NCBI GenBank assembly: GCA_020692245.1
Contig: JAIMKT010000008.1
Span: forward strand, 11,354-64,691
DNA: 53,338 nt
Origin: Microcoleus sp. GA_180221_E-2-1-MAG-45_12
Lineage (GTDB): Bacteria; Cyanobacteriota; Cyanobacteriia; Cyanobacteriales; JAAUUE01
Reading direction: 5' to 3'
Shown here: positions 1 to 53,338 of the stretch, one piece after another
Layout: each line of letters opens with the position of its first letter
Numbering within the stretch: position 1 is the first letter of the stretch
Position numbers and translations under genes: made by a program
Notes under the pieces: generated by a model
The model's database searches: none
The model's input: only the letters and a program-made list of their open reading frames with translations
Told to the model about the DNA's origin: nothing

Positions 1-190
1 GCAGGCTATAGCGTCCAATATTTTCGCCCCCCTCCACAGATTCCAACAAAAAACTGTAGGGTTCCCCAGCACAGAGCTTGTACCACGCCGACACCGGAGT
101 TTCTAGGTCTGCCACCCATGACTGATACACTGGCACAAAATTACCTTGGGCTGCCAACTGGGAAAACTGCGAAAAATCGGGGTAAATCAT
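1..190 (-). CDS. trpE: Anthranilate synthase component I, N-terminal part (runs off the window)
   Basis: This reading frame is not in the ORF track. The minus strand reads MIYPDFSQFSQLAAQGNF, then VPVYQSWVADLETPVSAWYK and PYSFLLESVEGGENIGRYS. That is the characteristic start of TrpE (chorismate to anthranilate, first step of tryptophan synthesis), with the segment that helps bind the feedback inhibitor tryptophan. Only the first 63 residues are present; the catalytic domain lies left of the window. The ATG is at 190. TrpE paralogs such as PabB have a different N-terminus, so trpE is preferred, but the short length limits certainty. Confidence 0.8.
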   Translation of the reverse strand, partial: MIYPDFSQFSQLAAQGNFVPVYQSWVADLETPVSAWYKLCAGEPYSFLLESVEGGENIGRYSL

Positions 191-245
191 AGGTTTAGAG
201 AAAAACTAATTTCAGCACCAGTTTATCAGAATTTAACTATCCACT

Positions 246-287
246 ATCCACTAATTACTATCCACTAATTACTATTCACTAATTACT
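246..287. repeat. 14-bp tandem repeat (three units) between trpE and pxcA
   Basis: Three consecutive units of ATCCACTAATTACT; the third has one change (ATTCACTAATTACT). Looser copies of the ACT-containing heptamer continue on both sides (ACTATCC before, ACTGTTT and ACTGCTA after). Each unit can be read as two heptamers, as in the short tandemly repeated repetitive (STRR) sequences of cyanobacteria. It fills the gap between the pxcA stop and the trpE start. Confidence 0.8.
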
Positions 288-312
288 GTTTACTGCTAAC
301 TGTTCACTGAAA

Positions 313-1683
313 TTACTCATTCATGTTTTTATAGGTTGCCACAGCAGAGGGAGAAATACGGTTGAGATAGCGGAAAATCCAATATTTAATAATAGAGTCG
401 AGAATTACTGGAAAAGTAGCAATAAACAAGAAATTAAAATCTCGATTTTCAGCTAGCCCTAAATGAATGAAAGTTCTTTCAATGATAATTTCCCAACCGT
501 GGGGAGAGTGGAACCCCACAAACATATCGGTGAGCAAAATAATAATAAAAGCTTTAGCACTATCACTCAAACCGTAGGCAATATCATCAATAAAGGATTT
601 AAGAATAGTAATTTCTTTTTTACTTCTCAATAGAACAGTGATAAAAGCTGTGATAGAAATCAGATCAGCAAAAATATTTTTGATAGCATTGTTACTCTGA
701 TCTTGATAGTCATCAGCAATTTCCTGCGCTTTCTGGCGGATTTCCTCTTCCTTCTCTGTTGCCGATAGAGCTGGAGACCTACCGATTAGGACTTGAAAGT
801 CTAGATTCCTCGCAAACTTATCTAGTTCTTCTAGGGCTTCTCTTTGGAGATCTTCATTGACAAATACTATCTGTTTATTTTCCGGGACAAAATTGTGCAT
901 TAACGGTGTAATGATTATTGCCTTAGCAAGTTGCTGCGTCAGAATCGGTACTATAACTAGAGTCAGAATAAACTTGACCGAAATAGAAGTTTTAAGTTTT
1001 GAACTACGATATTTACTGACGTATTCCTGTTCTGATCTGGGGTCTAGATCCCGTTGGATTTTGCTAAAAGTACCGAGGATAGTCCGGGGAACTAAGCCAG
1101 TAGAATCGGACATATTATTGCGATCGTTTCTTTTAACATCTTCTAGGAGCTTTGATCGATCTTCCTCTAGGGAACTTAGAGAGTTAAGATCCCGACTTGG
1201 AATGGGTTTTAGAGTTTCTTGGGAAGGAGCCGGACTCAAGGATTTTGCCAATTCATCAATAGCCGATCGAGAGGAGTAGCGATCGAGAATTTCATCAATA
1301 AAATTTAGCTTATTAATAATAATTGATGGCGGTAATTGGGCTTCAGGACTGGGGCGATATTTTTCTGGATGTTTCTCTAGAGCCGGATTAATTCGAGTAA
1401 CTTTTGCTTGTTGGAGTTCTCCCGGATTGAGGAGCGATCGACTAACTCGAAACTCTGCCAATCTTCCTTTTACCAAACCTAGTAACTTATTTAAATCTTC
1501 TTGAAAATACTTAAAAGTATTAAGTCCATAATCAGCAGATTCTAAAGCGACTTTTCGACCATTAAAGTGATCATCCTCCATTTGTTTAATCTTCAAAGCA
1601 GCTTTGTATGCCTCATCAAGAGAACGTTCAGGAGTTTTGAGAAACCATTCGTTGGAGCGATAAAGAAAATCTATAAAACCCAT
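313..1683 (-). CDS. pxcA: Proton extrusion protein PxcA (CemA family)
   Basis: 456-residue inner-membrane protein of the PxcA/CotA/CemA family, known from Synechocystis to be needed for light-induced proton extrusion and inorganic-carbon physiology. The N-terminus (MGFIDFLYRSNEWFLKTPER) is the typical cyanobacterial PxcA start, followed by a long hydrophilic region rich in charged residues. The C-terminal CemA domain has about four hydrophobic segments: VKFILTLVIVPILTQQLAKA near 240, FADLISITAFITVLL near 345, AFIIILLTDMFVGFHSPHGW near 385 and FLFIATFPVILDSIIKYWIF near 425. The conserved FHSPHGWE and ERxFxHxG motifs are present. Length is normal. The ATG at 1683 is the only sensible start. It stands alone, with 260 bp of AT-rich upstream DNA. 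Confidence 0.93.
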   Translation of the reverse strand: MGFIDFLYRSNEWFLKTPERSLDEAYKAALKIKQMEDDHFNGRKVALESADYGLNTFKYFQEDLNKLLGLVKGRLAEFRVSRSLLNPGELQQAKVTRINPALEKHPEKYRPSPEAQLPPSIIINKLNFIDEILDRYSSRSAIDELAKSLSPAPSQETLKPIPSRDLNSLSSLEEDRSKLLEDVKRNDRNNMSDSTGLVPRTILGTFSKIQRDLDPRSEQEYVSKYRSSKLKTSISVKFILTLVIVPILTQQLAKAIIITPLMHNFVPENKQIVFVNEDLQREALEELDKFARNLDFQVLIGRSPALSATEKEEEIRQKAQEIADDYQDQSNNAIKNIFADLISITAFITVLLRSKKEITILKSFIDDIAYGLSDSAKAFIIILLTDMFVGFHSPHGWEIIIERTFIHLGLAENRDFNFLFIATFPVILDSIIKYWIFRYLNRISPSAVATYKNMNE

Positions 1684-1943
1684 GGTGGTAGAAAATAGTT
1701 AATTATCTGGTTAGAGGATGATAGAGAATTAAATTTAGTGCAACTTAAATATTTAGATATTTATAACAGATGTTTATAATGTAGATATTAACTAAAGTTT
1801 TTATCTAGAATTCTCAACTTTATCTGGCAACCCAAATTGTGAATCTACACTACACTATTAATCTCAGGTATTTAGCATATTAACTTACAGTTTAAAAAAT
1901 AGTTCAAAAATAGTTCAAGAAATAGTAGGGAAACCTAGAAAAT

Positions 1944-4244
1944 ATGATTTCAACTTGGATCAATGGGACAACCCGTAGCGGCAAGACGACTCGCTTGGTG
2001 GCAGGCTACTGCCAATGGGTAGAAACTCCCCCTAAGCCCCGGTTTTCTGGTGGAGGGTTTGGGCTTTCTCATCCGCCAGTTTTGGTGTTGGCTGCTAACG
2101 ATGATAGCAAACGGGAGCTAAATGAGCAGTTGACGATCGCCACTCAGGGAAAATATCCTGTCACCATTAAAAGCCCTCTTGGTTTTTTTCAGGAGGAAGT
2201 ATTATTATTTTTTCCACTATTAATCCAATCTTGGGCTGAATCTCAGCAATTACCCCAAACCCCGCCTCCTCTATTTCCCTTAAAGCTCCACCCCGAAACT
2301 GAACAGGAAATGGCAACTCGTCTCTGGCAAAACCGCCTCACGCCCTCCGTCCTTCAGCAGGCAGGAACTGGAGAATATCAGCTAGTCCGGCGCATTTTAG
2401 ATTTAATGATGTTGGCGGGTTTAAGTGGGGTGAGTTTAGAAGATATTCCGGTGATGCTACATCAGGGCTTAGCGGGGGAAGAAGACCCAGCTTTGTATCC
2501 CCTCTATGGTGAACTTTTGCAGGCATGGTATGACTGGTGCTGGCAACGGGGTTTTTTGACCTACGGAATTATTACCCAACTCTACTGGCGGTATCTGCTA
2601 CCCCACCCAGATTACCAAAGGAATTTGCTGCAACGAACGGCGGCGGTGTTTGCGGATGATGTGGATGATTATCCGGCGATCGCCTGTGATTTATTAGAAC
2701 TGCTCCTCGATCGAGGGGTACAGGGCATGTTTACCTATAACCCTAATGGCAAGGTACGACTGGGCTTAAATGCTGATCCAGATTATCTACTGGGCTTGGC
2801 TTCTCGCTGTCGGGTGGAAAATTTAACCGGGCTGGTCTTGGGAGAAAGTGGGGATAATTCTGGCAATATTGCCGAGACGATGGTGGATTTGGTGAGTAAT
2901 CCAGTGTTTCTGCCCGTGCTGCCGCCCAATCTCCGGGGCATCCAAACGGTGGCTCGATCGCAAATGCTCCGTCAGACAGCAACCACAATTATTGATCTGG
3001 TGCGTTCGGGAGTAGAACCGAGGGAAATTGCCGTCATTGCTCCGGGTTTAGATGCGATCGCCCGCTACACGCTCACAGAAATCCTCACGGCTCAAGGCAT
3101 TGGGGTCTATGGTCTGAATACCCAAAATCCTCTCAACAGTATGGCGATCATCCGGGGTTTGTTGACTTTGTTAGCTTTGGTATATCCGGGGCTAGGGAGA
3201 TTAATCACGGGGCAACGGGTAGCCGAAATGTTAGTTATCCTCAGTGGTAGATCACCTCAATTACCCAATCAATCACCCTCTCAATCTGCCAACGCTTCCG
3301 AAAAATCTCTCGATCAATTCTCAACCAGAGAAACCTACGATATCGATCCTGTCCGGGCTGGTTTATTAGTTGATCATTGCTTTGTGCCGGATCCAGAATT
3401 GCCGCAATTATTGCCAGAATCGAGCTTTCCCCGTTGGGATCGACTGGGAGCCAAAGCTACGGCTGCCTATGGAGAAATTCGTCAATGGATCGAAGAGCAA
3501 CGCCTCCAACAACAACAGAGGTTAGCTTTTAGTGCGATCGCTGTCCTCGATCGAGCCATGCAAAAATTTCTATTTCCCCGCCGCCATCTCAACTATGAGC
3601 AACTATCTGGATTGCGGGCTTTGATGGAAACTGCCCAACACTACTGGGAAGTAGACCAACGGGTACGCCAAAATCAATCCCAAAATCAATTCCAGCATCA
3701 ATCTTCTAATCCCTATCAACGCCCCAAACCCGGCTACGCCGACACGATCGCCCAATTTATCCAGATGCTAGACCTCGGTACTGTCACCGCCAATCCCTAT
3801 CCTGTCCAACGTTTCACCCCCCAAACTGTTAATAGTGTCACCCTTGCCAACATTTTCCAATATCGCCAAGACCGCAGTTTTCATCCCTACCATTTTTGGC
3901 TCGATGTGGGTTCGTCTTTCTGGCTGAGTGGCGGGGCGGCGACTCTCTATGCTGCCCCTATTTTCCTCAAGGGCTGGCGGGGACAACCTTGGACGGTGGA
4001 AAATGATTATGATGCGGATGATCAAAGGCTAAAACGGATTATTCACGACCTCCTCGGCAGGGTGGGGAAGCAACTTTATCTCTGTCATAGTGACCTTGCA
4101 GCGAATGGACAGGAACAAACAGGCCCTTTGTTAGCAGTGGTTAATGCGGCGCTGGCGATCGACACTTTTCCCGAAGACGATCCAGAAAATACTCAGGCTC
4201 CCAACACTGTCCCAAAAGTTACCCCAGAATTGTATCCAAGATAA
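1944..4244 (+). CDS. P-loop helicase-like protein (UvrD/AddB-like, cyanobacterial)
   Basis: 766-residue soluble protein of uncertain function. A Walker A motif opens the protein (NGTTRSGKTTRLV, residues 7-19), and a Walker-B-like segment AAVFADDVDDYPAIA lies near residue 235, in the place where UvrD-type helicases carry DExQD. The order P-loop, helical insert, acidic motif and long C-terminal region resembles superfamily I helicase or AddB/RexB-like nuclease-helicase subunits. I see no clear motif IV-VI set and no iron-sulfur nuclease cysteines, so activity is doubtful. Regions near 450 and 590 are Gln/Ser/Asn-rich linkers. It may be a DNA-repair accessory protein; that is inference. It is co-directional with the ferredoxin 59 bp downstream. 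Confidence 0.6.
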   Translation: MISTWINGTTRSGKTTRLVAGYCQWVETPPKPRFSGGGFGLSHPPVLVLAANDDSKRELNEQLTIATQGKYPVTIKSPLGFFQEEVLLFFPLLIQSWAESQQLPQTPPPLFPLKLHPETEQEMATRLWQNRLTPSVLQQAGTGEYQLVRRILDLMMLAGLSGVSLEDIPVMLHQGLAGEEDPALYPLYGELLQAWYDWCWQRGFLTYGIITQLYWRYLLPHPDYQRNLLQRTAAVFADDVDDYPAIACDLLELLLDRGVQGMFTYNPNGKVRLGLNADPDYLLGLASRCRVENLTGLVLGESGDNSGNIAETMVDLVSNPVFLPVLPPNLRGIQTVARSQMLRQTATTIIDLVRSGVEPREIAVIAPGLDAIARYTLTEILTAQGIGVYGLNTQNPLNSMAIIRGLLTLLALVYPGLGRLITGQRVAEMLVILSGRSPQLPNQSPSQSANASEKSLDQFSTRETYDIDPVRAGLLVDHCFVPDPELPQLLPESSFPRWDRLGAKATAAYGEIRQWIEEQRLQQQQRLAFSAIAVLDRAMQKFLFPRRHLNYEQLSGLRALMETAQHYWEVDQRVRQNQSQNQFQHQSSNPYQRPKPGYADTIAQFIQMLDLGTVTANPYPVQRFTPQTVNSVTLANIFQYRQDRSFHPYHFWLDVGSSFWLSGGAATLYAAPIFLKGWRGQPWTVENDYDADDQRLKRIIHDLLGRVGKQLYLCHSDLAANGQEQTGPLLAVVNAALAIDTFPEDDPENTQAPNTVPKVTPELYPR

Positions 4245-4266
4245 TTGTTAGAATTAATTTTAACAA
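4245..4266. other. AT-rich inverted repeat after the helicase-like gene
   Basis: TTGTTA and TAACAA form perfect 6-bp arms around GAATTAATTT, starting at the stop codon of the upstream gene. It has no GC-rich stem or T-run, so it is a poor intrinsic terminator. It could be an operator for the ferredoxin gene or chance in AT-rich DNA. Confidence 0.25.
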
Positions 4267-4284
4267 TATCCCCAAGACTTTATT

Positions 4285-4296
4285 TCGGCTCCGCTC
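4285..4296 (+). repeat. Core of a small dispersed repeat upstream of the ferredoxin gene
   Basis: TCGGCTCCGCTC, followed by AGTAACC and the ATG at 4304. The same 12-bp architecture (TCGnCnnnGCTC) forms the centre of the two palindromic insertions in the first TnpB element at 37142-37231. No good Shine-Dalgarno sequence is seen between this repeat and the ATG, so the repeat occupies the place where one would be expected. Confidence 0.45.
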
Positions 4297-4303
4297 AGTA
4301 ACC

Positions 4304-4618
4304 ATGGAAAATAATCTCGATAATCTCGATCAACCCTGTATTTTTGTTTGTCAACATACCTCCTGCTTAGTAGCGGGAGCAGAGGCGGTATTGGCAGCTT
4401 TTGGAGAAGAAGTGGCGGGCTATAAAGTTGTGGGGTGTGAATGTCTAGGGCAATGTAGTACTAGTCCCACGGTGCGAGTCACGCCAGAGGAGATTTGGTA
4501 TTATCGAGTCCAACCAGAGGATGTCCCGTTAATCATTGAACAACATCTCAAAGGCGGCACACCAGTAGAAGCCAAAATGAACCCCCGTATCCATCTCCGC
4601 TTTCATTACGGCGGCTAG
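4304..4618 (+). CDS. Thioredoxin-like [2Fe-2S] ferredoxin domain protein
   Basis: 104-residue soluble electron-transfer protein. Four cysteines suited to a [2Fe-2S] cluster are arranged as in the thioredoxin-like ferredoxins (NuoE-like fold): FVCQHTSC near residues 15-20 and GCECLGQCS near 45-52. The second group is the well-conserved CxCLGxC pattern. The C-terminal PEDVPLIIEQHL matches the last helix of the fold. Small proteins of this type are common in cyanobacteria, and their redox partners are mostly unknown. It follows the helicase-like gene in the same direction; a functional link is not evident. Confidence 0.8.
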   Translation: MENNLDNLDQPCIFVCQHTSCLVAGAEAVLAAFGEEVAGYKVVGCECLGQCSTSPTVRVTPEEIWYYRVQPEDVPLIIEQHLKGGTPVEAKMNPRIHLRFHYGG

Positions 4619-4658
4619 ATTAAATGGTCGATCGAGCTTGTTAAATCAATCTTTTTAA

Positions 4659-4952
4659 TTAGGGGTTCTCTCTTTCATTTAATTTTAGAACTTGCCAAAT
4701 ATCAGAGAAATCATCTGTCCAAACCTTAGATTTAGAAGTAGATTTTGTTGATAGGTTTTGCCATGGAAAATCAGTAATTAAAGAGCCTAAAGATTCTTGA
4801 TTTCTAGCTATAATTACCCAATGGGAGGCGGTTTTTCCCTGTTCTTTTTCTGGGGCTGTGATTGCTCGATCGACCTGACTATAGCTAATTAAATCTAACT
4901 CCTGAGCTAACTTTGCTAGAACTGGTTCGAGGTTAATAAATCGATGTCGTCC
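4659..4952 (-). pseudogene. C-terminal remnant of a spermidine-synthase-like / fused MFS protein
   Basis: Not in the ORF track as a start-to-stop ORF. The minus strand holds an open frame of 97 codons without a plausible start: HRFINLEPVLAKLAQELDL, then KTASHWVIIARNQESLG, ending VWTDDFSDIWQVLK. This resembles the last ~95 residues of cyanobacterial membrane proteins that end in a spermidine-synthase-like domain: the (N)RYLNLEPVL motif, a serine-Trp-Val strand and a VWTDD(F/Y)S tail. The similarity stops abruptly at a TAA at 4955, so the N-terminal ~400 residues are missing. It is interpreted as a decayed, 5'-truncated gene. Family recognition is from memory and should be tested. Confidence 0.55.
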
Positions 4953-5166
4953 TTATATTTGTCATCTGAAAGAATCCCCTCGTTCTACAGAAAGACATAG
5001 TGATTTCTGGATTGGGACTTAGGTCACTTTTTGGGTGGAGTCGATGGATATTTTTTCTGAACTGGTGGAGGCTTTGCTGAGTCTGAAGCCTCAAAATGTT
5101 GTTACTGTCTCCCATATTCCTGAAAAGTGCTGTAATAACCACGGCTTAAAACTCTCTAGAATTATT
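4953..5166. other. Unassigned stretch upstream of the remnant
   Basis: No supported gene. The plus strand has an open frame from about 5026 to 5181 (VESMDIFSELVEALLSLKPQ, then NVVTVSHIPEKC) that looks protein-like but has no recognised family, and an in-frame stop divides it from an earlier piece. The overlapping minus-strand ORF 4933-5142 is not convincing. Taken with the neighbouring pseudogene, this looks like a site of gene decay or old insertion. Confidence 0.3.
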
Positions 5167-6261
5167 CTAAGAAACAGCTAAATTTTCATTTAAAACTTCA
5201 GTAATTAACCCCGAAGAAACTTGATCTGTCACTGTTGCTGCCCCAATTTCTGTGGGTAAAACAAATCTCACTCTACCGTCTTTAACCTTTTTATCAGTTT
5301 TCAAAAGTTCTACAATATCTTCGGCAACTAAACCCGCAGGAATTGTGATCGGTAAGTTGATTTTTTTAATTAGTTCTAATTGCCGATACTGGGAAGAATT
5401 TTGCCAGAGACCGAGTTTTGTAGCGATCGCTCCTGCTGCTGCCATACCGATCGCCACCGCTTCTCCATGGTTAACTACCCGATATTTCGTTAAACTCTCC
5501 ACCGCATGACCGATGGTATGACCATAGTTCAGGATCGCCCGTAATCCTGATTCCTTCTCGTCCTTGCTTACTACTTCTGCCTTTGCCTGACAGGAACGAA
5601 CGATAATAGTTTGCAATACTTCCAAGGACAGGGACTCCAACTTTTGCAAGCTTTCGAGGTCATAAAATAGCTCCTCATCCCAGATCACCCCGTACTTGAT
5701 CACCTCTGCCATGGCTGATCTGAATTCCCGCTTCGGGAGGCTATGCAATACTTCTGGGTCGATCAACACTAGCCGAGGTTGGTGAAAGGCGCCGATTAAA
5801 TTTTTCCCTTGGGGATGGTTGACTCCGGTCTTGCCGCCGATCGAGGCATCTACCATAGCTAGGAGCGTAGTCGGCACTTGGACAAAATTTATGCCCCGCA
5901 GCCAAGTGGCCGCCGCAAACCCCGCCATATCTCCCACCACTCCGCCACCAAGGGCAAGGATGGTTGAGGAGCGCTCTAGTTTCTGCTCAAGGGCTGTGCT
6001 GTAAACCTTTTGGATAGAATTGAGGTTTTTGTAGCGTTCTCCGGCGGGCAGCAGACAGCTATGGGTAATAAACCCGGCTTGGTGGAGGGAGTTGATCACT
6101 CGCTGACCGTAGAGTTGAAAAATCTTGGGATTAGAGACAACAAGAACTTTCTGCCCCAAGGAGAGTTGACTCAGGCGATTACCAACTTGGTCGAGGATTT
6201 GGGGAGCGATCGCAATATCATAACTCTGGGCAGGAATTTCTACTTTAATAACAACTTCCAT
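5167..6261 (-). CDS. aroB: 3-dehydroquinate synthase
   Basis: 364-residue AroB, which cyclises DAHP to 3-dehydroquinate in the shikimate pathway using NAD+ and a divalent metal in the cytosol. All family motifs are present: the nucleotide-binding [19 protein letters not shown] (about 105-123), [20 protein letters not shown], the metal ligands in [11 protein letters not shown] and [10 protein letters not shown], and the conserved KxD before the C-terminus. Length is normal and the ATG at 6261 fits the family start. It is transcribed divergently from petL over a 110-bp region. It feeds chorismate synthesis, also needed by trpE at the window edge and, through homogentisate, by the tocopherol genes nearby. 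Confidence 0.97.
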
Positions 6262-6323
6262 AATTTTTCTCAGCTTCTCCAGACTTCTCTAAAATTCTCT
6301 GTACCTTGGTGTGCTTTAATAGT

Positions 6324-6340
6324 CTAAGATAATTTCTTAG
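6324..6340. promoter_or_regulatory. Palindrome in the aroB-petL divergent promoter region
   Basis: CTAAGA-TAATT-TCTTAG: perfect 6-bp arms with a 5-nt centre, about 30 bp upstream of the petL ATG and 63 bp upstream of aroB. Its position between divergent starts suits an operator. It is AT-rich and could be chance. Confidence 0.35.
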
Positions 6341-6371
6341 TAAAAAATCATATTAATTACGGTCAATAATT

Positions 6372-6473
6372 ATGGAACTTTCTGGAGCGATCGCCTACTT
6401 TGGTTTTCTTGGTGCTGCCACTGGGGTAGCCTTAGTATTATTATTTGGCTTGAGAGCAATTAAATTAATCTAG
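6372..6473 (+). CDS. petL: Cytochrome b6-f complex subunit PetL
   Basis: A 33-residue protein too short for the ORF track. It is a single hydrophobic helix, AYFGFLGAATGVALVLLFGL, ending RAIKLI. The YFGFL start of the helix and the (R/K)-x-(I/V)-(K/R)-L-I terminus match PetL from cyanobacteria and chloroplasts. PetL is a small peripheral subunit that stabilises the dimeric cytochrome b6-f complex in the thylakoid membrane. A HIP1 octamer (GCGATCGC) lies inside the gene. PetM, PetN and PetG have different sequences. No strong Shine-Dalgarno precedes the ATG. Confidence 0.85.
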   Translation: MELSGAIAYFGFLGAATGVALVLLFGLRAIKLI

Positions 6474-6495
6474 TTTAAGTTTAGATAAATTGTTT

Positions 6496-7389
6496 TTAGG
6501 AATGTTTTTGGAGCCATTTATTTAGAAGAGGATTTACTAATTCTGGAGCCTCATCTTGGGGGCAGTGACCAACTCCCGGTAGGGGAATAAACTCTTCTAC
6601 GGCGGGATAATTGGCGAGGCTTCTGCCCTGCTCGATCGGCTCCCACGGATCCCCAGTTCCCCAGAGGATAATTACCGGACAGGTAATCTGGGGTAATAAA
6701 TCTTCTGCCAACGGGCCTTGGGAATAGGAAATAAACGCTAAAAAGACATCGGCGGCTCCTTCAGTTTGGGAAGGTTGATAGAGAATTTCTACTAGTTCAT
6801 CAGTGACAGCCGCCAGATTTTTGTAGGCTTGGAGTAGGACTTTTTTGATGACTTTGGGGTTAGCTAATCGGGAAAAGAAAAAGTAACCCAAGGGCTTTTT
6901 GTTGAGAATATTTTGTAAAATTGGGGCGGAGTAACGGCGATACCAAGGTAATTGCAGACGGCGACGATCGTGCAACAACCGGAGGGAACAGTCGAGCATG
7001 GCTATCCCCAGCACCAGAGATGGATTCATTACCGTTGCTTGCAGGGCGACAATGCAGCCGATCGAGTTCCCCACCAAAAAAGCTGGAGATCGAGCTACTT
7101 CCTGACAAAAATCAATAATTTGCGCTGCCCACGTTTCAAAGGTATAGGTAACTTCTGCTCCCGGTGTCGGTTTTGCAGACAAGCCAAAGCCCAAGAGGTC
7201 GATCGCATAAACTCGATGCTCTGCTGCTAACTCCCCAATATTTTTGCGCCAATGGTCGCTAGAGGCTCCAAAACCATGAATTAAAATTACAGCTTTTCCC
7301 TCGGTTCCCGCAGTTTGGTAGCGAATCGAAAAACCCCGCCATGTCCAATAGTTAGTAATCACCGAATTTGAGTCTAAATCTGTTGTCAT
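6496..7389 (-). CDS. Alpha/beta-fold hydrolase
   Basis: 297-residue alpha/beta hydrolase. The ORF track starts at 7407 with a TTG; the ATG at 7389 (MTTDLDSNSV) is the better start. Visible motifs are the oxyanion-hole HGFGASSDHW near residue 40, the nucleophile elbow VGNSIGC near 110, the acid in GTGDPWEPIEQ and the catalytic His in GVGHCPQDEAP. It belongs to the broad group of plant/cyanobacterial esterases that includes chlorophyll- and phytol-handling enzymes; the substrate cannot be told from sequence. It lies 52 bp downstream of hpt on the same strand, so a role near prenyl-lipid metabolism is possible but is inference. Confidence 0.8.
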   Translation of the reverse strand: MTTDLDSNSVITNYWTWRGFSIRYQTAGTEGKAVILIHGFGASSDHWRKNIGELAAEHRVYAIDLLGFGLSAKPTPGAEVTYTFETWAAQIIDFCQEVARSPAFLVGNSIGCIVALQATVMNPSLVLGIAMLDCSLRLLHDRRRLQLPWYRRYSAPILQNILNKKPLGYFFFSRLANPKVIKKVLLQAYKNLAAVTDELVEILYQPSQTEGAADVFLAFISYSQGPLAEDLLPQITCPVIILWGTGDPWEPIEQGRSLANYPAVEEFIPLPGVGHCPQDEAPELVNPLLNKWLQKHS

Positions 7390-7441
7390 TTTTCTAATAT
7401 TTCTCAAGTTTTCTAATAATTAATCTAGTGACTAATTGTGA

Positions 7442-8434
7442 TTACTGCCACAAACAGGCAAGGGGAAATATTAGATATTCCATAAAAAATAGCTTCCAAA
7501 TAAACTGATAAAATCGAGCGATCGAGTCCTGACTTTCTAAATCTACATCCCATCCCTGCCACCATAATAAACCTAGAGCCACACTATGACTGATGATTAA
7601 AAAAGGAAGATTTACTTGCGGTAGCCATAGCCAACCCGCCCCGATCATCCCTAGATAAGCCACGGTCAAAATTCCCCGACACAGATTAAATACGGCTTGT
7701 TTGCCCAACTTAATCGTAAAGGTACTAATATTATATTGTTTATCTCCTTCTAAATCGGGAATATCTTTACCCAAGGCGATGGCGATCGTAAACACTAAAA
7801 TAAACCAAGTAATTGCCCAAACTGTGGTAGGAACTTGCCAATTATCTCTAGGAAATAAAGTATCTTGAAAGTGGAAAAATAAGCCTAGGTTAATCACTAA
7901 ACCCCGGACGGTGAGAATACACAAAGCTGCAAATAGGGGTAGTCTTTTTAATCTTATAGGGGGTAAAGAATAGCAAGTGCCAATTAACACGCTAGTTGCT
8001 ACCATTAATAACAAAAACTTTCCTAGAATCGAGGCTAAAACTAAAGCTAAGATTCCACAAACTATTACAATGATTCTCCCAGTTTGGACAGAAAAATCTC
8101 CCGATGCTAGGGGTAATTGTGGCTTATTAATTTTATCAATTTCAATATCTTCCAATTGATTTAAACCAACAATGTAGATATTTCCAGCAAGGCAAGCTAA
8201 CCAAGTTCCCAAAATTTGATTAGTGTATAAACTCCAGTTTTCTCCGAAGTATTGCTGTATTGACAAGGAAATATTGAAACCACTAGGTAGCTGTCCAGAG
8301 AGAGAAATCAAAAACAAAGCTAATACGCTTAAGGTTGTACCAATTACTGTGTGGGGGCGGGAGAATCGCCAAAAATAGAGGGCGAAGTTACCAAATTTAC
8401 TAGCGAAATTATCTGAGATATTAACTTGACTCAT
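7442..8434 (-). CDS. hpt: Homogentisate phytyltransferase (UbiA family)
   Basis: 330-residue membrane prenyltransferase that joins homogentisate and phytyl diphosphate to give 2-methyl-6-phytylbenzoquinol, the committed step of tocopherol synthesis. It contains the first Asp-rich motif NQLEDIEIDKINKPQLPLAS (about 112-131) and the second, GKDIPDLEGDKQYNISTF (about 222-239), both close to Synechocystis Slr1736/plant VTE2. About eight to nine hydrophobic helices are visible. The ATG at 8434 gives the normal length. The gamma-tocopherol methyltransferase lies immediately upstream on the same strand (114 bp gap), which strongly supports tocopherol rather than quinone or chlorophyll side-chain function. 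Confidence 0.92.
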   Translation of the reverse strand: MSQVNISDNFASKFGNFALYFWRFSRPHTVIGTTLSVLALFLISLSGQLPSGFNISLSIQQYFGENWSLYTNQILGTWLACLAGNIYIVGLNQLEDIEIDKINKPQLPLASGDFSVQTGRIIVIVCGILALVLASILGKFLLLMVATSVLIGTCYSLPPIRLKRLPLFAALCILTVRGLVINLGLFFHFQDTLFPRDNWQVPTTVWAITWFILVFTIAIALGKDIPDLEGDKQYNISTFTIKLGKQAVFNLCRGILTVAYLGMIGAGWLWLPQVNLPFLIISHSVALGLLWWQGWDVDLESQDSIARFYQFIWKLFFMEYLIFPLACLWQ

Positions 8435-8482
8435 GAATAATCAAAAAACCTTTTTTAGTAATTAACTTGTGTAACTTGTAAT

Positions 8483-8533
8483 TGAGTTTTAGCTAGAGTT
8501 TTTAACCAGAATTTGTAGCTAGAATTTGCAGCT
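8483..8533. repeat. 13-bp tandem repeat between hpt and the methyltransferase
   Basis: AGAATTTGTAGCT and AGAATTTGCAGCT are adjacent near-identical copies (8508-8533), with degenerate earlier units (GAGTTTTAGCT, AGAGTTTTTAACC). The repeat sits in the 114-bp spacer of the tocopherol pair. Confidence 0.6.
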
Positions 8534-8548
8534 AAATTTAATAACTTA

Positions 8549-9394
8549 TTAACTCTTTGTACCACACAATAAGCCGTAGCGAATTAAGCTCCGTTGATAG
8601 CCACTCCGCATTAAAGGTAATACTAAAGCTCCCTCGATCGTCTCCCAGTTACTTTTTAGCAATCCCCCTAGGGCTTCCCAAGAAAATGCCGAAGCGATAA
8701 CCGCATCCCAAAACGGAGCTACAGCACTAGACCAATCTGCCGTGCGAATCTGCTGGAAGTTAAGCTCTTGGGCGAGGTTTTCATAGTCATCGATCGAGAC
8801 TACCGGAGGCAAACAATAAACTCGGTAAATTTCCGCTAAATGGCGTTGCTCTTGGGGCGTTAATTCCCCCGTGGCTGGGGTTGGGGGACGATGACACCAA
8901 GTTGCCATCAGCAGCAATCCTCCCGGTTTCAGGACTCGGTACGCCTCTTGGAGAAATTGCTTTTTATCAGGAAAATGTTCGGCACTCTCCAAAGACCACA
9001 CCAAATCAAAGCTCTGGTCAGCAAAGGGCATGGCTAAGGCATCAGCGACTAAAAAACTGGTGCGATCGCTCAACCCCTGACTTGCGGCTCGAACTTCTGC
9101 CCGGTTCGCCTGCACAGGACTAAGGGTGATACCTGTCACTTGAGCATGATATTTTTCTGCCAAATACAGGGAACTGCCCCCGATCCCGCATCCCACATCC
9201 AGAATTTGCCCCAGTTGCCCTACTTTCCCCCAAGCGAGTAACTCCTCGATCAGGTCTATCTGGGCTTGACGGCGTTCTTTGCGTTCTCGTCCAGTAGCCC
9301 CATAGTAGCCGTGGTGGAGATGTTCCCCCCAAATTTCTTCCCATAAGCCAGAGGAATTGTCATAAAATTGCTGAATGCGTTGATTAAGAGACAT
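8549..9394 (-). CDS. Gamma-tocopherol C-methyltransferase
   Basis: 281-residue SAM-dependent class I methyltransferase that converts gamma- to alpha-tocopherol, the last step of vitamin E synthesis. The start (IQQFYDNSSGLWEEIWGEHL, then HHGYYG) is highly characteristic of Synechocystis Slr0089 and plant VTE4. Motif I is ILDVGCGIGGSSLYLAEKY near residue 63, post-I ITLSPVQANRA, and motif II FDLVWSLESAEHFPDK. The later TWCHRPP and the C-terminal DWSSAVAPFWDAVI are also shared with that group. Sarcosine/dimethylglycine and MPBQ methyltransferases are the main alternatives, but these motifs fit tocopherol methyltransferase best. Upstream of hpt and probably co-transcribed. Confidence 0.88.
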   Translation of the reverse strand: MSLNQRIQQFYDNSSGLWEEIWGEHLHHGYYGATGRERKERRQAQIDLIEELLAWGKVGQLGQILDVGCGIGGSSLYLAEKYHAQVTGITLSPVQANRAEVRAASQGLSDRTSFLVADALAMPFADQSFDLVWSLESAEHFPDKKQFLQEAYRVLKPGGLLLMATWCHRPPTPATGELTPQEQRHLAEIYRVYCLPPVVSIDDYENLAQELNFQQIRTADWSSAVAPFWDAVIASAFSWEALGGLLKSNWETIEGALVLPLMRSGYQRSLIRYGLLCGTKS

Positions 9395-9465
9395 AGGGAA
9401 GATTAAAAATTAGCTACTGGTGCATTCTAACATTATCTCTAGGGGCGAACTTTTGACAGCCAACA

Positions 9466-9498
9466 GGTACAAGCAAAGAGGGCGCAAAGCCTTGTACC
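9466..9498. repeat. Inverted repeat upstream of the aldo/keto reductase
   Basis: Perfect 8-bp arms GGTACAAG and CTTGTACC enclose a 17-nt centre containing two CAAAG motifs. It lies between the divergent methyltransferase and aldo/keto reductase genes. The sequence GGGCGCAAAGCCTTGTACC looks like a dispersed cyanobacterial repeat rather than a specific operator. Confidence 0.5.
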
Positions 9499-9538
9499 CC
9501 TGCGAATATTTTTATTGATATTTTGGAAAATAGGTTTT

Positions 9539-10657
9539 ATGCTTTATCGGCGCTTTGGGAAAACTAACTTAAATTTATCCGTGTTTTCCTGTGGGACGAT
9601 GCGCTGTCTGGAATCTGCGGAGATTTTTCAGGAGACGATCGAGGCAGCCCTAGCTTCTGGGGTCAATCATCTGGAAACTGCTAGGGGCTATGGTAAAAGT
9701 GAATTGTATCTGGGGCAGGCGATCGCTTCTGGTCTGGGCGTACTACGGGAAAATCTCTACATCACTACCAAAGTATTACCCACCCCTGATCCCGAAAAAA
9801 TGCGCCGAGAAATTGATGCATCCCTAGAGCTTTTGCAGGTAGATTATCTAGACTGTATGGCAATTCATGGAATTAATACTTGGGAACATCTAGACTGGAC
9901 AAAATCTAGCTGGTCAGCAATTCAAGCTGCCCTAGATACGGGGAAAATTCGCCATGTGGGTTTTTCTACCCATGCACCCCTAGAAATTATTTTGGCAACT
10001 ATTCAGACTAATTTGTTTGAGTTTGTGAATCTGCATTACTACTATTTTTTTCAACGTCACGCTCCAGCGATCGACCTAGCCCATGCCCAAGATTTAGGAA
10101 TTTTTATTATTTCCCCTGCTGATAAAGGCGGCTTACTCTACGATCCCCCACCAAAATTGCAGGAATTGTGCGCTCCTCACCAGCCCCTAGATTTAACCTA
10201 TCGTTGGCTCCTGAATGATCCCCGGATTACCACCCTCAGTTTTGGGGCAGCAACGGCGGCAGAAGTAGCTCCCGTATTAACCAGTAATTATTCTCAACCC
10301 CTCAGCCCAACAGAAATAAAAATTTTTGAGAATCTAGAAACCCATTTGTCCCAAAGCCTCGGTACGGATAAATGTAGCCAGTGTTATGCCTGTCTGCCCT
10401 GTCCAGAAAATATTGCCATCCCCGAAATTCTGCGTCTGCGAAATCTAGCCGTTGCCTACGACATGACCAACTATGGAGAATACCGCTATGGAATGTTGGG
10501 AAATGCCGGACATTGGGTTCCCGGAGCCAAGGGCGATCGATGTACCCAGTGCGGTGATTGTCTGCCCCGTTGCCCAGAACAGCTACCCATCCCCCAACTA
10601 TTAGAAAACACCCATCAGAAGTTAAAAGGTTCCCCACGCAGACGGTTATGGGGATAG
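9539..10657 (+). CDS. Aldo/keto reductase with C-terminal ferredoxin-like domain
   Basis: 372 residues from the ATG at 9539 (MLYRRFGKTNLNLSVFSCGT, the classic family start); the track's 9515 start adds eight residues. The N-terminal (beta/alpha)8 barrel carries the catalytic elements: Asp in the early strand, Tyr in ETARGYGKSELYLG, Lys in TTKVLP and His in CMAIHGIN. The last ~100 residues form a [4Fe-4S]-type domain with KCSQCYACLPCPENIAIP and RCTQCGDCLPRCPEQLPIP. This fusion is common in cyanobacteria and anaerobes; the physiological substrate is unknown. The cysteines suggest a possible redox link to ferredoxin as well as NADPH. Confidence 0.88.
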   Translation: MLYRRFGKTNLNLSVFSCGTMRCLESAEIFQETIEAALASGVNHLETARGYGKSELYLGQAIASGLGVLRENLYITTKVLPTPDPEKMRREIDASLELLQVDYLDCMAIHGINTWEHLDWTKSSWSAIQAALDTGKIRHVGFSTHAPLEIILATIQTNLFEFVNLHYYYFFQRHAPAIDLAHAQDLGIFIISPADKGGLLYDPPPKLQELCAPHQPLDLTYRWLLNDPRITTLSFGAATAAEVAPVLTSNYSQPLSPTEIKIFENLETHLSQSLGTDKCSQCYACLPCPENIAIPEILRLRNLAVAYDMTNYGEYRYGMLGNAGHWVPGAKGDRCTQCGDCLPRCPEQLPIPQLLENTHQKLKGSPRRRLWG

Positions 10658-10705
10658 TTGCGACAAAATTTAGGGTAAATTCTGAGATTCAGGTCAATTC
10701 TAGGA

Positions 10706-11035
10706 TTAGAGAGGAGTGGGTAAACCTAGGGCTTGGAAGAAGCGATCGGACAGCCGACGATTACCCCGTAATTCTGCTAATTGGCGATGGTAGGTACTAC
10801 TCAGATCAAGACTAGCTTGGCGATTCACTGAGTCTCCCAGAATATCAGTAGTTATCCTTTTTTGAACTGTGGCTAAATTCAGGGTATTTGTCCGAAATTT
10901 TAGCAACCAACGATTTAAGGTTAATCTCCTTAACACCACTCCTCCTGAGATTGCCGCCATCTCACCTTCAGTTAATTCTGCCATGCACTCTGGGTTGAGG
11001 GGGCTGAGGTTACGGTAATTTTCTTGTTCACTCAC
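10706..11035 (-). CDS. Small protein with double-glycine leader-like motif (copy 1)
   Basis: 109-residue protein of unknown function. The start is GTG at 11035, supported by AAGGA nine bases upstream. Residues 20-32 read ELTEGEMAAISGG, the pattern of double-glycine leader peptides that C39-protease ABC exporters cleave (ELxxxEMxxISGG). The 77 residues after GG (VVLRRLTLNRWLLKF ...) are basic and lack Cys, so they do not look like a lanthipeptide or cyanobactin core. It is paralogous to the next gene: LRRxxLNRW, VNRQAxLDLSS, GNRxLxD and GLPxP are shared. No peptidase or exporter lies nearby. Function is not assigned. Confidence 0.6.
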   Translation of the reverse strand: MSEQENYRNLSPLNPECMAELTEGEMAAISGGVVLRRLTLNRWLLKFRTNTLNLATVQKRITTDILGDSVNRQASLDLSSTYHRQLAELRGNRRLSDRFFQALGLPTPL

Positions 11036-11160
11036 AACGATTATTCCTTTACTTGGTTATTTGCTTTGGTATTTTTTGCTGTTTGTACTTGCTAATCAAG
11101 CATCCTAGAATTATCTAATTAGGGATTAACTAAGGATCAATTAGATAATTAATTTAGGAT

Positions 11161-11568
11161 TTAATTAGGCACAGGTAGTCCAACAGCCCGATAAAGACTA
11201 TCTGCTAGTTGTCTATTTCCTTCTAGGGCAGTTAACTGGGTATGAAACTGACTGCTCAGATCGAGATTAGCCTGACGATTGGTGACATCAGTTAATAGGT
11301 CTGTGACTCGAACTCTGATATTTGTTGTTTTAAGAATATTCTGTTGGAATTGGAATGTCCAACGGTTCAGGGCTTTCCGGCGGAGAATTGCTCCCCCACT
11401 CACCGCTGCCATGGTTTCTGGGTCTAGTTCTGCCACTAGCCAAGCAGAGTTAGAAGAGGGCAACAAAGAGTCTGTCTCTGGAGTTTGATGATTTTGAGTA
11501 TCTTGGTTCATGGATTTGAGATCAACTATTTTGATATTGCTTTCAGCATTGGGTTGCATACTTGCCAC
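11161..11568 (-). CDS. Small protein with double-glycine leader-like motif (copy 2)
   Basis: 135 residues from GTG 11568; ATGs at 11559 and 11511 are alternatives and none has a clear Shine-Dalgarno sequence. The leader-like segment VAELDPETMAAVSGG ends near residue 59, and 76 residues follow (AILRRKALNRWTFQF ...). After the GG it aligns end to end with copy 1, with the best conservation in TNRQANLDLSS and the GLPVP terminus. The N-terminal ~40 residues differ from copy 1. The pair looks like a local duplication of a secreted or processed peptide family. A hydrolase gene starts divergently only 36 bp away, so the two promoters must overlap. Confidence 0.6.
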   Translation of the reverse strand: MASMQPNAESNIKIVDLKSMNQDTQNHQTPETDSLLPSSNSAWLVAELDPETMAAVSGGAILRRKALNRWTFQFQQNILKTTNIRVRVTDLLTDVTNRQANLDLSSQFHTQLTALEGNRQLADSLYRAVGLPVPN

Positions 11569-11604
11569 TATTTTAAGGATATCTAGCTAAATTATGATGT
11601 TTTT

Positions 11605-12420
11605 ATGATTAATCTTCATTTCCAAATTCGGGGGCAAGGTACACCGATTCTTTGTCTCCACGGACATCCCGGCAATAGCCAAGCCATGACAGTATTTACC
11701 GACCACCTATCTCAAAACTACCAAACCATTACCCCAGATCTCCGAGGCTACGGCAAGAGCAAGCCTAGGGGCAACTTTCAAATGCTTGATCACCTTGAAG
11801 ATTTAACCCAGCTTTTGGATCAACAGGGGATCGATGAGTGCTTGATTTTGGGTTGGTCTTTGGGAGGGATTCTCGGCTTGGAGTTGGCTTTGCGTTTACC
11901 CCAACGGGTTAAGGGTTTAATCTTATTAGGGACGGCAGCGAGACCACGGGGCAGTCATCCAGCCATTAGTTGGCAAGATAATTTATACACAGGGATTGCT
12001 GCTTTGATTAATGCCGTATCTCCGGGGTGGCAGTGGAATATTGATACCTTTGGGAAGCGATCGCTCTTCCGTTACCTGATCCAAACCCATACCCCAGAGA
12101 CTTACCAATGGATAGCAAAAGCAGCCGTCCCTGCCTACCTGCAAACGACTCCCGAAGCAAATCAAGCCCTGAGTAAAGCTCTCCGTCAAGGTTATAATCG
12201 CCTCCCGCAATTGGCAGACCTCACCTGTCCTTGTTTAGTTTTAGCTGGGGCGGACGATCGACACATCACCAGTGCTTCTAGCCTCGAAACTGCGGAATAT
12301 TTACCCCAAGCCCAGAGCCATTGTTATCCACAAACAGCCCATTTATTTCCCTGGGAAATTGCCCCCGTCGTCCTCAGGGACATTGATCAATGGTTAGCCG
12401 CAAATTTTACAAAACTCTAA
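11605..12420 (+). CDS. Alpha/beta hydrolase
   Basis: 271-residue alpha/beta hydrolase, cytosolic by appearance. Motifs: oxyanion segment CLHGHPGNSQAM near residue 20, RGYGKS, nucleophile elbow LGWSLGGILGLELA near 92-105 (Ser in GWSLGG), acid in LAGADDRHI near 215 and His in TAHLFPWE near 246. The overall pattern matches the 3-oxoadipate enol-lactonase/haloperoxidase-like group, but the substrate is unknown. It is divergent from the GG-leader gene and convergent with the DUF1816 gene: its stop overlaps that gene's end by four bases. Confidence 0.82.
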   Translation: MINLHFQIRGQGTPILCLHGHPGNSQAMTVFTDHLSQNYQTITPDLRGYGKSKPRGNFQMLDHLEDLTQLLDQQGIDECLILGWSLGGILGLELALRLPQRVKGLILLGTAARPRGSHPAISWQDNLYTGIAALINAVSPGWQWNIDTFGKRSLFRYLIQTHTPETYQWIAKAAVPAYLQTTPEANQALSKALRQGYNRLPQLADLTCPCLVLAGADDRHITSASSLETAEYLPQAQSHCYPQTAHLFPWEIAPVVLRDIDQWLAANFTKL

Positions 12421-12704
12421 AGACTCTGACCGAGGAGATTCGGCTTTCCTCCCCGGTCAAATCCCCCCCCCAACTCTTCTTCGATCGTCAGGTTTTGTGG
12501 CTGTCGGCAACGATTGATCTGGAGGCTGAAGATACTAGCCCCTTCAGTAGTTAAATCTTCTACATAGCCTGTCTTGGCTGCGATCGCCTCCGCCTCATTC
12601 AAAAAAGGACCGAAATAGTAAGTGCATTTGGGGTTTTCAGTAATAATTTCTACCCAGAAAGCCTTACCTACCAATTGGAGAATCTTAATCCAGAGTTCTT
12701 TCAT
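12417..12704 (-). CDS. DUF1816 domain protein
   Basis: 95 residues from the ATG at 12704 (MKELWIKILQLV); the track's start at 12728 is a GTG eight codons earlier. The core FWVEIITENPKCTYYFGPF, then AIAAKTGYVEDLTTEGA, is the DUF1816 signature, a small domain nearly confined to cyanobacteria and sometimes found with phycobilisome or stress genes. No catalytic residues are known. The C-terminal tail (EELGGGFDRGGKPNLLGQSL) lies outside the domain. It lies upstream of nothing on its own strand except the convergent hydrolase. Confidence 0.8.
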   Translation of the reverse strand: MKELWIKILQLVGKAFWVEIITENPKCTYYFGPFLNEAEAIAAKTGYVEDLTTEGASIFSLQINRCRQPQNLTIEEELGGGFDRGGKPNLLGQSL

Positions 12705-12765
12705 TGTTTTTTGCCTATTTACCGACACTAGTGAGTTAATTTGAGAATTGATCTGACAAATGCAG

Positions 12766-14835
12766 TTACATATGAATCAGTTTATCCCAACGTTGACGGC
12801 AGGTTTCATAGAGAACTAGCGCCGCCGCTACCCCAGCATTGAGGCTAGGAGTTTTCCCCGCCAAAGGAATTGAGACCACTTCATCACAATGCTCTTGAGT
12901 GAGGACATTTAAGCCCTTGCCTTCAGAACCAATAACTAATGCTACCGCCCCCGTGAATTTAACGGTGTGTATAACTTTACCGGAATCTGCTGTGGTTCCG
13001 TAGATCCAAAATCCAGCTTCCTTGAGTTGGGCTAAGGCTCGGTTGAGATTCACCACCCTTGCTACGGGCAGAAATTCTAAAGCTCCGGCGGCAACCTTAC
13101 GAACTGCGGCAGTAATACCGACGGCTCGGCGTTGGGGAATAATCACCCCTTGGACTCCGAGGGCTTCGGCAGTGCGGATCATGGAGCCAAGATTATGGGG
13201 ATCAGTAATCCCTTCGGCAATTAACAGGAGGGGATCAGGGCTGGCAGCTTTGGCTTTGGCAATGAGATCCTCTAGTTCCACATAGTCGTAGGCAGCAACT
13301 TGGGCAGCAATACCTTGATGGTTGGCTCCGTCAGTAATTTGGCTTAAACGGCGGGGGTCAACTTCATTAACCACGGCTCCTTCGGCTTTGGCTTGTTGCA
13401 ATAGAGAATAGAAGCGGGGATCATGGCGGAGTTGAGGGACTACCCAGATGCGGTTTAGTTGACGTTGGTTTTCTAGGGCAGCGATCACAGGATGGCGACC
13501 ATAGATTAGATCCATTTCTTCTTCGACCTCTGGTTCTGGCTCGAATCGATCGTAATCACCCCGATCGCCCCGCTCAGATCGATCGAACTTAGAAGCGTCC
13601 CGGCGAGATCCCCAAGAATTGCCTTCCTGTCTAAAATCTTTCCTTCTAGAGTCTGGCTGTCTAAAATCCTGCCGTCTTTGAGAATCAACTCGATCGACTT
13701 CCCTAGAGATTTTGGGAGGGGCTGGATAATCAACATCCTCGATCGCCATTTCCGGATCTACTACATCAAGAGAACTAGGAGAATCAAACTCGTCTTGATC
13801 TTCTTGATCTTCATGGTCTAATTGAGCTTCGTGATCTATCTGATCTATTTCAAAATCTTCTCCAGAAGCACCTAAATAATCCAAGGGAGTAGCTGTATCG
13901 AATTCTTCTCCAGAGTAATCATCAAAATCATTTTTTGAGGTGGATTTTGTCGAGAGGACAGGAGATGGTTTGGCATAATCAGAAAACTCTCGATCGCTGC
14001 CTTGAGTTAGTTTAGGTTTACCGATTCCTCTGCCTAGACGGGGTGTTCCTTGGCGATCGCCATAGCCAGTCTGTTTATCTGGGGATCCATTGCTATATTT
14101 CTGATCGTATCTATTCCCCCCTCGATCGCTGTACTTATCACCATATTTACCACTAGGTTTACCGTAGCGATCGCCACCCCGGTCATCCAGACTATTTCCT
14201 CTAGGGCTGTTTCCTCTGGGGCTGTAGCGATCATCACCTTGATCTCGCCGTGCTGGTCGCCGTTCTCCACCAAAATCATCTCTAAAGCCATCCCTAGAAC
14301 CACCAAAATCTCGCTCTTGCTCCCATCGGGGCTTGGCTGTGCGGTCTCGATAGGGGGCGGGGGACTTGCTAAAGGAATTACTACCACCTTGGGTCTTTTT
14401 CGCTTTCGGGGGTCTGCTGCCGGGAGCAGGGTAACGGGGGCGGGCATCCTTATCTCTGGGCGCAAAATCTCTAGGCGCAAAATCACCATCTTGACGACGG
14501 CGGGGAGCTACCTCGTTTTCATTACGGAAGTTTCGGGTCTCTCTAGGGGCAAATTCTTGATCTTCTCCTTGGTAGCGGCTTCTGGGAGACTTACCACCTC
14601 TAGCTGGGGCATCAGAGAAACGGGTAGGGCGATCGACAAAAGTATCACCACGATTGTCACGATTGTCACGGTTGTCACGATTATCACGATCATAGCGATC
14701 GCTACGGTCTGCAAAACGGTCGGCAGGACGATCGACACCCCGATAGGGACTGCGATCGACACGATGAGGACTGCTGCCCGCAACAGAAGATTGTTTTTTG
14801 CTCTTGGCAAAGGTCGGGCGGTTTTTCTTAGGCAT
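12766..14835 (-). CDS. rlmB: 23S rRNA 2'-O-methyltransferase RlmB with long Arg/Asp-rich N-terminal extension
   Basis: 689-residue protein. The C-terminal ~245 residues are a SPOUT (SpoU/TrmH) methyltransferase: substrate-binding part [20 protein letters not shown], then motif 1 [20 protein letters not shown], motif 2 [11 protein letters not shown] and motif 3 [19 protein letters not shown], which form the knotted SAM site. RlmB makes Gm2251 in 23S rRNA. The first ~440 residues are low-complexity and disordered: Arg/Asp/Gly/Ser-rich with (DNR)n repeats, then an acidic stretch ([20 protein letters not shown]). Long basic tails are common on cyanobacterial TrmH-like proteins and may bind RNA. 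Ordinary RlmB is about 245-250 residues, so most of this gene is tail. Confidence 0.9.
14651..14686. repeat. 9-bp coding tandem repeat in rlmB
   Basis: Four units of CGATTGTCA (with one G and one A substitution), encoding (Asp-Asn-Arg)4 in the disordered tail of RlmB. Likely to vary in copy number among strains. Confidence 0.8.
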
Positions 14836-15019
14836 GGCTTGGGGTAAAACTTAGGGGAAGGAATGAAATAATGGTTGCAGAGATTAATCCTCAGCCTTCC
14901 ATAATATCAGGAACTTAAGGAAATCTTTGGGCAGGAATAGCTAAGAAATGATGAAGCATATCCCTATACTGATCCCAGTTATGTAACGTTTTGTAACATT
15001 GGGGTTTACAAGTATCTTT

Positions 15020-15265
15020 CTACTCTTTTTGTAGCTTCTTTTTGATCTGACTAATAATCCCACTGAGAATTGCTCCCCCCATCAGTAGCCCGATCGCCGG
15101 AGTAAAGAGAGGATTCCAGAGCGTGTACCAGAGATCCAAGCCCAAGGGAATATTCAACGATCGACCCACCACTGCCGCAGCCAGCCAGAAGAACCCAAAC
15201 AACACCAAAAATACATCAGCAACCAGAAATAAATTTAACCACTCCAGTAATTTGTCCTTCATCAA
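15020..15265 (-). CDS. Small two-helix membrane protein, unknown function
   Basis: 81 residues with two hydrophobic segments, LFLVADVFLVLFGFFWLAAAV (about 12-33) and FTPAIGLLMGGAILSGIISQ (about 54-74), and a basic C-terminus (IKKKLQKE). The segment between them (GRSLNIPLGLDLWYTLWNPL) is well formed and protein-like. Family not recognised; proteins of this size and plan occur across cyanobacteria. It starts at ATG-ATG 15265, divergent from the 6S RNA promoter about 70 bp away. Confidence 0.6.
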   Translation of the reverse strand: MMKDKLLEWLNLFLVADVFLVLFGFFWLAAAVVGRSLNIPLGLDLWYTLWNPLFTPAIGLLMGGAILSGIISQIKKKLQKE

Positions 15266-15334
15266 TCCTGCTCCTAGAAAATAAATCTGTGAAAATAAAC
15301 TTGTCTATCCTCTTTATATTCCTTCTATTTTGTC

Positions 15335-15340
15335 TATAAT
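15335..15340 (+). promoter_or_regulatory. -10 element of the 6S RNA promoter
   Basis: A perfect TATAAT seven bases before the predicted RNA 5' end, in TTTTGTCTATAATAGATAAAG. No consensus -35 box is obvious 17 bp upstream (the region reads TTCCTTC). Confidence 0.65.
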
Positions 15341-15346
15341 AGATAA

Positions 15347-15535
15347 AGATTTTACGGCGATGTTGGTGACTGCCAATACTGTTTTTTGATCTATGTTGGT
15401 TTTTAAATGGGAGCTCAAGATTGTTTTGCAGCCGTATACCGAGCCAGTACTCGGAAACTTAAGCGAGATACAGTAGCACCCACCTGGTTCTTCCAGGTCA
15501 TAAACTGAGGTAAAACGGCATTGCGGTAAACAGAG
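15347..15535 (+). ncRNA. ssrS: 6S RNA
   Basis: About 190 nt, the size of cyanobacterial 6S RNA (ssaA). 6S RNA mimics an open promoter and binds sigma70-type RNA polymerase. The order of elements follows the E. coli molecule: hairpin CCGAG-CCAGTA-CTCGG, then AAACTTAAG leading to a CAC-CACC segment, the second hairpin CACCTGG-TTCT-TCCAGG, and then a return strand. The return strand ACGGCATTGCGGTAAA pairs with the 5' strand TTTACGGCGATGTTGG (with G-U pairs and one mismatch), closing a long rod with a central bubble. It is preceded by TATAAT and followed by a terminator hairpin. The exact ends are estimates. No protein frame occupies it. Confidence 0.8.
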
Positions 15536-15565
15536 ACTCCCTACTTAACGGTGGGGAGTTTTTAA
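15536..15565 (+). terminator. Intrinsic terminator of the 6S RNA gene
   Basis: ACTCCC-(12-nt loop)-GGGAGT followed by a T-rich run. It lies immediately after the 6S RNA and before the convergent CHAT gene; the A-rich sequence on the other strand could let it serve both directions. Confidence 0.75.
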
Positions 15566-15574
15566 TTTTTCCCC

Positions 15575-18430
15575 CTAATTCCCCAAAGCTGTCCAGTCTT
15601 GAATAGTTTTGTTAGTCCATAGCCATTGGCGAGCTAAAATTTCTGGCTGATATTTAAGCCCATCTGCTTGCATGACTTGCTTATACAGATTAGCCGATTC
15701 ATTCAAAAGCAGGTTACGTTCCCTTCTCAAGAGATTGTCGCTGAGTTGATGAAAAACTAGAGCCAGACCAGCGTAGGTGTTGAGCTTGTCGCTATTCTCG
15801 ACGATCGCCATTGATGGGGAAATATTTGATGGGGAAATACTTGAGGGTGAGTTAGTTGATGAGGAATTTGTGAATGGGGATTGGAGGTTAGGATTAAAAT
15901 CATTTTTTAGGCTAGCTCCGGGCTTAATTTCTGAACTGATAGGACTACTAGAGCTAGATTCAATAATTCTCAAGGCAGTTAGCCACACATCTTTTGCCCT
16001 AGAAAAATCTCCCACTTCGTAGTAACTAAAGCCCAAAGCATTGAGGTAGACCACAGACTCTGGCTCGTTTTTACTAGCTGCCTCCCAGAACTGCCACACA
16101 TCTTCTAGACTATAATCCCGACCTCCAGTTTTGATAGACTGCCAAGCTAATCTGCCCCGGAGAAAGTTTAACTCTGGGGTTTCCGTTTGCTCTAGTCGGA
16201 CTTTATCAAGTGTTGTTTTGGCAGCTTCGAGGGCATTTCGATCGAGCAGTTCCCGGACTACTGGGATCCCTTTGGCAATTTCTCCATCTTGGAAGTATTG
16301 GCTCCCCAAGGCAGCAATGGCAGGAGTATCAGCAGTTTTGATATCAATTTTTTCTGGGGCAGCAGGAGTGATAGCAGGATTTACTGGAGAAGCGACTGGA
16401 GAAGTTATCTGAGAATTTACCTCTGGGCTACTAGAAACGAGGGGAAGAGGGGCGGGAGTTGAGATCTGATTGGTTTCAGGGGAAGATATCTGCTGTTGAT
16501 GATACCACCAGCCTCCGGCTCCGGCGATCGCTCCAAAGAGGATAAACACACTCAACCAAGCTCCCACGGATCCTTTACTAGGTTTAGCTTCTAGCTCAAG
16601 GGTTTGGGGCGATCGAGTTACTAGAGGAGTAGGAGTTTTTTGGTTTCTTTTGGTTTGTCTAGATGAGTTGGCAGGGGAATTGGTTTTAGGTTGAGAATTA
16701 GTTGGGGAATTAGTTTGATTACTAACCTGCTGGGGAGTTTGCGGGGTGGGTTGAGGAGATTGAGAAGAAGATTGAGAAGAAGATTGAGAAGTATTTTGGT
16801 TAGGAGTCTCCGCAGGCTTTTGGAGGGTGGTTTGATTAGTTGATTGGTTAGATAATGGGCGACCTACGGGGCTAATTTTTGGTTGCTCAAAAGTAACCGT
16901 TTCCCGACTATGGCGGAAAAAAGTACTCATATCTTCCGGCGCAATCAGGGGACGATCGCTATTATCTTGGTCTAACTCATCAAGGTTTAAGATATCTGGA
17001 TTCCCCGACTCTAAGCTATCGGCAGAATTGGCTTGATCGATCTCTTTATAATTTTTAGGCTCATAATCTCTAAGTTCTAAGCCCCTGTTCTTTTGCCCTC
17101 GATCGTCCTTGGTACTATCCCCAGCATTAAACAACTCCCCCGATAGATTTCTATGCAAATTCTGAGGAGAACCATTGCCAAAACTTTCCTGCAAATTCCT
17201 GTGAGGCAATCCCAACTCCTCTTGAGGCAAAGTCCAAACCTGCTTCAACTCCGACCCAGAGGTACTATCCTGCCACAGAAAACCATCAAAATCTGGATGG
17301 AGATACAAAACAGGCAAAGCCCAGTAGAGTTGATGGGAGCCATAGGTAGAAATGAGTCCTTGTCTAGCCCGACTAAGGCTAAGGTCGATCGGGTAGCCTT
17401 GGTTGAGGTTGCGATAAAATAGGCGGGTCATGGTCAGGGCAACATTATCAGGAATCCGCTCCGACATGGCAAGCACCGCCGGAATTCCCCGGTTAATCAG
17501 GCTTTGAGTTAAGTTGCCCGTGGTGGAAGTGACCTCCGAGGCAGCACTGTAGGCTCCCCGACAGGAATTAAACACGACTAATTGCACGCCATTATTACTC
17601 AGCAAACCTGCCAAATCATTGCCGCTGAGGGTTTCCGTCAAGCCGTTTTGATTATTAACTAAAAATAAATTTCCCCCATTAGAACCAAGATTGCTATGAC
17701 CAGAGTAGTGAAAAATATGATAATTGCCATGCTCTAGGGCGTAGGTTAGTTCCTCCCGTCCGGGTTGTTCGAGGATGGTGAGGTCTAACATGGGAGCAGC
17801 TAATCCTCGGTCTTTGAGTTCCGATCGCAAATGTTCCGCTTCTTGACGGAGTTCTAGACTTTCTTGATCCCCCGGTGCAGCAATCACCATCAAAATCCTT
17901 AGGGGTAGGGAGGTCGCTAGATGAGAATTGCGGGGAGTAACATTGGCTCGGGAGAGAATTTGATACCGAGAAAAAGTAATATCTGTAGTCGCAGCGAGGG
18001 GACAATTCCAGTGGTGCATCACTTCCCAGGGCAGGCGGGGCAGAGTTATACCCCGGAGACCAATTCGCAGCCGGAGTACCGATCGATAGTGTTGGGCGAT
18101 CGCCTGAGCCATCAGCCAGCTATCCCGGATGGTTCCTTGAAATAGCGCATCGTAGAGTTCCTGCCCCAGATCAACCAAGTTGGGAGCAAATTTCATATTC
18201 TCTAGGGAATTGTACTGTTGAGAAGTTCCCGTATCTCGCCCTTGGAGGATATCTTGGAGGGGATCATTCATTAACTGTCGTGTCCGAGCTAACCAATCTT
18301 CCACTGCCCAAGACACCTGCGCCTCAGCTAAGATTCCCCCCGCCGGCACGTTTTCGACTTTCAAATAGTAGCGATCGTCCCCCGTATGATTGATAGATAC
18401 GCTAAACTCCCAATTGACTGCTGATGCCAT
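15575..18430 (-). CDS. CHAT-domain (caspase-like) protein with transmembrane segment and TPR region
   Basis: 951 residues. Residues ~1-140 form a conserved cyanobacterial pre-domain; residues ~170-380 are a CHAT protease-like domain with the expected His-Cys dyad: IFHYSGHSNLG near 240 and VVFNSCRGAYSA near 287. A disordered linker rich in Ser/Gln/Asn/Thr/Pro (including SQSSSQSSSQS) follows, then one membrane helix AWLSVFILFGAIAGAGGWWY near 630, a Pro/Ser-rich stretch and a C-terminal helical TPR-like region. CHAT proteins are caspase relatives used in regulated proteolysis or cell-death-type defence; the target here is unknown. The gene lies downstream of sigG and its anti-sigma factor on the same strand, but 329 bp of repeats separate them, so co-transcription is uncertain. 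Confidence 0.85.
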   Translation of the reverse strand: MASAVNWEFSVSINHTGDDRYYLKVENVPAGGILAEAQVSWAVEDWLARTRQLMNDPLQDILQGRDTGTSQQYNSLENMKFAPNLVDLGQELYDALFQGTIRDSWLMAQAIAQHYRSVLRLRIGLRGITLPRLPWEVMHHWNCPLAATTDITFSRYQILSRANVTPRNSHLATSLPLRILMVIAAPGDQESLELRQEAEHLRSELKDRGLAAPMLDLTILEQPGREELTYALEHGNYHIFHYSGHSNLGSNGGNLFLVNNQNGLTETLSGNDLAGLLSNNGVQLVVFNSCRGAYSAASEVTSTTGNLTQSLINRGIPAVLAMSERIPDNVALTMTRLFYRNLNQGYPIDLSLSRARQGLISTYGSHQLYWALPVLYLHPDFDGFLWQDSTSGSELKQVWTLPQEELGLPHRNLQESFGNGSPQNLHRNLSGELFNAGDSTKDDRGQKNRGLELRDYEPKNYKEIDQANSADSLESGNPDILNLDELDQDNSDRPLIAPEDMSTFFRHSRETVTFEQPKISPVGRPLSNQSTNQTTLQKPAETPNQNTSQSSSQSSSQSPQPTPQTPQQVSNQTNSPTNSQPKTNSPANSSRQTKRNQKTPTPLVTRSPQTLELEAKPSKGSVGAWLSVFILFGAIAGAGGWWYHQQQISSPETNQISTPAPLPLVSSSPEVNSQITSPVASPVNPAITPAAPEKIDIKTADTPAIAALGSQYFQDGEIAKGIPVVRELLDRNALEAAKTTLDKVRLEQTETPELNFLRGRLAWQSIKTGGRDYSLEDVWQFWEAASKNEPESVVYLNALGFSYYEVGDFSRAKDVWLTALRIIESSSSSPISSEIKPGASLKNDFNPNLQSPFTNSSSTNSPSSISPSNISPSMAIVENSDKLNTYAGLALVFHQLSDNLLRRERNLLLNESANLYKQVMQADGLKYQPEILARQWLWTNKTIQDWTALGN

Positions 18431-18628
18431 AACTTTTCCACCCTATTGATCGAAATTACCCAACATACCCGAATCACTCGAATTACCCAGCTTATCCAAA
18501 ATTATCCAAAGAAATAATCTGGCTTTACTTTCTTATTTCTAGGGATTTACCGGATATCCTGAAAGTTTCCCGTAAATAACACAAATCTATCCACACAAAA
18601 ATGGGTACACCCAAAGATGCACCCGAAC

Positions 18629-18658
18629 AGTTATCAGTTATCAGTTATCAGTTATCAG
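18629..18658. repeat. Heptamer tandem repeat (AGTTATC)4
   Basis: Four perfect AGTTATC units followed by AG, in the 329-bp gap between the CHAT gene and the anti-sigma gene. Typical STRR-type heptamer of cyanobacteria. Confidence 0.9.
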
Positions 18659-18700
18659 GAGGTAAGGGGAGGTACAGGGAGGTAAAGAAGGTACAGGGAA
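18659..18700. repeat. Degenerate ~10-bp tandem repeat GGTACAGGGA
   Basis: Successive units GGTAAGGGGA, GGTACAGGGA, GGTAAAGAA, GGTACAGGGAA. The 18-bp piece GGAGGTACAGGGAGGTAA (18668-18685) recurs exactly in inverse orientation at 38453-38470, beside the first TnpB element. Confidence 0.8.
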
Positions 18701-18731
18701 GTTGTAGTTCTCAACCCTTGTTGTTCCCTGT
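18693..18731. other. Hairpin between repeats (ACAGGGAA / TTCCCTGT)
   Basis: Perfect 8-bp arms separated by 23 nt. Downstream of the anti-sigma gene on the minus strand, it could act as a transcript end or stability hairpin, although no T-run follows. Confidence 0.4.
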
Positions 18732-18758
18732 TTACTGTTCACTGTTCACTGTTCACTG
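18731..18758. repeat. Heptamer tandem repeat TTYACTG x4
   Basis: TTTACTG followed by three TTCACTG units, ending two bases before the stop codon of the anti-sigma gene. Second STRR block in this gap. Confidence 0.9.
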
Positions 18759-18759
18759 T

Positions 18760-19299
18760 CTAGTTGGTTTGTAGGGGAGAAGGGTAGGGTTCCTCAGTCA
18801 TGCTGGCGGGAATTTCAATTACGGGGCGGTTGACAGCAATCATGAGTAACTCTGGGCGGTTGCTGGGGGTTGGTTCCTGTACCATTTGTAGGGGTAGGCT
18901 CTGGGTAGAAGGACGCATTAAAGAAAAAGCTCCCACTGCCATAGCTGCGATCGCGCCTCCGAAGCCGATCATAAACCGTTGCTGCCGTCGTCGATCGACC
19001 CTTGCAAACACGCATTGGCAAAGTTCATGGGAAGATTTAGTCGGGACAGGGACAGGGAGGCTATCAAAATTTTGGCGGAGTTTGAGCAGACGCTGATAAA
19101 GCCTTTGCATTTCCTGATCATTACTCAACAATTGCTGAACTCGTTGCCGTTCGATCGCCGTCACTTCCCCATCTAGAAAAGCACTCAGCAGTTCAAAGTC
19201 ATCTTTTTCCAAACCATTCAACTCTGGAGATTTACCAAAGGAGTCGGCAGCAAAGTTTTGGTTAGGGTCTGGATTGTAAGCGTTGGTGTTGTCAAACAT
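18760..19299 (-). CDS. Membrane anti-sigma factor, probable partner of the SigG-type sigma factor
   Basis: 179 residues. The N-terminal DFELLSAFLDGEVTAIERQR, then VQQLLSNDQEM (about 30-60), is an anti-sigma domain helix bundle of the RseA/zinc-less type: LSAxLDGEVxxxER is diagnostic. One transmembrane helix, FMIGFGGAIAAMAVGAFSLM (about 108-127), would anchor it with the C-terminus in the periplasm. It lies 271 bp downstream of the sigma gene, as in the Synechocystis SigG-SapG pair, where the anti-sigma factor holds the ECF sigma factor at the membrane until release. The periplasmic part is short (~50 residues). Confidence 0.83.
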   Translation of the reverse strand: MFDNTNAYNPDPNQNFAADSFGKSPELNGLEKDDFELLSAFLDGEVTAIERQRVQQLLSNDQEMQRLYQRLLKLRQNFDSLPVPVPTKSSHELCQCVFARVDRRRQQRFMIGFGGAIAAMAVGAFSLMRPSTQSLPLQMVQEPTPSNRPELLMIAVNRPVIEIPASMTEEPYPSPLQTN

Positions 19300-19380
19300 T
19301 GGGTATCACCCCCTAAGGGATCGGGCAGAGTAATTTTTAATTCTTGATGTAAAAGATGGATGTGAAAATTGATGTTTTAG

Positions 19381-19478
19381 ATGATCTAGATGGTCTAAAT
19401 TAACGGTTTGAAATTAATTGCAAAACAGCTTTTTAGGTATCTATTTTCAATGATCTAAATGATCTAGATTAACCATTT
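19381..19478. repeat. Paired 29-bp direct repeats between sigma and anti-sigma genes
   Basis: ATGATCTAGATGGTCTAAAT (19381 onward) and ATGATCTAAATGATCTAGAT (19450 onward) extend to 29-bp copies with five mismatches, 69 bp apart. A partial third copy (GTGATCTAAATAATCATGG) overlaps the 3' end of the sigma gene. The unit is itself a doubled ATGATCTA. Possible regulatory array or AT-rich repeat expansion. Confidence 0.55.
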
Positions 19479-19570
19479 AATCATAGATTTCCTTAAGTAT
19501 CTAGCTATTCATTTCACTAATTATTGGTATTAATTTGGATTGCTTAATTCCTATTGTCTCGTTTAATTAT

Positions 19571-20224
19571 CTAGTGATCTAAATAATCATGGAGTAGAAA
19601 TTGTAGTCTGGCTCTTGCTCTAGCAATTCTAGATTTGACAGTCCCTAGGGAAACTTGGGTAATTTCAGCGATCTCTTCGTAGGATAAACCCTGAATTTCT
19701 CGCATGACAATCGTGGTTCGGAACACTTCCGGTAAGTCAGCGATCGCCGTCTGGAGCTGCTCATAAAATTCACGAGTACTCATATTTTGATCGGGGCTGG
19801 GCTGATCGGCAGCAATTTCCCAATCCATTTCCCCATCACTAAGGCGGCGGGGAGCATCAAGGGAGAGGGGATGGGCGTGGCGTTTGCGTTTGCGTAGCTC
19901 ATCATAAAATAAGTTCGTGGTGATTCGACTCAGCCAACCTTGGAACTTTGCAGGTTCCTGAAGACGCTGGATATGTCGATAAACCCGGAGCCACACTTCC
20001 TGAGCCAGATCAGCCCGGTCTTGCCAGTCAGGAGCGAGATGATAGAGAATTTTGTCCACATGGGATTGATACCGCCGGAGAAGTTCGGCAAAGGCGGCTC
20101 GATCGGGACTAGTTCCTAGCTGGCAAAACTGGATTAATTCGTAATTGGAAAGCTTATCTGGAGACACTGGTTTTTGAGGGATTGTCACCTCAGTCGACCA
20201 AGATACAGGAATTGATGTACTCAT
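19571..20224 (-). CDS. sigG: ECF-type RNA polymerase sigma factor, SigG-like
   Basis: 217-residue extracytoplasmic-function (group 4) sigma factor. Region 2 (AELLRRYQSHVDKILYHLAP, then DWQDRADLAQEVWLRVYRHI) for -10 binding lies at about 45-95, and region 4 (ALPxxF-like DLPEVFRTTIVMREIQGLSY, then EEIAEITQVSLGTVKSRIAR) for -35 binding at about 160-210. The sequence closely follows SigG of Synechocystis, an essential ECF sigma factor, including the RRYQSHVDK segment. ATG at 20224. The next gene is a membrane anti-sigma factor, supporting a stress-responsive pair. Confidence 0.85.
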   Translation of the reverse strand: MSTSIPVSWSTEVTIPQKPVSPDKLSNYELIQFCQLGTSPDRAAFAELLRRYQSHVDKILYHLAPDWQDRADLAQEVWLRVYRHIQRLQEPAKFQGWLSRITTNLFYDELRKRKRHAHPLSLDAPRRLSDGEMDWEIAADQPSPDQNMSTREFYEQLQTAIADLPEVFRTTIVMREIQGLSYEEIAEITQVSLGTVKSRIARARARLQFLLHDYLDH

Positions 20225-20312
20225 GGGTGGCTCTAGGAAAAATAATATAATTCTTTATTGCAGATATATTTGTAGATAGCTAGGTTTGCCCAATAGTTCC
20301 CGAAATTCAGGA

Positions 20313-20870
20313 TTAATCTAGGTCTGGTGGAGGAGATTTTTGTTCATAGTTGGGGGCATAGACTTGAAGGAGGCTACTGACCTGCCGGAGGACATCGGTA
20401 CCATTACTTTTGCCTAGGGCTGCCCGTTCCAAGCCAAAATCTGGGTGGTCTACATTCTGGGTGATAGCCTCCATTACCTGCTGGGTGATTAGCTCATGGA
20501 GGGCTTCCTTGGCTCTTTGGCGCTGATATCTGGCTCCTTCTTCCGTGGTGGCGTAGAGGGGCGGCAGGCGGTTGAGGGCGTAGGCAGCGATATCTCCCAC
20601 ATCAAGGACTCGATCGCTACTTTGTTCAATTTCAGCGACTCTAGTAATGGATTCGGTTAAAACCAATTCTTCCATGACATTAATAAATTGCTTCCGGGGA
20701 ACTGCAACTACTTCCCCCGTTAACAGTGCGCCCATCAGTCGATCGAGAGCCATGTATTCTTCGATGGACAACTCCGAGGCTGTATCGCAAATGCGCCCCA
20801 CTTCCGTTTCCATCACCGGGGTCAGATAGCCATCCTGTAGAGCCTGTTCAACAATTTTTTCTATGGTCAT
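20313..20870 (-). CDS. ComFB-domain protein
   Basis: 185 residues from the ATG at 20870 (MTIEKIVEQALQDG); the track's 20906 start is a TTG twelve codons earlier. The central VGDIAAYALNRLPPLYATTE, then EGARYQRQRA, is the ComFB (late competence development) signature. An N-terminal helical region (LSIEEYMALDRLMGALLTGE, ending with PRKQFINVMEEL) precedes it, as in the cyanobacterial two-part form. ComFB-domain proteins of cyanobacteria have been reported as cyclic-dinucleotide receptors and affect competence or motility; which ligand applies here is not visible. It lies 88 bp upstream of sigG on the same strand. Confidence 0.82.
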   Translation of the reverse strand: MTIEKIVEQALQDGYLTPVMETEVGRICDTASELSIEEYMALDRLMGALLTGEVVAVPRKQFINVMEELVLTESITRVAEIEQSSDRVLDVGDIAAYALNRLPPLYATTEEGARYQRQRAKEALHELITQQVMEAITQNVDHPDFGLERAALGKSNGTDVLRQVSSLLQVYAPNYEQKSPPPDLD

Positions 20871-21048
20871 AAGTTTCCAATGTGGATCATGTCCCTCTGT
20901 CAGCAATTAGCTACTTCCCCAGAGTTGAGCAATTATATCTCAAAAATATCATAAGCCAATACAGATAAACGCAAAGGCTCTCAATAAACTACTGGCAAAT
21001 TATCTCCAGTTATTTCTGGCTGTTGCTAAATATTTATTTGGCAATTAT

Positions 21049-21378
21049 TTATTCGGCAATTCTCACCGCCGTGCCACTAGCTGCCACCATCAACATACTT
21101 CCGCCTCCACTGAGGCTAATAGTTTCGTAATCTAGATCAATGCCAATCACCGCATTAGCACCAAGTTTTTGGGCTTGCTCACTCATTTCCCGTAGGGCAG
21201 TATCCTTGGCTTCCCGGAGAGATTTTTCGTAGGCTCCCGATCGACCACCGACGATATCCCGAATCCCGGCAAAAAAGTCCTTAAAAATATTTGCTCCCAG
21301 AATGGCTTCGCCACTGACAATTCCTAAATGGGTGATGACTCGCTTTTCGCCGACGCTATCTGTAGTAGTTAAGATCAT
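21049..21378 (-). CDS. YbjQ family (UPF0145) heavy-metal-binding-like protein
   Basis: 109 residues from the ATG at 21378 ([20 protein letters not shown]), the normal family start; the track start at 21396 is a TTG. Diagnostic elements: [37 protein letters not shown] and [17 protein letters not shown]. Family members form pentamers; their cellular role is unclear despite the name. Length is typical. Confidence 0.9.
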
Positions 21379-21521
21379 GTTTTTGTGAAAATCCAACTGT
21401 AAATAATGGGGAATAATGAGGATTATCCTGTAATATTCCCGATCGAACTCTTTAATATCTTTAGCTATGGTATGCCATGGGAGCCGAATTTGTCATGGGC
21501 TATGGTGAGGTATTTTTTGAG

Positions 21522-22583
21522 TTATTTTTCCTTAGACTCCTCTTTATATTTTTCCCGAAATTTTTCTTGATCGGGGGCATATTTTTCTAGACTCTTAAAG
21601 CCTGCCACTTCCGACAAAATGTACAGGGGTCTGCCCTTCACCTGCTCATAGATCCTGCCGACATACTCCCCCAAAATTCCGATACTCACCAACTGCACTG
21701 CCCCCAAAAAGAAAATACCAATCATAATTGTGGCAAACCCAGTGAGGGGGGAACCGGGAATTTGTAAGCGCCAGTAGAGAATTAGAATTCCCATAAAGAT
21801 GGCGGCGATCGAGGCAGCTAACCCAATATAGGTAGACAAACGCAGGGGAATCTTAGAAAAAGAGACTAAGCCATTAATTGCCAAGGTCAGGGATTTGCCA
21901 AAGGTATATTTTACTTCTCCGGCATAGCGGGGATCCCGTTCGTAGAAGACGGCAGTTTGTTGGAATCCCACCCAAGACCGTAACCCCCGCAGGTAGCGAT
22001 CGCGCTCTGGCATTTCATTCAACACATCTACCACCATGCGATCGAGCAAACAAAAATCTCCCGTATCCGTAGGAATATCCACATCCGCCAGATTCTTGAG
22101 GACTCGATAAAAAATGTAGGCAGGCAGCCGCTTTGACCAGCTTTCTTGGTGGCGTTTGGTGCGTTGGGCATAAACTACTTGGTAGCCTTCTCGCCAGCGA
22201 TCGATCAATTCGGGAATCAACTCCGGCGGATCCTGCAAATCTGCATCCAGAATCACCACCACTAGCCCTCTGGCATAGTTCAACCCCGCACTCACCGCCA
22301 CCTGATGCCCAAAATTTCGAGCAAAACTCAGATAACAAACCCGTGAGTCTTGAGCTTGGAGTTCCCGCAGCAAACTCAGGGTGCGATCGCTACTGCCATC
22401 ATTCACCAAAATCAACTCCACCGTCCCATCAAGGCTATCCATCACCTGCTGCATTCGCCGATAAAGTTCGGGAATACTTTTTTCCTCATTAAAAACCGGA
22501 ATAATCAAAGAATATTGAGGGCTAGGAGCCATAACCTCATGATTAGTTCTCTGGTGGTTACTGAGCAAGGGAAAATTTGTCAT
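21522..22583 (-). CDS. Family 2 glycosyltransferase (DPM1/GtrB-like, membrane-anchored)
   Basis: 353 residues (336 if ATG 22532 is used). The GT-A domain has [36 protein letters not shown] and the metal-binding [19 protein letters not shown] (DxD near 120); the QxxRW-like region is [20 protein letters not shown]. Two C-terminal helices ([19 protein letters not shown] and [20 protein letters not shown]) place it in the polyprenyl-phosphate glycosyltransferase group (GtrB/ArnC/DPM1). It probably transfers a sugar from a nucleotide sugar to undecaprenyl phosphate at the cytoplasmic membrane; the sugar is unknown. It is the last gene of an Hpt-HD-GT run with gaps of 1 and 15 bp. Confidence 0.9.
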
Positions 22584-22598
22584 GGATTTAGCGCGGCT

Positions 22599-23231
22599 CT
22601 AGATAGATGATAACTCAGGGGATAAAGAATCTGGGTCGATAATGTACCCGGCTTGAATACTCGATTGTAGACCTGTTTCGATCACCTGCCAGAGTCCGGG
22701 GGCAAAGGCTTGGATGGGAGCCATCCGTTTTTTAATCTGTTGGGGAGTAATGTTATGAATGCGCCAAGTGCCGCCTTGGGTTTGCTGGTTTTGAAGGAAA
22801 GGCTGGAGACGATCGAGTACCGTAGCAAATTGGGCATCAGCGGTTTGTTGGGCTTCAAATTCATCCCAGATTCCCCGGATTTCGGGAGCTTGTTCTGGGG
22901 GCAGGAGACCAAAGAGGCGATCGGCAGCCTGTAACTCTCGCAAATTCTTATCTTCATTGCCCTGGGCATCATAACAAAACGTATCCCCTGCATCAATTTC
23001 TACCAGATCATGAACCAAGAGCATTTTAATCACCCGTAATAAATCTACCTCTGGGGGCGCATACTCTGCGAGGACGATCGCCATCATCGCCAAATGCCAA
23101 GAATGTTCGGCACTATTTTCCCGGCGAGAAGCATCGGTAATCAAATTCTGGCGGAGAATATTTTTGAGCTTGTCAATCTCGACAATAAATTGGAGTTGCT
23201 GGGCTAGTTTGGGGTCAATGGGATCAATCAC
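22599..23231 (-). CDS. HD-domain phosphohydrolase (YfbR/5'-deoxynucleotidase-like)
   Basis: 210 residues starting with GTG at 23231, one base after the stop of the upstream Hpt gene, so translation is probably coupled. Metal ligands follow the HD pattern: His in RRENSAEHSWHLAMMAIVLA near 40, HD in LLVHDLVEIDAGDTF near 73-87, and a later Asp in VLDRLQPFLQN near 145. This is the HD_3/YfbR-YGK1 type that removes phosphate from deoxynucleoside monophosphates. The nucleotide substrate is not determined by sequence. Confidence 0.85.
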   Translation of the reverse strand: MIDPIDPKLAQQLQFIVEIDKLKNILRQNLITDASRRENSAEHSWHLAMMAIVLAEYAPPEVDLLRVIKMLLVHDLVEIDAGDTFCYDAQGNEDKNLRELQAADRLFGLLPPEQAPEIRGIWDEFEAQQTADAQFATVLDRLQPFLQNQQTQGGTWRIHNITPQQIKKRMAPIQAFAPGLWQVIETGLQSSIQAGYIIDPDSLSPELSSI

Positions 23232-23232
23232 G

Positions 23233-24138
23233 TTACCGGATTCCTGCTTCTAAGATTTCTATAAGTTGGCGAATTTGGTGTTTGGTCATCTGTTGCATGA
23301 TCACCTTAGCGGCGGCTTTGGGTTCGAGGGGCAGCATGACTTGGGGAACTTTGGCGACTTCACAGAGTTTCTGGAGGGCTGGGCTGGGGGCGATCGCACT
23401 ATTTTTCCCTGTCTGAATCCAGTCACTGGCTTGTTTGATTTCCTTGATCACCACCGGGGCAAGGGCTTGGTAGGAATTATCATTATTGGCGATCGCTGCC
23501 TGAGCTGCCTTGATCAAGGTCTGCCAATTTTCCCGGGCTTGCTCCAACTGAGCCAACTGACTACACATACTCTGGAGTTGTTGCCGACTATTGGGGGTTT
23601 CTTTTTGCTTAAAGAGCTGCAACATTTGCCGGAGGATATTAATAGTCTGGGGGGCAAAATTGGTATCGGGGGTTTTGACTGCGGTGGCACTCTTAACTAC
23701 AGGGATGGGAGCCGGGGAGCCGCCACTCTGCCCTTGGAGATAGTTTTGGAGTTGGGCAAAAGTAGGTTGGGCGCTCTGCATAATCCTTGCCGCCTCTTCA
23801 TCCTGCAAGCCATAGGGGGTTTGCAACTTTTCTACCAATTCCTTGAGGATGTCATACCCACTCAAAAATAGAGTTTCTAGCTGCTGGTCAATTTTGATGG
23901 GATATTCCTTGAGAATCTTGAAGCCATCTTCTAGTTGGTGGGCTGTGCTTTGGATACTGGTGTAGCCCAACATCGCCGCTCCGCCTTTGACCGAGTGGGC
24001 AGCCCGAAATAGCTCGTTCATCCGCTCGTTATCTGAGATTACGGCTTTTAGCTCTAGCAGACCTTTTTCTAGAGTTTCTAGATGTTCGTTAGCTTCATCA
24101 ATAAAGTAGCCTAAGATTTCCTGCTTCCCTGAGTCCAC
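23233..24138 (-). CDS. Hpt-domain phosphotransfer protein
   Basis: 301 residues. An N-terminal histidine-phosphotransfer domain (about 1-105) starts ILGYFIDEANEHLETLEKGL and has the phospho-acceptor His in FRAAHSVKGGAAMLGY (His near 47), as in CheA P1 domains. The remainder is helical with a Pro/Ala linker near 140 and no kinase, receiver or other recognised domain. It may relay phosphate from an unlinked hybrid kinase. CheA-like proteins are longer and carry HATPase and CheW domains, absent here. The orientation and 1-bp spacing place it first in the Hpt-HD-GT operon. Confidence 0.85.
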   Translation of the reverse strand: MDSGKQEILGYFIDEANEHLETLEKGLLELKAVISDNERMNELFRAAHSVKGGAAMLGYTSIQSTAHQLEDGFKILKEYPIKIDQQLETLFLSGYDILKELVEKLQTPYGLQDEEAARIMQSAQPTFAQLQNYLQGQSGGSPAPIPVVKSATAVKTPDTNFAPQTINILRQMLQLFKQKETPNSRQQLQSMCSQLAQLEQARENWQTLIKAAQAAIANNDNSYQALAPVVIKEIKQASDWIQTGKNSAIAPSPALQKLCEVAKVPQVMLPLEPKAAAKVIMQQMTKHQIRQLIEILEAGIR

Positions 24139-24290
24139 CAGCGTACTCCTTAAACATTAAATTTGCTGAATCTCGATCGACCACTGACAGTCAACCCAGT
24201 AGTCAATCTACAATCAATCTACAATACTAACGATATTAACTTATCGCTTCCCTTTCATGGCAATTCCCCAAGTTTTTCTCTAGTACTTTT

Positions 24291-24698
24291 TCATAGCTCT
24301 AGTCCGTGGGTGATCGCTGCTTGAATATAAGGGGTGGCATTTTGTATTTCTACTAAATCTACTGCAAAGTCGCTAATATCCTGCAATCTAGCTATTGATC
24401 GAAAATAAACATGTTCAGGTAAATCTTGAACAGCTAGATCTATGTCGGAGGTTTCATGGAAATATTCGGTAAGGATAGAACCAAAGAGGATAACTCGTGT
24501 TGCACCCCATTGCTTAAGAATTTGGGCGGCTTGCTGAGCCACTACCATGCCTTGCGATCGCCTCTTTTGTAATTTTTGTATCCGTGCCTCATCCCTTTGA
24601 GTTGCAGTAAAGCGATAGGATGCTATCTGCTCTGGAGTAATCAGGCTAGGCAATATAGGGGTGTTAGTATAATCACTTTTGTGAAGCATTGAACTCAT
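24291..24698 (-). CDS. MNT-type nucleotidyltransferase
   Basis: 135 residues. The Pol-beta minimal nucleotidyltransferase core is RVILFGSILTEYFHETSDID, then LAVQDL: FGS near 72 and the catalytic SDIDLAV near 85, plus a later acidic DFAVDLVEI. The usual Gly seven residues into the motif (GSxxxG) is Glu here. Such proteins are commonly paired with a HEPN partner (MntA/HepT toxin-antitoxin), but no HEPN gene is adjacent; the nearest HEPN-like gene is 2 kb away. An orphan antitoxin-like or housekeeping role cannot be distinguished. Confidence 0.8.
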   Translation of the reverse strand: MSSMLHKSDYTNTPILPSLITPEQIASYRFTATQRDEARIQKLQKRRSQGMVVAQQAAQILKQWGATRVILFGSILTEYFHETSDIDLAVQDLPEHVYFRSIARLQDISDFAVDLVEIQNATPYIQAAITHGLEL

Positions 24699-24907
24699 GG
24701 CTTCTTGTAATTATTGAGTAATTATTAATGATCTCCAATTTAGTCACCAATGCTAGGCAAATTTAGACTTTTCAGACATCCTCCTCGTGTCCTAGTATTA
24801 AGATCAAGAAATTTAATTAATCAGTAGCTTAGATGCAGGCTAGTTTCGATTAGGTTTAGGTTAATCTTAGATTAATCTAGTTTGGCAGATTTTTGGAGAG
24901 GAAGAGG

Positions 24908-25357
24908 ATGAGTGAAGATATTACCCAATGGCTAGAGGAGATCAAATCTCTGAAGCAAAAAATCTCAGAGCTAGAGCAGGACTTGGAAACCGCCCAAGCT
25001 AGTGCCGATAGCTGGCGACAGTTATACAACACCGAAGCCCAACAACGCCGCATTGAAAATAAATCAGCCCAACAACAAATGGAGGCTCTCAAAGAACAGG
25101 TACGGCAGTTACCGGGAGGAAGTTTGTTGGTGAAGGTCAATAATCCGATCGGGGAACTTCGCGCTGAAGCTGCTGCCCTAGATAAAGTTGAAGACCTGCA
25201 ATTGCACCTCAGTGAAGTCCTCGAAGAGCGCGATCGCCTATTTGCCTCCCTGAAGCTAGAACAGGAAAATCACTCCCAAACCCGCAAGAGTCTCACTGCC
25301 GTCATCGGTGATACAGTGGATCAATTAACTAGAGAGCGCCGCCAAAGCAAGGATTAG
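24908..25357 (+). CDS. Coiled-coil protein, unknown function
   Basis: 149 residues from ATG 24908, with GAGAGGAAGAGG just upstream as ribosome-binding sequence; the track's TTG at 24893 is rejected. Residues ~5-75 form a heptad-rich coiled coil (EEIKSLKQKISELEQDLETA), then a short conserved-looking loop LPGGSLLVKVNNPIGELRAE and a second coiled coil to the end. No enzyme motif. It ends 11 bp before mdh and is probably co-transcribed. Similar small proteins are annotated as hypothetical in cyanobacteria. Confidence 0.65.
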   Translation: MSEDITQWLEEIKSLKQKISELEQDLETAQASADSWRQLYNTEAQQRRIENKSAQQQMEALKEQVRQLPGGSLLVKVNNPIGELRAEAAALDKVEDLQLHLSEVLEERDRLFASLKLEQENHSQTRKSLTAVIGDTVDQLTRERRQSKD

Positions 25358-25368
25358 TTGAGATAATT

Positions 25369-26307
25369 ATGATGAATAATCTTTATCGGATTGCAATTAT
25401 TGGTGGTGGGAAAGTTGGCAGCGCCCTTGCTCAGAGGGTAATCGAGAAAAATCTGGCGCAAGTGATTTTGTTGGATGTGGTGCCGGGAATGCCCCAGGGA
25501 ATTGCCCTTGATATGAATCAAGCTGGAGGTCTGGAGGGATACGAACGCCAAGTCTTGGGGACTAATGACTACGCTGATACCGCCAATTCGGAAATTGTGA
25601 TCATCACTGCCGGACTGCCCCGCAAACCGGGTATGAGTCGGAATGACCTTTTAAAAATCAATGGCGAAATTGTCACTCAAGCTGCTCAACAGGCGATCGC
25701 CCATTCTCCCCATGCAATCTTGATCCTCGTCACCAATCCCCTCGATGTCATGACCTACCTCGCTTGGCAAGCCACCCAAATACCCACCCAGCGGATCATG
25801 GGGATGGCGGGAGTTTTAGATTCGGCCCGATTTCAATACTTTATTGCCCAAGAATTAAAGGTTTCGATCCGAGATGTGAGTGCCTTAGTGTTGGGTGGGC
25901 ATGGTGATCTGATGGTACCTCTGCCCCGCTACTCGACGGTGGGGGGGATTCCCATTACGGAACTTATGGAGCCAGAGGTGATCGATCGCCTTGTAGAACG
26001 GACTCGCAATGGCGGAGCAGAGATTGTTAACCTGATGCGGACTGGTGGAGCCTACCTTGCCCCAGCTTCAGCTATCTGTACCATGGTTGCCTCAATTCTC
26101 GATAACCAAAAACGGCAAGTTCCGGCGGCGGTTTATCTAGAAGGACAGTATGGCTTAAAAGATATTTTTGTGGGTGTTCCCTGTCGTTTGGGGCAGCAAG
26201 GTGTAGAGAAAATTATCGAGCTAGAATTAACCCCAGAAGAGTTGGAGCAGTTGCATCGATCGGCCGCTTCTGTCCGGGAAAATATTCAAATTGCCTCCCA
26301 GAACTAA
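25369..26307 (+). CDS. mdh: NAD-dependent malate dehydrogenase
   Basis: 312-residue MDH of the LDH-like type; interconverts malate and oxaloacetate. The Rossmann loop is IAIIGGGKVGSALAQRV (GGGxxG, residues 8-24) and Asp in VILLDVVPGMPQG favours NAD. Substrate residues: Arg in GLPRKPGMSRNDLL, VTNPLDVMTYLAW, MAGVLDSARF (with the MDH-type Arg) and the catalytic His in VLGGHGDLMVPLPRYS. These indicate MDH rather than LDH. ATG-ATG start at 25369; length normal. The tail of the coding sequence meets the start of an accessory stretch. Confidence 0.94.
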   Translation: MMNNLYRIAIIGGGKVGSALAQRVIEKNLAQVILLDVVPGMPQGIALDMNQAGGLEGYERQVLGTNDYADTANSEIVIITAGLPRKPGMSRNDLLKINGEIVTQAAQQAIAHSPHAILILVTNPLDVMTYLAWQATQIPTQRIMGMAGVLDSARFQYFIAQELKVSIRDVSALVLGGHGDLMVPLPRYSTVGGIPITELMEPEVIDRLVERTRNGGAEIVNLMRTGGAYLAPASAICTMVASILDNQKRQVPAAVYLEGQYGLKDIFVGVPCRLGQQGVEKIIELELTPEELEQLHRSAASVRENIQIASQN

Positions 26308-26616
26308 ATGAAGGGCGTTGCTGAATTAAGGTATTAAAATCATCTGTCACCCAAACTTGCTACCTAACGGACAAAGTGAGGGGCAATCAATGCTTCATTC
26401 GGTCGGTGCAGCAAGGGCTAGTTGGCGATTTCTGAAGCGTACGAAGTAAGTAGCTAAAGAATTATTAGTTTCCCTTCGTCAACCCAACCTAAATAGCTCG
26501 ATCGCACTTAACGGCAAAAGCCAGTGTCGGCAAATAACTCTAGAACTCCACCACCAACTTTCGCTCGTCCACTGCGCTGAAGTATTAGCTTGCTGTCAAA
26601 AACTACATAATCCAAT
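26308..26616. other. Gene-free 309-bp gap, possible degraded mobile-element sequence
   Basis: No supported coding frame on either strand. The segment directly after mdh, GGGCGTTGCTGAATTAAGG, resembles ends of cyanobacterial insertion sequences/MITEs, and the minus strand reads a stop-interrupted frame (HRPNEALIAPHFV ... YLNSATP). I cannot identify a matching second end. It marks the left edge of the AT-rich accessory stretch. Confidence 0.3.
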
Positions 26617-27315
26617 CTAAATTGTTAAATCTTGCTGCATTTGCTGGAGTCTTTCAAAATCTGCTTTATGCACACTCAGTTGACGCTGTGTAAGCCAGCC
26701 ATAAAAGTTTTGAATGAGAACAAAATATTCTTTAGCTATAGTTTCTATACAAAAACTGTCTCCAAGCCCATCTAAATAAGACTTTGCTCCTTTCCAGTTG
26801 TCCCATTGTTTGAGAATTTCGATGTCAATTTTAACTCTAAAATCAAAGTCTTCAAAGCCCTCAAGGAAAGTCATTTGTAGAGCTAGGATAGGTAGAGTGT
26901 AATGCTGACTATAGTTCCGTAACTCCTTTACAAAACTATGAATGGGCTGACTAATTACATCTTGTTCTAACTTTTTCTGATACTCATCCTTGAATGCTTT
27001 TCCAGAATATAACCTATTAACAATTTTCCTTGTATGTTCAATTAATGAAAATGCAGATGCTAGGAAATTATGAAAAAACCTTGAACTTTGCTCAAGTAAA
27101 CTCTCTATATTATCTCTATGGTCATTGTTGTACATAGCTAGAGAACTCCTTGAGTCTTTAAGATGCCCCAACCCTCTTGTAAGCTCATCAAAATTACCGA
27201 TAAAAACACTAAAACTAGCTTGCAAAGCCTGAAAGTTTCGGTAAATATCCATCTCTTTTGATTGTTCCAAAACATCAAAACGTTTACCAAACTCAGTTTT
27301 GTAACTCTCTTCCAT
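26617..27315 (-). CDS. HEPN-like helical protein, unknown function
   Basis: 232 residues from ATG 27315 (MEESYKTEFGKRFDVLEQSK); the TTG at 27336 is less likely. It is all-helical, AT-rich at the DNA level and has no HIP1 octamer, unlike its neighbours. The segment SFVKELRNYSQHYTLPILAL (about 145-164) carries RNYSQH, fitting the RX4-6H motif of HEPN domains, followed by the xLP often seen in uncharacterised HEPN-type proteins. HEPN proteins are frequently RNases in defence or toxin-antitoxin systems. That assignment is from one motif and is tentative. Confidence 0.5.
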   Translation of the reverse strand: MEESYKTEFGKRFDVLEQSKEMDIYRNFQALQASFSVFIGNFDELTRGLGHLKDSRSSLAMYNNDHRDNIESLLEQSSRFFHNFLASAFSLIEHTRKIVNRLYSGKAFKDEYQKKLEQDVISQPIHSFVKELRNYSQHYTLPILALQMTFLEGFEDFDFRVKIDIEILKQWDNWKGAKSYLDGLGDSFCIETIAKEYFVLIQNFYGWLTQRQLSVHKADFERLQQMQQDLTI

Positions 27316-27372
27316 AGATACAACTCTTGAACACAAAATGCTTGACTTACAATACTCACAATATATGTATTA

Positions 27373-27471
27373 GACGGAGAATTTCTGTCTAATGTCACTA
27401 CTGTAGGACATATAAGCTGAATGTCAATATACCATACACTGGATATTACACGGAAAAATTCTGCCTAATTT
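27373..27471. promoter_or_regulatory. Paired 23-bp direct repeats upstream of the HEPN-like gene
   Basis: GACGGAGAATTTCTGTCTAA (27373-27395 with flank) and CACGGAAAAATTCTGCCTAA (27449-27471 with flank) match at most positions and start 76 bp apart, about seven helical turns. The first can also fold into a hairpin (AGACGGAG / TTCTGTCT). Their position between the TA operon end and the HEPN-like start suits operator sites. Confidence 0.4.
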
Positions 27472-27548
27472 TTTATTTGATTTTTTAGACCAATAAGACT
27501 TGGGTATTGCTGACAAGGAGTGTGAATTTGCATCTTGTAAAAATTTTG

Positions 27549-27824
27549 TTATGTACTTTTCTTTAAGATTTTTTCGTATTCTTCATGCGCCCCTATCCAA
27601 AACCATACTATCTCCTCAGTTTCCTCAAAACCTAATGCCCTGAAGTTCTTGCCCACTCTAACTGACCAGAGTTCTCCTACTTTTTTGAAGTGTAGTGATG
27701 GATGTCTAGGGTTATCTTTCAGAATTCTGTAGTTTTTATCTGCTAAAACTTGTATCTCTTGTGGTAACTGAGAATAAAATATCCAAAAACGAGAAGTAGT
27801 GAAGTGAGCTATATTTGACGGCAC
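27549..27824 (-). CDS. RelE/HigB-like toxin
   Basis: 91 residues. GTG start at 27824 with a strong AGGGAAGGA ribosome-binding sequence lying inside the antitoxin gene. Fold elements fit the RelE/ParE superfamily: FWIFYSQLPQEIQVLADKNY (helices), ILKDNPRHPSLHFKKVGELW and SVRVGKNFRALGFEETEEIV (strands), ending WFWIGAHEEYEKIL. The central W-S-V-R-V-G-x-x-F-R-A is the typical strand pair. Such toxins usually cleave ribosome-associated mRNA; here the catalytic residues are not firmly assignable. It overlaps the antitoxin gene by 16 bp. Confidence 0.8.
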   Translation of the reverse strand: MPSNIAHFTTSRFWIFYSQLPQEIQVLADKNYRILKDNPRHPSLHFKKVGELWSVRVGKNFRALGFEETEEIVWFWIGAHEEYEKILKKST

Positions 27825-28006
27825 TTTCCTTCCCTAAATTCTTTCTTTGCTTCTGAAATCAAATGATCTAGTCTTCCCAGTTTCATATCCTCTTCAATTT
27901 CTTGATCCCAAACAGTTTCCCGATAATCATCGAGCCAATCGAGAAAATCTACCAATTCAGTTTTTGAAAGATTTTTTACTGCTTCTTTTATTTCTGTGCT
28001 ACTCAT
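27809..28006 (-). CDS. Antitoxin of the RelE/HigB-like pair
   Basis: 65 residues: MSSTEIKEAVKNLSKTELVD, then FLDWLDDYRETVWDQEIEED, ending FREGKCRQI. It resembles small helical antitoxins found upstream of RelE-like toxins (helical N-terminus, acidic Trp-Asp-x-x-I middle and a basic tail rather than a clear ribbon-helix-helix). Gene order antitoxin-toxin, same strand, 16-bp overlap and matching size all support a type II TA module, probably autoregulated from the 113-bp region upstream. Confidence 0.75.
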   Translation of the reverse strand: MSSTEIKEAVKNLSKTELVDFLDWLDDYRETVWDQEIEEDMKLGRLDHLISEAKKEFREGKCRQI

Positions 28007-28119
28007 GGGGGTGTTGGATAAGCTTCAGACTATCTTTATCATTTTGGCTTTATTATAAAGTCTTTCTGATGCCGTTTTTTAGCATATACGCCCTAAAACG
28101 AGAATTACTGTCCTCAAGA

Positions 28120-29025
28120 CTAGTTATCTAAAGCTCCTTGTTTCATGGCAAAAGTTAGAGCAGTGAAAACAAAGATAATTACCAACAGAGAAAAGGCTGC
28201 ACCGAGAGGCCAGTTGTAGGAAATGCCGAACTGGGAAGAAATGAGATTTCCTAACATGATGCCATTGGTTCCCCCTACCAAACTGGGTGTAATAAAGTCC
28301 CCCATAGTCAGGGAGAAAACACTAATGGCTCCTGCCCAAACTCCGGGAATTACTTGGGGTAGGGCGACTCGAAAAAAAGTAGTCAAGGGTTTGGCATTGA
28401 GATCCGCCGAGGCTTCTAGTAGCTCTGGGGGCAGCTTTTCAAAGGCGGTAATAATGGGCAGAATCATGAAGGGGAGCCAGACATGGACGAAGGTGAGGGT
28501 GGTGGAAAATTGGTTGTAGAGAAATATCTGGCTGGGTCGATCGAACACTCCCAAAAATATCAACAGATTATTTAAAACCCCGTTGTAGCCCAGAATTACT
28601 TTCCAAGCAAACACCCGGACAAGATAGCTAGACCACAGGGGCAAAATCACTAGGAGGGTGAAAATAGTTTGATATTTGCCTGTATATCTGCCAATAAAAT
28701 AGCCTACAGGTAAGGCAATGATTATGTCGATAATTGTGACACCAAGGGCAGTGGCTAAGGTTCTCAGAATCACACTTTGATAGGAAGTATTGGTGGCGAT
28801 CGACCGAAAATTAGTAAGGCTAAATTCCCGGACAATTTCAAACCCTTCTAGTCGCCAGAAACTATAGGAAACAAGGATGGCGATCGGCAAAAAATATAGC
28901 AATCCCATCCAAATTACTGGCGGCAAAACCGTAGCATACATTCCCCAAGATTGGCTTTTTGTAGAGTTCATAGATTGAAATTTGTGATTGAAATTTGTGT
29001 GATTTTGTCTGCGGTTGCCCTGCAC
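28120..29025 (-). CDS. potB: Spermidine/putrescine-type ABC transporter permease (PotB-like)
   Basis: 301 residues (283 if ATG 28971 is used), an inner-membrane permease with six helices: VLPPVIWMGLLYFLPIAILV, TLATALGVTIIDIIIALPVG, IFTLLVILPLWSSYLVRVFA and so on. The EAA motif that contacts the ATPase is EASADLNAKPLTTFFRVALP near 205-225. The YFLP and RxxAW patterns and SLTMGDFITPSLVGG match PotB of polyamine importers. No potA, potC or potD is adjacent, so partners must be encoded elsewhere. It follows the DUF4350 gene by 2 bp, which suggests co-transcription. Confidence 0.85.
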   Translation of the reverse strand: MQGNRRQNHTNFNHKFQSMNSTKSQSWGMYATVLPPVIWMGLLYFLPIAILVSYSFWRLEGFEIVREFSLTNFRSIATNTSYQSVILRTLATALGVTIIDIIIALPVGYFIGRYTGKYQTIFTLLVILPLWSSYLVRVFAWKVILGYNGVLNNLLIFLGVFDRPSQIFLYNQFSTTLTFVHVWLPFMILPIITAFEKLPPELLEASADLNAKPLTTFFRVALPQVIPGVWAGAISVFSLTMGDFITPSLVGGTNGIMLGNLISSQFGISYNWPLGAAFSLLVIIFVFTALTFAMKQGALDN

Positions 29026-29027
29026 CC

Positions 29028-30209
29028 CTACTTAGTGATTTCATCGGAAGAACCTGAAGATAACTGCCGCCATTTTTCGAGGAGGGCAAGTAGGGCTGGA
29101 GGCTTCAGAGATTGATGATTTTGGGTAATTAGGGCTTGTTGGTGGAGGAGTTTTGCCAATTCACTTCTGGGTCTGCCCGTGCGCTCTGTCCAGGCTTGGA
29201 GGAGGAGTTCTGGGGCAATGAGGCTACTGCCCAAACCTAGGGATTTTTGGAGTTTGATTTGTTCTGCTTTGCCGATCGTCTCCACCAGAAAATCTGTACA
29301 GTCTGCCTTTTCGAGGACAGCCGCGATCGCTTGCATATAGGCTTCACTATTATTCACTTTCGGCGTTGTTAAGGACACCACTCGCCCAAAACGTTGATTG
29401 TAGCCCCCTAGCAACACCAAGAAAATCACCCCCACTTGCAAGAAAACCACAAACACCGGAGTCTGTCTCAGATAGCTGGCCCAGTTTCCTACCCCAGATT
29501 TGGCAATTTCTTCTCGATCGCGGTAGCCGTGGAGGTATTCATCTACATAAATTTGATTGCTGGGATCAACTAGCTGGGTCAGAAGTTGAAAATTTCCCGG
29601 CTCTTTTTGGTAAGCATTGGCAGCGAGGTGGGGTGTGGTGGCGAGAATTAGTTCTCCCCGCTCAATTTCTTCCCGCCAAATGATGGATCCGTAGCGATCG
29701 CCCAAGATTTGATCTGCTGGCTGATCGGGTAATTGCGTTTCTGGAATTACCTCCCGGACTCGATTCATTAAAGGGTTAGGAATGCGCCGCCGACTAGATT
29801 GAATTTTCACCAACCCCGCCGCACTAGGATGGGTAGTCAAAAATTCCGCCTCCGTAACGGGCTGACTAACTCCCAAAACCACCAATTTATTACCCAAGGC
29901 TAACCAGGCTCGCTCTTTCGGGTCTAGGGAAAAATTTGCTATCGATCGGGGATAAACTTGCAGCAGGGTAATCCCTGTCCGTTGGTTGCTGGTCAGAGCC
30001 TCGATCGGTTTTTGCCAGCGCTGAATTTCCGCCCCCTGAGCCTGCATAGAAGCATACCAAGCCCCATACCCACTGGGTTGCCGACTAAAGGTAGAGCCAT
30101 CATTGAGGCGTTGCTGTTGAGGACTGGTGAAAATTGTAAATAACAGGATTAATCCCAAGAGGACGATCGCTCCCAGTTGCCATTTTTTGTTGGTAAAAAC
30201 TCTATTCAT
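29028..30209 (-). CDS. DUF4350 membrane protein
   Basis: 393 residues from the ATG at 30209 (MNRVFTNKKWQLGAIVLLGL), which overlaps the stop of the DUF4129 gene as ATGA, so translation is coupled; the 30242 start is rejected. An N-terminal helix (QLGAIVLLGLILLFTIFT) anchors an extracytoplasmic region with SRQPSGYGAWYASMQAQGAE, the DUF4350 hallmark. A second helix, TPVFVVFLQVGVIFLVLLGG near 265, precedes a cytoplasmic helical tail. In other bacteria DUF4350 genes sit with MoxR ATPase, DUF58 and DUF4129 genes; only DUF4129 is seen here. Confidence 0.8.
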   Translation of the reverse strand: MNRVFTNKKWQLGAIVLLGLILLFTIFTSPQQQRLNDGSTFSRQPSGYGAWYASMQAQGAEIQRWQKPIEALTSNQRTGITLLQVYPRSIANFSLDPKERAWLALGNKLVVLGVSQPVTEAEFLTTHPSAAGLVKIQSSRRRIPNPLMNRVREVIPETQLPDQPADQILGDRYGSIIWREEIERGELILATTPHLAANAYQKEPGNFQLLTQLVDPSNQIYVDEYLHGYRDREEIAKSGVGNWASYLRQTPVFVVFLQVGVIFLVLLGGYNQRFGRVVSLTTPKVNNSEAYMQAIAAVLEKADCTDFLVETIGKAEQIKLQKSLGLGSSLIAPELLLQAWTERTGRPRSELAKLLHQQALITQNHQSLKPPALLALLEKWRQLSSGSSDEITK

Positions 30210-30823
30210 TGGTTCAGAATCTCCTCCAGAGCCTGCTGGCATTGGCTAAACCTTTCGGCAGAAATAGGTCGGGTACTAAAGCAAAGTTCTTCGTGGGTAC
30301 GCAACAGGATTTTGTATAGAGAAATTTGGGGCAAGGAGGCAATGAGTTCTTGGTATTCTCGATCGGTGCGGCTCGGTTGTTGGGGAACGATTTCCCGGTC
30401 ATCTAATAGTTGGAGAAGGGCAAAATAGAGACAGCGACATGCCTCAGTGTAGTTACCTTGGGTTTGAAATTGTTGCGATCGCCTCAACCATTGGCTCACA
30501 GAGAGTTTGGTAACTAGGGGTTTTGATTGACGATTTTTAAGGGAGTTCGATCGATCTTGATTTTTTTTGAGATATCGTTGCAAAAAAGGCATCCCTATCC
30601 GACCCAAGAATAGCCCCAAAGCAATTAAAGCTAGACCCAACAATACCCAGAATAATAGTTGATATACCCAAGGCGGCAGAGCCAGAGATTCTAGCCAATC
30701 AGCAAGGGAAAAATCTGGCAGGTTTCTACCTAGCTGCTGGGTGCGGAGTTCCCACCACTCACCAAACTGTTGCCCCCATTGTTGAAGTTGCCAACCCCAA
30801 TTATGCTCTTCAAATTCATTCAT
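30206..30823 (-). CDS. DUF4129 domain membrane protein
   Basis: 205 residues from the ATG at 30823 (MNEFEEHNWGWQLQQWGQQF); the track's 30856 TTG start is less likely. One membrane helix, VYQLLFWVLLGLALIALGLF (about 61-80), then the DUF4129 core: AQxxxxxGNYxEACRxLYxALLQLLDD with QPSRTDREYQELI, a helical repeat common beside DUF4350 and MoxR-type modules. Function unknown. It leads the DUF4129-DUF4350-potB run and is divergent from the M28 peptidase, with 58 bp between starts. Confidence 0.8.
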   Translation of the reverse strand: MNEFEEHNWGWQLQQWGQQFGEWWELRTQQLGRNLPDFSLADWLESLALPPWVYQLLFWVLLGLALIALGLFLGRIGMPFLQRYLKKNQDRSNSLKNRQSKPLVTKLSVSQWLRRSQQFQTQGNYTEACRCLYFALLQLLDDREIVPQQPSRTDREYQELIASLPQISLYKILLRTHEELCFSTRPISAERFSQCQQALEEILNQ

Positions 30824-30881
30824 AATAGCTACAATAATAGCTACGAAATACCTCAATCCTTCAAAAATTACTCAAAAAATA

Positions 30882-31919
30882 ATGAGCCAACCCCTTAGAA
30901 GTAGTAAGTTTAGAGTCCAGTTTGCTAGCAAGGCAGCCTTGATTCGTCTAGTAATACTTCTGAGCATCTTGATGATTTTGGGGGTTTGGCTATGGTTAAC
31001 AAGTTTCTCGATGCCCGGACAAAGTTATCAAGAATCGCTGCCACCTCTACAGCCAGAAGAAATAGCACTTCAAAATTTATTACGACAAGATATCCAAAAA
31101 ATTGCGGTGGAGATTGGGGCAAGGAATTCTAGCCAATACGATCGACTAAATGCTACAAAAGTTTTTCTAGAGACTAATTTGGCTCAATCAGGTTATCAAG
31201 TACATCAGCAAGAATACAAGATTGACAACAATACTTACTATAATCTGGAGGTTGAGAAGATAGGGACTGAGTATCCCAAGGAAGTTGTGATCATTGCGGC
31301 TCACTACGATTCTGCTTTTTCCAGTCCCGGTGCTAACGACAATGGTACTGGTGTAGCCGCCGTCCTCGAACTAGCTCGAATATTTGCCAACAAATCTCCT
31401 AAGCGGACAATTCGTTTTGTGGAGTTTACCAACGAAGAGCCGCCCTTCTTTTGGACAGAAAATATGGGCAGTCTAGTTTATGCCAAACAAATAGACCCGC
31501 AGATAAAAGTTGTGGCGATGCTAAGTTTGGAAACTATGGGATATTTCTCCGATAGGGAAGGTAGCCAAAAATATCCTTTTCCTCTGAGTTTATTTTATCC
31601 AAACCAAGGTAATTTTATTGCTTTTATTGGTAATCTCAACTCTGGGGATTTAGTCCGTCGATCGATCGCCTCATTTCGTCGTCATGTCCAATTTCCATCA
31701 GAAGGAGCATCTTTACCAAGTTGGATCCCCGGTATTTCTTGGTCTGATCATTGGGCTTTTTGGCAACAGGGATATCAAGGAATTATGGTGACAGATACAG
31801 CTCCCTATCGTTATTTTCATTACCACACCCTAGACGACACCATTGATAAAATTAATTTTGATAAGTTGGCAAGAGTCGTATCTGGCTTAGTAAAAGTCAT
31901 CTCTGATTTGTCAGAGTAA
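30882..31919 (+). CDS. M28-family zinc metallopeptidase
   Basis: 345 residues. An N-terminal helix (LIRLVILLSILMILGVWLWL, residues ~20-39) exports or anchors it. The M28 metal site is visible: His-Asp in VVIIAAHYDSAFSSPGANDN, bridging Asp in GANDNGTGVAAVLELAR, catalytic Glu-Glu in VEFTNEEPPFFWTENMG, a later Glu/Asp ligand in LSLETMGYF and the final His in YRYFHYHTLDDTIDKI. Members are aminopeptidases that act on peptides, or glutaminyl cyclases; substrate not predicted. Location is probably periplasmic. Confidence 0.9.
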   Translation: MSQPLRSSKFRVQFASKAALIRLVILLSILMILGVWLWLTSFSMPGQSYQESLPPLQPEEIALQNLLRQDIQKIAVEIGARNSSQYDRLNATKVFLETNLAQSGYQVHQQEYKIDNNTYYNLEVEKIGTEYPKEVVIIAAHYDSAFSSPGANDNGTGVAAVLELARIFANKSPKRTIRFVEFTNEEPPFFWTENMGSLVYAKQIDPQIKVVAMLSLETMGYFSDREGSQKYPFPLSLFYPNQGNFIAFIGNLNSGDLVRRSIASFRRHVQFPSEGASLPSWIPGISWSDHWAFWQQGYQGIMVTDTAPYRYFHYHTLDDTIDKINFDKLARVVSGLVKVISDLSE

Positions 31920-31976
31920 TGGAGAGTAATACGTAATATTTCGGAAGTTAAGGTCTGGGTATTGCTAGTTAATATT

Positions 31977-32032
31977 TAGTTATTTAATCTAGTTATTTAA
32001 TCTAGTTGTTCAATCTAATCATTTATTCAATC
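31977..32032. repeat. 13-bp tandem repeat upstream of the sensor kinase
   Basis: TAGTTATTTAATC twice, then TAGTTGTTCAATC, then a longer degenerate unit TAATCATTTATTCAATC. It fills part of the 267-bp gap between the M28 peptidase and the kinase; nothing else was recognised there apart from AT-rich DNA. Confidence 0.75.
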
Positions 32033-32186
32033 TAATCATTTAAAGAATTAATCAGGATTGATATAGGATCGAATATTCATGTAGCTGAAAAACGCTGTAA
32101 TTATTAGTACGCCATTGGTATGATTCTGGTGCATCATTAAATATGCCATTAGTATAGTAATTGGTAATTCCTTCTTTCCCGGTACA

Positions 32187-34790
32187 ATGCCTAGAAAATC
32201 CATCACCAAAGAATTCTCTCAACACTCGGCCCAAGCTTCACTCCGCCGGGTTTTGATTATTCCTTTTGTCCTCCAAATTGTGGCGGTAATAGCGTTAATT
32301 GGTTGGCTCTCCCTCGAAAATGGGCAGCAGGCGGTGAATAATGTTGCCGGTCAACTCCGATCGAGCATCGTTGGTAGAATTGAACAACGCTTAGAAGATT
32401 ACTTATTTACTCCCCAATTGATTACCCAGCTCAGTCTTCAGGAGATTTTGAACCAACATATAAGTATTCAAGAACCGGAGGAATTGATCGATAATGTCCG
32501 AGGAAAGATGAGACTCTTTGATACTGTCAACCATATTAAATTTGGTTTTACGGACAAGAACTTTATTGGTTTAGAACAGTTTGATCAAGCGTCCTTTCGG
32601 GTAAATATTTCTAGACCTGAAAATAATTATGGATTTTCTACCTATAATCTGAGTTCGGGGAATCCAAATTTTTTAGGGTCAGAACAGTTAATTGAGACCA
32701 AACCTGAATTTGATCTACAGAGTCAGCCTTGGTACAAAGGAGCCGTGGAAGCAGGGAAGCCTGTCTGGAGTCCCATTTATACTCAGTTTAATACTCCCCG
32801 CTTGGCAATTACCTACAGCGTGCCGATTTACGATCGACAGCAACAGCTCTTAGGCGTGACTGGAGTAGATTTACCTCTATCCCAGATTGGAGAATTCCTC
32901 AAAAATCTCGTAGTCAGCAAGTCTGGGGAAACTTTTATTCTTGATCGATCGGGCTTTTTGGTGGCAAGTTCCGTCAAAGAGCGACCTTTTTTGATTATTG
33001 ATGGGCAGACCAGCAGACTGAGGGCTACTTCCAGCAACATCCCGACCATTGCTAAATCCACCGCATTTCTCTTCGATCGATTCCAAAATCTCACGCGAAT
33101 CAATCAAGAACAACAGTTAGATTTCCTCCTCGATGGCAAAAGAGAGCTAGTTCAAGTTGCTCCCCTGCGAGCTTATCCAGAGCTAGACTGGTTGATCGTC
33201 GTGGTCAATCCCGAAAGTGATTTTATGGGACAGATCGATGCCAATCGTCAATCAACTATCTATCTATGTTTAGGGGCTTTTATTTTGGCTCTAATAACTG
33301 GCTGGTACACTTCAGAGCGGATTCTCAGACCGATCCAAAGCCTTTCTAAAGCAGCAGATGCCCTGTCTAAAGGAGAATGGAACCAAGCCGTAGACGTGCA
33401 TAGTCAAGGAGAGCTAGGGGTGTTGGCACGGGCATTTAATCGGATGGCTCTCCAGCTCCAAGATTCCTTTACGGCTCTAGAGACCAAGGAAACAAAGGCA
33501 AGAACTATGGCAGAATTGCTGCAAGAAGCCCAAAAAGTGGCTCATGTGGGGAGTTGGGAACGGGACATTACAACTCAAAAAGTTACTTGGTCTGAGGAGG
33601 TGTTTCGGATTTTTGGGTTGGAGCCGAGGGCAGAATCCCTGTCTTATCAGGAGTTTTTGGCAAAAATTCATCCCGACGATCGTCAGCATGTTGCAGATAT
33701 TCTCTCCCGGTCTAGTGCGGCTGGTCAGCCCCATCAGATTGAGTACCGCCTCGTCCGCCCTGATAATTCTGTGCGCTACGTATTTAGCAAAGGTTTATAT
33801 AGTTACGATGATGCTGGAGAAATAACCAGAGCCTTTGGGATTGTGATGGATGTGACCGATCGCAAAGACTCAGAACTTGCCCTCCAAAAGTCTGCCATTG
33901 CCCTGCAACAAAAAGCTAATCAGCTAGAAATGACCCTAGAAGAACTGCAACGTACTCAAACCCAACTAATTCAGGGAGAAAAAATGTCCGCCTTGGGGCA
34001 GCTAGTTGCTGGGGTTGCCCACGAAATTAATAATCCTGTGAATTTTATCTATGGCAATTTAACCCATGCCCGCACCTACGCTGATAATCTCCTCGAACTT
34101 CTCACTATTTATCAACGGGAATATCCCGACCCTAGCCTTGCCCTCCAAGCCAAGATTGAAGATTTAGACCTCGATTTTGTGGTGATTGATTTACCGAAAT
34201 TGCTAGATTCGATGCAGGTGGGAGCCGAGCGCATCCGAGAAATTGTCAAATCCCTGCGATCGTTCTCTCGTCTAGATGAAGCGGAAATGAAATCCGTTGA
34301 TATCCATGAAGGTCTAGATAGTACCCTGATGATCTTACAAAATCGATTCAAAGCTAAGGGTAATCAACCGGAGATTATTGTCCACAAAAACTATAGTACC
34401 CTACCCCAAGTAGAATGCTATGCGGGGCAACTCAATCAGGTGTTTATGAATATTTTGAGTAATGCGATCGATGCGATCGAAACACCCCCGGAAGATTTTT
34501 CCTGCCCTGCCCCCCAGATTGAGATCCAAACAATGATCAAAAATAATAAATGGATCCAAATTAGCATCAAGGATAATGGTATTGGCATCAAGCCAGAGCT
34601 TCTCAATCGCCTTTTTGATCCTTTTTTCACCACTAAACCCGTCGGTCAAGGTACTGGACTAGGTTTAGCGATCTCCCACTCGATCGTGGTGGAAAAACAC
34701 AAAGGGAATTTGGACTGTAAATCAGTATTAGGAGAGGGAACCGAGTTTATCATTTCTATCCCGGTTAAACACCATGCTAGTCTAGGTTAG
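32187..34790 (+). CDS. Membrane sensor histidine kinase (Cache-HAMP-PAS)
   Basis: 867 residues. Helix 1 (VLIIPFVLQIVAVIALIGWL) and helix 2 (TIYLCLGAFILALITGWYTS, near 355) enclose a periplasmic double Cache region (~45-345) that probably binds a small molecule. A HAMP domain follows (RILRPIQSLSKAADALSKGE), then PAS_3 (VGSWERDITTQKVTWSEEVF). The kinase core has the H box ALGQLVAGVAHEINNPVNFI (His near 617), N box NQVFMNILSNAIDAIE and G boxes DNGIGIKPELLNRLFDPFFT, then GQGTGLGLAIS. All catalytic residues are intact. No response regulator is adjacent. The start codon at 32187 is ATG. Confidence 0.9.
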   Translation: MPRKSITKEFSQHSAQASLRRVLIIPFVLQIVAVIALIGWLSLENGQQAVNNVAGQLRSSIVGRIEQRLEDYLFTPQLITQLSLQEILNQHISIQEPEELIDNVRGKMRLFDTVNHIKFGFTDKNFIGLEQFDQASFRVNISRPENNYGFSTYNLSSGNPNFLGSEQLIETKPEFDLQSQPWYKGAVEAGKPVWSPIYTQFNTPRLAITYSVPIYDRQQQLLGVTGVDLPLSQIGEFLKNLVVSKSGETFILDRSGFLVASSVKERPFLIIDGQTSRLRATSSNIPTIAKSTAFLFDRFQNLTRINQEQQLDFLLDGKRELVQVAPLRAYPELDWLIVVVNPESDFMGQIDANRQSTIYLCLGAFILALITGWYTSERILRPIQSLSKAADALSKGEWNQAVDVHSQGELGVLARAFNRMALQLQDSFTALETKETKARTMAELLQEAQKVAHVGSWERDITTQKVTWSEEVFRIFGLEPRAESLSYQEFLAKIHPDDRQHVADILSRSSAAGQPHQIEYRLVRPDNSVRYVFSKGLYSYDDAGEITRAFGIVMDVTDRKDSELALQKSAIALQQKANQLEMTLEELQRTQTQLIQGEKMSALGQLVAGVAHEINNPVNFIYGNLTHARTYADNLLELLTIYQREYPDPSLALQAKIEDLDLDFVVIDLPKLLDSMQVGAERIREIVKSLRSFSRLDEAEMKSVDIHEGLDSTLMILQNRFKAKGNQPEIIVHKNYSTLPQVECYAGQLNQVFMNILSNAIDAIETPPEDFSCPAPQIEIQTMIKNNKWIQISIKDNGIGIKPELLNRLFDPFFTTKPVGQGTGLGLAISHSIVVEKHKGNLDCKSVLGEGTEFIISIPVKHHASLG

Positions 34791-34864
34791 GGATAAATCC
34801 TAATCATGAATTTCAATTATAAATTTAGGTAAATACTAGCTCGATCGCAGCAAGGAGAAACAGA

Positions 34865-35572
34865 TTGGCTCAGGATGAGATGCTCAGTAAACTATTGTCG
34901 AAGGCTCTACAGCTATGGCTGCGATCGCAGGTATCCCAGGTGCAGACCCTAGAGTTGACAGTCCACGGCACAAACCAACAACTCCTCTCTGGAGAAATCC
35001 CCCAAGTTGATCTCACTGCCACCCACGCTGTCTATCAAGAATTGCACCTCAGCGAAGTTGCCCTGACTGGGAAAAATATCAAAATTAACCTCCGGCAAAT
35101 TCTCCGGGGCAAACCTATTCAACTCCGAGAACCCATTTCTCTAACTGGGCAATTAAAGCTCACTGCCCCAGACCTCGAAGCCTCCCTTACCTCCCCTCTG
35201 CTCTCCCAAGCTCTGGATGAACTTTTACAAACTCTTTTAGCCAATAGTTCAAATAGTTCAAATAGCTCCCCAGTTTTTTCCCAAATCCCTGCAAAAATCC
35301 ACTGGCAACAAGCAACTATAACTCCGGGAACTCTAACTCTAGTAGGCAATTCAGCCATCGCTTCTCCAGAATTAATCACCCTAGAAACTGGCTTGAATCT
35401 GACTCCACTTCATCAGTTTGCCTTGACCTCGCCTCGGTTACAACTTCCTACCCAGGGGGCGATCGACCTCAAGGATTTTCTTTTGGACTTAGGTAGTGAT
35501 GTGGCGATCGAGGAGTTATCAGTGACAGCCGGGCAGCTAGTTTGTCAAGGACAGTTAACCGTTCAGCCTTAA
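34865..35572 (+). CDS. DUF2993 (LmeA-type) protein
   Basis: 235 residues. The start is TTG at 34865: AAGGAG lies at 34852-34857, seven bases upstream, whereas the first ATG (34880) would be too far. The sequence has the DUF2993 pattern of amphipathic beta strands: VQTLELTVHGTNQQLLSGEI, then VALTGKNIKINLRQILRGKP and LTGQLKLTAPDLEASL. The family is abundant in cyanobacteria and Actinobacteria and is thought to be lipid-associated. A short Ser/Asn repeat (NSSNSSNSS) interrupts the middle. No signal peptide is evident. Confidence 0.8.
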   Translation: MAQDEMLSKLLSKALQLWLRSQVSQVQTLELTVHGTNQQLLSGEIPQVDLTATHAVYQELHLSEVALTGKNIKINLRQILRGKPIQLREPISLTGQLKLTAPDLEASLTSPLLSQALDELLQTLLANSSNSSNSSPVFSQIPAKIHWQQATITPGTLTLVGNSAIASPELITLETGLNLTPLHQFALTSPRLQLPTQGAIDLKDFLLDLGSDVAIEELSVTAGQLVCQGQLTVQP

Positions 35573-35649
35573 AACCACCGCAAAAGAGAAAACTAAGTTA
35601 TTCTAGATAAAAGTGTTATGCAACATATACAAACAAAGGATAAGTAATC

Positions 35650-36126
35650 ATGACTTGGCGTGGAGAAAAAACAATTCAGGATCGGCTGTTTGCCTGCCTA
35701 CCCTATGCCCTTCCCTTAGTTTCTGTGATTCCTTTTGGTAGCTATCTGATAGCACAATTTCCTCCATTACAATTTTTATTTGTCCCTCTGATTCCCGTCA
35801 TCTTTATCTATGGGAAAATTCCTTTTGCAGGAATTGTAGTCTTCTTTCTTCTATTTCTGCTCGTAGTCCGCAATGAGAAAGTACCCCACTTTATCCGTTT
35901 TAATGCGATGCAAGCAATTCTGCTAGACATTGCCCTAACCTTGTGTAGTCTCTTGCTCGGAGTTCTGATGCCTGCTTTGGGACAAAACTTAATTACAGAA
36001 ACTCTGTTTAATATTATCTTCCTAGCTACTTTGGCTGCTTGTGTTTACTCGATCGTCCAATCTGTCCTCGGACGCTACGCCGAACTGCCCACTATTTCTG
36101 AAGCAGTTTATGCCCAAGTTCGCTAA
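35650..36126 (+). CDS. Tic20-family membrane protein
   Basis: 158 residues with four helices (FACLPYALPLVSVIPFGSYL, LQFLFVPLIPVIFIYGKIPF, GIVVFFLLFLLVVRNEKVPH and a final one after IRFNAMQA). The conserved stretch HFIRFNAMQAILLDIALTLC matches cyanobacterial relatives of chloroplast Tic20, a subunit of the inner-envelope protein import channel. The bacterial protein's own role is not settled. ATG start at 35650 with AAAGGATAAG upstream. Confidence 0.88.
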   Translation: MTWRGEKTIQDRLFACLPYALPLVSVIPFGSYLIAQFPPLQFLFVPLIPVIFIYGKIPFAGIVVFFLLFLLVVRNEKVPHFIRFNAMQAILLDIALTLCSLLLGVLMPALGQNLITETLFNIIFLATLAACVYSIVQSVLGRYAELPTISEAVYAQVR

Positions 36127-36181
36127 GTCTCAAGAGAAATCTTAGATAATCCCTAGAAATTAGCAAAAAATCCTCCATCCC

Positions 36182-36973
36182 TTAGCAACTAGTTGTAACT
36201 TGCCGGATTGCCACGCTATTTTGCAGATGCCCAATGCCTTCGATTTCTACCCGCACATGATCGCCGGGCTTGATTTCACCTACGCCTTCGGGGGTTCCCG
36301 TGAGGATAATATCCCCCGGTAGGAGAGTCATGACTTGGGAAATATAGGATACAAGGAACTCTGGCGAAAAAACCATATCACTGATGGGGGCAGATTGCAC
36401 TGGCTCAGGATCATCATTCAGAAAGGTTTTTACCCGTGCTGCCGGGCTGATTTCTCTGACCACCCACGGACCTAAGGGACAGAAACTATCAAACCCCTTC
36501 GCTCTTGTCCATTGTCCGTCACTTTTTTGTAGATCCCTTGCCGTGACATCGTTGGCGATCGTGTAACCCCAAATTTTACTGCGAGCTTGGGCGGGGGTGC
36601 AATTACAAGCTCGATCGCTAATCACCAGAGCTAGTTCTCCCTCGTAGTCTACCCGTTGTGACTGGGGTGGATAATAAATTTCTTTGTCTGCCGCCGTAAT
36701 CGTCGTGGGTGGCTTGAGAAACAAAAGAGGTTCCTTGGGGACAGGGGTTCCCATCTCCGCAGCATGGGCCCGATAATTTTTACCGACAGCCACAATTTTT
36801 GAGGGGGCGCAGGGGGCAAGAAGTTGGTAGTCTTCAGGAGATAGCTCTAATCCATTAGGTTCTCCTTCTAACCAAGGCGGGGCATCAAGGACATGAACTG
36901 TTCGATCGAGGGTCAACAATCCATAATAGATTTGCCCCGGAGTAGTTCTCACACGGACGTAGCGCAATGCCAT
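36182..36973 (-). CDS. Fumarylacetoacetate hydrolase family protein
   Basis: 263 residues. The FAH catalytic domain starts KIVAVGKNYRAHAAEMGTPV and has the metal ligands (Glu-Glu-Asp) in DYEGELALVISDRACNC and IWGYTIANDVTARDLQKSDG; GTPEGVGEIKPGD closes the active site. The family hydrolyses or decarboxylates beta-keto acids (acylpyruvases, oxaloacetate decarboxylases, bifunctional isomerase/decarboxylases). The oxaloacetate/acylpyruvate group is the likeliest class. The first TnpB element lies 133 bp upstream in the same orientation. Confidence 0.88.
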   Translation of the reverse strand: MALRYVRVRTTPGQIYYGLLTLDRTVHVLDAPPWLEGEPNGLELSPEDYQLLAPCAPSKIVAVGKNYRAHAAEMGTPVPKEPLLFLKPPTTITAADKEIYYPPQSQRVDYEGELALVISDRACNCTPAQARSKIWGYTIANDVTARDLQKSDGQWTRAKGFDSFCPLGPWVVREISPAARVKTFLNDDPEPVQSAPISDMVFSPEFLVSYISQVMTLLPGDIILTGTPEGVGEIKPGDHVRVEIEGIGHLQNSVAIRQVTTSC

Positions 36974-37130
36974 AGAAATTTATAGATGGTGTTTATTAAA
37001 AAAAGTACCCAGCAAATCCCCACGCAGAAGTCAAATAATCGATTTAAATACTCGGCTATCCCCAGAAAAGGATTTGTTGAAAAGCAAGTTTCAAAGCAAT
37101 TATATACCGCTCTGTAAAACCTGTGCAAAC

Positions 37131-38417
37131 CTAGGCAACATCACTTCGGCAAGGCTCAGTGGCCTCAAAAATAGATAATTGCTTAAATTCACTGTTTACT
37201 TCCTGCTTCACGGTTCGACTTCGCTCACCGTACATTGTGGTTCTGCTATGACTAACAGAAGGTTTGTCCACTCCACAGGCAATCTTGGCAGAGCTTGCCA
37301 TTTGATCCAAACGAATCGGAATATTAATTCCTTCAAACCATCGTTGGATATTCTTAGCCGCATTCAAGTCCCTATCTTCCACATATCCACAGTCAAGGCA
37401 TTTATAAATACGCTCTTTCAGTGGCATTTTGTGACGATGGTTCCCACAGTTAGAGCAAATTTGACTAGAGGGAAACATTCTATCCACGAGGATGAGTTGA
37501 CTTGAAAACTTCTGAGTTTTGTACTCTAGTTGTCGGCGGAACTCATACATTCCACAGTCAGCAATAGCTCCTGCTAGCTTGTGATTCTTTAGAAATGCCT
37601 TGATACTCAAATCCTCAATCTTAATCTCGCTGTGGTTCTTGGCAAGATGGGTAGTGAGTTTATGAATGGCATCCTTACGAATATTGGAGACTCTAGCGTG
37701 AACTTTTGCCAGACTACGGACTGCTTTAGTTCTGTTTTTAGAACCTTTCTCCTTACGGCTAACTGCCCGTTGCAAGTGTTTGAATCTCTTACTCATTCTG
37801 CGATAAGCCTTGGGGTTAGGAAAGACTTCACCGTTAGAACAAACAGCTAATTCCTTGATGCCAATGTCCACACCAACAGATGGGCGGTTAATGGCTACTT
37901 CTGGTAATTGGATTTCTTGTTTGACAGAAATAAACCATTTATCAGCCTGTCTGCTTATGGTGCAATTATGTATGGCGGTCATGGGTAATGGTTCCGCTAG
38001 TCTTACCCAGCCAATGCTAGGCAGATTTATTCGCTTACCATCGTTCCTGATTTTGGGATTAGCTACGGTTCCATACTCAAGGTAGAAAGAATCACTGCGA
38101 CCTTTTTTCTTGAATCTGGGAGCCTTGCTGATTTTCTTAAAACATCTATCCCATGCTGTTCTCAGATCGGCTACTGCCTTTTGGGGAATAGCTTTAGAAA
38201 CCTCGTAATACCATTCACAGTTAGGCTTGACTTCGGCAATTAATCGCTTATGTAGATCAATGGCTGAAGGAGCTTTTTCTTTGTTCTCAAGACATGATTG
38301 CACAGTAGCACAAGCCCAGTTGTAAGCGTGTCTAGCTACGCCAGAAGCTTTTCTAAAAAGGGTTAACTGTTTGTTGTTGGGTTTTAGTTCGGTCTTGAAA
38401 CTAAGGAGCATGGTCAA
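37131..38417 (-). CDS. tnpB: TnpB RNA-guided nuclease, copy 1
   Basis: 428 residues of the OrfB/TnpB family, ancestors of Cas12 nucleases; with an omega RNA it cuts DNA next to the TAM. The RuvC-like site appears intact: Asp in SVGVDIGIKELAVCSNG, Glu in IKIEDLSIKAFLKNHK and Asp in CGYVEDRDLNAAKNIQR. The zinc finger is ICSNCGNHRHKMP plus IYKCLDCGYV. The N-terminal helix-turn-helix-like region starts MLLSFKTELKPNNKQLTLFR. It is about 90% identical by eye to copy 2, and the C-terminus has two extra 8-residue blocks (within MYGERSRTV and FEATEPCRSDVA). Downstream of the stop the omega RNA should run to about 37107. Confidence 0.92.
   Translation of the reverse strand: MTMLLSFKTELKPNNKQLTLFRKASGVARHAYNWACATVQSCLENKEKAPSAIDLHKRLIAEVKPNCEWYYEVSKAIPQKAVADLRTAWDRCFKKISKAPRFKKKGRSDSFYLEYGTVANPKIRNDGKRINLPSIGWVRLAEPLPMTAIHNCTISRQADKWFISVKQEIQLPEVAINRPSVGVDIGIKELAVCSNGEVFPNPKAYRRMSKRFKHLQRAVSRKEKGSKNRTKAVRSLAKVHARVSNIRKDAIHKLTTHLAKNHSEIKIEDLSIKAFLKNHKLAGAIADCGMYEFRRQLEYKTQKFSSQLILVDRMFPSSQICSNCGNHRHKMPLKERIYKCLDCGYVEDRDLNAAKNIQRWFEGINIPIRLDQMASSAKIACGVDKPSVSHSRTTMYGERSRTVKQEVNSEFKQLSIFEATEPCRSDVA
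37142..37161. repeat. Small dispersed palindrome inserted in the 3' end of tnpB copy 1 (insert A)
   Basis: CACTTCGGCAAGGCTCAGTG: inverted arms CACT/AGTG around TCGGCAAGGCTC. Absent from copy 2, where 6 bp replace 30 bp at this position, a net gain of 24 bp. Confidence 0.75.
37210..37231. repeat. Small dispersed palindrome inserted in tnpB copy 1 (insert B)
   Basis: ACGGT-TCGACTTCGCTC-ACCGT: perfect 5-bp arms around a 12-bp core like that of insert A. Copy 2 has 4 bp in place of 28 here, again a net gain of 24 bp, keeping the frame. Confidence 0.75.
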
Positions 38418-38452
38418 GATGCTTGAAGATATTTTTGTATGATATCAATCCC

Positions 38453-38470
38453 TTACCTCCCTGTACCTCC
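38453..38470. repeat. 18-bp repeat shared with 18668-18685 (inverted)
   Basis: TTACCTCCCTGTACCTCC is the exact reverse complement of the unit in the CHAT/anti-sigma gap. It starts five bases from the TnpB element border, upstream of rpsF. Confidence 0.7.
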
Positions 38471-38516
38471 TTCCCTTAACCTTTAAAAAAATCTTCCGCC
38501 CCATCCCCATGGGTAG

Positions 38517-38522
38517 TATAAT
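38517..38522 (+). promoter_or_regulatory. Candidate -10 element upstream of rpsF
   Basis: Perfect TATAAT in GGGTAGTATAATTAAAAATC, 83 bp before the rpsF ATG; no convincing -35 box is seen. AAGGAG at 38594-38599 gives rpsF a strong ribosome-binding site. Confidence 0.5.
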
Positions 38523-38604
38523 TAAAAATCCTTGCTTCTGTATTACTAAAAGTATTTTATTACTCAAGTTATTCTAGGAAGCCTCAAGTCCATAAGGAGA
38601 AAAA

Positions 38605-38952
38605 ATGGCTCAACAACTTTATGAAACTATGTATATCCTGCGTCCAGACCTTAATGAGGAGCAGGTAAATGCCACGATCGACAAATACCGCACTTTCTTA
38701 GTAGAATCTGGGGTTGAAGAAGTAGAAATTAAGCTCATGGGTCGCCGCCGTCTTGCCTACGAGATCGATCGATTTCGGGATGGGATCTATGTGCTGATGA
38801 ACTATGCCGCCCTAGGCAACCATGTAGCACCGATGCAACGGACTATGCGTCTCAGCGAAGAGGTAATTCGTTACCTAACTCTTAAGGTGGAACCCCCCAA
38901 ACCTGTGAAGGAACCCTACGTGGCTCCCGAAGCAGTTGCGGTGGAAGCTTAG
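38605..38952 (+). CDS. rpsF: 30S ribosomal protein S6
   Basis: 115 residues. YETMYILRPDLNEEQVNATI, then MGRRRLAYEIDRFRDGIYVL and AALGNHVAPMQRTMRLSEEV, ending IRYLTLKVE, is S6, which binds with S18 to the platform of the small subunit. A short acidic/Pro/Val tail (EPYVAPEAVAVEA) is typical of cyanobacterial S6. A strong Shine-Dalgarno precedes the ATG. It stands alone, without rpsR or ssb nearby. Confidence 0.97.
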   Translation: MAQQLYETMYILRPDLNEEQVNATIDKYRTFLVESGVEEVEIKLMGRRRLAYEIDRFRDGIYVLMNYAALGNHVAPMQRTMRLSEEVIRYLTLKVEPPKPVKEPYVAPEAVAVEA

Positions 38953-38959
38953 AAAAACT

Positions 38960-38981
38960 CCCCAAGATTACTAGATTGGGG
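38960..38981 (+). terminator. Hairpin after rpsF
   Basis: CCCCAA-GATTACTAGA-TTGGGG, a 6-bp stem starting 8 bp after the rpsF stop. The following sequence (TATAGTTTAATCG) has only a weak T-run, so termination may be partial. Confidence 0.5.
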
Positions 38982-39071
38982 TATAGTTTAATCGTGATTT
39001 TTAGTTATAATTTATCGTGTTGGCGGGAGATGATTGCTGAGTCTAGGCTCCAAGTCCACTCCCAAAATTTA

Positions 39072-39917
39072 TTATTGAGGTTGGGGATTATTTCTAACTA
39101 ATGCTTGGAAATCCATCATGGCTCGATCGTAATCATTGCCCGCCACGTCGATAAAATCATTATGCCCCGCTTCCTCTACCCAAAGATTTTGTTTAGGCTG
39201 ATTAGCAGTATTGTATAGTTCCTCTCCCTGAGCAAAGGGAATCACTTCATCTTTCCGACCGTGCATGATCAAGACTGGCGATCGCACCAAAGGAATCTTC
39301 GTAACGTTAGAAAATTTATCAAAGGGAAAGATATTCCCCACAGCCAAGAACTTAGAAATACTTAAAAATGGACTTTCAAGGATCAGTCCTCCCACAGGTT
39401 GACGACTAGCCAAATCCACACTTGGTCCACTGCCAATCGATCGACCATAAACCAAAACTTGACTAGCTGGGATTTTTAATTCCCGTGTTAGATAATTAAA
39501 AGCCGCATCAATATCAGCGTAGGTATTCGTTTCCGTTGGTGTCCCTTCACTCCTGCCGTAGCCTTGATAATCGTAGGCAAAAATACTAAAATCCAGACCC
39601 TGAATTTTCCGCAAAATAAACATCACATCTCCCAAGTCCTCCGCATTGCCGTGACTGTGGAGAATTGTATAATTTGCCCCTGCATTGGGCAGATAGACCG
39701 CCGCAATTCTATTACCATTACTACTCTGAAGCATAAAGCTCTGTTCCCTCGAACCGACTAACTCCTGCACATTGCCATAGCTACTAGGGCGGGGCAGAAA
39801 AATAATATTGTCGGTGAGAAAATAGGCATAGGCAGCGATACAAACATAGATAAAAAGTAGCGAGAAAATAACTCGTTGTAGAGAAAATTCTCCTAGTAAG
39901 ATGCGTTTCCAGTTCAT
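39072..39917 (-). CDS. Membrane-anchored alpha/beta hydrolase (Bem46/ABHD-like)
   Basis: 281 residues. One N-terminal helix (LQRVIFSLLFIYVCIAAYAY) anchors it. Hydrolase elements: HSHGNAEDLGD (oxyanion loop), YDYQGYGRSEG, nucleophile elbow VLVYGRSIGSGPSVDLA (Ser in GRSIGSG), acid in MHGRKDEVIPF and His in EEAGHNDFID. These are the hallmarks of the Bem46/ABHD13/17-type serine hydrolases; the substrate may be an acyl thioester or lipid, but is unproven. Solitary gene. Confidence 0.87.
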   Translation of the reverse strand: MNWKRILLGEFSLQRVIFSLLFIYVCIAAYAYFLTDNIIFLPRPSSYGNVQELVGSREQSFMLQSSNGNRIAAVYLPNAGANYTILHSHGNAEDLGDVMFILRKIQGLDFSIFAYDYQGYGRSEGTPTETNTYADIDAAFNYLTRELKIPASQVLVYGRSIGSGPSVDLASRQPVGGLILESPFLSISKFLAVGNIFPFDKFSNVTKIPLVRSPVLIMHGRKDEVIPFAQGEELYNTANQPKQNLWVEEAGHNDFIDVAGNDYDRAMMDFQALVRNNPQPQ

Positions 39918-40000
39918 GGCTTCAGGGGCTGAGGATAATAGAAGTGATTTGTTACAGGCATGATTCCTTATCGCTATTCACGATCGCTATTTGGCAAAAC

Positions 40001-40810
40001 TTAGTCATAATCTAATAAAACTCTTACCCATTTGGGGGGGCGGGGAATGGCAATTTTTAGTCGATCGAGAGTCACCATCGATACTATATGTACTACAAAG
40101 ACATAGACAAAGCTGTTAAACACAATACTTGCCAAGGCAAAACCCTGTACCATCCACACTTCTGGCACTTGCCACCAACCAAACCGCAGAAACAACCACT
40201 GAAGAAACTCAGTAATTTGGGCAATCACTAAAGAGAATAGGTCTTCCCCCATCATCAGGGACAATAGCCAAAACCGAAAGAAAAATCCAAAGGCAGAAAT
40301 CATGGCTCCAAATAAAATTGACCATCCCCAACTTGCCCCCCGCCGCCAGAGAGCGCCTAGCTGGACTCCCATCACCCCAAAGGGAATCGTATAAAATATC
40401 CCCCGCGTCGGCCCCATGAGAACAGACAATAGCAACGCCGAAACCAAGGCTGCCATCCATGCTGACCTTGCTCCCCAACGGAGATAAACTAGGGCGATCG
40501 GCAACGGAAAGAATACCCGCAAAACTGGGCCCGTGGGGAAATAATAATCAATGAGCCACAACAAACTGGCAGTGCTAGCCAGAAAAGCAGTTTCTACTGT
40601 AGCGAGGGTAGTTAGCTGCTGTGGGGAAAGGCGAGAAATTCGACCCCCAAGGGTAACTCTATTGGCTGTAGTTGAGGGACTAACTGGATTTGCCATCGCC
40701 TCATCTACCCAATTAGACATTTCTGGTGATGAGTCCGGTGGGGTAGAAAAATTAGTACTGTCTGGATTGTTATCTGGATTAGACTCCAGAGAATCGTGGG
40801 GATCATGCAT
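40001..40810 (-). CDS. DUF2232 membrane protein
   Basis: 269 residues. The first ~75 are hydrophilic, followed by several helices (LTTLATVETAFLASTASLLW, FFPLPIALVYLRWGARSAWM, LVSALLLSVLMGPTRGIFYT and others). LPIALVYLRWGxxxA and the G-P-x-R-G turn match DUF2232 (YybS-like) proteins, common in cyanobacteria and Firmicutes; a transport role is suspected for the family but unproven. It ends the signalling cassette, 21 bp after the response regulator, so it may be co-transcribed. Confidence 0.75.
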   Translation of the reverse strand: MHDPHDSLESNPDNNPDSTNFSTPPDSSPEMSNWVDEAMANPVSPSTTANRVTLGGRISRLSPQQLTTLATVETAFLASTASLLWLIDYYFPTGPVLRVFFPLPIALVYLRWGARSAWMAALVSALLLSVLMGPTRGIFYTIPFGVMGVQLGALWRRGASWGWSILFGAMISAFGFFFRFWLLSLMMGEDLFSLVIAQITEFLQWLFLRFGWWQVPEVWMVQGFALASIVFNSFVYVFVVHIVSMVTLDRLKIAIPRPPKWVRVLLDYD

Positions 40811-40831
40811 ATATCAAGCAAGACTGAAGGG

Positions 40832-41215
40832 CTAAAGGGCAAGACCGAGAATTTCTTGAGCTTTCTCTAGAATTTCATCGGGGTCAAAGGGTTTAGTCAT
40901 GTATAAATCTGCGCCGACTTCTATGCCTTTGTTGCGATCGAACTCCTGCCCCTTAGCTGTCAGCATAATAATAAATACCTTAGTAATTTCTAAATTTGTC
41001 TTCACCGCCTTACAGACATCAAAGCCATTCATCTGGGGCATCATCACATCCAGAAATACTAAATCTGGTTTTTCAGTTTGGATAATTTCTAAGCCTTCAG
41101 CACCGTTAGTAGCGGTCAAAATTTCGACTCCTTCATCTTCCAACTCTTCTAAGGTCTGGGTCAGGAGCAGTCTGATATGAGGTTCATCATCAACAATTAA
41201 TATTTTTTTACTCAT
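40832..41215 (-). CDS. Single-domain response regulator
   Basis: 127 residues, a lone receiver domain: acidic pocket ILIVDDEPHIR, phospho-acceptor Asp in LVFLDVMMPQMNGFDVCKA, Thr in IIMLTAKGQEFDRNKG and Lys in YMTKPFDPDEIL. No output domain, so it acts as a CheY/Spo0F-like relay. It is 13 bp downstream of the adenylate cyclase and two genes after the hybrid kinase, making that kinase the obvious partner. Confidence 0.95.
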   Translation of the reverse strand: MSKKILIVDDEPHIRLLLTQTLEELEDEGVEILTATNGAEGLEIIQTEKPDLVFLDVMMPQMNGFDVCKAVKTNLEITKVFIIMLTAKGQEFDRNKGIEVGADLYMTKPFDPDEILEKAQEILGLAL

Positions 41216-41228
41216 CTTTATCCGCTAC

Positions 41229-42692
41229 CTAGTAGATCACTTCAAAGACTTCCACCGCATTGTGCTTCCCCTTTACATTAAGATTGCCCACCGACTTAAA
41301 ATCAAACTTATCTTGATTTAGCTCATAGATACTACGGCTTACAAGGATCTGACCGCCCTTTGCTAAGGATTGCAACCTAGAGGCAATATTTACCTCATCT
41401 CCTATAGCAGTATAATCCATATGTTGCGGGGAGCCAACATTTCCCACCACCACTTCTCCAGAGCTAATCCCAATACCTGTATGGAAATTTTCTCGGATCC
41501 AATCTACAGGCAGATGTTGCAGGCGCTGCTGCATGGCGATCGCAGTCTCAATGGCTCTCTGCTCATGATTTTCTAGATGGGAAGGTGCGCCAAACATGGC
41601 TACAATCATGTCTCCCACAAACTTATTCACTGTGCCGCCGTAGCTAAAAATCTCCTCTACCATGGCTGTGAAATATCCATTTAAGTATTCCACGATTTGC
41701 TCTGGGGCAAGGAGTTCACACTGGGTCGTAAAGTTGCGGATATCAGAAAATAGAATAGTGACATTTTTTTTCACTGGAGCTAGGGAAATATCTCCCTCGA
41801 CATCAAAAATCGCATCTACAACTTGGGAAGCTACGTAGCGTCCGAGGTTAGTTTTGATCCGTTCTTCTTGGAGCTTATGTTCGTGGAGCAGAGTATTATC
41901 AATGGCAGCAGCAGCTTGGGAAGAAATGGCAATCAGGAGTTTGAGATCAGCAGCGGTGTAAGAGATGGGAGACTCATGACTCAGCAAGATTAGACCAATA
42001 ACCTTACCTTTCACATGCAAAGCATTACAGATCAGAGAACCTATGGGGTAGGGTCTAGGGATAAATCGGGAATCCTCTAGGACATTATCAATAATTTCAG
42101 AACTGCTATGGGCAATAATATCGCCGATAATCCCTTGATTGATTTCCCAAGGATCATTAAAGATTAATTCCTGCCCAAAAGCAGCGATCGTCTTGAGTTT
42201 ATTCTCGTGATCCTCACCATTGGGAGTAATTAGTAACAAACATCCAGAGGTGGATTTAATTAATCTTTTCGCTTCAGAAAGAACAAAACCAGCGATCGCC
42301 TCAATGTTTAAGTAAGAACCCAGTTCACTAGATACCCGATACAGGAGATTAATTTCTTTATATTTTTCTAGAGTGTCAGCAATCAGAGATTTTTTTTCCA
42401 ATTCCCGCACCACCAGATAGTTGAGCAGGGTGGCGATCGATCCCCCCGCCTCCCCGATCACCCAGCCCAAGATATCTGACTCTGCTTGAATCGGGAATTT
42501 AGGTGGTGATTGAGTTGATACTTTCGTCAAAAGTTTGTCTGAAGGATTGGTTTCTAGGGCTAATTTATTCTCTAGCAGGACTTTTCCCTCTTGGTCAGTA
42601 ATCGTTACGGCTTGGGGGATTAACTGCAACATCTCTGCCAACAGAGAGCGATGTTCTGGTTTCGATACAAGCCGCTTAAGACTGGTCGCCAT
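41229..42692 (-). CDS. cya: GAF-containing class III adenylate cyclase
   Basis: 487 residues. The N-terminal ~110 residues include a PAS-like stretch (LIPQAVTITDQEGKVLLENK), a GAF domain lies at about 120-270, and the cyclase domain at about 305-480. Metal Asp residues are in VTILFSDIRNFTTQ and NKFVGDMIVAMFGAP. The purine-specifying residues are Lys in VNKFVGD and Asp in MDYTAIGDEVNIASR, both of the adenylate type; the transition-state Asn/Arg follow in NIASRL. It therefore makes cAMP. Its start overlaps the end of the hybrid kinase gene by 17 bp, so the two are translated from one message. Confidence 0.9.
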   Translation of the reverse strand: MATSLKRLVSKPEHRSLLAEMLQLIPQAVTITDQEGKVLLENKLALETNPSDKLLTKVSTQSPPKFPIQAESDILGWVIGEAGGSIATLLNYLVVRELEKKSLIADTLEKYKEINLLYRVSSELGSYLNIEAIAGFVLSEAKRLIKSTSGCLLLITPNGEDHENKLKTIAAFGQELIFNDPWEINQGIIGDIIAHSSSEIIDNVLEDSRFIPRPYPIGSLICNALHVKGKVIGLILLSHESPISYTAADLKLLIAISSQAAAAIDNTLLHEHKLQEERIKTNLGRYVASQVVDAIFDVEGDISLAPVKKNVTILFSDIRNFTTQCELLAPEQIVEYLNGYFTAMVEEIFSYGGTVNKFVGDMIVAMFGAPSHLENHEQRAIETAIAMQQRLQHLPVDWIRENFHTGIGISSGEVVVGNVGSPQHMDYTAIGDEVNIASRLQSLAKGGQILVSRSIYELNQDKFDFKSVGNLNVKGKHNAVEVFEVIY

Positions 42693-45600
42693 GGTCTGGA
42701 TTCCTATCTGAGAGTAAAAATAACACTACGTTAGTTAAGCCAGTTTCTAGGTGCAGGGTTTTGACTAAATCCTGTTGAGCAGAGAGGAGATCGCTGACGA
42801 TAATCACATCAGGTTTTTCTGTACGAACCTTTTCCAAAAATTCTTGGCGATCGTGAGCCTCTGTCACAATATAACCCTTTTGTTGCAATATCTGCGAAAG
42901 GGTCTGGACGGTAGAGATATTATCATCGACCACGAGAATCCGCTTTTTAGATACGCCTTGAGCCAAGAGAGCCTTCACCTCATCTAGGAGCAGTTTACTG
43001 TCGATCGGCTTGGTCAGGTATTTATCCACACCTAGGTTATAGCCACGGGATTTGTTATCGTCTACCGAAAGAATCATGATCGGCATATCCATGTATTCTG
43101 GATCATTTTTGAGGATCGCCGACACATCAAAGCCGCTAATTTCCGGCATTTTTACATCCAAGATCAGTAGGTCTGGCTTCCCTGCCTTCACTTGGGCGAT
43201 CGTATCCCGTCCATCCACAGCCTGCTGCACAATGTAGCCCTCCCCGCTCAACTCTTGCCGCAATAGTTCTCTAATACTAGGGTCATCATCCGCAATCAGG
43301 ATCACTTTGGGATGGTCTTCAGGAATTTGGTTCTGTTGCGCAATCTGTTGCTTGAGGTGTTCCAGAAATCGCTGGCGATCGATGGTCTTCACTTCCGTTT
43401 TTATCCGTTCAGACACTGGCAAGCTAAAGGAAAAATTACTACCCACCCCCACAGTACTCTCTAGCCAAATCCTGCCGCCATGATGTTCAATAATTTCTTT
43501 GCAAATAGGCAGCCCCAACCCTGTGCCTTGGGGTTTATCAGTCAAGGTATCCCCCACCTGCTTAAATTTCTCAAAGACCTTGGGTTGGTCGGCAACACTG
43601 ATCCCTAAACCCGTATCAATCACACTGACAATAATTTCTGGTTGTACATAGGCAATTCTACAGGTGATCCCTCCTTGGTCAGTGAACTTCACCGCATTAG
43701 ACAGGAGATTGATCACAACCTGAATCAAGCGATCTTGGTCTCCTAAGGTAATGGGAATATCTTCCGCAAAATCTCGGATTAACTCTAGATTTTTTTGGAC
43801 AAACAACGCCGAAGTAGCCGCGATCGCCCGCTCAATGATCTGGGTGATCTGTAATGGCTCCTGTCGCCAGTCAGTTTTCCCCGCCTCCATTTTGGCAATA
43901 TCCAACACATCATTAATCAAGGAAGTCAGGCGGACTCCCTCAGAAATAATAATGTCAATATTTTCACTCACCTGCTTTACTGCCCGATTCACCTTTTTCT
44001 CTTCTGTATTAACAGCGGGCAGAATATTCTCTTCTAGTTTCTTTTTAATAATCTTGGCAAAACCCAGCACCGAAGTTAGAGGCGTGCGAAGTTCGTGGGA
44101 AACCGTAGAAATAAAATCCGTCTTCATCCGGTCTACTTCTTTTTCTGTGGTGATATCTCGAAACAGGATCACAGCCCCCACAAGAACTTTTTCCTTAAGA
44201 TGGTCATGCTCTGGATGAATTTCTGGATAAACTGCATCTTCCTTTTCTTTGATAACTGCGGTGGCTACTGCCTTGCCAATCCGATTGTTTGCCAGAGCCA
44301 ATTCGGCGGTATAAATATTGCTGGGGTCTACCTTGGCTTGGGCGATGAGTTGGTTGACCTCTTTGCTAAATAAATCTTGGCAGAGTTCTCCGGTCAAATC
44401 CACATCTCCAAGATCAAAAAGCCTAGATAAAGCCGGATTGAAGCGGGTTATGGTACCGTCGGGATCCGCCACTAGTAAGCCATCGGCAATATTATCAATA
44501 ATGGAACCAAGGTTAGCCAAGGTGTCTTGGAGTTCTGCCGTAGCTGCACTAATCCGGACTTCTAGTTGATCTGTAGATTGACTGAGTTGCCCAATCATTT
44601 GGTTAAAAGCCCTTGCCAATAGCCCAATTTCATCTTCTGTGAGGACAGGGGCTTTGGATTTGAGATTGCCACCCGCGACTTGGATTGCTGTGTCAGCGAT
44701 CGCCATCAGGGGCTGGGTAATGCGGCGAGACATCAGGTATACAGCCACTAGTAAAATTCCGGCAGAGCTTAACCCAATTAATAAAATATCCCGCGCCAGA
44801 CGGTTCGCAGGGGCAAAGGCTTCTGCCTGACTCATTTCTGCCAACAGGGCAAGGTTTTGATCCGTCAACCAGCGATAAACCCCAATTACCGGGACTCCAG
44901 CATAGTTGGTATAGGAGCCAATCCCGTCCTGTCTGGCGATCGCTGCATCAATACCTACACTCTTCACCCCATTGGGAAATTCTTGGCTAGATTGTGCTCC
45001 AGAAATAAAAATATTTTTTCCTTGGGCTTGGGTAACTAAATAGGTTTCGCCACTTTCCCCCAAGCCAGTCCGCTCCCGAATCAACTCATCAACTTCAATC
45101 AGATCCAAGTCAACGGTAATCGCCCCCATGGTGATATTTTGTTGGTCAACAATGGCGGTGGCAAAGGTGATGGCAGACTTCCCAGTATTAGGGACAGTGT
45201 AGAAATTGGGGACGATCGCCCCCGCTCCTTCCCGGGTAAAGTAGGTAGTCGGCGCACCGAGGGGTTGGAATTTGCCAAGACGGGAGCGATCAGTAGCAAA
45301 GACCACAAATCCCCCATTATCTGTAATCAAAAAACTCTTGAGATTGGGCTTGGTTTTAATCAGTTCACTAAAATAATTTTCCAGCCTTGTATAGGATTGA
45401 GTATATTCAGCAGAATCACTGTCTCTGGTTAACAGAATTTCAATTTCCTTCTGGATATCCGGCTGCTGACTAATGAAGATGACATCTTGACGCTGGTTTG
45501 TGACCCAAATTCCCAACTGATAATCCTTGAGAGCAGTAGCAACGGTGAGGCGATCGCTGACCGATCTTTCTAAGGCACTTCTGGCTCTGGTATAGGCTGC

Positions 45601-45717
45601 GGTAGAAACAATACTCACTGTCACCACCGAAAGAATAGAGAAATAACCTACCAATTGTGTCAATAGACTTGTTTTCCAGAATTTCATGGTACTAGGGGGA
45701 GACTGGGGGTCAATCAA
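42676..45717 (-). CDS. Membrane hybrid histidine kinase (Cache-HAMP-PAS-HK-REC-REC')
   Basis: 1013 residues. Helix 1 (LVGYFSILSVVTVSIVSTAA) and helix 2 (ILLIGLSSAGILLVAVYLMS, near 315) bracket a periplasmic Cache domain; then HAMP (RITQPLMAIADTAIQVAGGN), PAS (IIDNIADGLLVADPDGTITR), and HisKA with DFISTVSHELRTPLTSVLGF (His near 558). HATPase_c has VVINLLSNAVKFTD, DTGLGI and GTGLGLPICKEIIEHHGG. Receiver 1 (ILIADDDPSIR, LLILDVKMPEISGFDVS, YLTKPID) is complete. Receiver 2 (ILVVDDNISTV) is short and lacks the acceptor Asp in place (VIIVSDLLSAQQ) and the Lys. The protein ends in HGDQS over the cyclase start. Confidence 0.9.
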   Translation of the reverse strand: MIDPQSPPSTMKFWKTSLLTQLVGYFSILSVVTVSIVSTAAYTRARSALERSVSDRLTVATALKDYQLGIWVTNQRQDVIFISQQPDIQKEIEILLTRDSDSAEYTQSYTRLENYFSELIKTKPNLKSFLITDNGGFVVFATDRSRLGKFQPLGAPTTYFTREGAGAIVPNFYTVPNTGKSAITFATAIVDQQNITMGAITVDLDLIEVDELIRERTGLGESGETYLVTQAQGKNIFISGAQSSQEFPNGVKSVGIDAAIARQDGIGSYTNYAGVPVIGVYRWLTDQNLALLAEMSQAEAFAPANRLARDILLIGLSSAGILLVAVYLMSRRITQPLMAIADTAIQVAGGNLKSKAPVLTEDEIGLLARAFNQMIGQLSQSTDQLEVRISAATAELQDTLANLGSIIDNIADGLLVADPDGTITRFNPALSRLFDLGDVDLTGELCQDLFSKEVNQLIAQAKVDPSNIYTAELALANNRIGKAVATAVIKEKEDAVYPEIHPEHDHLKEKVLVGAVILFRDITTEKEVDRMKTDFISTVSHELRTPLTSVLGFAKIIKKKLEENILPAVNTEEKKVNRAVKQVSENIDIIISEGVRLTSLINDVLDIAKMEAGKTDWRQEPLQITQIIERAIAATSALFVQKNLELIRDFAEDIPITLGDQDRLIQVVINLLSNAVKFTDQGGITCRIAYVQPEIIVSVIDTGLGISVADQPKVFEKFKQVGDTLTDKPQGTGLGLPICKEIIEHHGGRIWLESTVGVGSNFSFSLPVSERIKTEVKTIDRQRFLEHLKQQIAQQNQIPEDHPKVILIADDDPSIRELLRQELSGEGYIVQQAVDGRDTIAQVKAGKPDLLILDVKMPEISGFDVSAILKNDPEYMDMPIMILSVDDNKSRGYNLGVDKYLTKPIDSKLLLDEVKALLAQGVSKKRILVVDDNISTVQTLSQILQQKGYIVTEAHDRQEFLEKVRTEKPDVIIVSDLLSAQQDLVKTLHLETGLTNVVLFLLSDRNPDHGDQS

Positions 45718-45837
45718 GAATGGCTAATTAAAGATAGCTAATAGAGTTAATTTATTGAGTTTAGCCGATTCACAGACAAGTCAGTTAAGTTATTTAAAGA
45801 GTTAAGTTATTCACAAGTTATTTACAACTTATTTACA

Positions 45838-47286
45838 TTATTTCCATGCAGTAAAAATTTCCTTGATATCAGCGATCGCCTCCTCTGCTGCCTGTTCTGG
45901 AGAGATATTATCCCTAATTATCCGCACCAAAGCCTTACCCCATACCTGTTGGGCTGGCACTTGACTGTAGGCAGGATTATTCACGATGGGCAGGAGGCGG
46001 GAAGGTTGGCGGTACTGCTCTGCTGCTGCCGATAGGTGAGGGTCTTCAGGATTATTCCAAAAAGGCTCATTTAGTTGATCTTTGAGGACAGGAAAAATTC
46101 TCCCCTTGTTGGCTTCCTTTAAGAATATATTTAGATTCTCTGGCTTTACTAAGTAATTCAGGAATTTTTGTCCCGCTTCTTGGTTTTTGGAAGCCGAAAA
46201 CATTACTACCTGCCGGATACTAGCTAGGTATACCATTGGTGATCCATCAGGTTTGTTGGGAAACTGGATAGTGACAATTTTGTTGAAATATCGATCGCGG
46301 GAATTTTTGTTGTAGATATTATCCGGCAGTTTCTGGCTGAGGGGAATGGACACCGTAGGGTTCTGGGTCATAATTACTTGACGACTGAGAAACCCAAAGT
46401 TATTAGTTGGATCACCCCACCTGATCGCCTCTGGCGGATTGTATCCCTTCTTTTGAATGTCTGAGAGCAACCTAAAAGTATTCACAATTCCCTGCTTTGC
46501 TTGGGGATTATCGATAATCAACTCCCCCTGCTCATTGACAATCTTGACATTAAAAGCTTCTAAGATATGTTCAAACTGCCAAAAATTATCTGTGCCAACA
46601 TCAGAAACTGTCATGCCCAAACCATAGATATCCTTCTTGCCCTTCACCCGGAGATTATCCTGAGCCTGCTTCCACACCGCCCAAAAACCCTGCCAATCCC
46701 TAGGAATATCCTCAACAGTCAGATTAGCTTCTTCAATCAAATCTCGCCAGAACATAGTATGTAATTCCTGCTGACCAATGGGAACTCCATAGTAACTCCG
46801 GTTTTTTACCACATTATTGCGATACCGCACAGATTCTAGAGCTGCTGGTACGTAGGCATTTTTAATTGGTTCTAGGACACCACTCACATCTGCCAACTGC
46901 CCATCCCAAGCCAGCCGAGGATAAAGATTGTAATCTCCCGTAAACGTCAGCAAAATATCTGGGGGATTCCCCTGAGCCAGAGCCTTTTCCACCTCACCCT
47001 TGATATTAATATCCTGCATCAGGGAAATATCTGCATCAATGCCACTTGTCTTTTCCCAATCACTAACTAATTTGGTAATTACCGCATTTTCTTCTGGGAT
47101 CAAACCCTGAGCCCACCAGATCCGGAGGGGCAAGGCATTGTCATCAGCATTGGACTGGGTTGTAACTGAAGGAGTAGCTAGGGGACTAACTTGGATATTG
47201 CTAGTCTGAGTCCCCGGACTACAGGAAGTTGTGATCCCAAAAGTTAGGAAAAATAAGGTAAATAGAAGAAAAATACGTTGTCGCAT
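45838..47286 (-). CDS. Sugar-type ABC transporter substrate-binding lipoprotein
   Basis: 482 residues. A lipoprotein signal peptide (RIFLLFTLFFLTFGITTSC) ends in a lipobox with Cys near 22; the mature N-terminus is Ser/Thr/Pro-rich. The fold is the family 1 extracellular solute-binding type: ALPLRIWWAQGLIPEENAVI, GNPPDILLTFTGDYNLYPRL and YGVPIGQQELHTMFWRDLIE, with the late NPAYSQVPAQQVWGKALVRI. The ligand is most likely a sugar or glycerol phosphate, but this is a guess from family. No permease or ATPase gene adjoins. The second TnpB element begins 69 bp upstream in the same orientation. Confidence 0.87.
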   Translation of the reverse strand: MRQRIFLLFTLFFLTFGITTSCSPGTQTSNIQVSPLATPSVTTQSNADDNALPLRIWWAQGLIPEENAVITKLVSDWEKTSGIDADISLMQDINIKGEVEKALAQGNPPDILLTFTGDYNLYPRLAWDGQLADVSGVLEPIKNAYVPAALESVRYRNNVVKNRSYYGVPIGQQELHTMFWRDLIEEANLTVEDIPRDWQGFWAVWKQAQDNLRVKGKKDIYGLGMTVSDVGTDNFWQFEHILEAFNVKIVNEQGELIIDNPQAKQGIVNTFRLLSDIQKKGYNPPEAIRWGDPTNNFGFLSRQVIMTQNPTVSIPLSQKLPDNIYNKNSRDRYFNKIVTIQFPNKPDGSPMVYLASIRQVVMFSASKNQEAGQKFLNYLVKPENLNIFLKEANKGRIFPVLKDQLNEPFWNNPEDPHLSAAAEQYRQPSRLLPIVNNPAYSQVPAQQVWGKALVRIIRDNISPEQAAEEAIADIKEIFTAWK

Positions 47287-47354
47287 GAGGCAGATATTTC
47301 GAGGTAGGAGAAATTAGTTTCAGGAAAGTTCCTGAATAGGGTAATATTGATGCT

Positions 47355-48648
47355 CCGCTCTGTAAAACCTATGCAAACCTAGGCAACATTAGAAATAGAT
47401 AGTTGTCTAAATTTACTGCTTACTTCCTGCTTCGGCGTGGTTCTGCTATGACTAACAGAAGGTTTGTCCACTCCACAGGCTATCTTGGCAAAGCTTGCCA
47501 TTTGATCCACACGAATTGGAATACGAATTCCTGCAAACCATCGTTGGATATTTTTTGCCGCATTCAAGTCTCTATCTGAAGTATGTCCACAGTCAAGACA
47601 TTTATAGACACGCTCCTTTAATGGCATTTTGTGACGATGATTCCCACAGTTAGAGCAAATCTGACTAGAGGGAAACATTCTGTCCACGAGGATGAGTTGA
47701 CTTGAAAACTTTTGAGTTTTGTACTCTAGTTGACGGCGGAACTCGTGCATCCCGCAGTCAGCGATCGCCCCTGCTAGTTTGTGATTCTTTAAGAATGCCT
47801 TGATACTCAAATCCTCAATCTTAATCTCGCTGTGGTTCTTGGCAAGATGGGTAGTGAGTTTATGAATAGCATCCTTGCGAATATTGGACACTCTAGCGTG
47901 AACTTTTGCCAGACTACGGATTGCTTTAGTTCGGTTGTTTGAGCCTTTCTCTTTCCGACTAACCGCCCGTTGCAAGTGCTTTAATCTCTTACTCATCCTG
48001 CGATAAGCCTTGGGATTAGAGAACACCTCACCATTAGAACAAACAGCTAATTCCTTGATGCCAATATCCACGCCTACAGAGGGGCGGTCACTGGCAACTA
48101 AGGGTAATTCAATCTCTTGTTTAACAGAGATAAACCATTTATTAGCCTGTCTGCTAATGGTGCAATTATGCACGGCGGTCATAGGTAAAGGTTCTGCTAG
48201 TCTCACCCAGCCAATGCTAGGCAGATTTATTCGCTTCCCATCATTTCTGATTTTGGGATTAGCTACGGTTCCATACTCAAGGTAGAAAGAATCCCGTTGT
48301 CCTTTTTTCTTAAATCTGGGAGCCTTGCCTAGTTTCTTGAAACATCTGTCCCATGCTGTTCTTAGATCGGCTACTGCTTTTTGGGGAACATACTTAGAAA
48401 CCTCGTAATACCATTCACAGTTAGGCTTTACTTCGGCAACTAATCTTTTATGGAGATCAATAGCCGAAGGAGCCTTTTCCTGATTAGTAAGGTATTCTTG
48501 CACGGTAGCACAAGCCCAGTTGTAGGCGTGTCTAGCTATGCCAGAGGCTTTTCTAAATAGGGTTAACTGCTTATTGTTTGGCTTTAGTTCGGTTTTGAAA
48601 CTAAGTAGCATGGTCAAGCTGTTTTAAGATATTTTTGTATGATATCAA
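47355..48648 (-). mobile_element. TnpB-only insertion element, copy 2
   Basis: Shares CCGCTCTGTAAAACCT (right end) and GATATCAA (left end, with TTGAT on the minus strand) with copy 1. It is 1294 bp, without the two 24-bp insertions. It sits between the substrate-binding-protein gene and psbZ. The mobile part probably excludes TTGAT (47355-48643). No tnpA and no target duplication. Confidence 0.85.
47379..48617 (-). CDS. tnpB: TnpB RNA-guided nuclease, copy 2
   Basis: 412 residues. The RuvC acidic residues are intact (SVGVDIGIKELAVCSNG, IKIEDLSIKAFLKNHK, CGHTSDRDLNAAKNIQ), as are the zinc cysteines ICSNCGNHRHKMP and VYKCLDCGHT. Relative to copy 1 the C-terminus is SRTTPKQEVSSKFRQLSISN then VA, lacking both 8-residue insertions, so this is the ancestral-looking form. 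The N-terminus is nearly unchanged (MLLSFKTELKPNNKQLTLFR); differences are scattered, for example EYLTNQEKAPS against CLENKEKAPS. A functional nuclease is plausible. Confidence 0.92.
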   Translation of the reverse strand: MTMLLSFKTELKPNNKQLTLFRKASGIARHAYNWACATVQEYLTNQEKAPSAIDLHKRLVAEVKPNCEWYYEVSKYVPQKAVADLRTAWDRCFKKLGKAPRFKKKGQRDSFYLEYGTVANPKIRNDGKRINLPSIGWVRLAEPLPMTAVHNCTISRQANKWFISVKQEIELPLVASDRPSVGVDIGIKELAVCSNGEVFSNPKAYRRMSKRLKHLQRAVSRKEKGSNNRTKAIRSLAKVHARVSNIRKDAIHKLTTHLAKNHSEIKIEDLSIKAFLKNHKLAGAIADCGMHEFRRQLEYKTQKFSSQLILVDRMFPSSQICSNCGNHRHKMPLKERVYKCLDCGHTSDRDLNAAKNIQRWFAGIRIPIRVDQMASFAKIACGVDKPSVSHSRTTPKQEVSSKFRQLSISNVA

Positions 48649-48794
48649 GTCTTGCTGATTATTCATTTTTTTGCTTTTCTGCTCAGTTTTTTGGTGAGTG
48701 TTGCAAAGATTTGGGTCTCCTAAATCTTTGTATATCTAGATATTTTGTCAACTGCCAGAAACCCCTAAGTTAACCCTTAAATTCAACTATTAAA

Positions 48795-48983
48795 CTAAAC
48801 TACGAAGAAATTCAAAGTCCCGACAGCAATTACTAGAAGTGACCAAACCCCAGCTCCTAAAAACAGTAGCTTTTTGGATTGATCCCAGTTTTGGGGAGAG
48901 GCATAGGCAACTGGCACACCAACTACCAGCACAAAAGATAGAGCAACAAGGGAATAGAGGGCAACTTGAAATACGATCGACAT
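48795..48983 (-). CDS. psbZ: Photosystem II protein Z
   Basis: 62-residue two-helix protein: [20 protein letters not shown], then [20 protein letters not shown], then [19 protein letters not shown]. These match PsbZ (Ycf9), a peripheral subunit of photosystem II in the thylakoid that influences energy transfer and PSII supercomplex stability. AGGAG lies upstream of the ATG. Transcribed alone; the 227 bp upstream hold an AAACGTTT palindrome but no firm promoter. Confidence 0.95.
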
Positions 48984-49210
48984 TTCTTTTCTCCTAACAA
49001 CAATTTATTAAATACTTAACTCCGGGTAGCTAGGCTTAATAGCCCCCAGAAAGTAAGCAGACAAGGGAAAACATTTACTAAAGACTTTTTAAACGTTTAC
49101 TACACTATTAGCTAAACTACCAAAGATTTGCCTTAATTCAACATTTATTTTGGAAAAATCCGATCTCTATCTTGGGCTACATACCGGACTATTGCCTAGC
49201 TATTACTCAA

Positions 49211-49765
49211 CTACTTGACTTTTTGCTTGATAAAAGTCGCCAGTTGAATTAACTGCTTCTTCAGAGCATCAACCTCCCCTTGGAGTTTATTAACTTTTTC
49301 ATGGAGGGCTGCAATCTCGCCGCTATTTTCTGTCCCTGCTGTTGGAACTGCTGCCGCTGGTGCTGCTGCTGCTGGAGCCTCCCGTGGGAGTTTTGATTTC
49401 TGCATGGCATCTTTGATCGCTGCCACCAGTTGATTTTTTTCAAAGGGCTTTTCGACAAAGGAAAAATACTTGAATGGCTCATGAATTTTCTCTGTCACCT
49501 CTTCTTTACGGCCAGACATCAAGACTAGGGGGATTTTTTGAAGAGTAGCACTCTTTTGAATTTCCTGAAACACTTCCCAGCCGCTCATTTTCGGCAGCAG
49601 AAAATCCAGCATGATCAGATTGGGGTTTTCTTTTTTGATCAAAGATAAACCTTCTAAACCATCTTGAGCTTCTAAAACCTCGAAGTTACCCGTTGGCAAC
49701 ATCTCCCTGACTCGGATCCGAATTACCTTGCTATCATCGATAACTAAAATCTTTTGTTGTGCCAC
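49211..49765 (-). CDS. Response regulator with coiled-coil C-terminus
   Basis: 184 residues from GTG 49765 (start read as M: VAQQKILVIDDSKVIRIRVR). AAGGAG at 49772-49777 lies six bases upstream, which fixes this start and removes 25 residues of the track ORF (49840). Receiver domain: VIDDSKVI, acceptor Asp in LIMLDFLLPKMSGWEVFQEI, then LVLMSGRKEE and Lys in FVEKPFEKNQL. An Ala/Pro-rich linker (REAPAAAAPAAAVPTAGTEN) leads to a short coiled coil (EKVNKLQGEVDALKKQLIQL). The output is not a DNA-binding domain; it may dimerise or recruit a partner, as in PatA/PilG-type phototaxis regulators. Confidence 0.88.
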   Translation of the reverse strand: MAQQKILVIDDSKVIRIRVREMLPTGNFEVLEAQDGLEGLSLIKKENPNLIMLDFLLPKMSGWEVFQEIQKSATLQKIPLVLMSGRKEEVTEKIHEPFKYFSFVEKPFEKNQLVAAIKDAMQKSKLPREAPAAAAPAAAVPTAGTENSGEIAALHEKVNKLQGEVDALKKQLIQLATFIKQKVK

Positions 49766-50108
49766 GATCGACTCCTTGAGACTTTGCCTGATTATCTCTA
49801 TACTTGTCTGCTTTTCTTGGTTTTGCTTGCCTAGATTCACGAAAAAAGCTCAATCTAGGAAGGGACAAGTTAGCTAAACAAGTTTATTTTGCCTAATTTA
49901 AGACCATTGTATCAAGATCCCAGTTAACTGAAGCAATCTCTGATATTTCTCTTATTTCTTGCTAATCCTTCCTGACTTAATTTTGGGAATTTAATATCCC
50001 GAAGATTCTTAGAGGAATGCTGGGGACGATCGCTGGAGATTGCTCTAGAGATTGCTATAGTAGCTTTAGAATCTTGAGTAATTTTCTTTGCTATTCTTTT
50101 CCCTCACC
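49766..50108. other. Divergent intergenic region before lipA
   Basis: 343 bp (if GTG 49765 and ATG 50109 are the starts). No coding frame or clear promoter is supported. A GAGATTGCT motif occurs twice close together (GGAGATTGCTCTAGAGATTGCTATAG) at about 50035-50060. The track's lipA extension from 50088 falls here. Confidence 0.5.
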
Positions 50109-51089
50109 ATGTCTCAACCATCTCCCCAAACTGCTAGAACCATCGACTCCTTCTCTCCCAAAACCCAATCCTCCAACTTCCCACCCACAGAAACTTCATC
50201 TCCAGAAACTTCTCCCCAAAAATTACTTCCCCTCCCGCCTTGGCTCCGGCAACCCTCGATCGGCAAAGCCTCAGAAATTTCCCTAGTCCAACAAATTATT
50301 AAACAACGCCAGATTCATACTATCTGTGAGGAAGGACGCTGCCCCAACCGGGGAGAATGCCATAGCAATAAAACAGCAACTTTTTTGTTGATGGGCCCTA
50401 CCTGTACTCGGAGTTGTGGATTTTGCCAAGTGGATAAGGGTCATGCTCCCATGGCTCTGGATCCCTTAGAACCCCAGAAGATTGCTGAATCTGTGCAAAT
50501 TTTGGGCTTGCGTTATGTAGTATTGACGGCAGTAGCTCGGGATGACTTGGCAGACCACGGGGCGGGTTGGTTTGTGGCAACTATGCAGGCGATTCGATCG
50601 AGCCAACCGGGGACAGATATCGAAGTGCTGACGGCGGATTTTTGGGGTGGTCTGGGGGCAGAGGCAAGCCAACGAGAACGGGTGGGGTTAGTCGTGGCTG
50701 CCAAACCTGCTTGCTATAACCATAATATTGAGACAGTGGCAAGGTTACAGGGTAAAGTCCGCCGGGGAGCCAAGTACGATCGATCCCTGGGAGTTTTAGC
50801 CATTGTCAAGGAACTGAACCCGGAAATCCCCACAAAATCTGGGTTAATGCTGGGGCATGGAGAAACCAAGGCAGAAGTGATCCAAGCTATGCAAGATTTG
50901 AGGACTGTGGGCTGCGATCGCCTCACTCTAGGGCAGTACCTCCGTCCCTCTTTGGCGCACCTGCCCGTGGAAAAATATTGGACGATCGAAGAGTTTACCG
51001 AACTAGGAGAAATTGCCCAAGAGTTGGGGTTTAGCCATGTGCGATCGGCTCCCTTGGTGCGGAGTTCCTACCACGCTGGTGAAAGTTAA
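50109..51089 (+). CDS. lipA: Lipoyl synthase
   Basis: 326 residues from ATG 50109 ([20 protein letters not shown]); the 50088 start is an upstream alternative in the same frame. A radical-SAM enzyme that inserts two sulfurs into octanoyl groups of E2 and GcvH proteins. The auxiliary cluster cysteines are in [20 protein letters not shown] and the SAM-cluster motif is [18 protein letters not shown] (CxxxCxxC). Later motifs [40 protein letters not shown] and [18 protein letters not shown] match LipA. The first ~50 residues are a Pro/Ser-rich extension. The C-terminal RSSYHA contains the final cluster Ser. Confidence 0.96.
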
Positions 51090-51159
51090 ACTAGTAGAAT
51101 TTGTATATCAATTATTTTGCTCACCATTATAAGTCCCAACTCTAAATCTTCTTAAACCC

Positions 51160-51642
51160 ATGGCATCTCCCCCATCTCCTGAAGTCACCCTCCGCAATCT
51201 CCGGAAACTGAGTAATATTTTAGAAAATGCCATAGGTATTCCCGGAACTCCCTACCGCATTGGGCTTGACCCGATTATTGGGATCATCCCCGGTGGTGGC
51301 GACTTGGTAACAGGCTTGCTATCTTTTTATATTGTGTTCACGGCGGCTCGGTTGGGTCTACCACGGGAAACCTTGGGGCGGTTGGTGATGAATGTGCTGA
51401 TTGATGTCTTGGTGGGAACTATGCCCGTATTTGGCGATTTGTTTGACGTGGCGTGGAAGGCAAACAGTAAAAATATGGATTTGTTAGAGAAGCATTTTTC
51501 TGTTCCTCAGACTACCAAGAAGGCCGATCGAGTCTTTATCTTTTTGATCTTGGGGGGATTATTACTCGCCATTCTTACCGTGTCTGCCGTGCTGGTTTGG
51601 GTCGTTGCGACTTTGTACCAATTCCTGACTACAGGTGGTTAA
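51160..51642 (+). CDS. DUF4112 membrane protein
   Basis: 160 residues. The DUF4112 core is IPGTPYRIGLDPIIGIIPGG, then GDLVTGLLSFYIVFTAARLG, and VLIDVLVGTMPVFGDLFDVA, with WKANSKNMDLL. A final membrane helix is FIFLILGGLLLAILTVSAVL. Function unknown; a conserved bacterial family often near lipid or secretion genes. It follows lipA after 70 bp, same strand. Confidence 0.87.
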   Translation: MASPPSPEVTLRNLRKLSNILENAIGIPGTPYRIGLDPIIGIIPGGGDLVTGLLSFYIVFTAARLGLPRETLGRLVMNVLIDVLVGTMPVFGDLFDVAWKANSKNMDLLEKHFSVPQTTKKADRVFIFLILGGLLLAILTVSAVLVWVVATLYQFLTTGG

Positions 51643-51654
51643 ATGGGGTTTTAA

Positions 51655-51677
51655 GAGCGACTAAAGTCGTAACTACA
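51655..51677. repeat. Dispersed palindrome between convergent genes
   Basis: GAGCGACTAAAGTCGTAACTAC: CGACT/AGTCG arms around AA. This GCGACT-nn-AGTCGY-AACTAC pattern looks like a frequent cyanobacterial dispersed repeat. Lying between convergent DUF4112 and transglutaminase-like genes, it could also serve as a shared transcript-end hairpin. Confidence 0.6.
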
Positions 51678-51678
51678 A

Positions 51679-53338
51679 TTAACTAGGGACTTTGATTCTG
51701 GTTATATTGCGCCATTTTTCTTGTAGTCTTTGCAGTTCTCGGAGCCGGAGCCGGAGCCTTTGAGTGTTGGGAGTTTGGGAGCCGTAGCGCCAAGCAATGT
51801 AGGCTTGAGAAATTTCTGTAATAATGGCGGTCTGGTCAGAGCTTAAATTGGGAGCGCAGGTTTGGACGTATTCCCAAGGAGTCTGGGCAGGGGGTTTGGG
51901 ATAGCCTTGGTTCGTTTGGAGGTAGAGCATTTGTTGATAGATACTTTCCATGGGGGGTAATTTTCGCAACCAGAGGGCATAACTGATCGATCGCCAGCGT
52001 TGCCACCCCAACCAACCGAGGAAACCAAGGACGATCGCCCCTATACCCCCAGCCAGAAGACCCAACCAACTACCGAAGATCACTGCCCAAATTCCCCCAA
52101 AGATAAAGGTAATCCCCTTAATTATATTTTCCCAGATCAAACTAATGAGACTAGTCAGCGGCGAAGGCAACCAGCCAGCTATCCAACTCCAAATTTGTTG
52201 AAGGACACTAAAGGTCTGCGTATCTTCGATCCCCGGTGGAATTAGCTCCATACCCGGCAGGGGATTAAAGGTAAACCAGCCGTAATCAGGGAAATAAACC
52301 TCCGTCATCATAAAAGCATCGGTATTTCTCACCGTGTAGTAGCCAGTGAAGGGGTTAAACTCTCCGGTATTGAAGCCAGCAACTAGACGAGCCGGGATGC
52401 CGATCGAGCGCAGCATCATCGTATAAGCCGTGGCAAAATGATCCGGTTGTCCCCCTTCCAGACGGAGAAAATTAGTTACGAGGTCTTCATTGTCCTGAAG
52501 AATAGGTAAATCTGGCTGGACTCGATAGGTTTGCTTGAGACGTTGGGCAAGAAATAGGGCAGTTTGGTAAGGATTGGTGAGGGGATTGGGCGATCGACCA
52601 AGCAATTCCTCAGTTTTTTGTTTCACTTCCCCAGCAATGGTCGGCGGCATTTGTAAATAATAGCGGCTAACTCCCGTGGGATAGGTCGTCCCTGCCTGTT
52701 CTAGTTCTCCTTGGTTCCGATAAGCCACATCAGAAATCACACTGTAGGTAAAACCTTCAATTAAACCAAGGGGCGATCGAATCCCACCTTCTGGATCCAA
52801 ACCTACTTCTAGGGTCGGAAAGAAAATTTCCCTCGCATGGGCAAGAGCCGGAATCACATTGGGCAGGTCACTCACCGCCGTGTAACTCTGGATTACTTCT
52901 TTGGTTTTTGCCTTAGTAAAAGCAGAGGAGAGAAAGAAGCGATAAGTCCAGCCCGGTCTTTGGATTCTGAGAATTTGTCGATCGCGGGAGATTTGCCAGC
53001 CCTGCCCCGTGTAGCGATCGAACGCCAACACCCGCCAAAAACCCGGAGCCTGAGATCTCACCCGCATCACCTCTTGGGGAACCAACTCCCCCCGGAGATT
53101 CTGATTGATCTGACTGCTAAAACCATAGTACGATCGACTATCTACCTGCCCCCCGTTGCCGCCCTGTTCCTGCCCCAAATCTCCCACTTCATAACCGGGA
53201 TTCATAATTCCCTGATCCACCCCTTGAAATCTTGCCTCATCCACATCCAAGGGCGAACTCACCGGAAATGTTTGGAGTTGGTAGCCGGGAAACCGGGGCA
53301 TGAGGGCAAAGAGAGTCAGCCCTGAGACGAGAATTATG
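51679..53338 (-). CDS. Transglutaminase-like (DUF3488/TgpA-type) membrane protein, partial
   Basis: The frame stays open to the window end (IILVSGLTLFALMPRFPGYQ...), so the track's Met at 53301 is probably internal and the N-terminal membrane helices lie outside. A large extracytoplasmic part includes the transglutaminase core: GGQPDHFATAYTMMLRSIGI then PARLVAGF, and DAFMMTEVYFPDYGWFTFNP then LPG. The family's Cys (GxCxHFA) is Pro here, the His is Phe or Met and the Asp of FDP is Asn: the triad appears lost. Helices near LTSLISLIWENIIKGITFIF and GGIWAVIFGSWLGLLAGGIG precede a DUF4129-like tail (PWEYVQTCAPNLSSDQTAII). Confidence 0.82.
   Translation of the reverse strand, partial: IILVSGLTLFALMPRFPGYQLQTFPVSSPLDVDEARFQGVDQGIMNPGYEVGDLGQEQGGNGGQVDSRSYYGFSSQINQNLRGELVPQEVMRVRSQAPGFWRVLAFDRYTGQGWQISRDRQILRIQRPGWTYRFFLSSAFTKAKTKEVIQSYTAVSDLPNVIPALAHAREIFFPTLEVGLDPEGGIRSPLGLIEGFTYSVISDVAYRNQGELEQAGTTYPTGVSRYYLQMPPTIAGEVKQKTEELLGRSPNPLTNPYQTALFLAQRLKQTYRVQPDLPILQDNEDLVTNFLRLEGGQPDHFATAYTMMLRSIGIPARLVAGFNTGEFNPFTGYYTVRNTDAFMMTEVYFPDYGWFTFNPLPGMELIPPGIEDTQTFSVLQQIWSWIAGWLPSPLTSLISLIWENIIKGITFIFGGIWAVIFGSWLGLLAGGIGAIVLGFLGWLGWQRWRSISYALWLRKLPPMESIYQQMLYLQTNQGYPKPPAQTPWEYVQTCAPNLSSDQTAIITEISQAYIAWRYGSQTPNTQRLRLRLRELQRLQEKWRNITRIKVPS

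What the first reader, a model, noticed from the sequence alone, without database searches (positions are those of the whole stretch)
37141..37236. Two 24-bp palindromic insertions in the omega-RNA region of one tnpB copy, both in frame
Compared with copy 2, copy 1 has gained exactly 24 bp twice, within 105 bp of each other, near the 3' end of tnpB. Each insertion contains a palindrome with the same core plan (TCGnCnnnGCTC, arms CACT/AGTG and ACGGT/ACCGT). The plan fits the very small mobile repeats (small dispersed repeats) described in cyanobacteria. They add eight residues each without breaking the frame, yet they fall where the omega RNA scaffold is normally encoded (3' end of the ORF plus right end). 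A mobile repeat landing in a guide-RNA scaffold could silence the nuclease or alter its RNA.
Basis: partly seen in the sequence, partly recalled or inferred. Interest (0 to 1): 0.7.

Follow-up and report, generated by a model that had tools for sequence, protein, structure and literature searches.

The report
Mobile hairpins in TnpB guide RNA
In this cyanobacterium, two 24-letter mobile hairpin repeats have jumped into the guide-RNA part of a TnpB (CRISPR-ancestor) gene, one of them exactly into the loop of a sharp RNA bend, and the same bend loop holds such a repeat in guide RNAs of at least two other TnpB groups, so the spot looks like a recurring, tolerated landing site.

Summary
In detail: tnpB copy 1 has two extra 24-bp palindromic blocks (about 37141-37164 and 37211-37234), both in frame. 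They are insertions: copy 2, a third 3'-end copy and all aligned relatives lack them. They belong to a dispersed hairpin-repeat family (30 core matches against 3 control in this genome; 278 against 0 in a congener), so the small-dispersed-repeat reading holds. The surprise is where they sit. The 3' end encodes a covarying RNA with the RAGATH-18 kink-turn; insert 1 lies in its otherwise 3-nt bulge, insert 2 at the tip of a length-variable predicted hairpin. The congener carries both inserts at the same locus in a tnpB-less element. In 391 genomes of the order, 18 have the repeat beside the k-turn's 3' strand (control 0); 16 are TnpB guide-RNA-type contexts in three TnpB groups. One other group has exactly +24 nt in the same bulge, with compensatory changes in the adjoining helix. 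Several carriers have intact TnpB genes or several copies. I therefore favour a tolerated extra RNA arm over silencing. Expression and cleavage are untested; whether the repeat targets this site or only survives there is open.

The parts
37131..38417 (-). tnpB copy 1 (428 aa, intact; OrfB_IS605 and Cas12f1-like TNB domains; residues 361-428 predicted disordered)
37211..37234 (-). insert 1, 24 bp, hairpin ACGGT/ACCGT, in the bulge of the k-turn (whole bulge 37210-37236, 27 nt; exact edges ambiguous by up to 2 nt)
37141..37164 (-). insert 2, 24 bp, hairpin CACT/AGTG, at the tip of the predicted 3'-flank hairpin (edges ambiguous by 1-3 nt)
37199..37280 (-). RAGATH-18-type k-turn motif of copy 1 including insert 1 (NC helix CCTG/CAGG, C helix GTGG/CCAC, GGA and GAA strands, apical hairpin)
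37286..37300 (-). 5' hairpin of the scaffold (TGGCA/TGCCA)
37107..37121 (-). right end of the element GGTTTTACAGAGCGG; the guide follows at 37087-37106 (inferred)
47379..48617 (-). tnpB copy 2 (412 aa), without the inserts
47423..47480 (-). k-turn of copy 2, 3-nt bulge GCC (no insert)

Best explanation
Two copies of a 24-bp dispersed hairpin repeat inserted into the guide-RNA region at the 3' end of one tnpB. The protein's folded part ends near residue 360; the rest of the ORF is a disordered tail whose DNA doubles as the guide-RNA scaffold, so eight extra residues cost the protein little (partly shown, partly inferred). The scaffold contains a RAGATH-18-type kink-turn. Insert 1 enlarges its 3-nt bulge to 27 nt, leaving both helices and the GGA and GAA strands of the tandem G.A core in place, so the hairpin can project outward as an extra arm (position shown; three-dimensional arrangement inferred). 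Insert 2 lengthens the tip of the hairpin next to the guide. The scaffold probably still works (inferred). The k-turn bulge is a recurring landing or survival site for this repeat in cyanobacterial TnpB elements.
For: Exact 24-nt gaps; no-insert form in copy 2, L009 and relatives. Repeat family: 30 against 3, 278 against 0; arm positions 2-3 covary in the congener (25 of 32 paired against shuffled means of 13.4 and 10.1); 24-bp spacing of tandem copies in the congener. K-turn: 99.1% of cells paired over 29 sequences, covariation score 0.645 against 0.245 shuffled and at most 0.143 slid; Rfam RAGATH-18 matches below the gathering score (29-30 of 44.9 bits); same key positions as the crystallised RAGATH-18 k-turn, PMC8191799. 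Bulge is 3 nt in 57 and 4 nt in 2 of 61 distinct matches; only the two repeat-bearing ones are larger. Tail under RNA rather than protein constraint: dS 0.17 against 0.54 in the body, dN/dS 0.69 against 0.08 (Fisher p 0.007 and 0.005). Other TnpB groups: exactly 69 against 45 nt with compensatory C-helix changes among carriers; 18 of 391 genomes match the adjacency pattern, control 0, 28 of 30 matches in TnpB guide-RNA-type context; TnpB-like ORFs of about 400 aa in G495, G586, G468, G577, G718 and G641. L3 of a k-turn points into solvent, PMC5061560.
Against: No expression or cleavage data. Thermodynamic folding of the whole scaffold lowers the NC-helix probability to 0.02 in copy 1 against 0.98 in copy 2; the penalty of 2.1 kcal/mol is within the range of relatives (0 to 6.5) and comes from insert 1, and the calculation knows neither k-turn nor pseudoknot nor protein. 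In the congener the same RNA sits in a tnpB-less element and no close TnpB was found there (assembly 87% complete), so it may be a relic. The covariation among repeat-bearing k-turns rests on six sequences and three compensatory cells. Recurrence was searched with a pattern that already requires the repeat next to the k-turn strand, in one orientation only.
Confidence: 0.72

Rival explanations
1. The inserts cripple the guide RNA: they trap the scaffold in another fold, copy 1 is a silenced nuclease and the element is decaying.
For: Predicted loss of the NC helix in the free RNA (0.02 against 0.98); the congener's allele lacks the tnpB body.
Against: The ORF of copy 1 is intact with the conserved motifs of the family; the penalty is within the family range; repeat-bearing relatives include intact ORFs and several copies with identical scaffolds and different flanks in G468; C-helix compensation among carriers.
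Confidence: 0.15
2. Target preference alone: the repeat inserts by a mechanism that favours sequences like TGAAGCAG, which resembles its own end CGAAG, and the k-turn is irrelevant.
For: SDR5 is reported to insert at one exact point of the HIP1 palindrome (PMC4390886), so such repeats can be site-specific; in copy 1 and G277 the repeat ends right before TGAAGCAGG.
Against: Insert 2 and most genomic copies lie at other sequences. Target preference does not conflict with tolerance; the two can act together.
Confidence: 0.3
3. Ordinary neutral insertions in a dispensable protein tail, with no bearing on the RNA.
For: The tail is predicted disordered and unmatched by solved structures; the repeat family is abundant.
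Against: The tail DNA encodes a strongly covarying RNA, shows fewer synonymous changes than the body, and the bulge length is otherwise fixed at 3-4 nt.
Confidence: 0.1

Closest known systems
Small dispersed repeats of cyanobacteria (Elhai et al. 2008, Genome Res. 18:1484; SDR5 and others)
   Same: Very small palindromic dispersed repeats found as precise insertions in cyanobacterial genomes
   Different: The paper is not held, so membership in a named SDR family is untested; insertion in a TnpB k-turn was not found in the papers searched
RAGATH-18-derived guide RNA (reRNA) of IS607 TnpB (PMC11061315)
   Same: k-turn core with the same key positions, next to tnpB, followed by a conserved 3' part and the guide
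   Different: Here the RNA overlaps the end of the ORF (IS607 reRNA is described as independent of it), scores below Rfam's gathering cut-off, and carries a repeat in the bulge
k-junction (TPP riboswitch type; PMC10573300)
   Same: A k-turn elaborated by a third helix into a three-way junction
   Different: In known k-junctions the extra helix is on the non-bulged strand; here it is in the bulge
REP and REPtron systems with TnpA-REP (PMC6006769)
   Same: Short dispersed palindromes associated with Y1 transposase relatives; in one subclass REP sequences lie within the tnpA-REP genes
   Different: No REP tetranucleotide was looked for, and the enzyme that moves the present repeat is unknown

Membership tests
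Dispersed mobile hairpin repeat (SDR-like) | Many copies in the genome above chance | tested here: met
   30 against 3 control; congener 278 against 0
Dispersed mobile hairpin repeat (SDR-like) | Hairpin arms kept by compensation | tested here: met
   Arm positions 2-3 in G001: 25 of 32 paired against 13.4 and 10.1 shuffled; weaker in this genome
Dispersed mobile hairpin repeat (SDR-like) | Filled and empty sites show precise insertion | tested here: met
   Exactly 24 nt at both inserts and in G277 against L089; the third window copy at 4284 gave no clean pair
Named SDR family of Elhai et al. 2008 | Published consensus | not tested
   Paper not held
RAGATH-18 | Rfam gathering score | tested here: not met
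   29-30 bits against 44.9
RAGATH-18 | k-turn with -1b:-1n C:G, tandem G.A, 3b:3n A:G, 4b:4n G:U | tested here: met
   Present in copies 1 and 2; GAA in 36 of 36 and GGA in 33 of 36 no-insert loci; 4b:4n varies; published values
IS607 TnpB with RAGATH-18 reRNA | IS607 TnpB model above cut-off | tested here: not met
   244 of 350 bits; IS200 model 305 of 425, also below
TnpB RNA-guided nuclease | Family model above cut-off and catalytic motifs | tested here: met
   NF040570 290 bits (cut-off 100), Pfam OrfB_IS605 and Cas12f1-like TNB; D184, E268 and D350 invariant
TnpB RNA-guided nuclease | Guide-directed DNA cleavage | not testable with these tools
   Needs an assay
k-junction | Third helix on the non-bulged strand | tested here: not met
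   Insert 1 is on the bulged strand; one other element, L244, has a repeat on the other strand as well

The most novel reading that the evidence does not exclude
Mobile hairpin repeats have been repeatedly taken up as a working third arm in the k-turn bulge of TnpB guide RNAs, and in return TnpB elements serve as vehicles that carry these tiny repeats between genomes.
Probability: 0.2. Interest if true: 0.8.

Novelty: new variant of a known kind. Interest (0 to 1): 0.6.

Why it matters
It gives natural insertions of a defined hairpin at one exact position of TnpB guide RNAs from different TnpB groups, which marks a candidate site for adding RNA arms to compact genome editors. It also offers a testable answer to how 24-bp repeats without genes might spread between cyanobacteria (inside TnpB elements), and extends the RAGATH-18-type k-turn to cyanobacterial TnpB genes whose guide RNA overlaps the ORF.

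Tried and rejected
Deletion in copy 2 instead of insertion in copy 1: rejected, relatives lack the blocks. Membership in the k-junction class: rejected, wrong strand. Conservation of both inserts in the congener as proof of selection: rejected, because the whole tract around 36.6-38.75 kb is unusually similar (0-7% against about 10-20% elsewhere), so recent exchange is as likely. Matches in G091, G208, G246, G537 and G608 were looked at and are not recognisable TnpB k-turns. No paper with the core sequence as text or on repeats in TnpB guide RNA was found. A clean filled and empty site for the window's third repeat at 4284 was not obtained; the congener differs messily there. The AlphaFold model of copy 1 is of modest confidence (mean pLDDT 57, 19 sequences) and is used only for the disorder of the tail.

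Full report
Observation. The window holds two tnpB genes on the minus strand, copy 1 (37131-38417, 428 aa) and copy 2 (47379-48617, 412 aa). Their alignment shows two gaps of exactly 24 nt, both in the last 170 nt of the ORF, and no other gap in the coding part. Both blocks are palindromes with the core TCGnCnnnGCTC.

Insertion or deletion. A third 3'-end copy in the same genome (L009, G000:C65) lacks both blocks and gives a clean empty site for insert 2. Among cyanobacterial relatives fetched by protein search, about 30 aligned 3' ends lack both, and 36 distinct k-turn segments without insert have the same length within a few nt. The blocks are therefore insertions in the lineage of copy 1.

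What the inserts are. The core TGAGCNNNGNCGAA occurs 30 times in this genome against 3 for the reversed control pattern, and 278 against 0 in a genome of the same genus, G001. In G001 the arms next to the core covary: 25 of 32 paired at positions 2 and 3 against shuffled means of 13.4 and 10.1. Several tandem copies in G001 are spaced by 24 bp, which fits the exact length of the inserts. The stretch TGAGCCTTGCCGAAGTG of insert 2 has further copies in the genome. This is a dispersed hairpin repeat of the kind called small dispersed repeat. Which named family it belongs to could not be checked, because the 2008 paper is not held. Two of the three frames through the forward core have no stop, and with a 24-bp unit the frame is kept automatically, so 'both in frame' needs no selection on the peptide.

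Where they sit. Rfam finds RAGATH-18 in a relative (L082) and in L009, below its gathering score (29-30 of 44.9 bits). RAGATH-18 is the core of the guide RNA of IS607 TnpB (PMC11061315) and contains a crystallised k-turn (PMC8191799). Over 29 gap-free sequences the three helices pair in 99.1% of cells, with a covariation score of 0.645 against 0.245 in shuffles and at most 0.143 when slid. The key positions match the published RAGATH-18 k-turn: -1 pair C:G, tandem G.A, 3b:3n A:G, and 4b:4n G:U in copies 1 and 2 (the 4b:4n position varies in relatives). The bulge between C helix and GAA has almost any sequence (15 triplets in 36), and is 3 nt in 57 and 4 nt in 2 of 61 distinct matches in all loci held at that point; the two larger ones carry the repeat. 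Insert 1 makes it 27 nt. A covariance-model search of 390 genomes of the class gave about 80 matches; in the longer ones I examined the extra length lies in the apical part. Insert 2 lies at the tip of the predicted hairpin between the k-turn and the right end, a hairpin predicted in nearly all members tested, with a very variable tip.

The tail is RNA more than protein. Profile and structure matches end near residue 360 and residues 361-428 are predicted disordered, in a model of modest overall confidence. Between copies 1 and 2 the tail has dS 0.17 against 0.54 in the body and dN/dS 0.69 against 0.08 (Fisher p 0.007 and 0.005 on counts; small numbers). In Nostocales-type relatives the ORF stops just before the scaffold while the scaffold stays conserved.

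The congener. G001 has both inserts at the orthologous locus, with the same inferred guide, in a short element in which an unrelated 210-bp sequence replaces the tnpB body. L009 is a short element of the same kind without the inserts. The tract around the locus is unusually similar between the two genomes, so this shows shared history or exchange, not selection.

Recurrence. While checking bulge lengths, a second case turned up: a distant IS1341-type tnpB on a Calothrix plasmid has the repeat at the corresponding place; its relatives have a small native hairpin there, so this group is not a simple 24-bp insertion. A pattern search (repeat core, up to 20 nt, then the k-turn's 3' strand) in 390 genomes of the class found G277, where two elements of another TnpB group have exactly 24 nt more than relatives such as L089, in the same bulge. 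A second search in 391 genomes of the order with up to 8 nt gave 30 matches in 18 genomes, with no match of the reversed pattern. By context, 28 matches in 16 genomes are TnpB guide-RNA-type sequence (G537 and G608 are not); some are truncated or cut by contig ends. Carriers include TnpB-like ORFs of about 400 aa in G495, G586, G468, G577, G718 and G641, and G468 has copies with identical scaffolds and different downstream flanks, so such elements appear to have kept spreading. In the G277 group, six repeat-bearing k-turns pair fully and show compensatory C-helix changes (three cells; covariation reached by 5 of 500 shuffles). In a set of 77 distinct k-turn loci not chosen for the repeat, repeats lay in the bulge in two, in the 3' flank in one of these, and 5' of the k-turn in a third locus; none lay in a helix or apical loop. 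The numbers are small.

Mechanism. In a k-turn the first two bulge bases stack on the helices and the third points into solvent (PMC5061560). A hairpin there can project outward while helices and G.A core stay intact. That is an inference: free-RNA folding predicts a moderate penalty from insert 1 (2.1 kcal/mol, relatives 0 to 6.5; essentially none from insert 2), with no k-turn, pseudoknot or protein in the calculation. Known k-junctions carry the extra helix on the other strand (PMC10573300), so this would be a different elaboration. Whether the repeat prefers the TGAAGCAG target or merely survives there cannot be told from these data.

Verdict. The unexpected part is the recurrent occupation of one k-turn bulge in guide RNAs of several TnpB groups.

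Noticed in passing
L009 1470-1862 (G000:C65); G001:C60 about 9354-9792 (L117): Short tnpB-less elements carrying the guide-RNA 3' end behind a shared 210-bp body of unknown nature (no Rfam match, no other copy found in this genome).
   Followed up: partly
L187-L190, L196 (genomes G349, G245): Guide-RNA-only copies: only about 200 nt of the 3' end are conserved, each with a different downstream sequence; candidate stand-alone guide RNAs.
   Followed up: partly
L052, L055, L058, L093 and G349/G245 copies (L192-L195, L198): tnpB genes of relatives with other inserts, several palindromic and often with a stop codon, just before the 5' hairpin of the scaffold, uncoupling ORF and guide RNA.
   Followed up: partly
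[quoted passage not shown]
   Followed up: no
L248, L253 (G577): Two and three repeats in tandem in the bulge of IS1341-type guide RNAs.
   Followed up: no
window 4284-4297: A third copy of the repeat core, just after the ORF ending at 4244; the congener differs there but not as a clean 24-bp gap.
   Followed up: partly
L223-L229 (G246): Tandem arrays of about 172-180-bp units full of the repeat core, not recognisable as TnpB guide RNA.
   Followed up: no
window 36577-38754 against G001: Divergence drops to 0-7% around the tnpB locus against about 10-20% elsewhere, suggesting recent exchange between the two species.
   Followed up: partly
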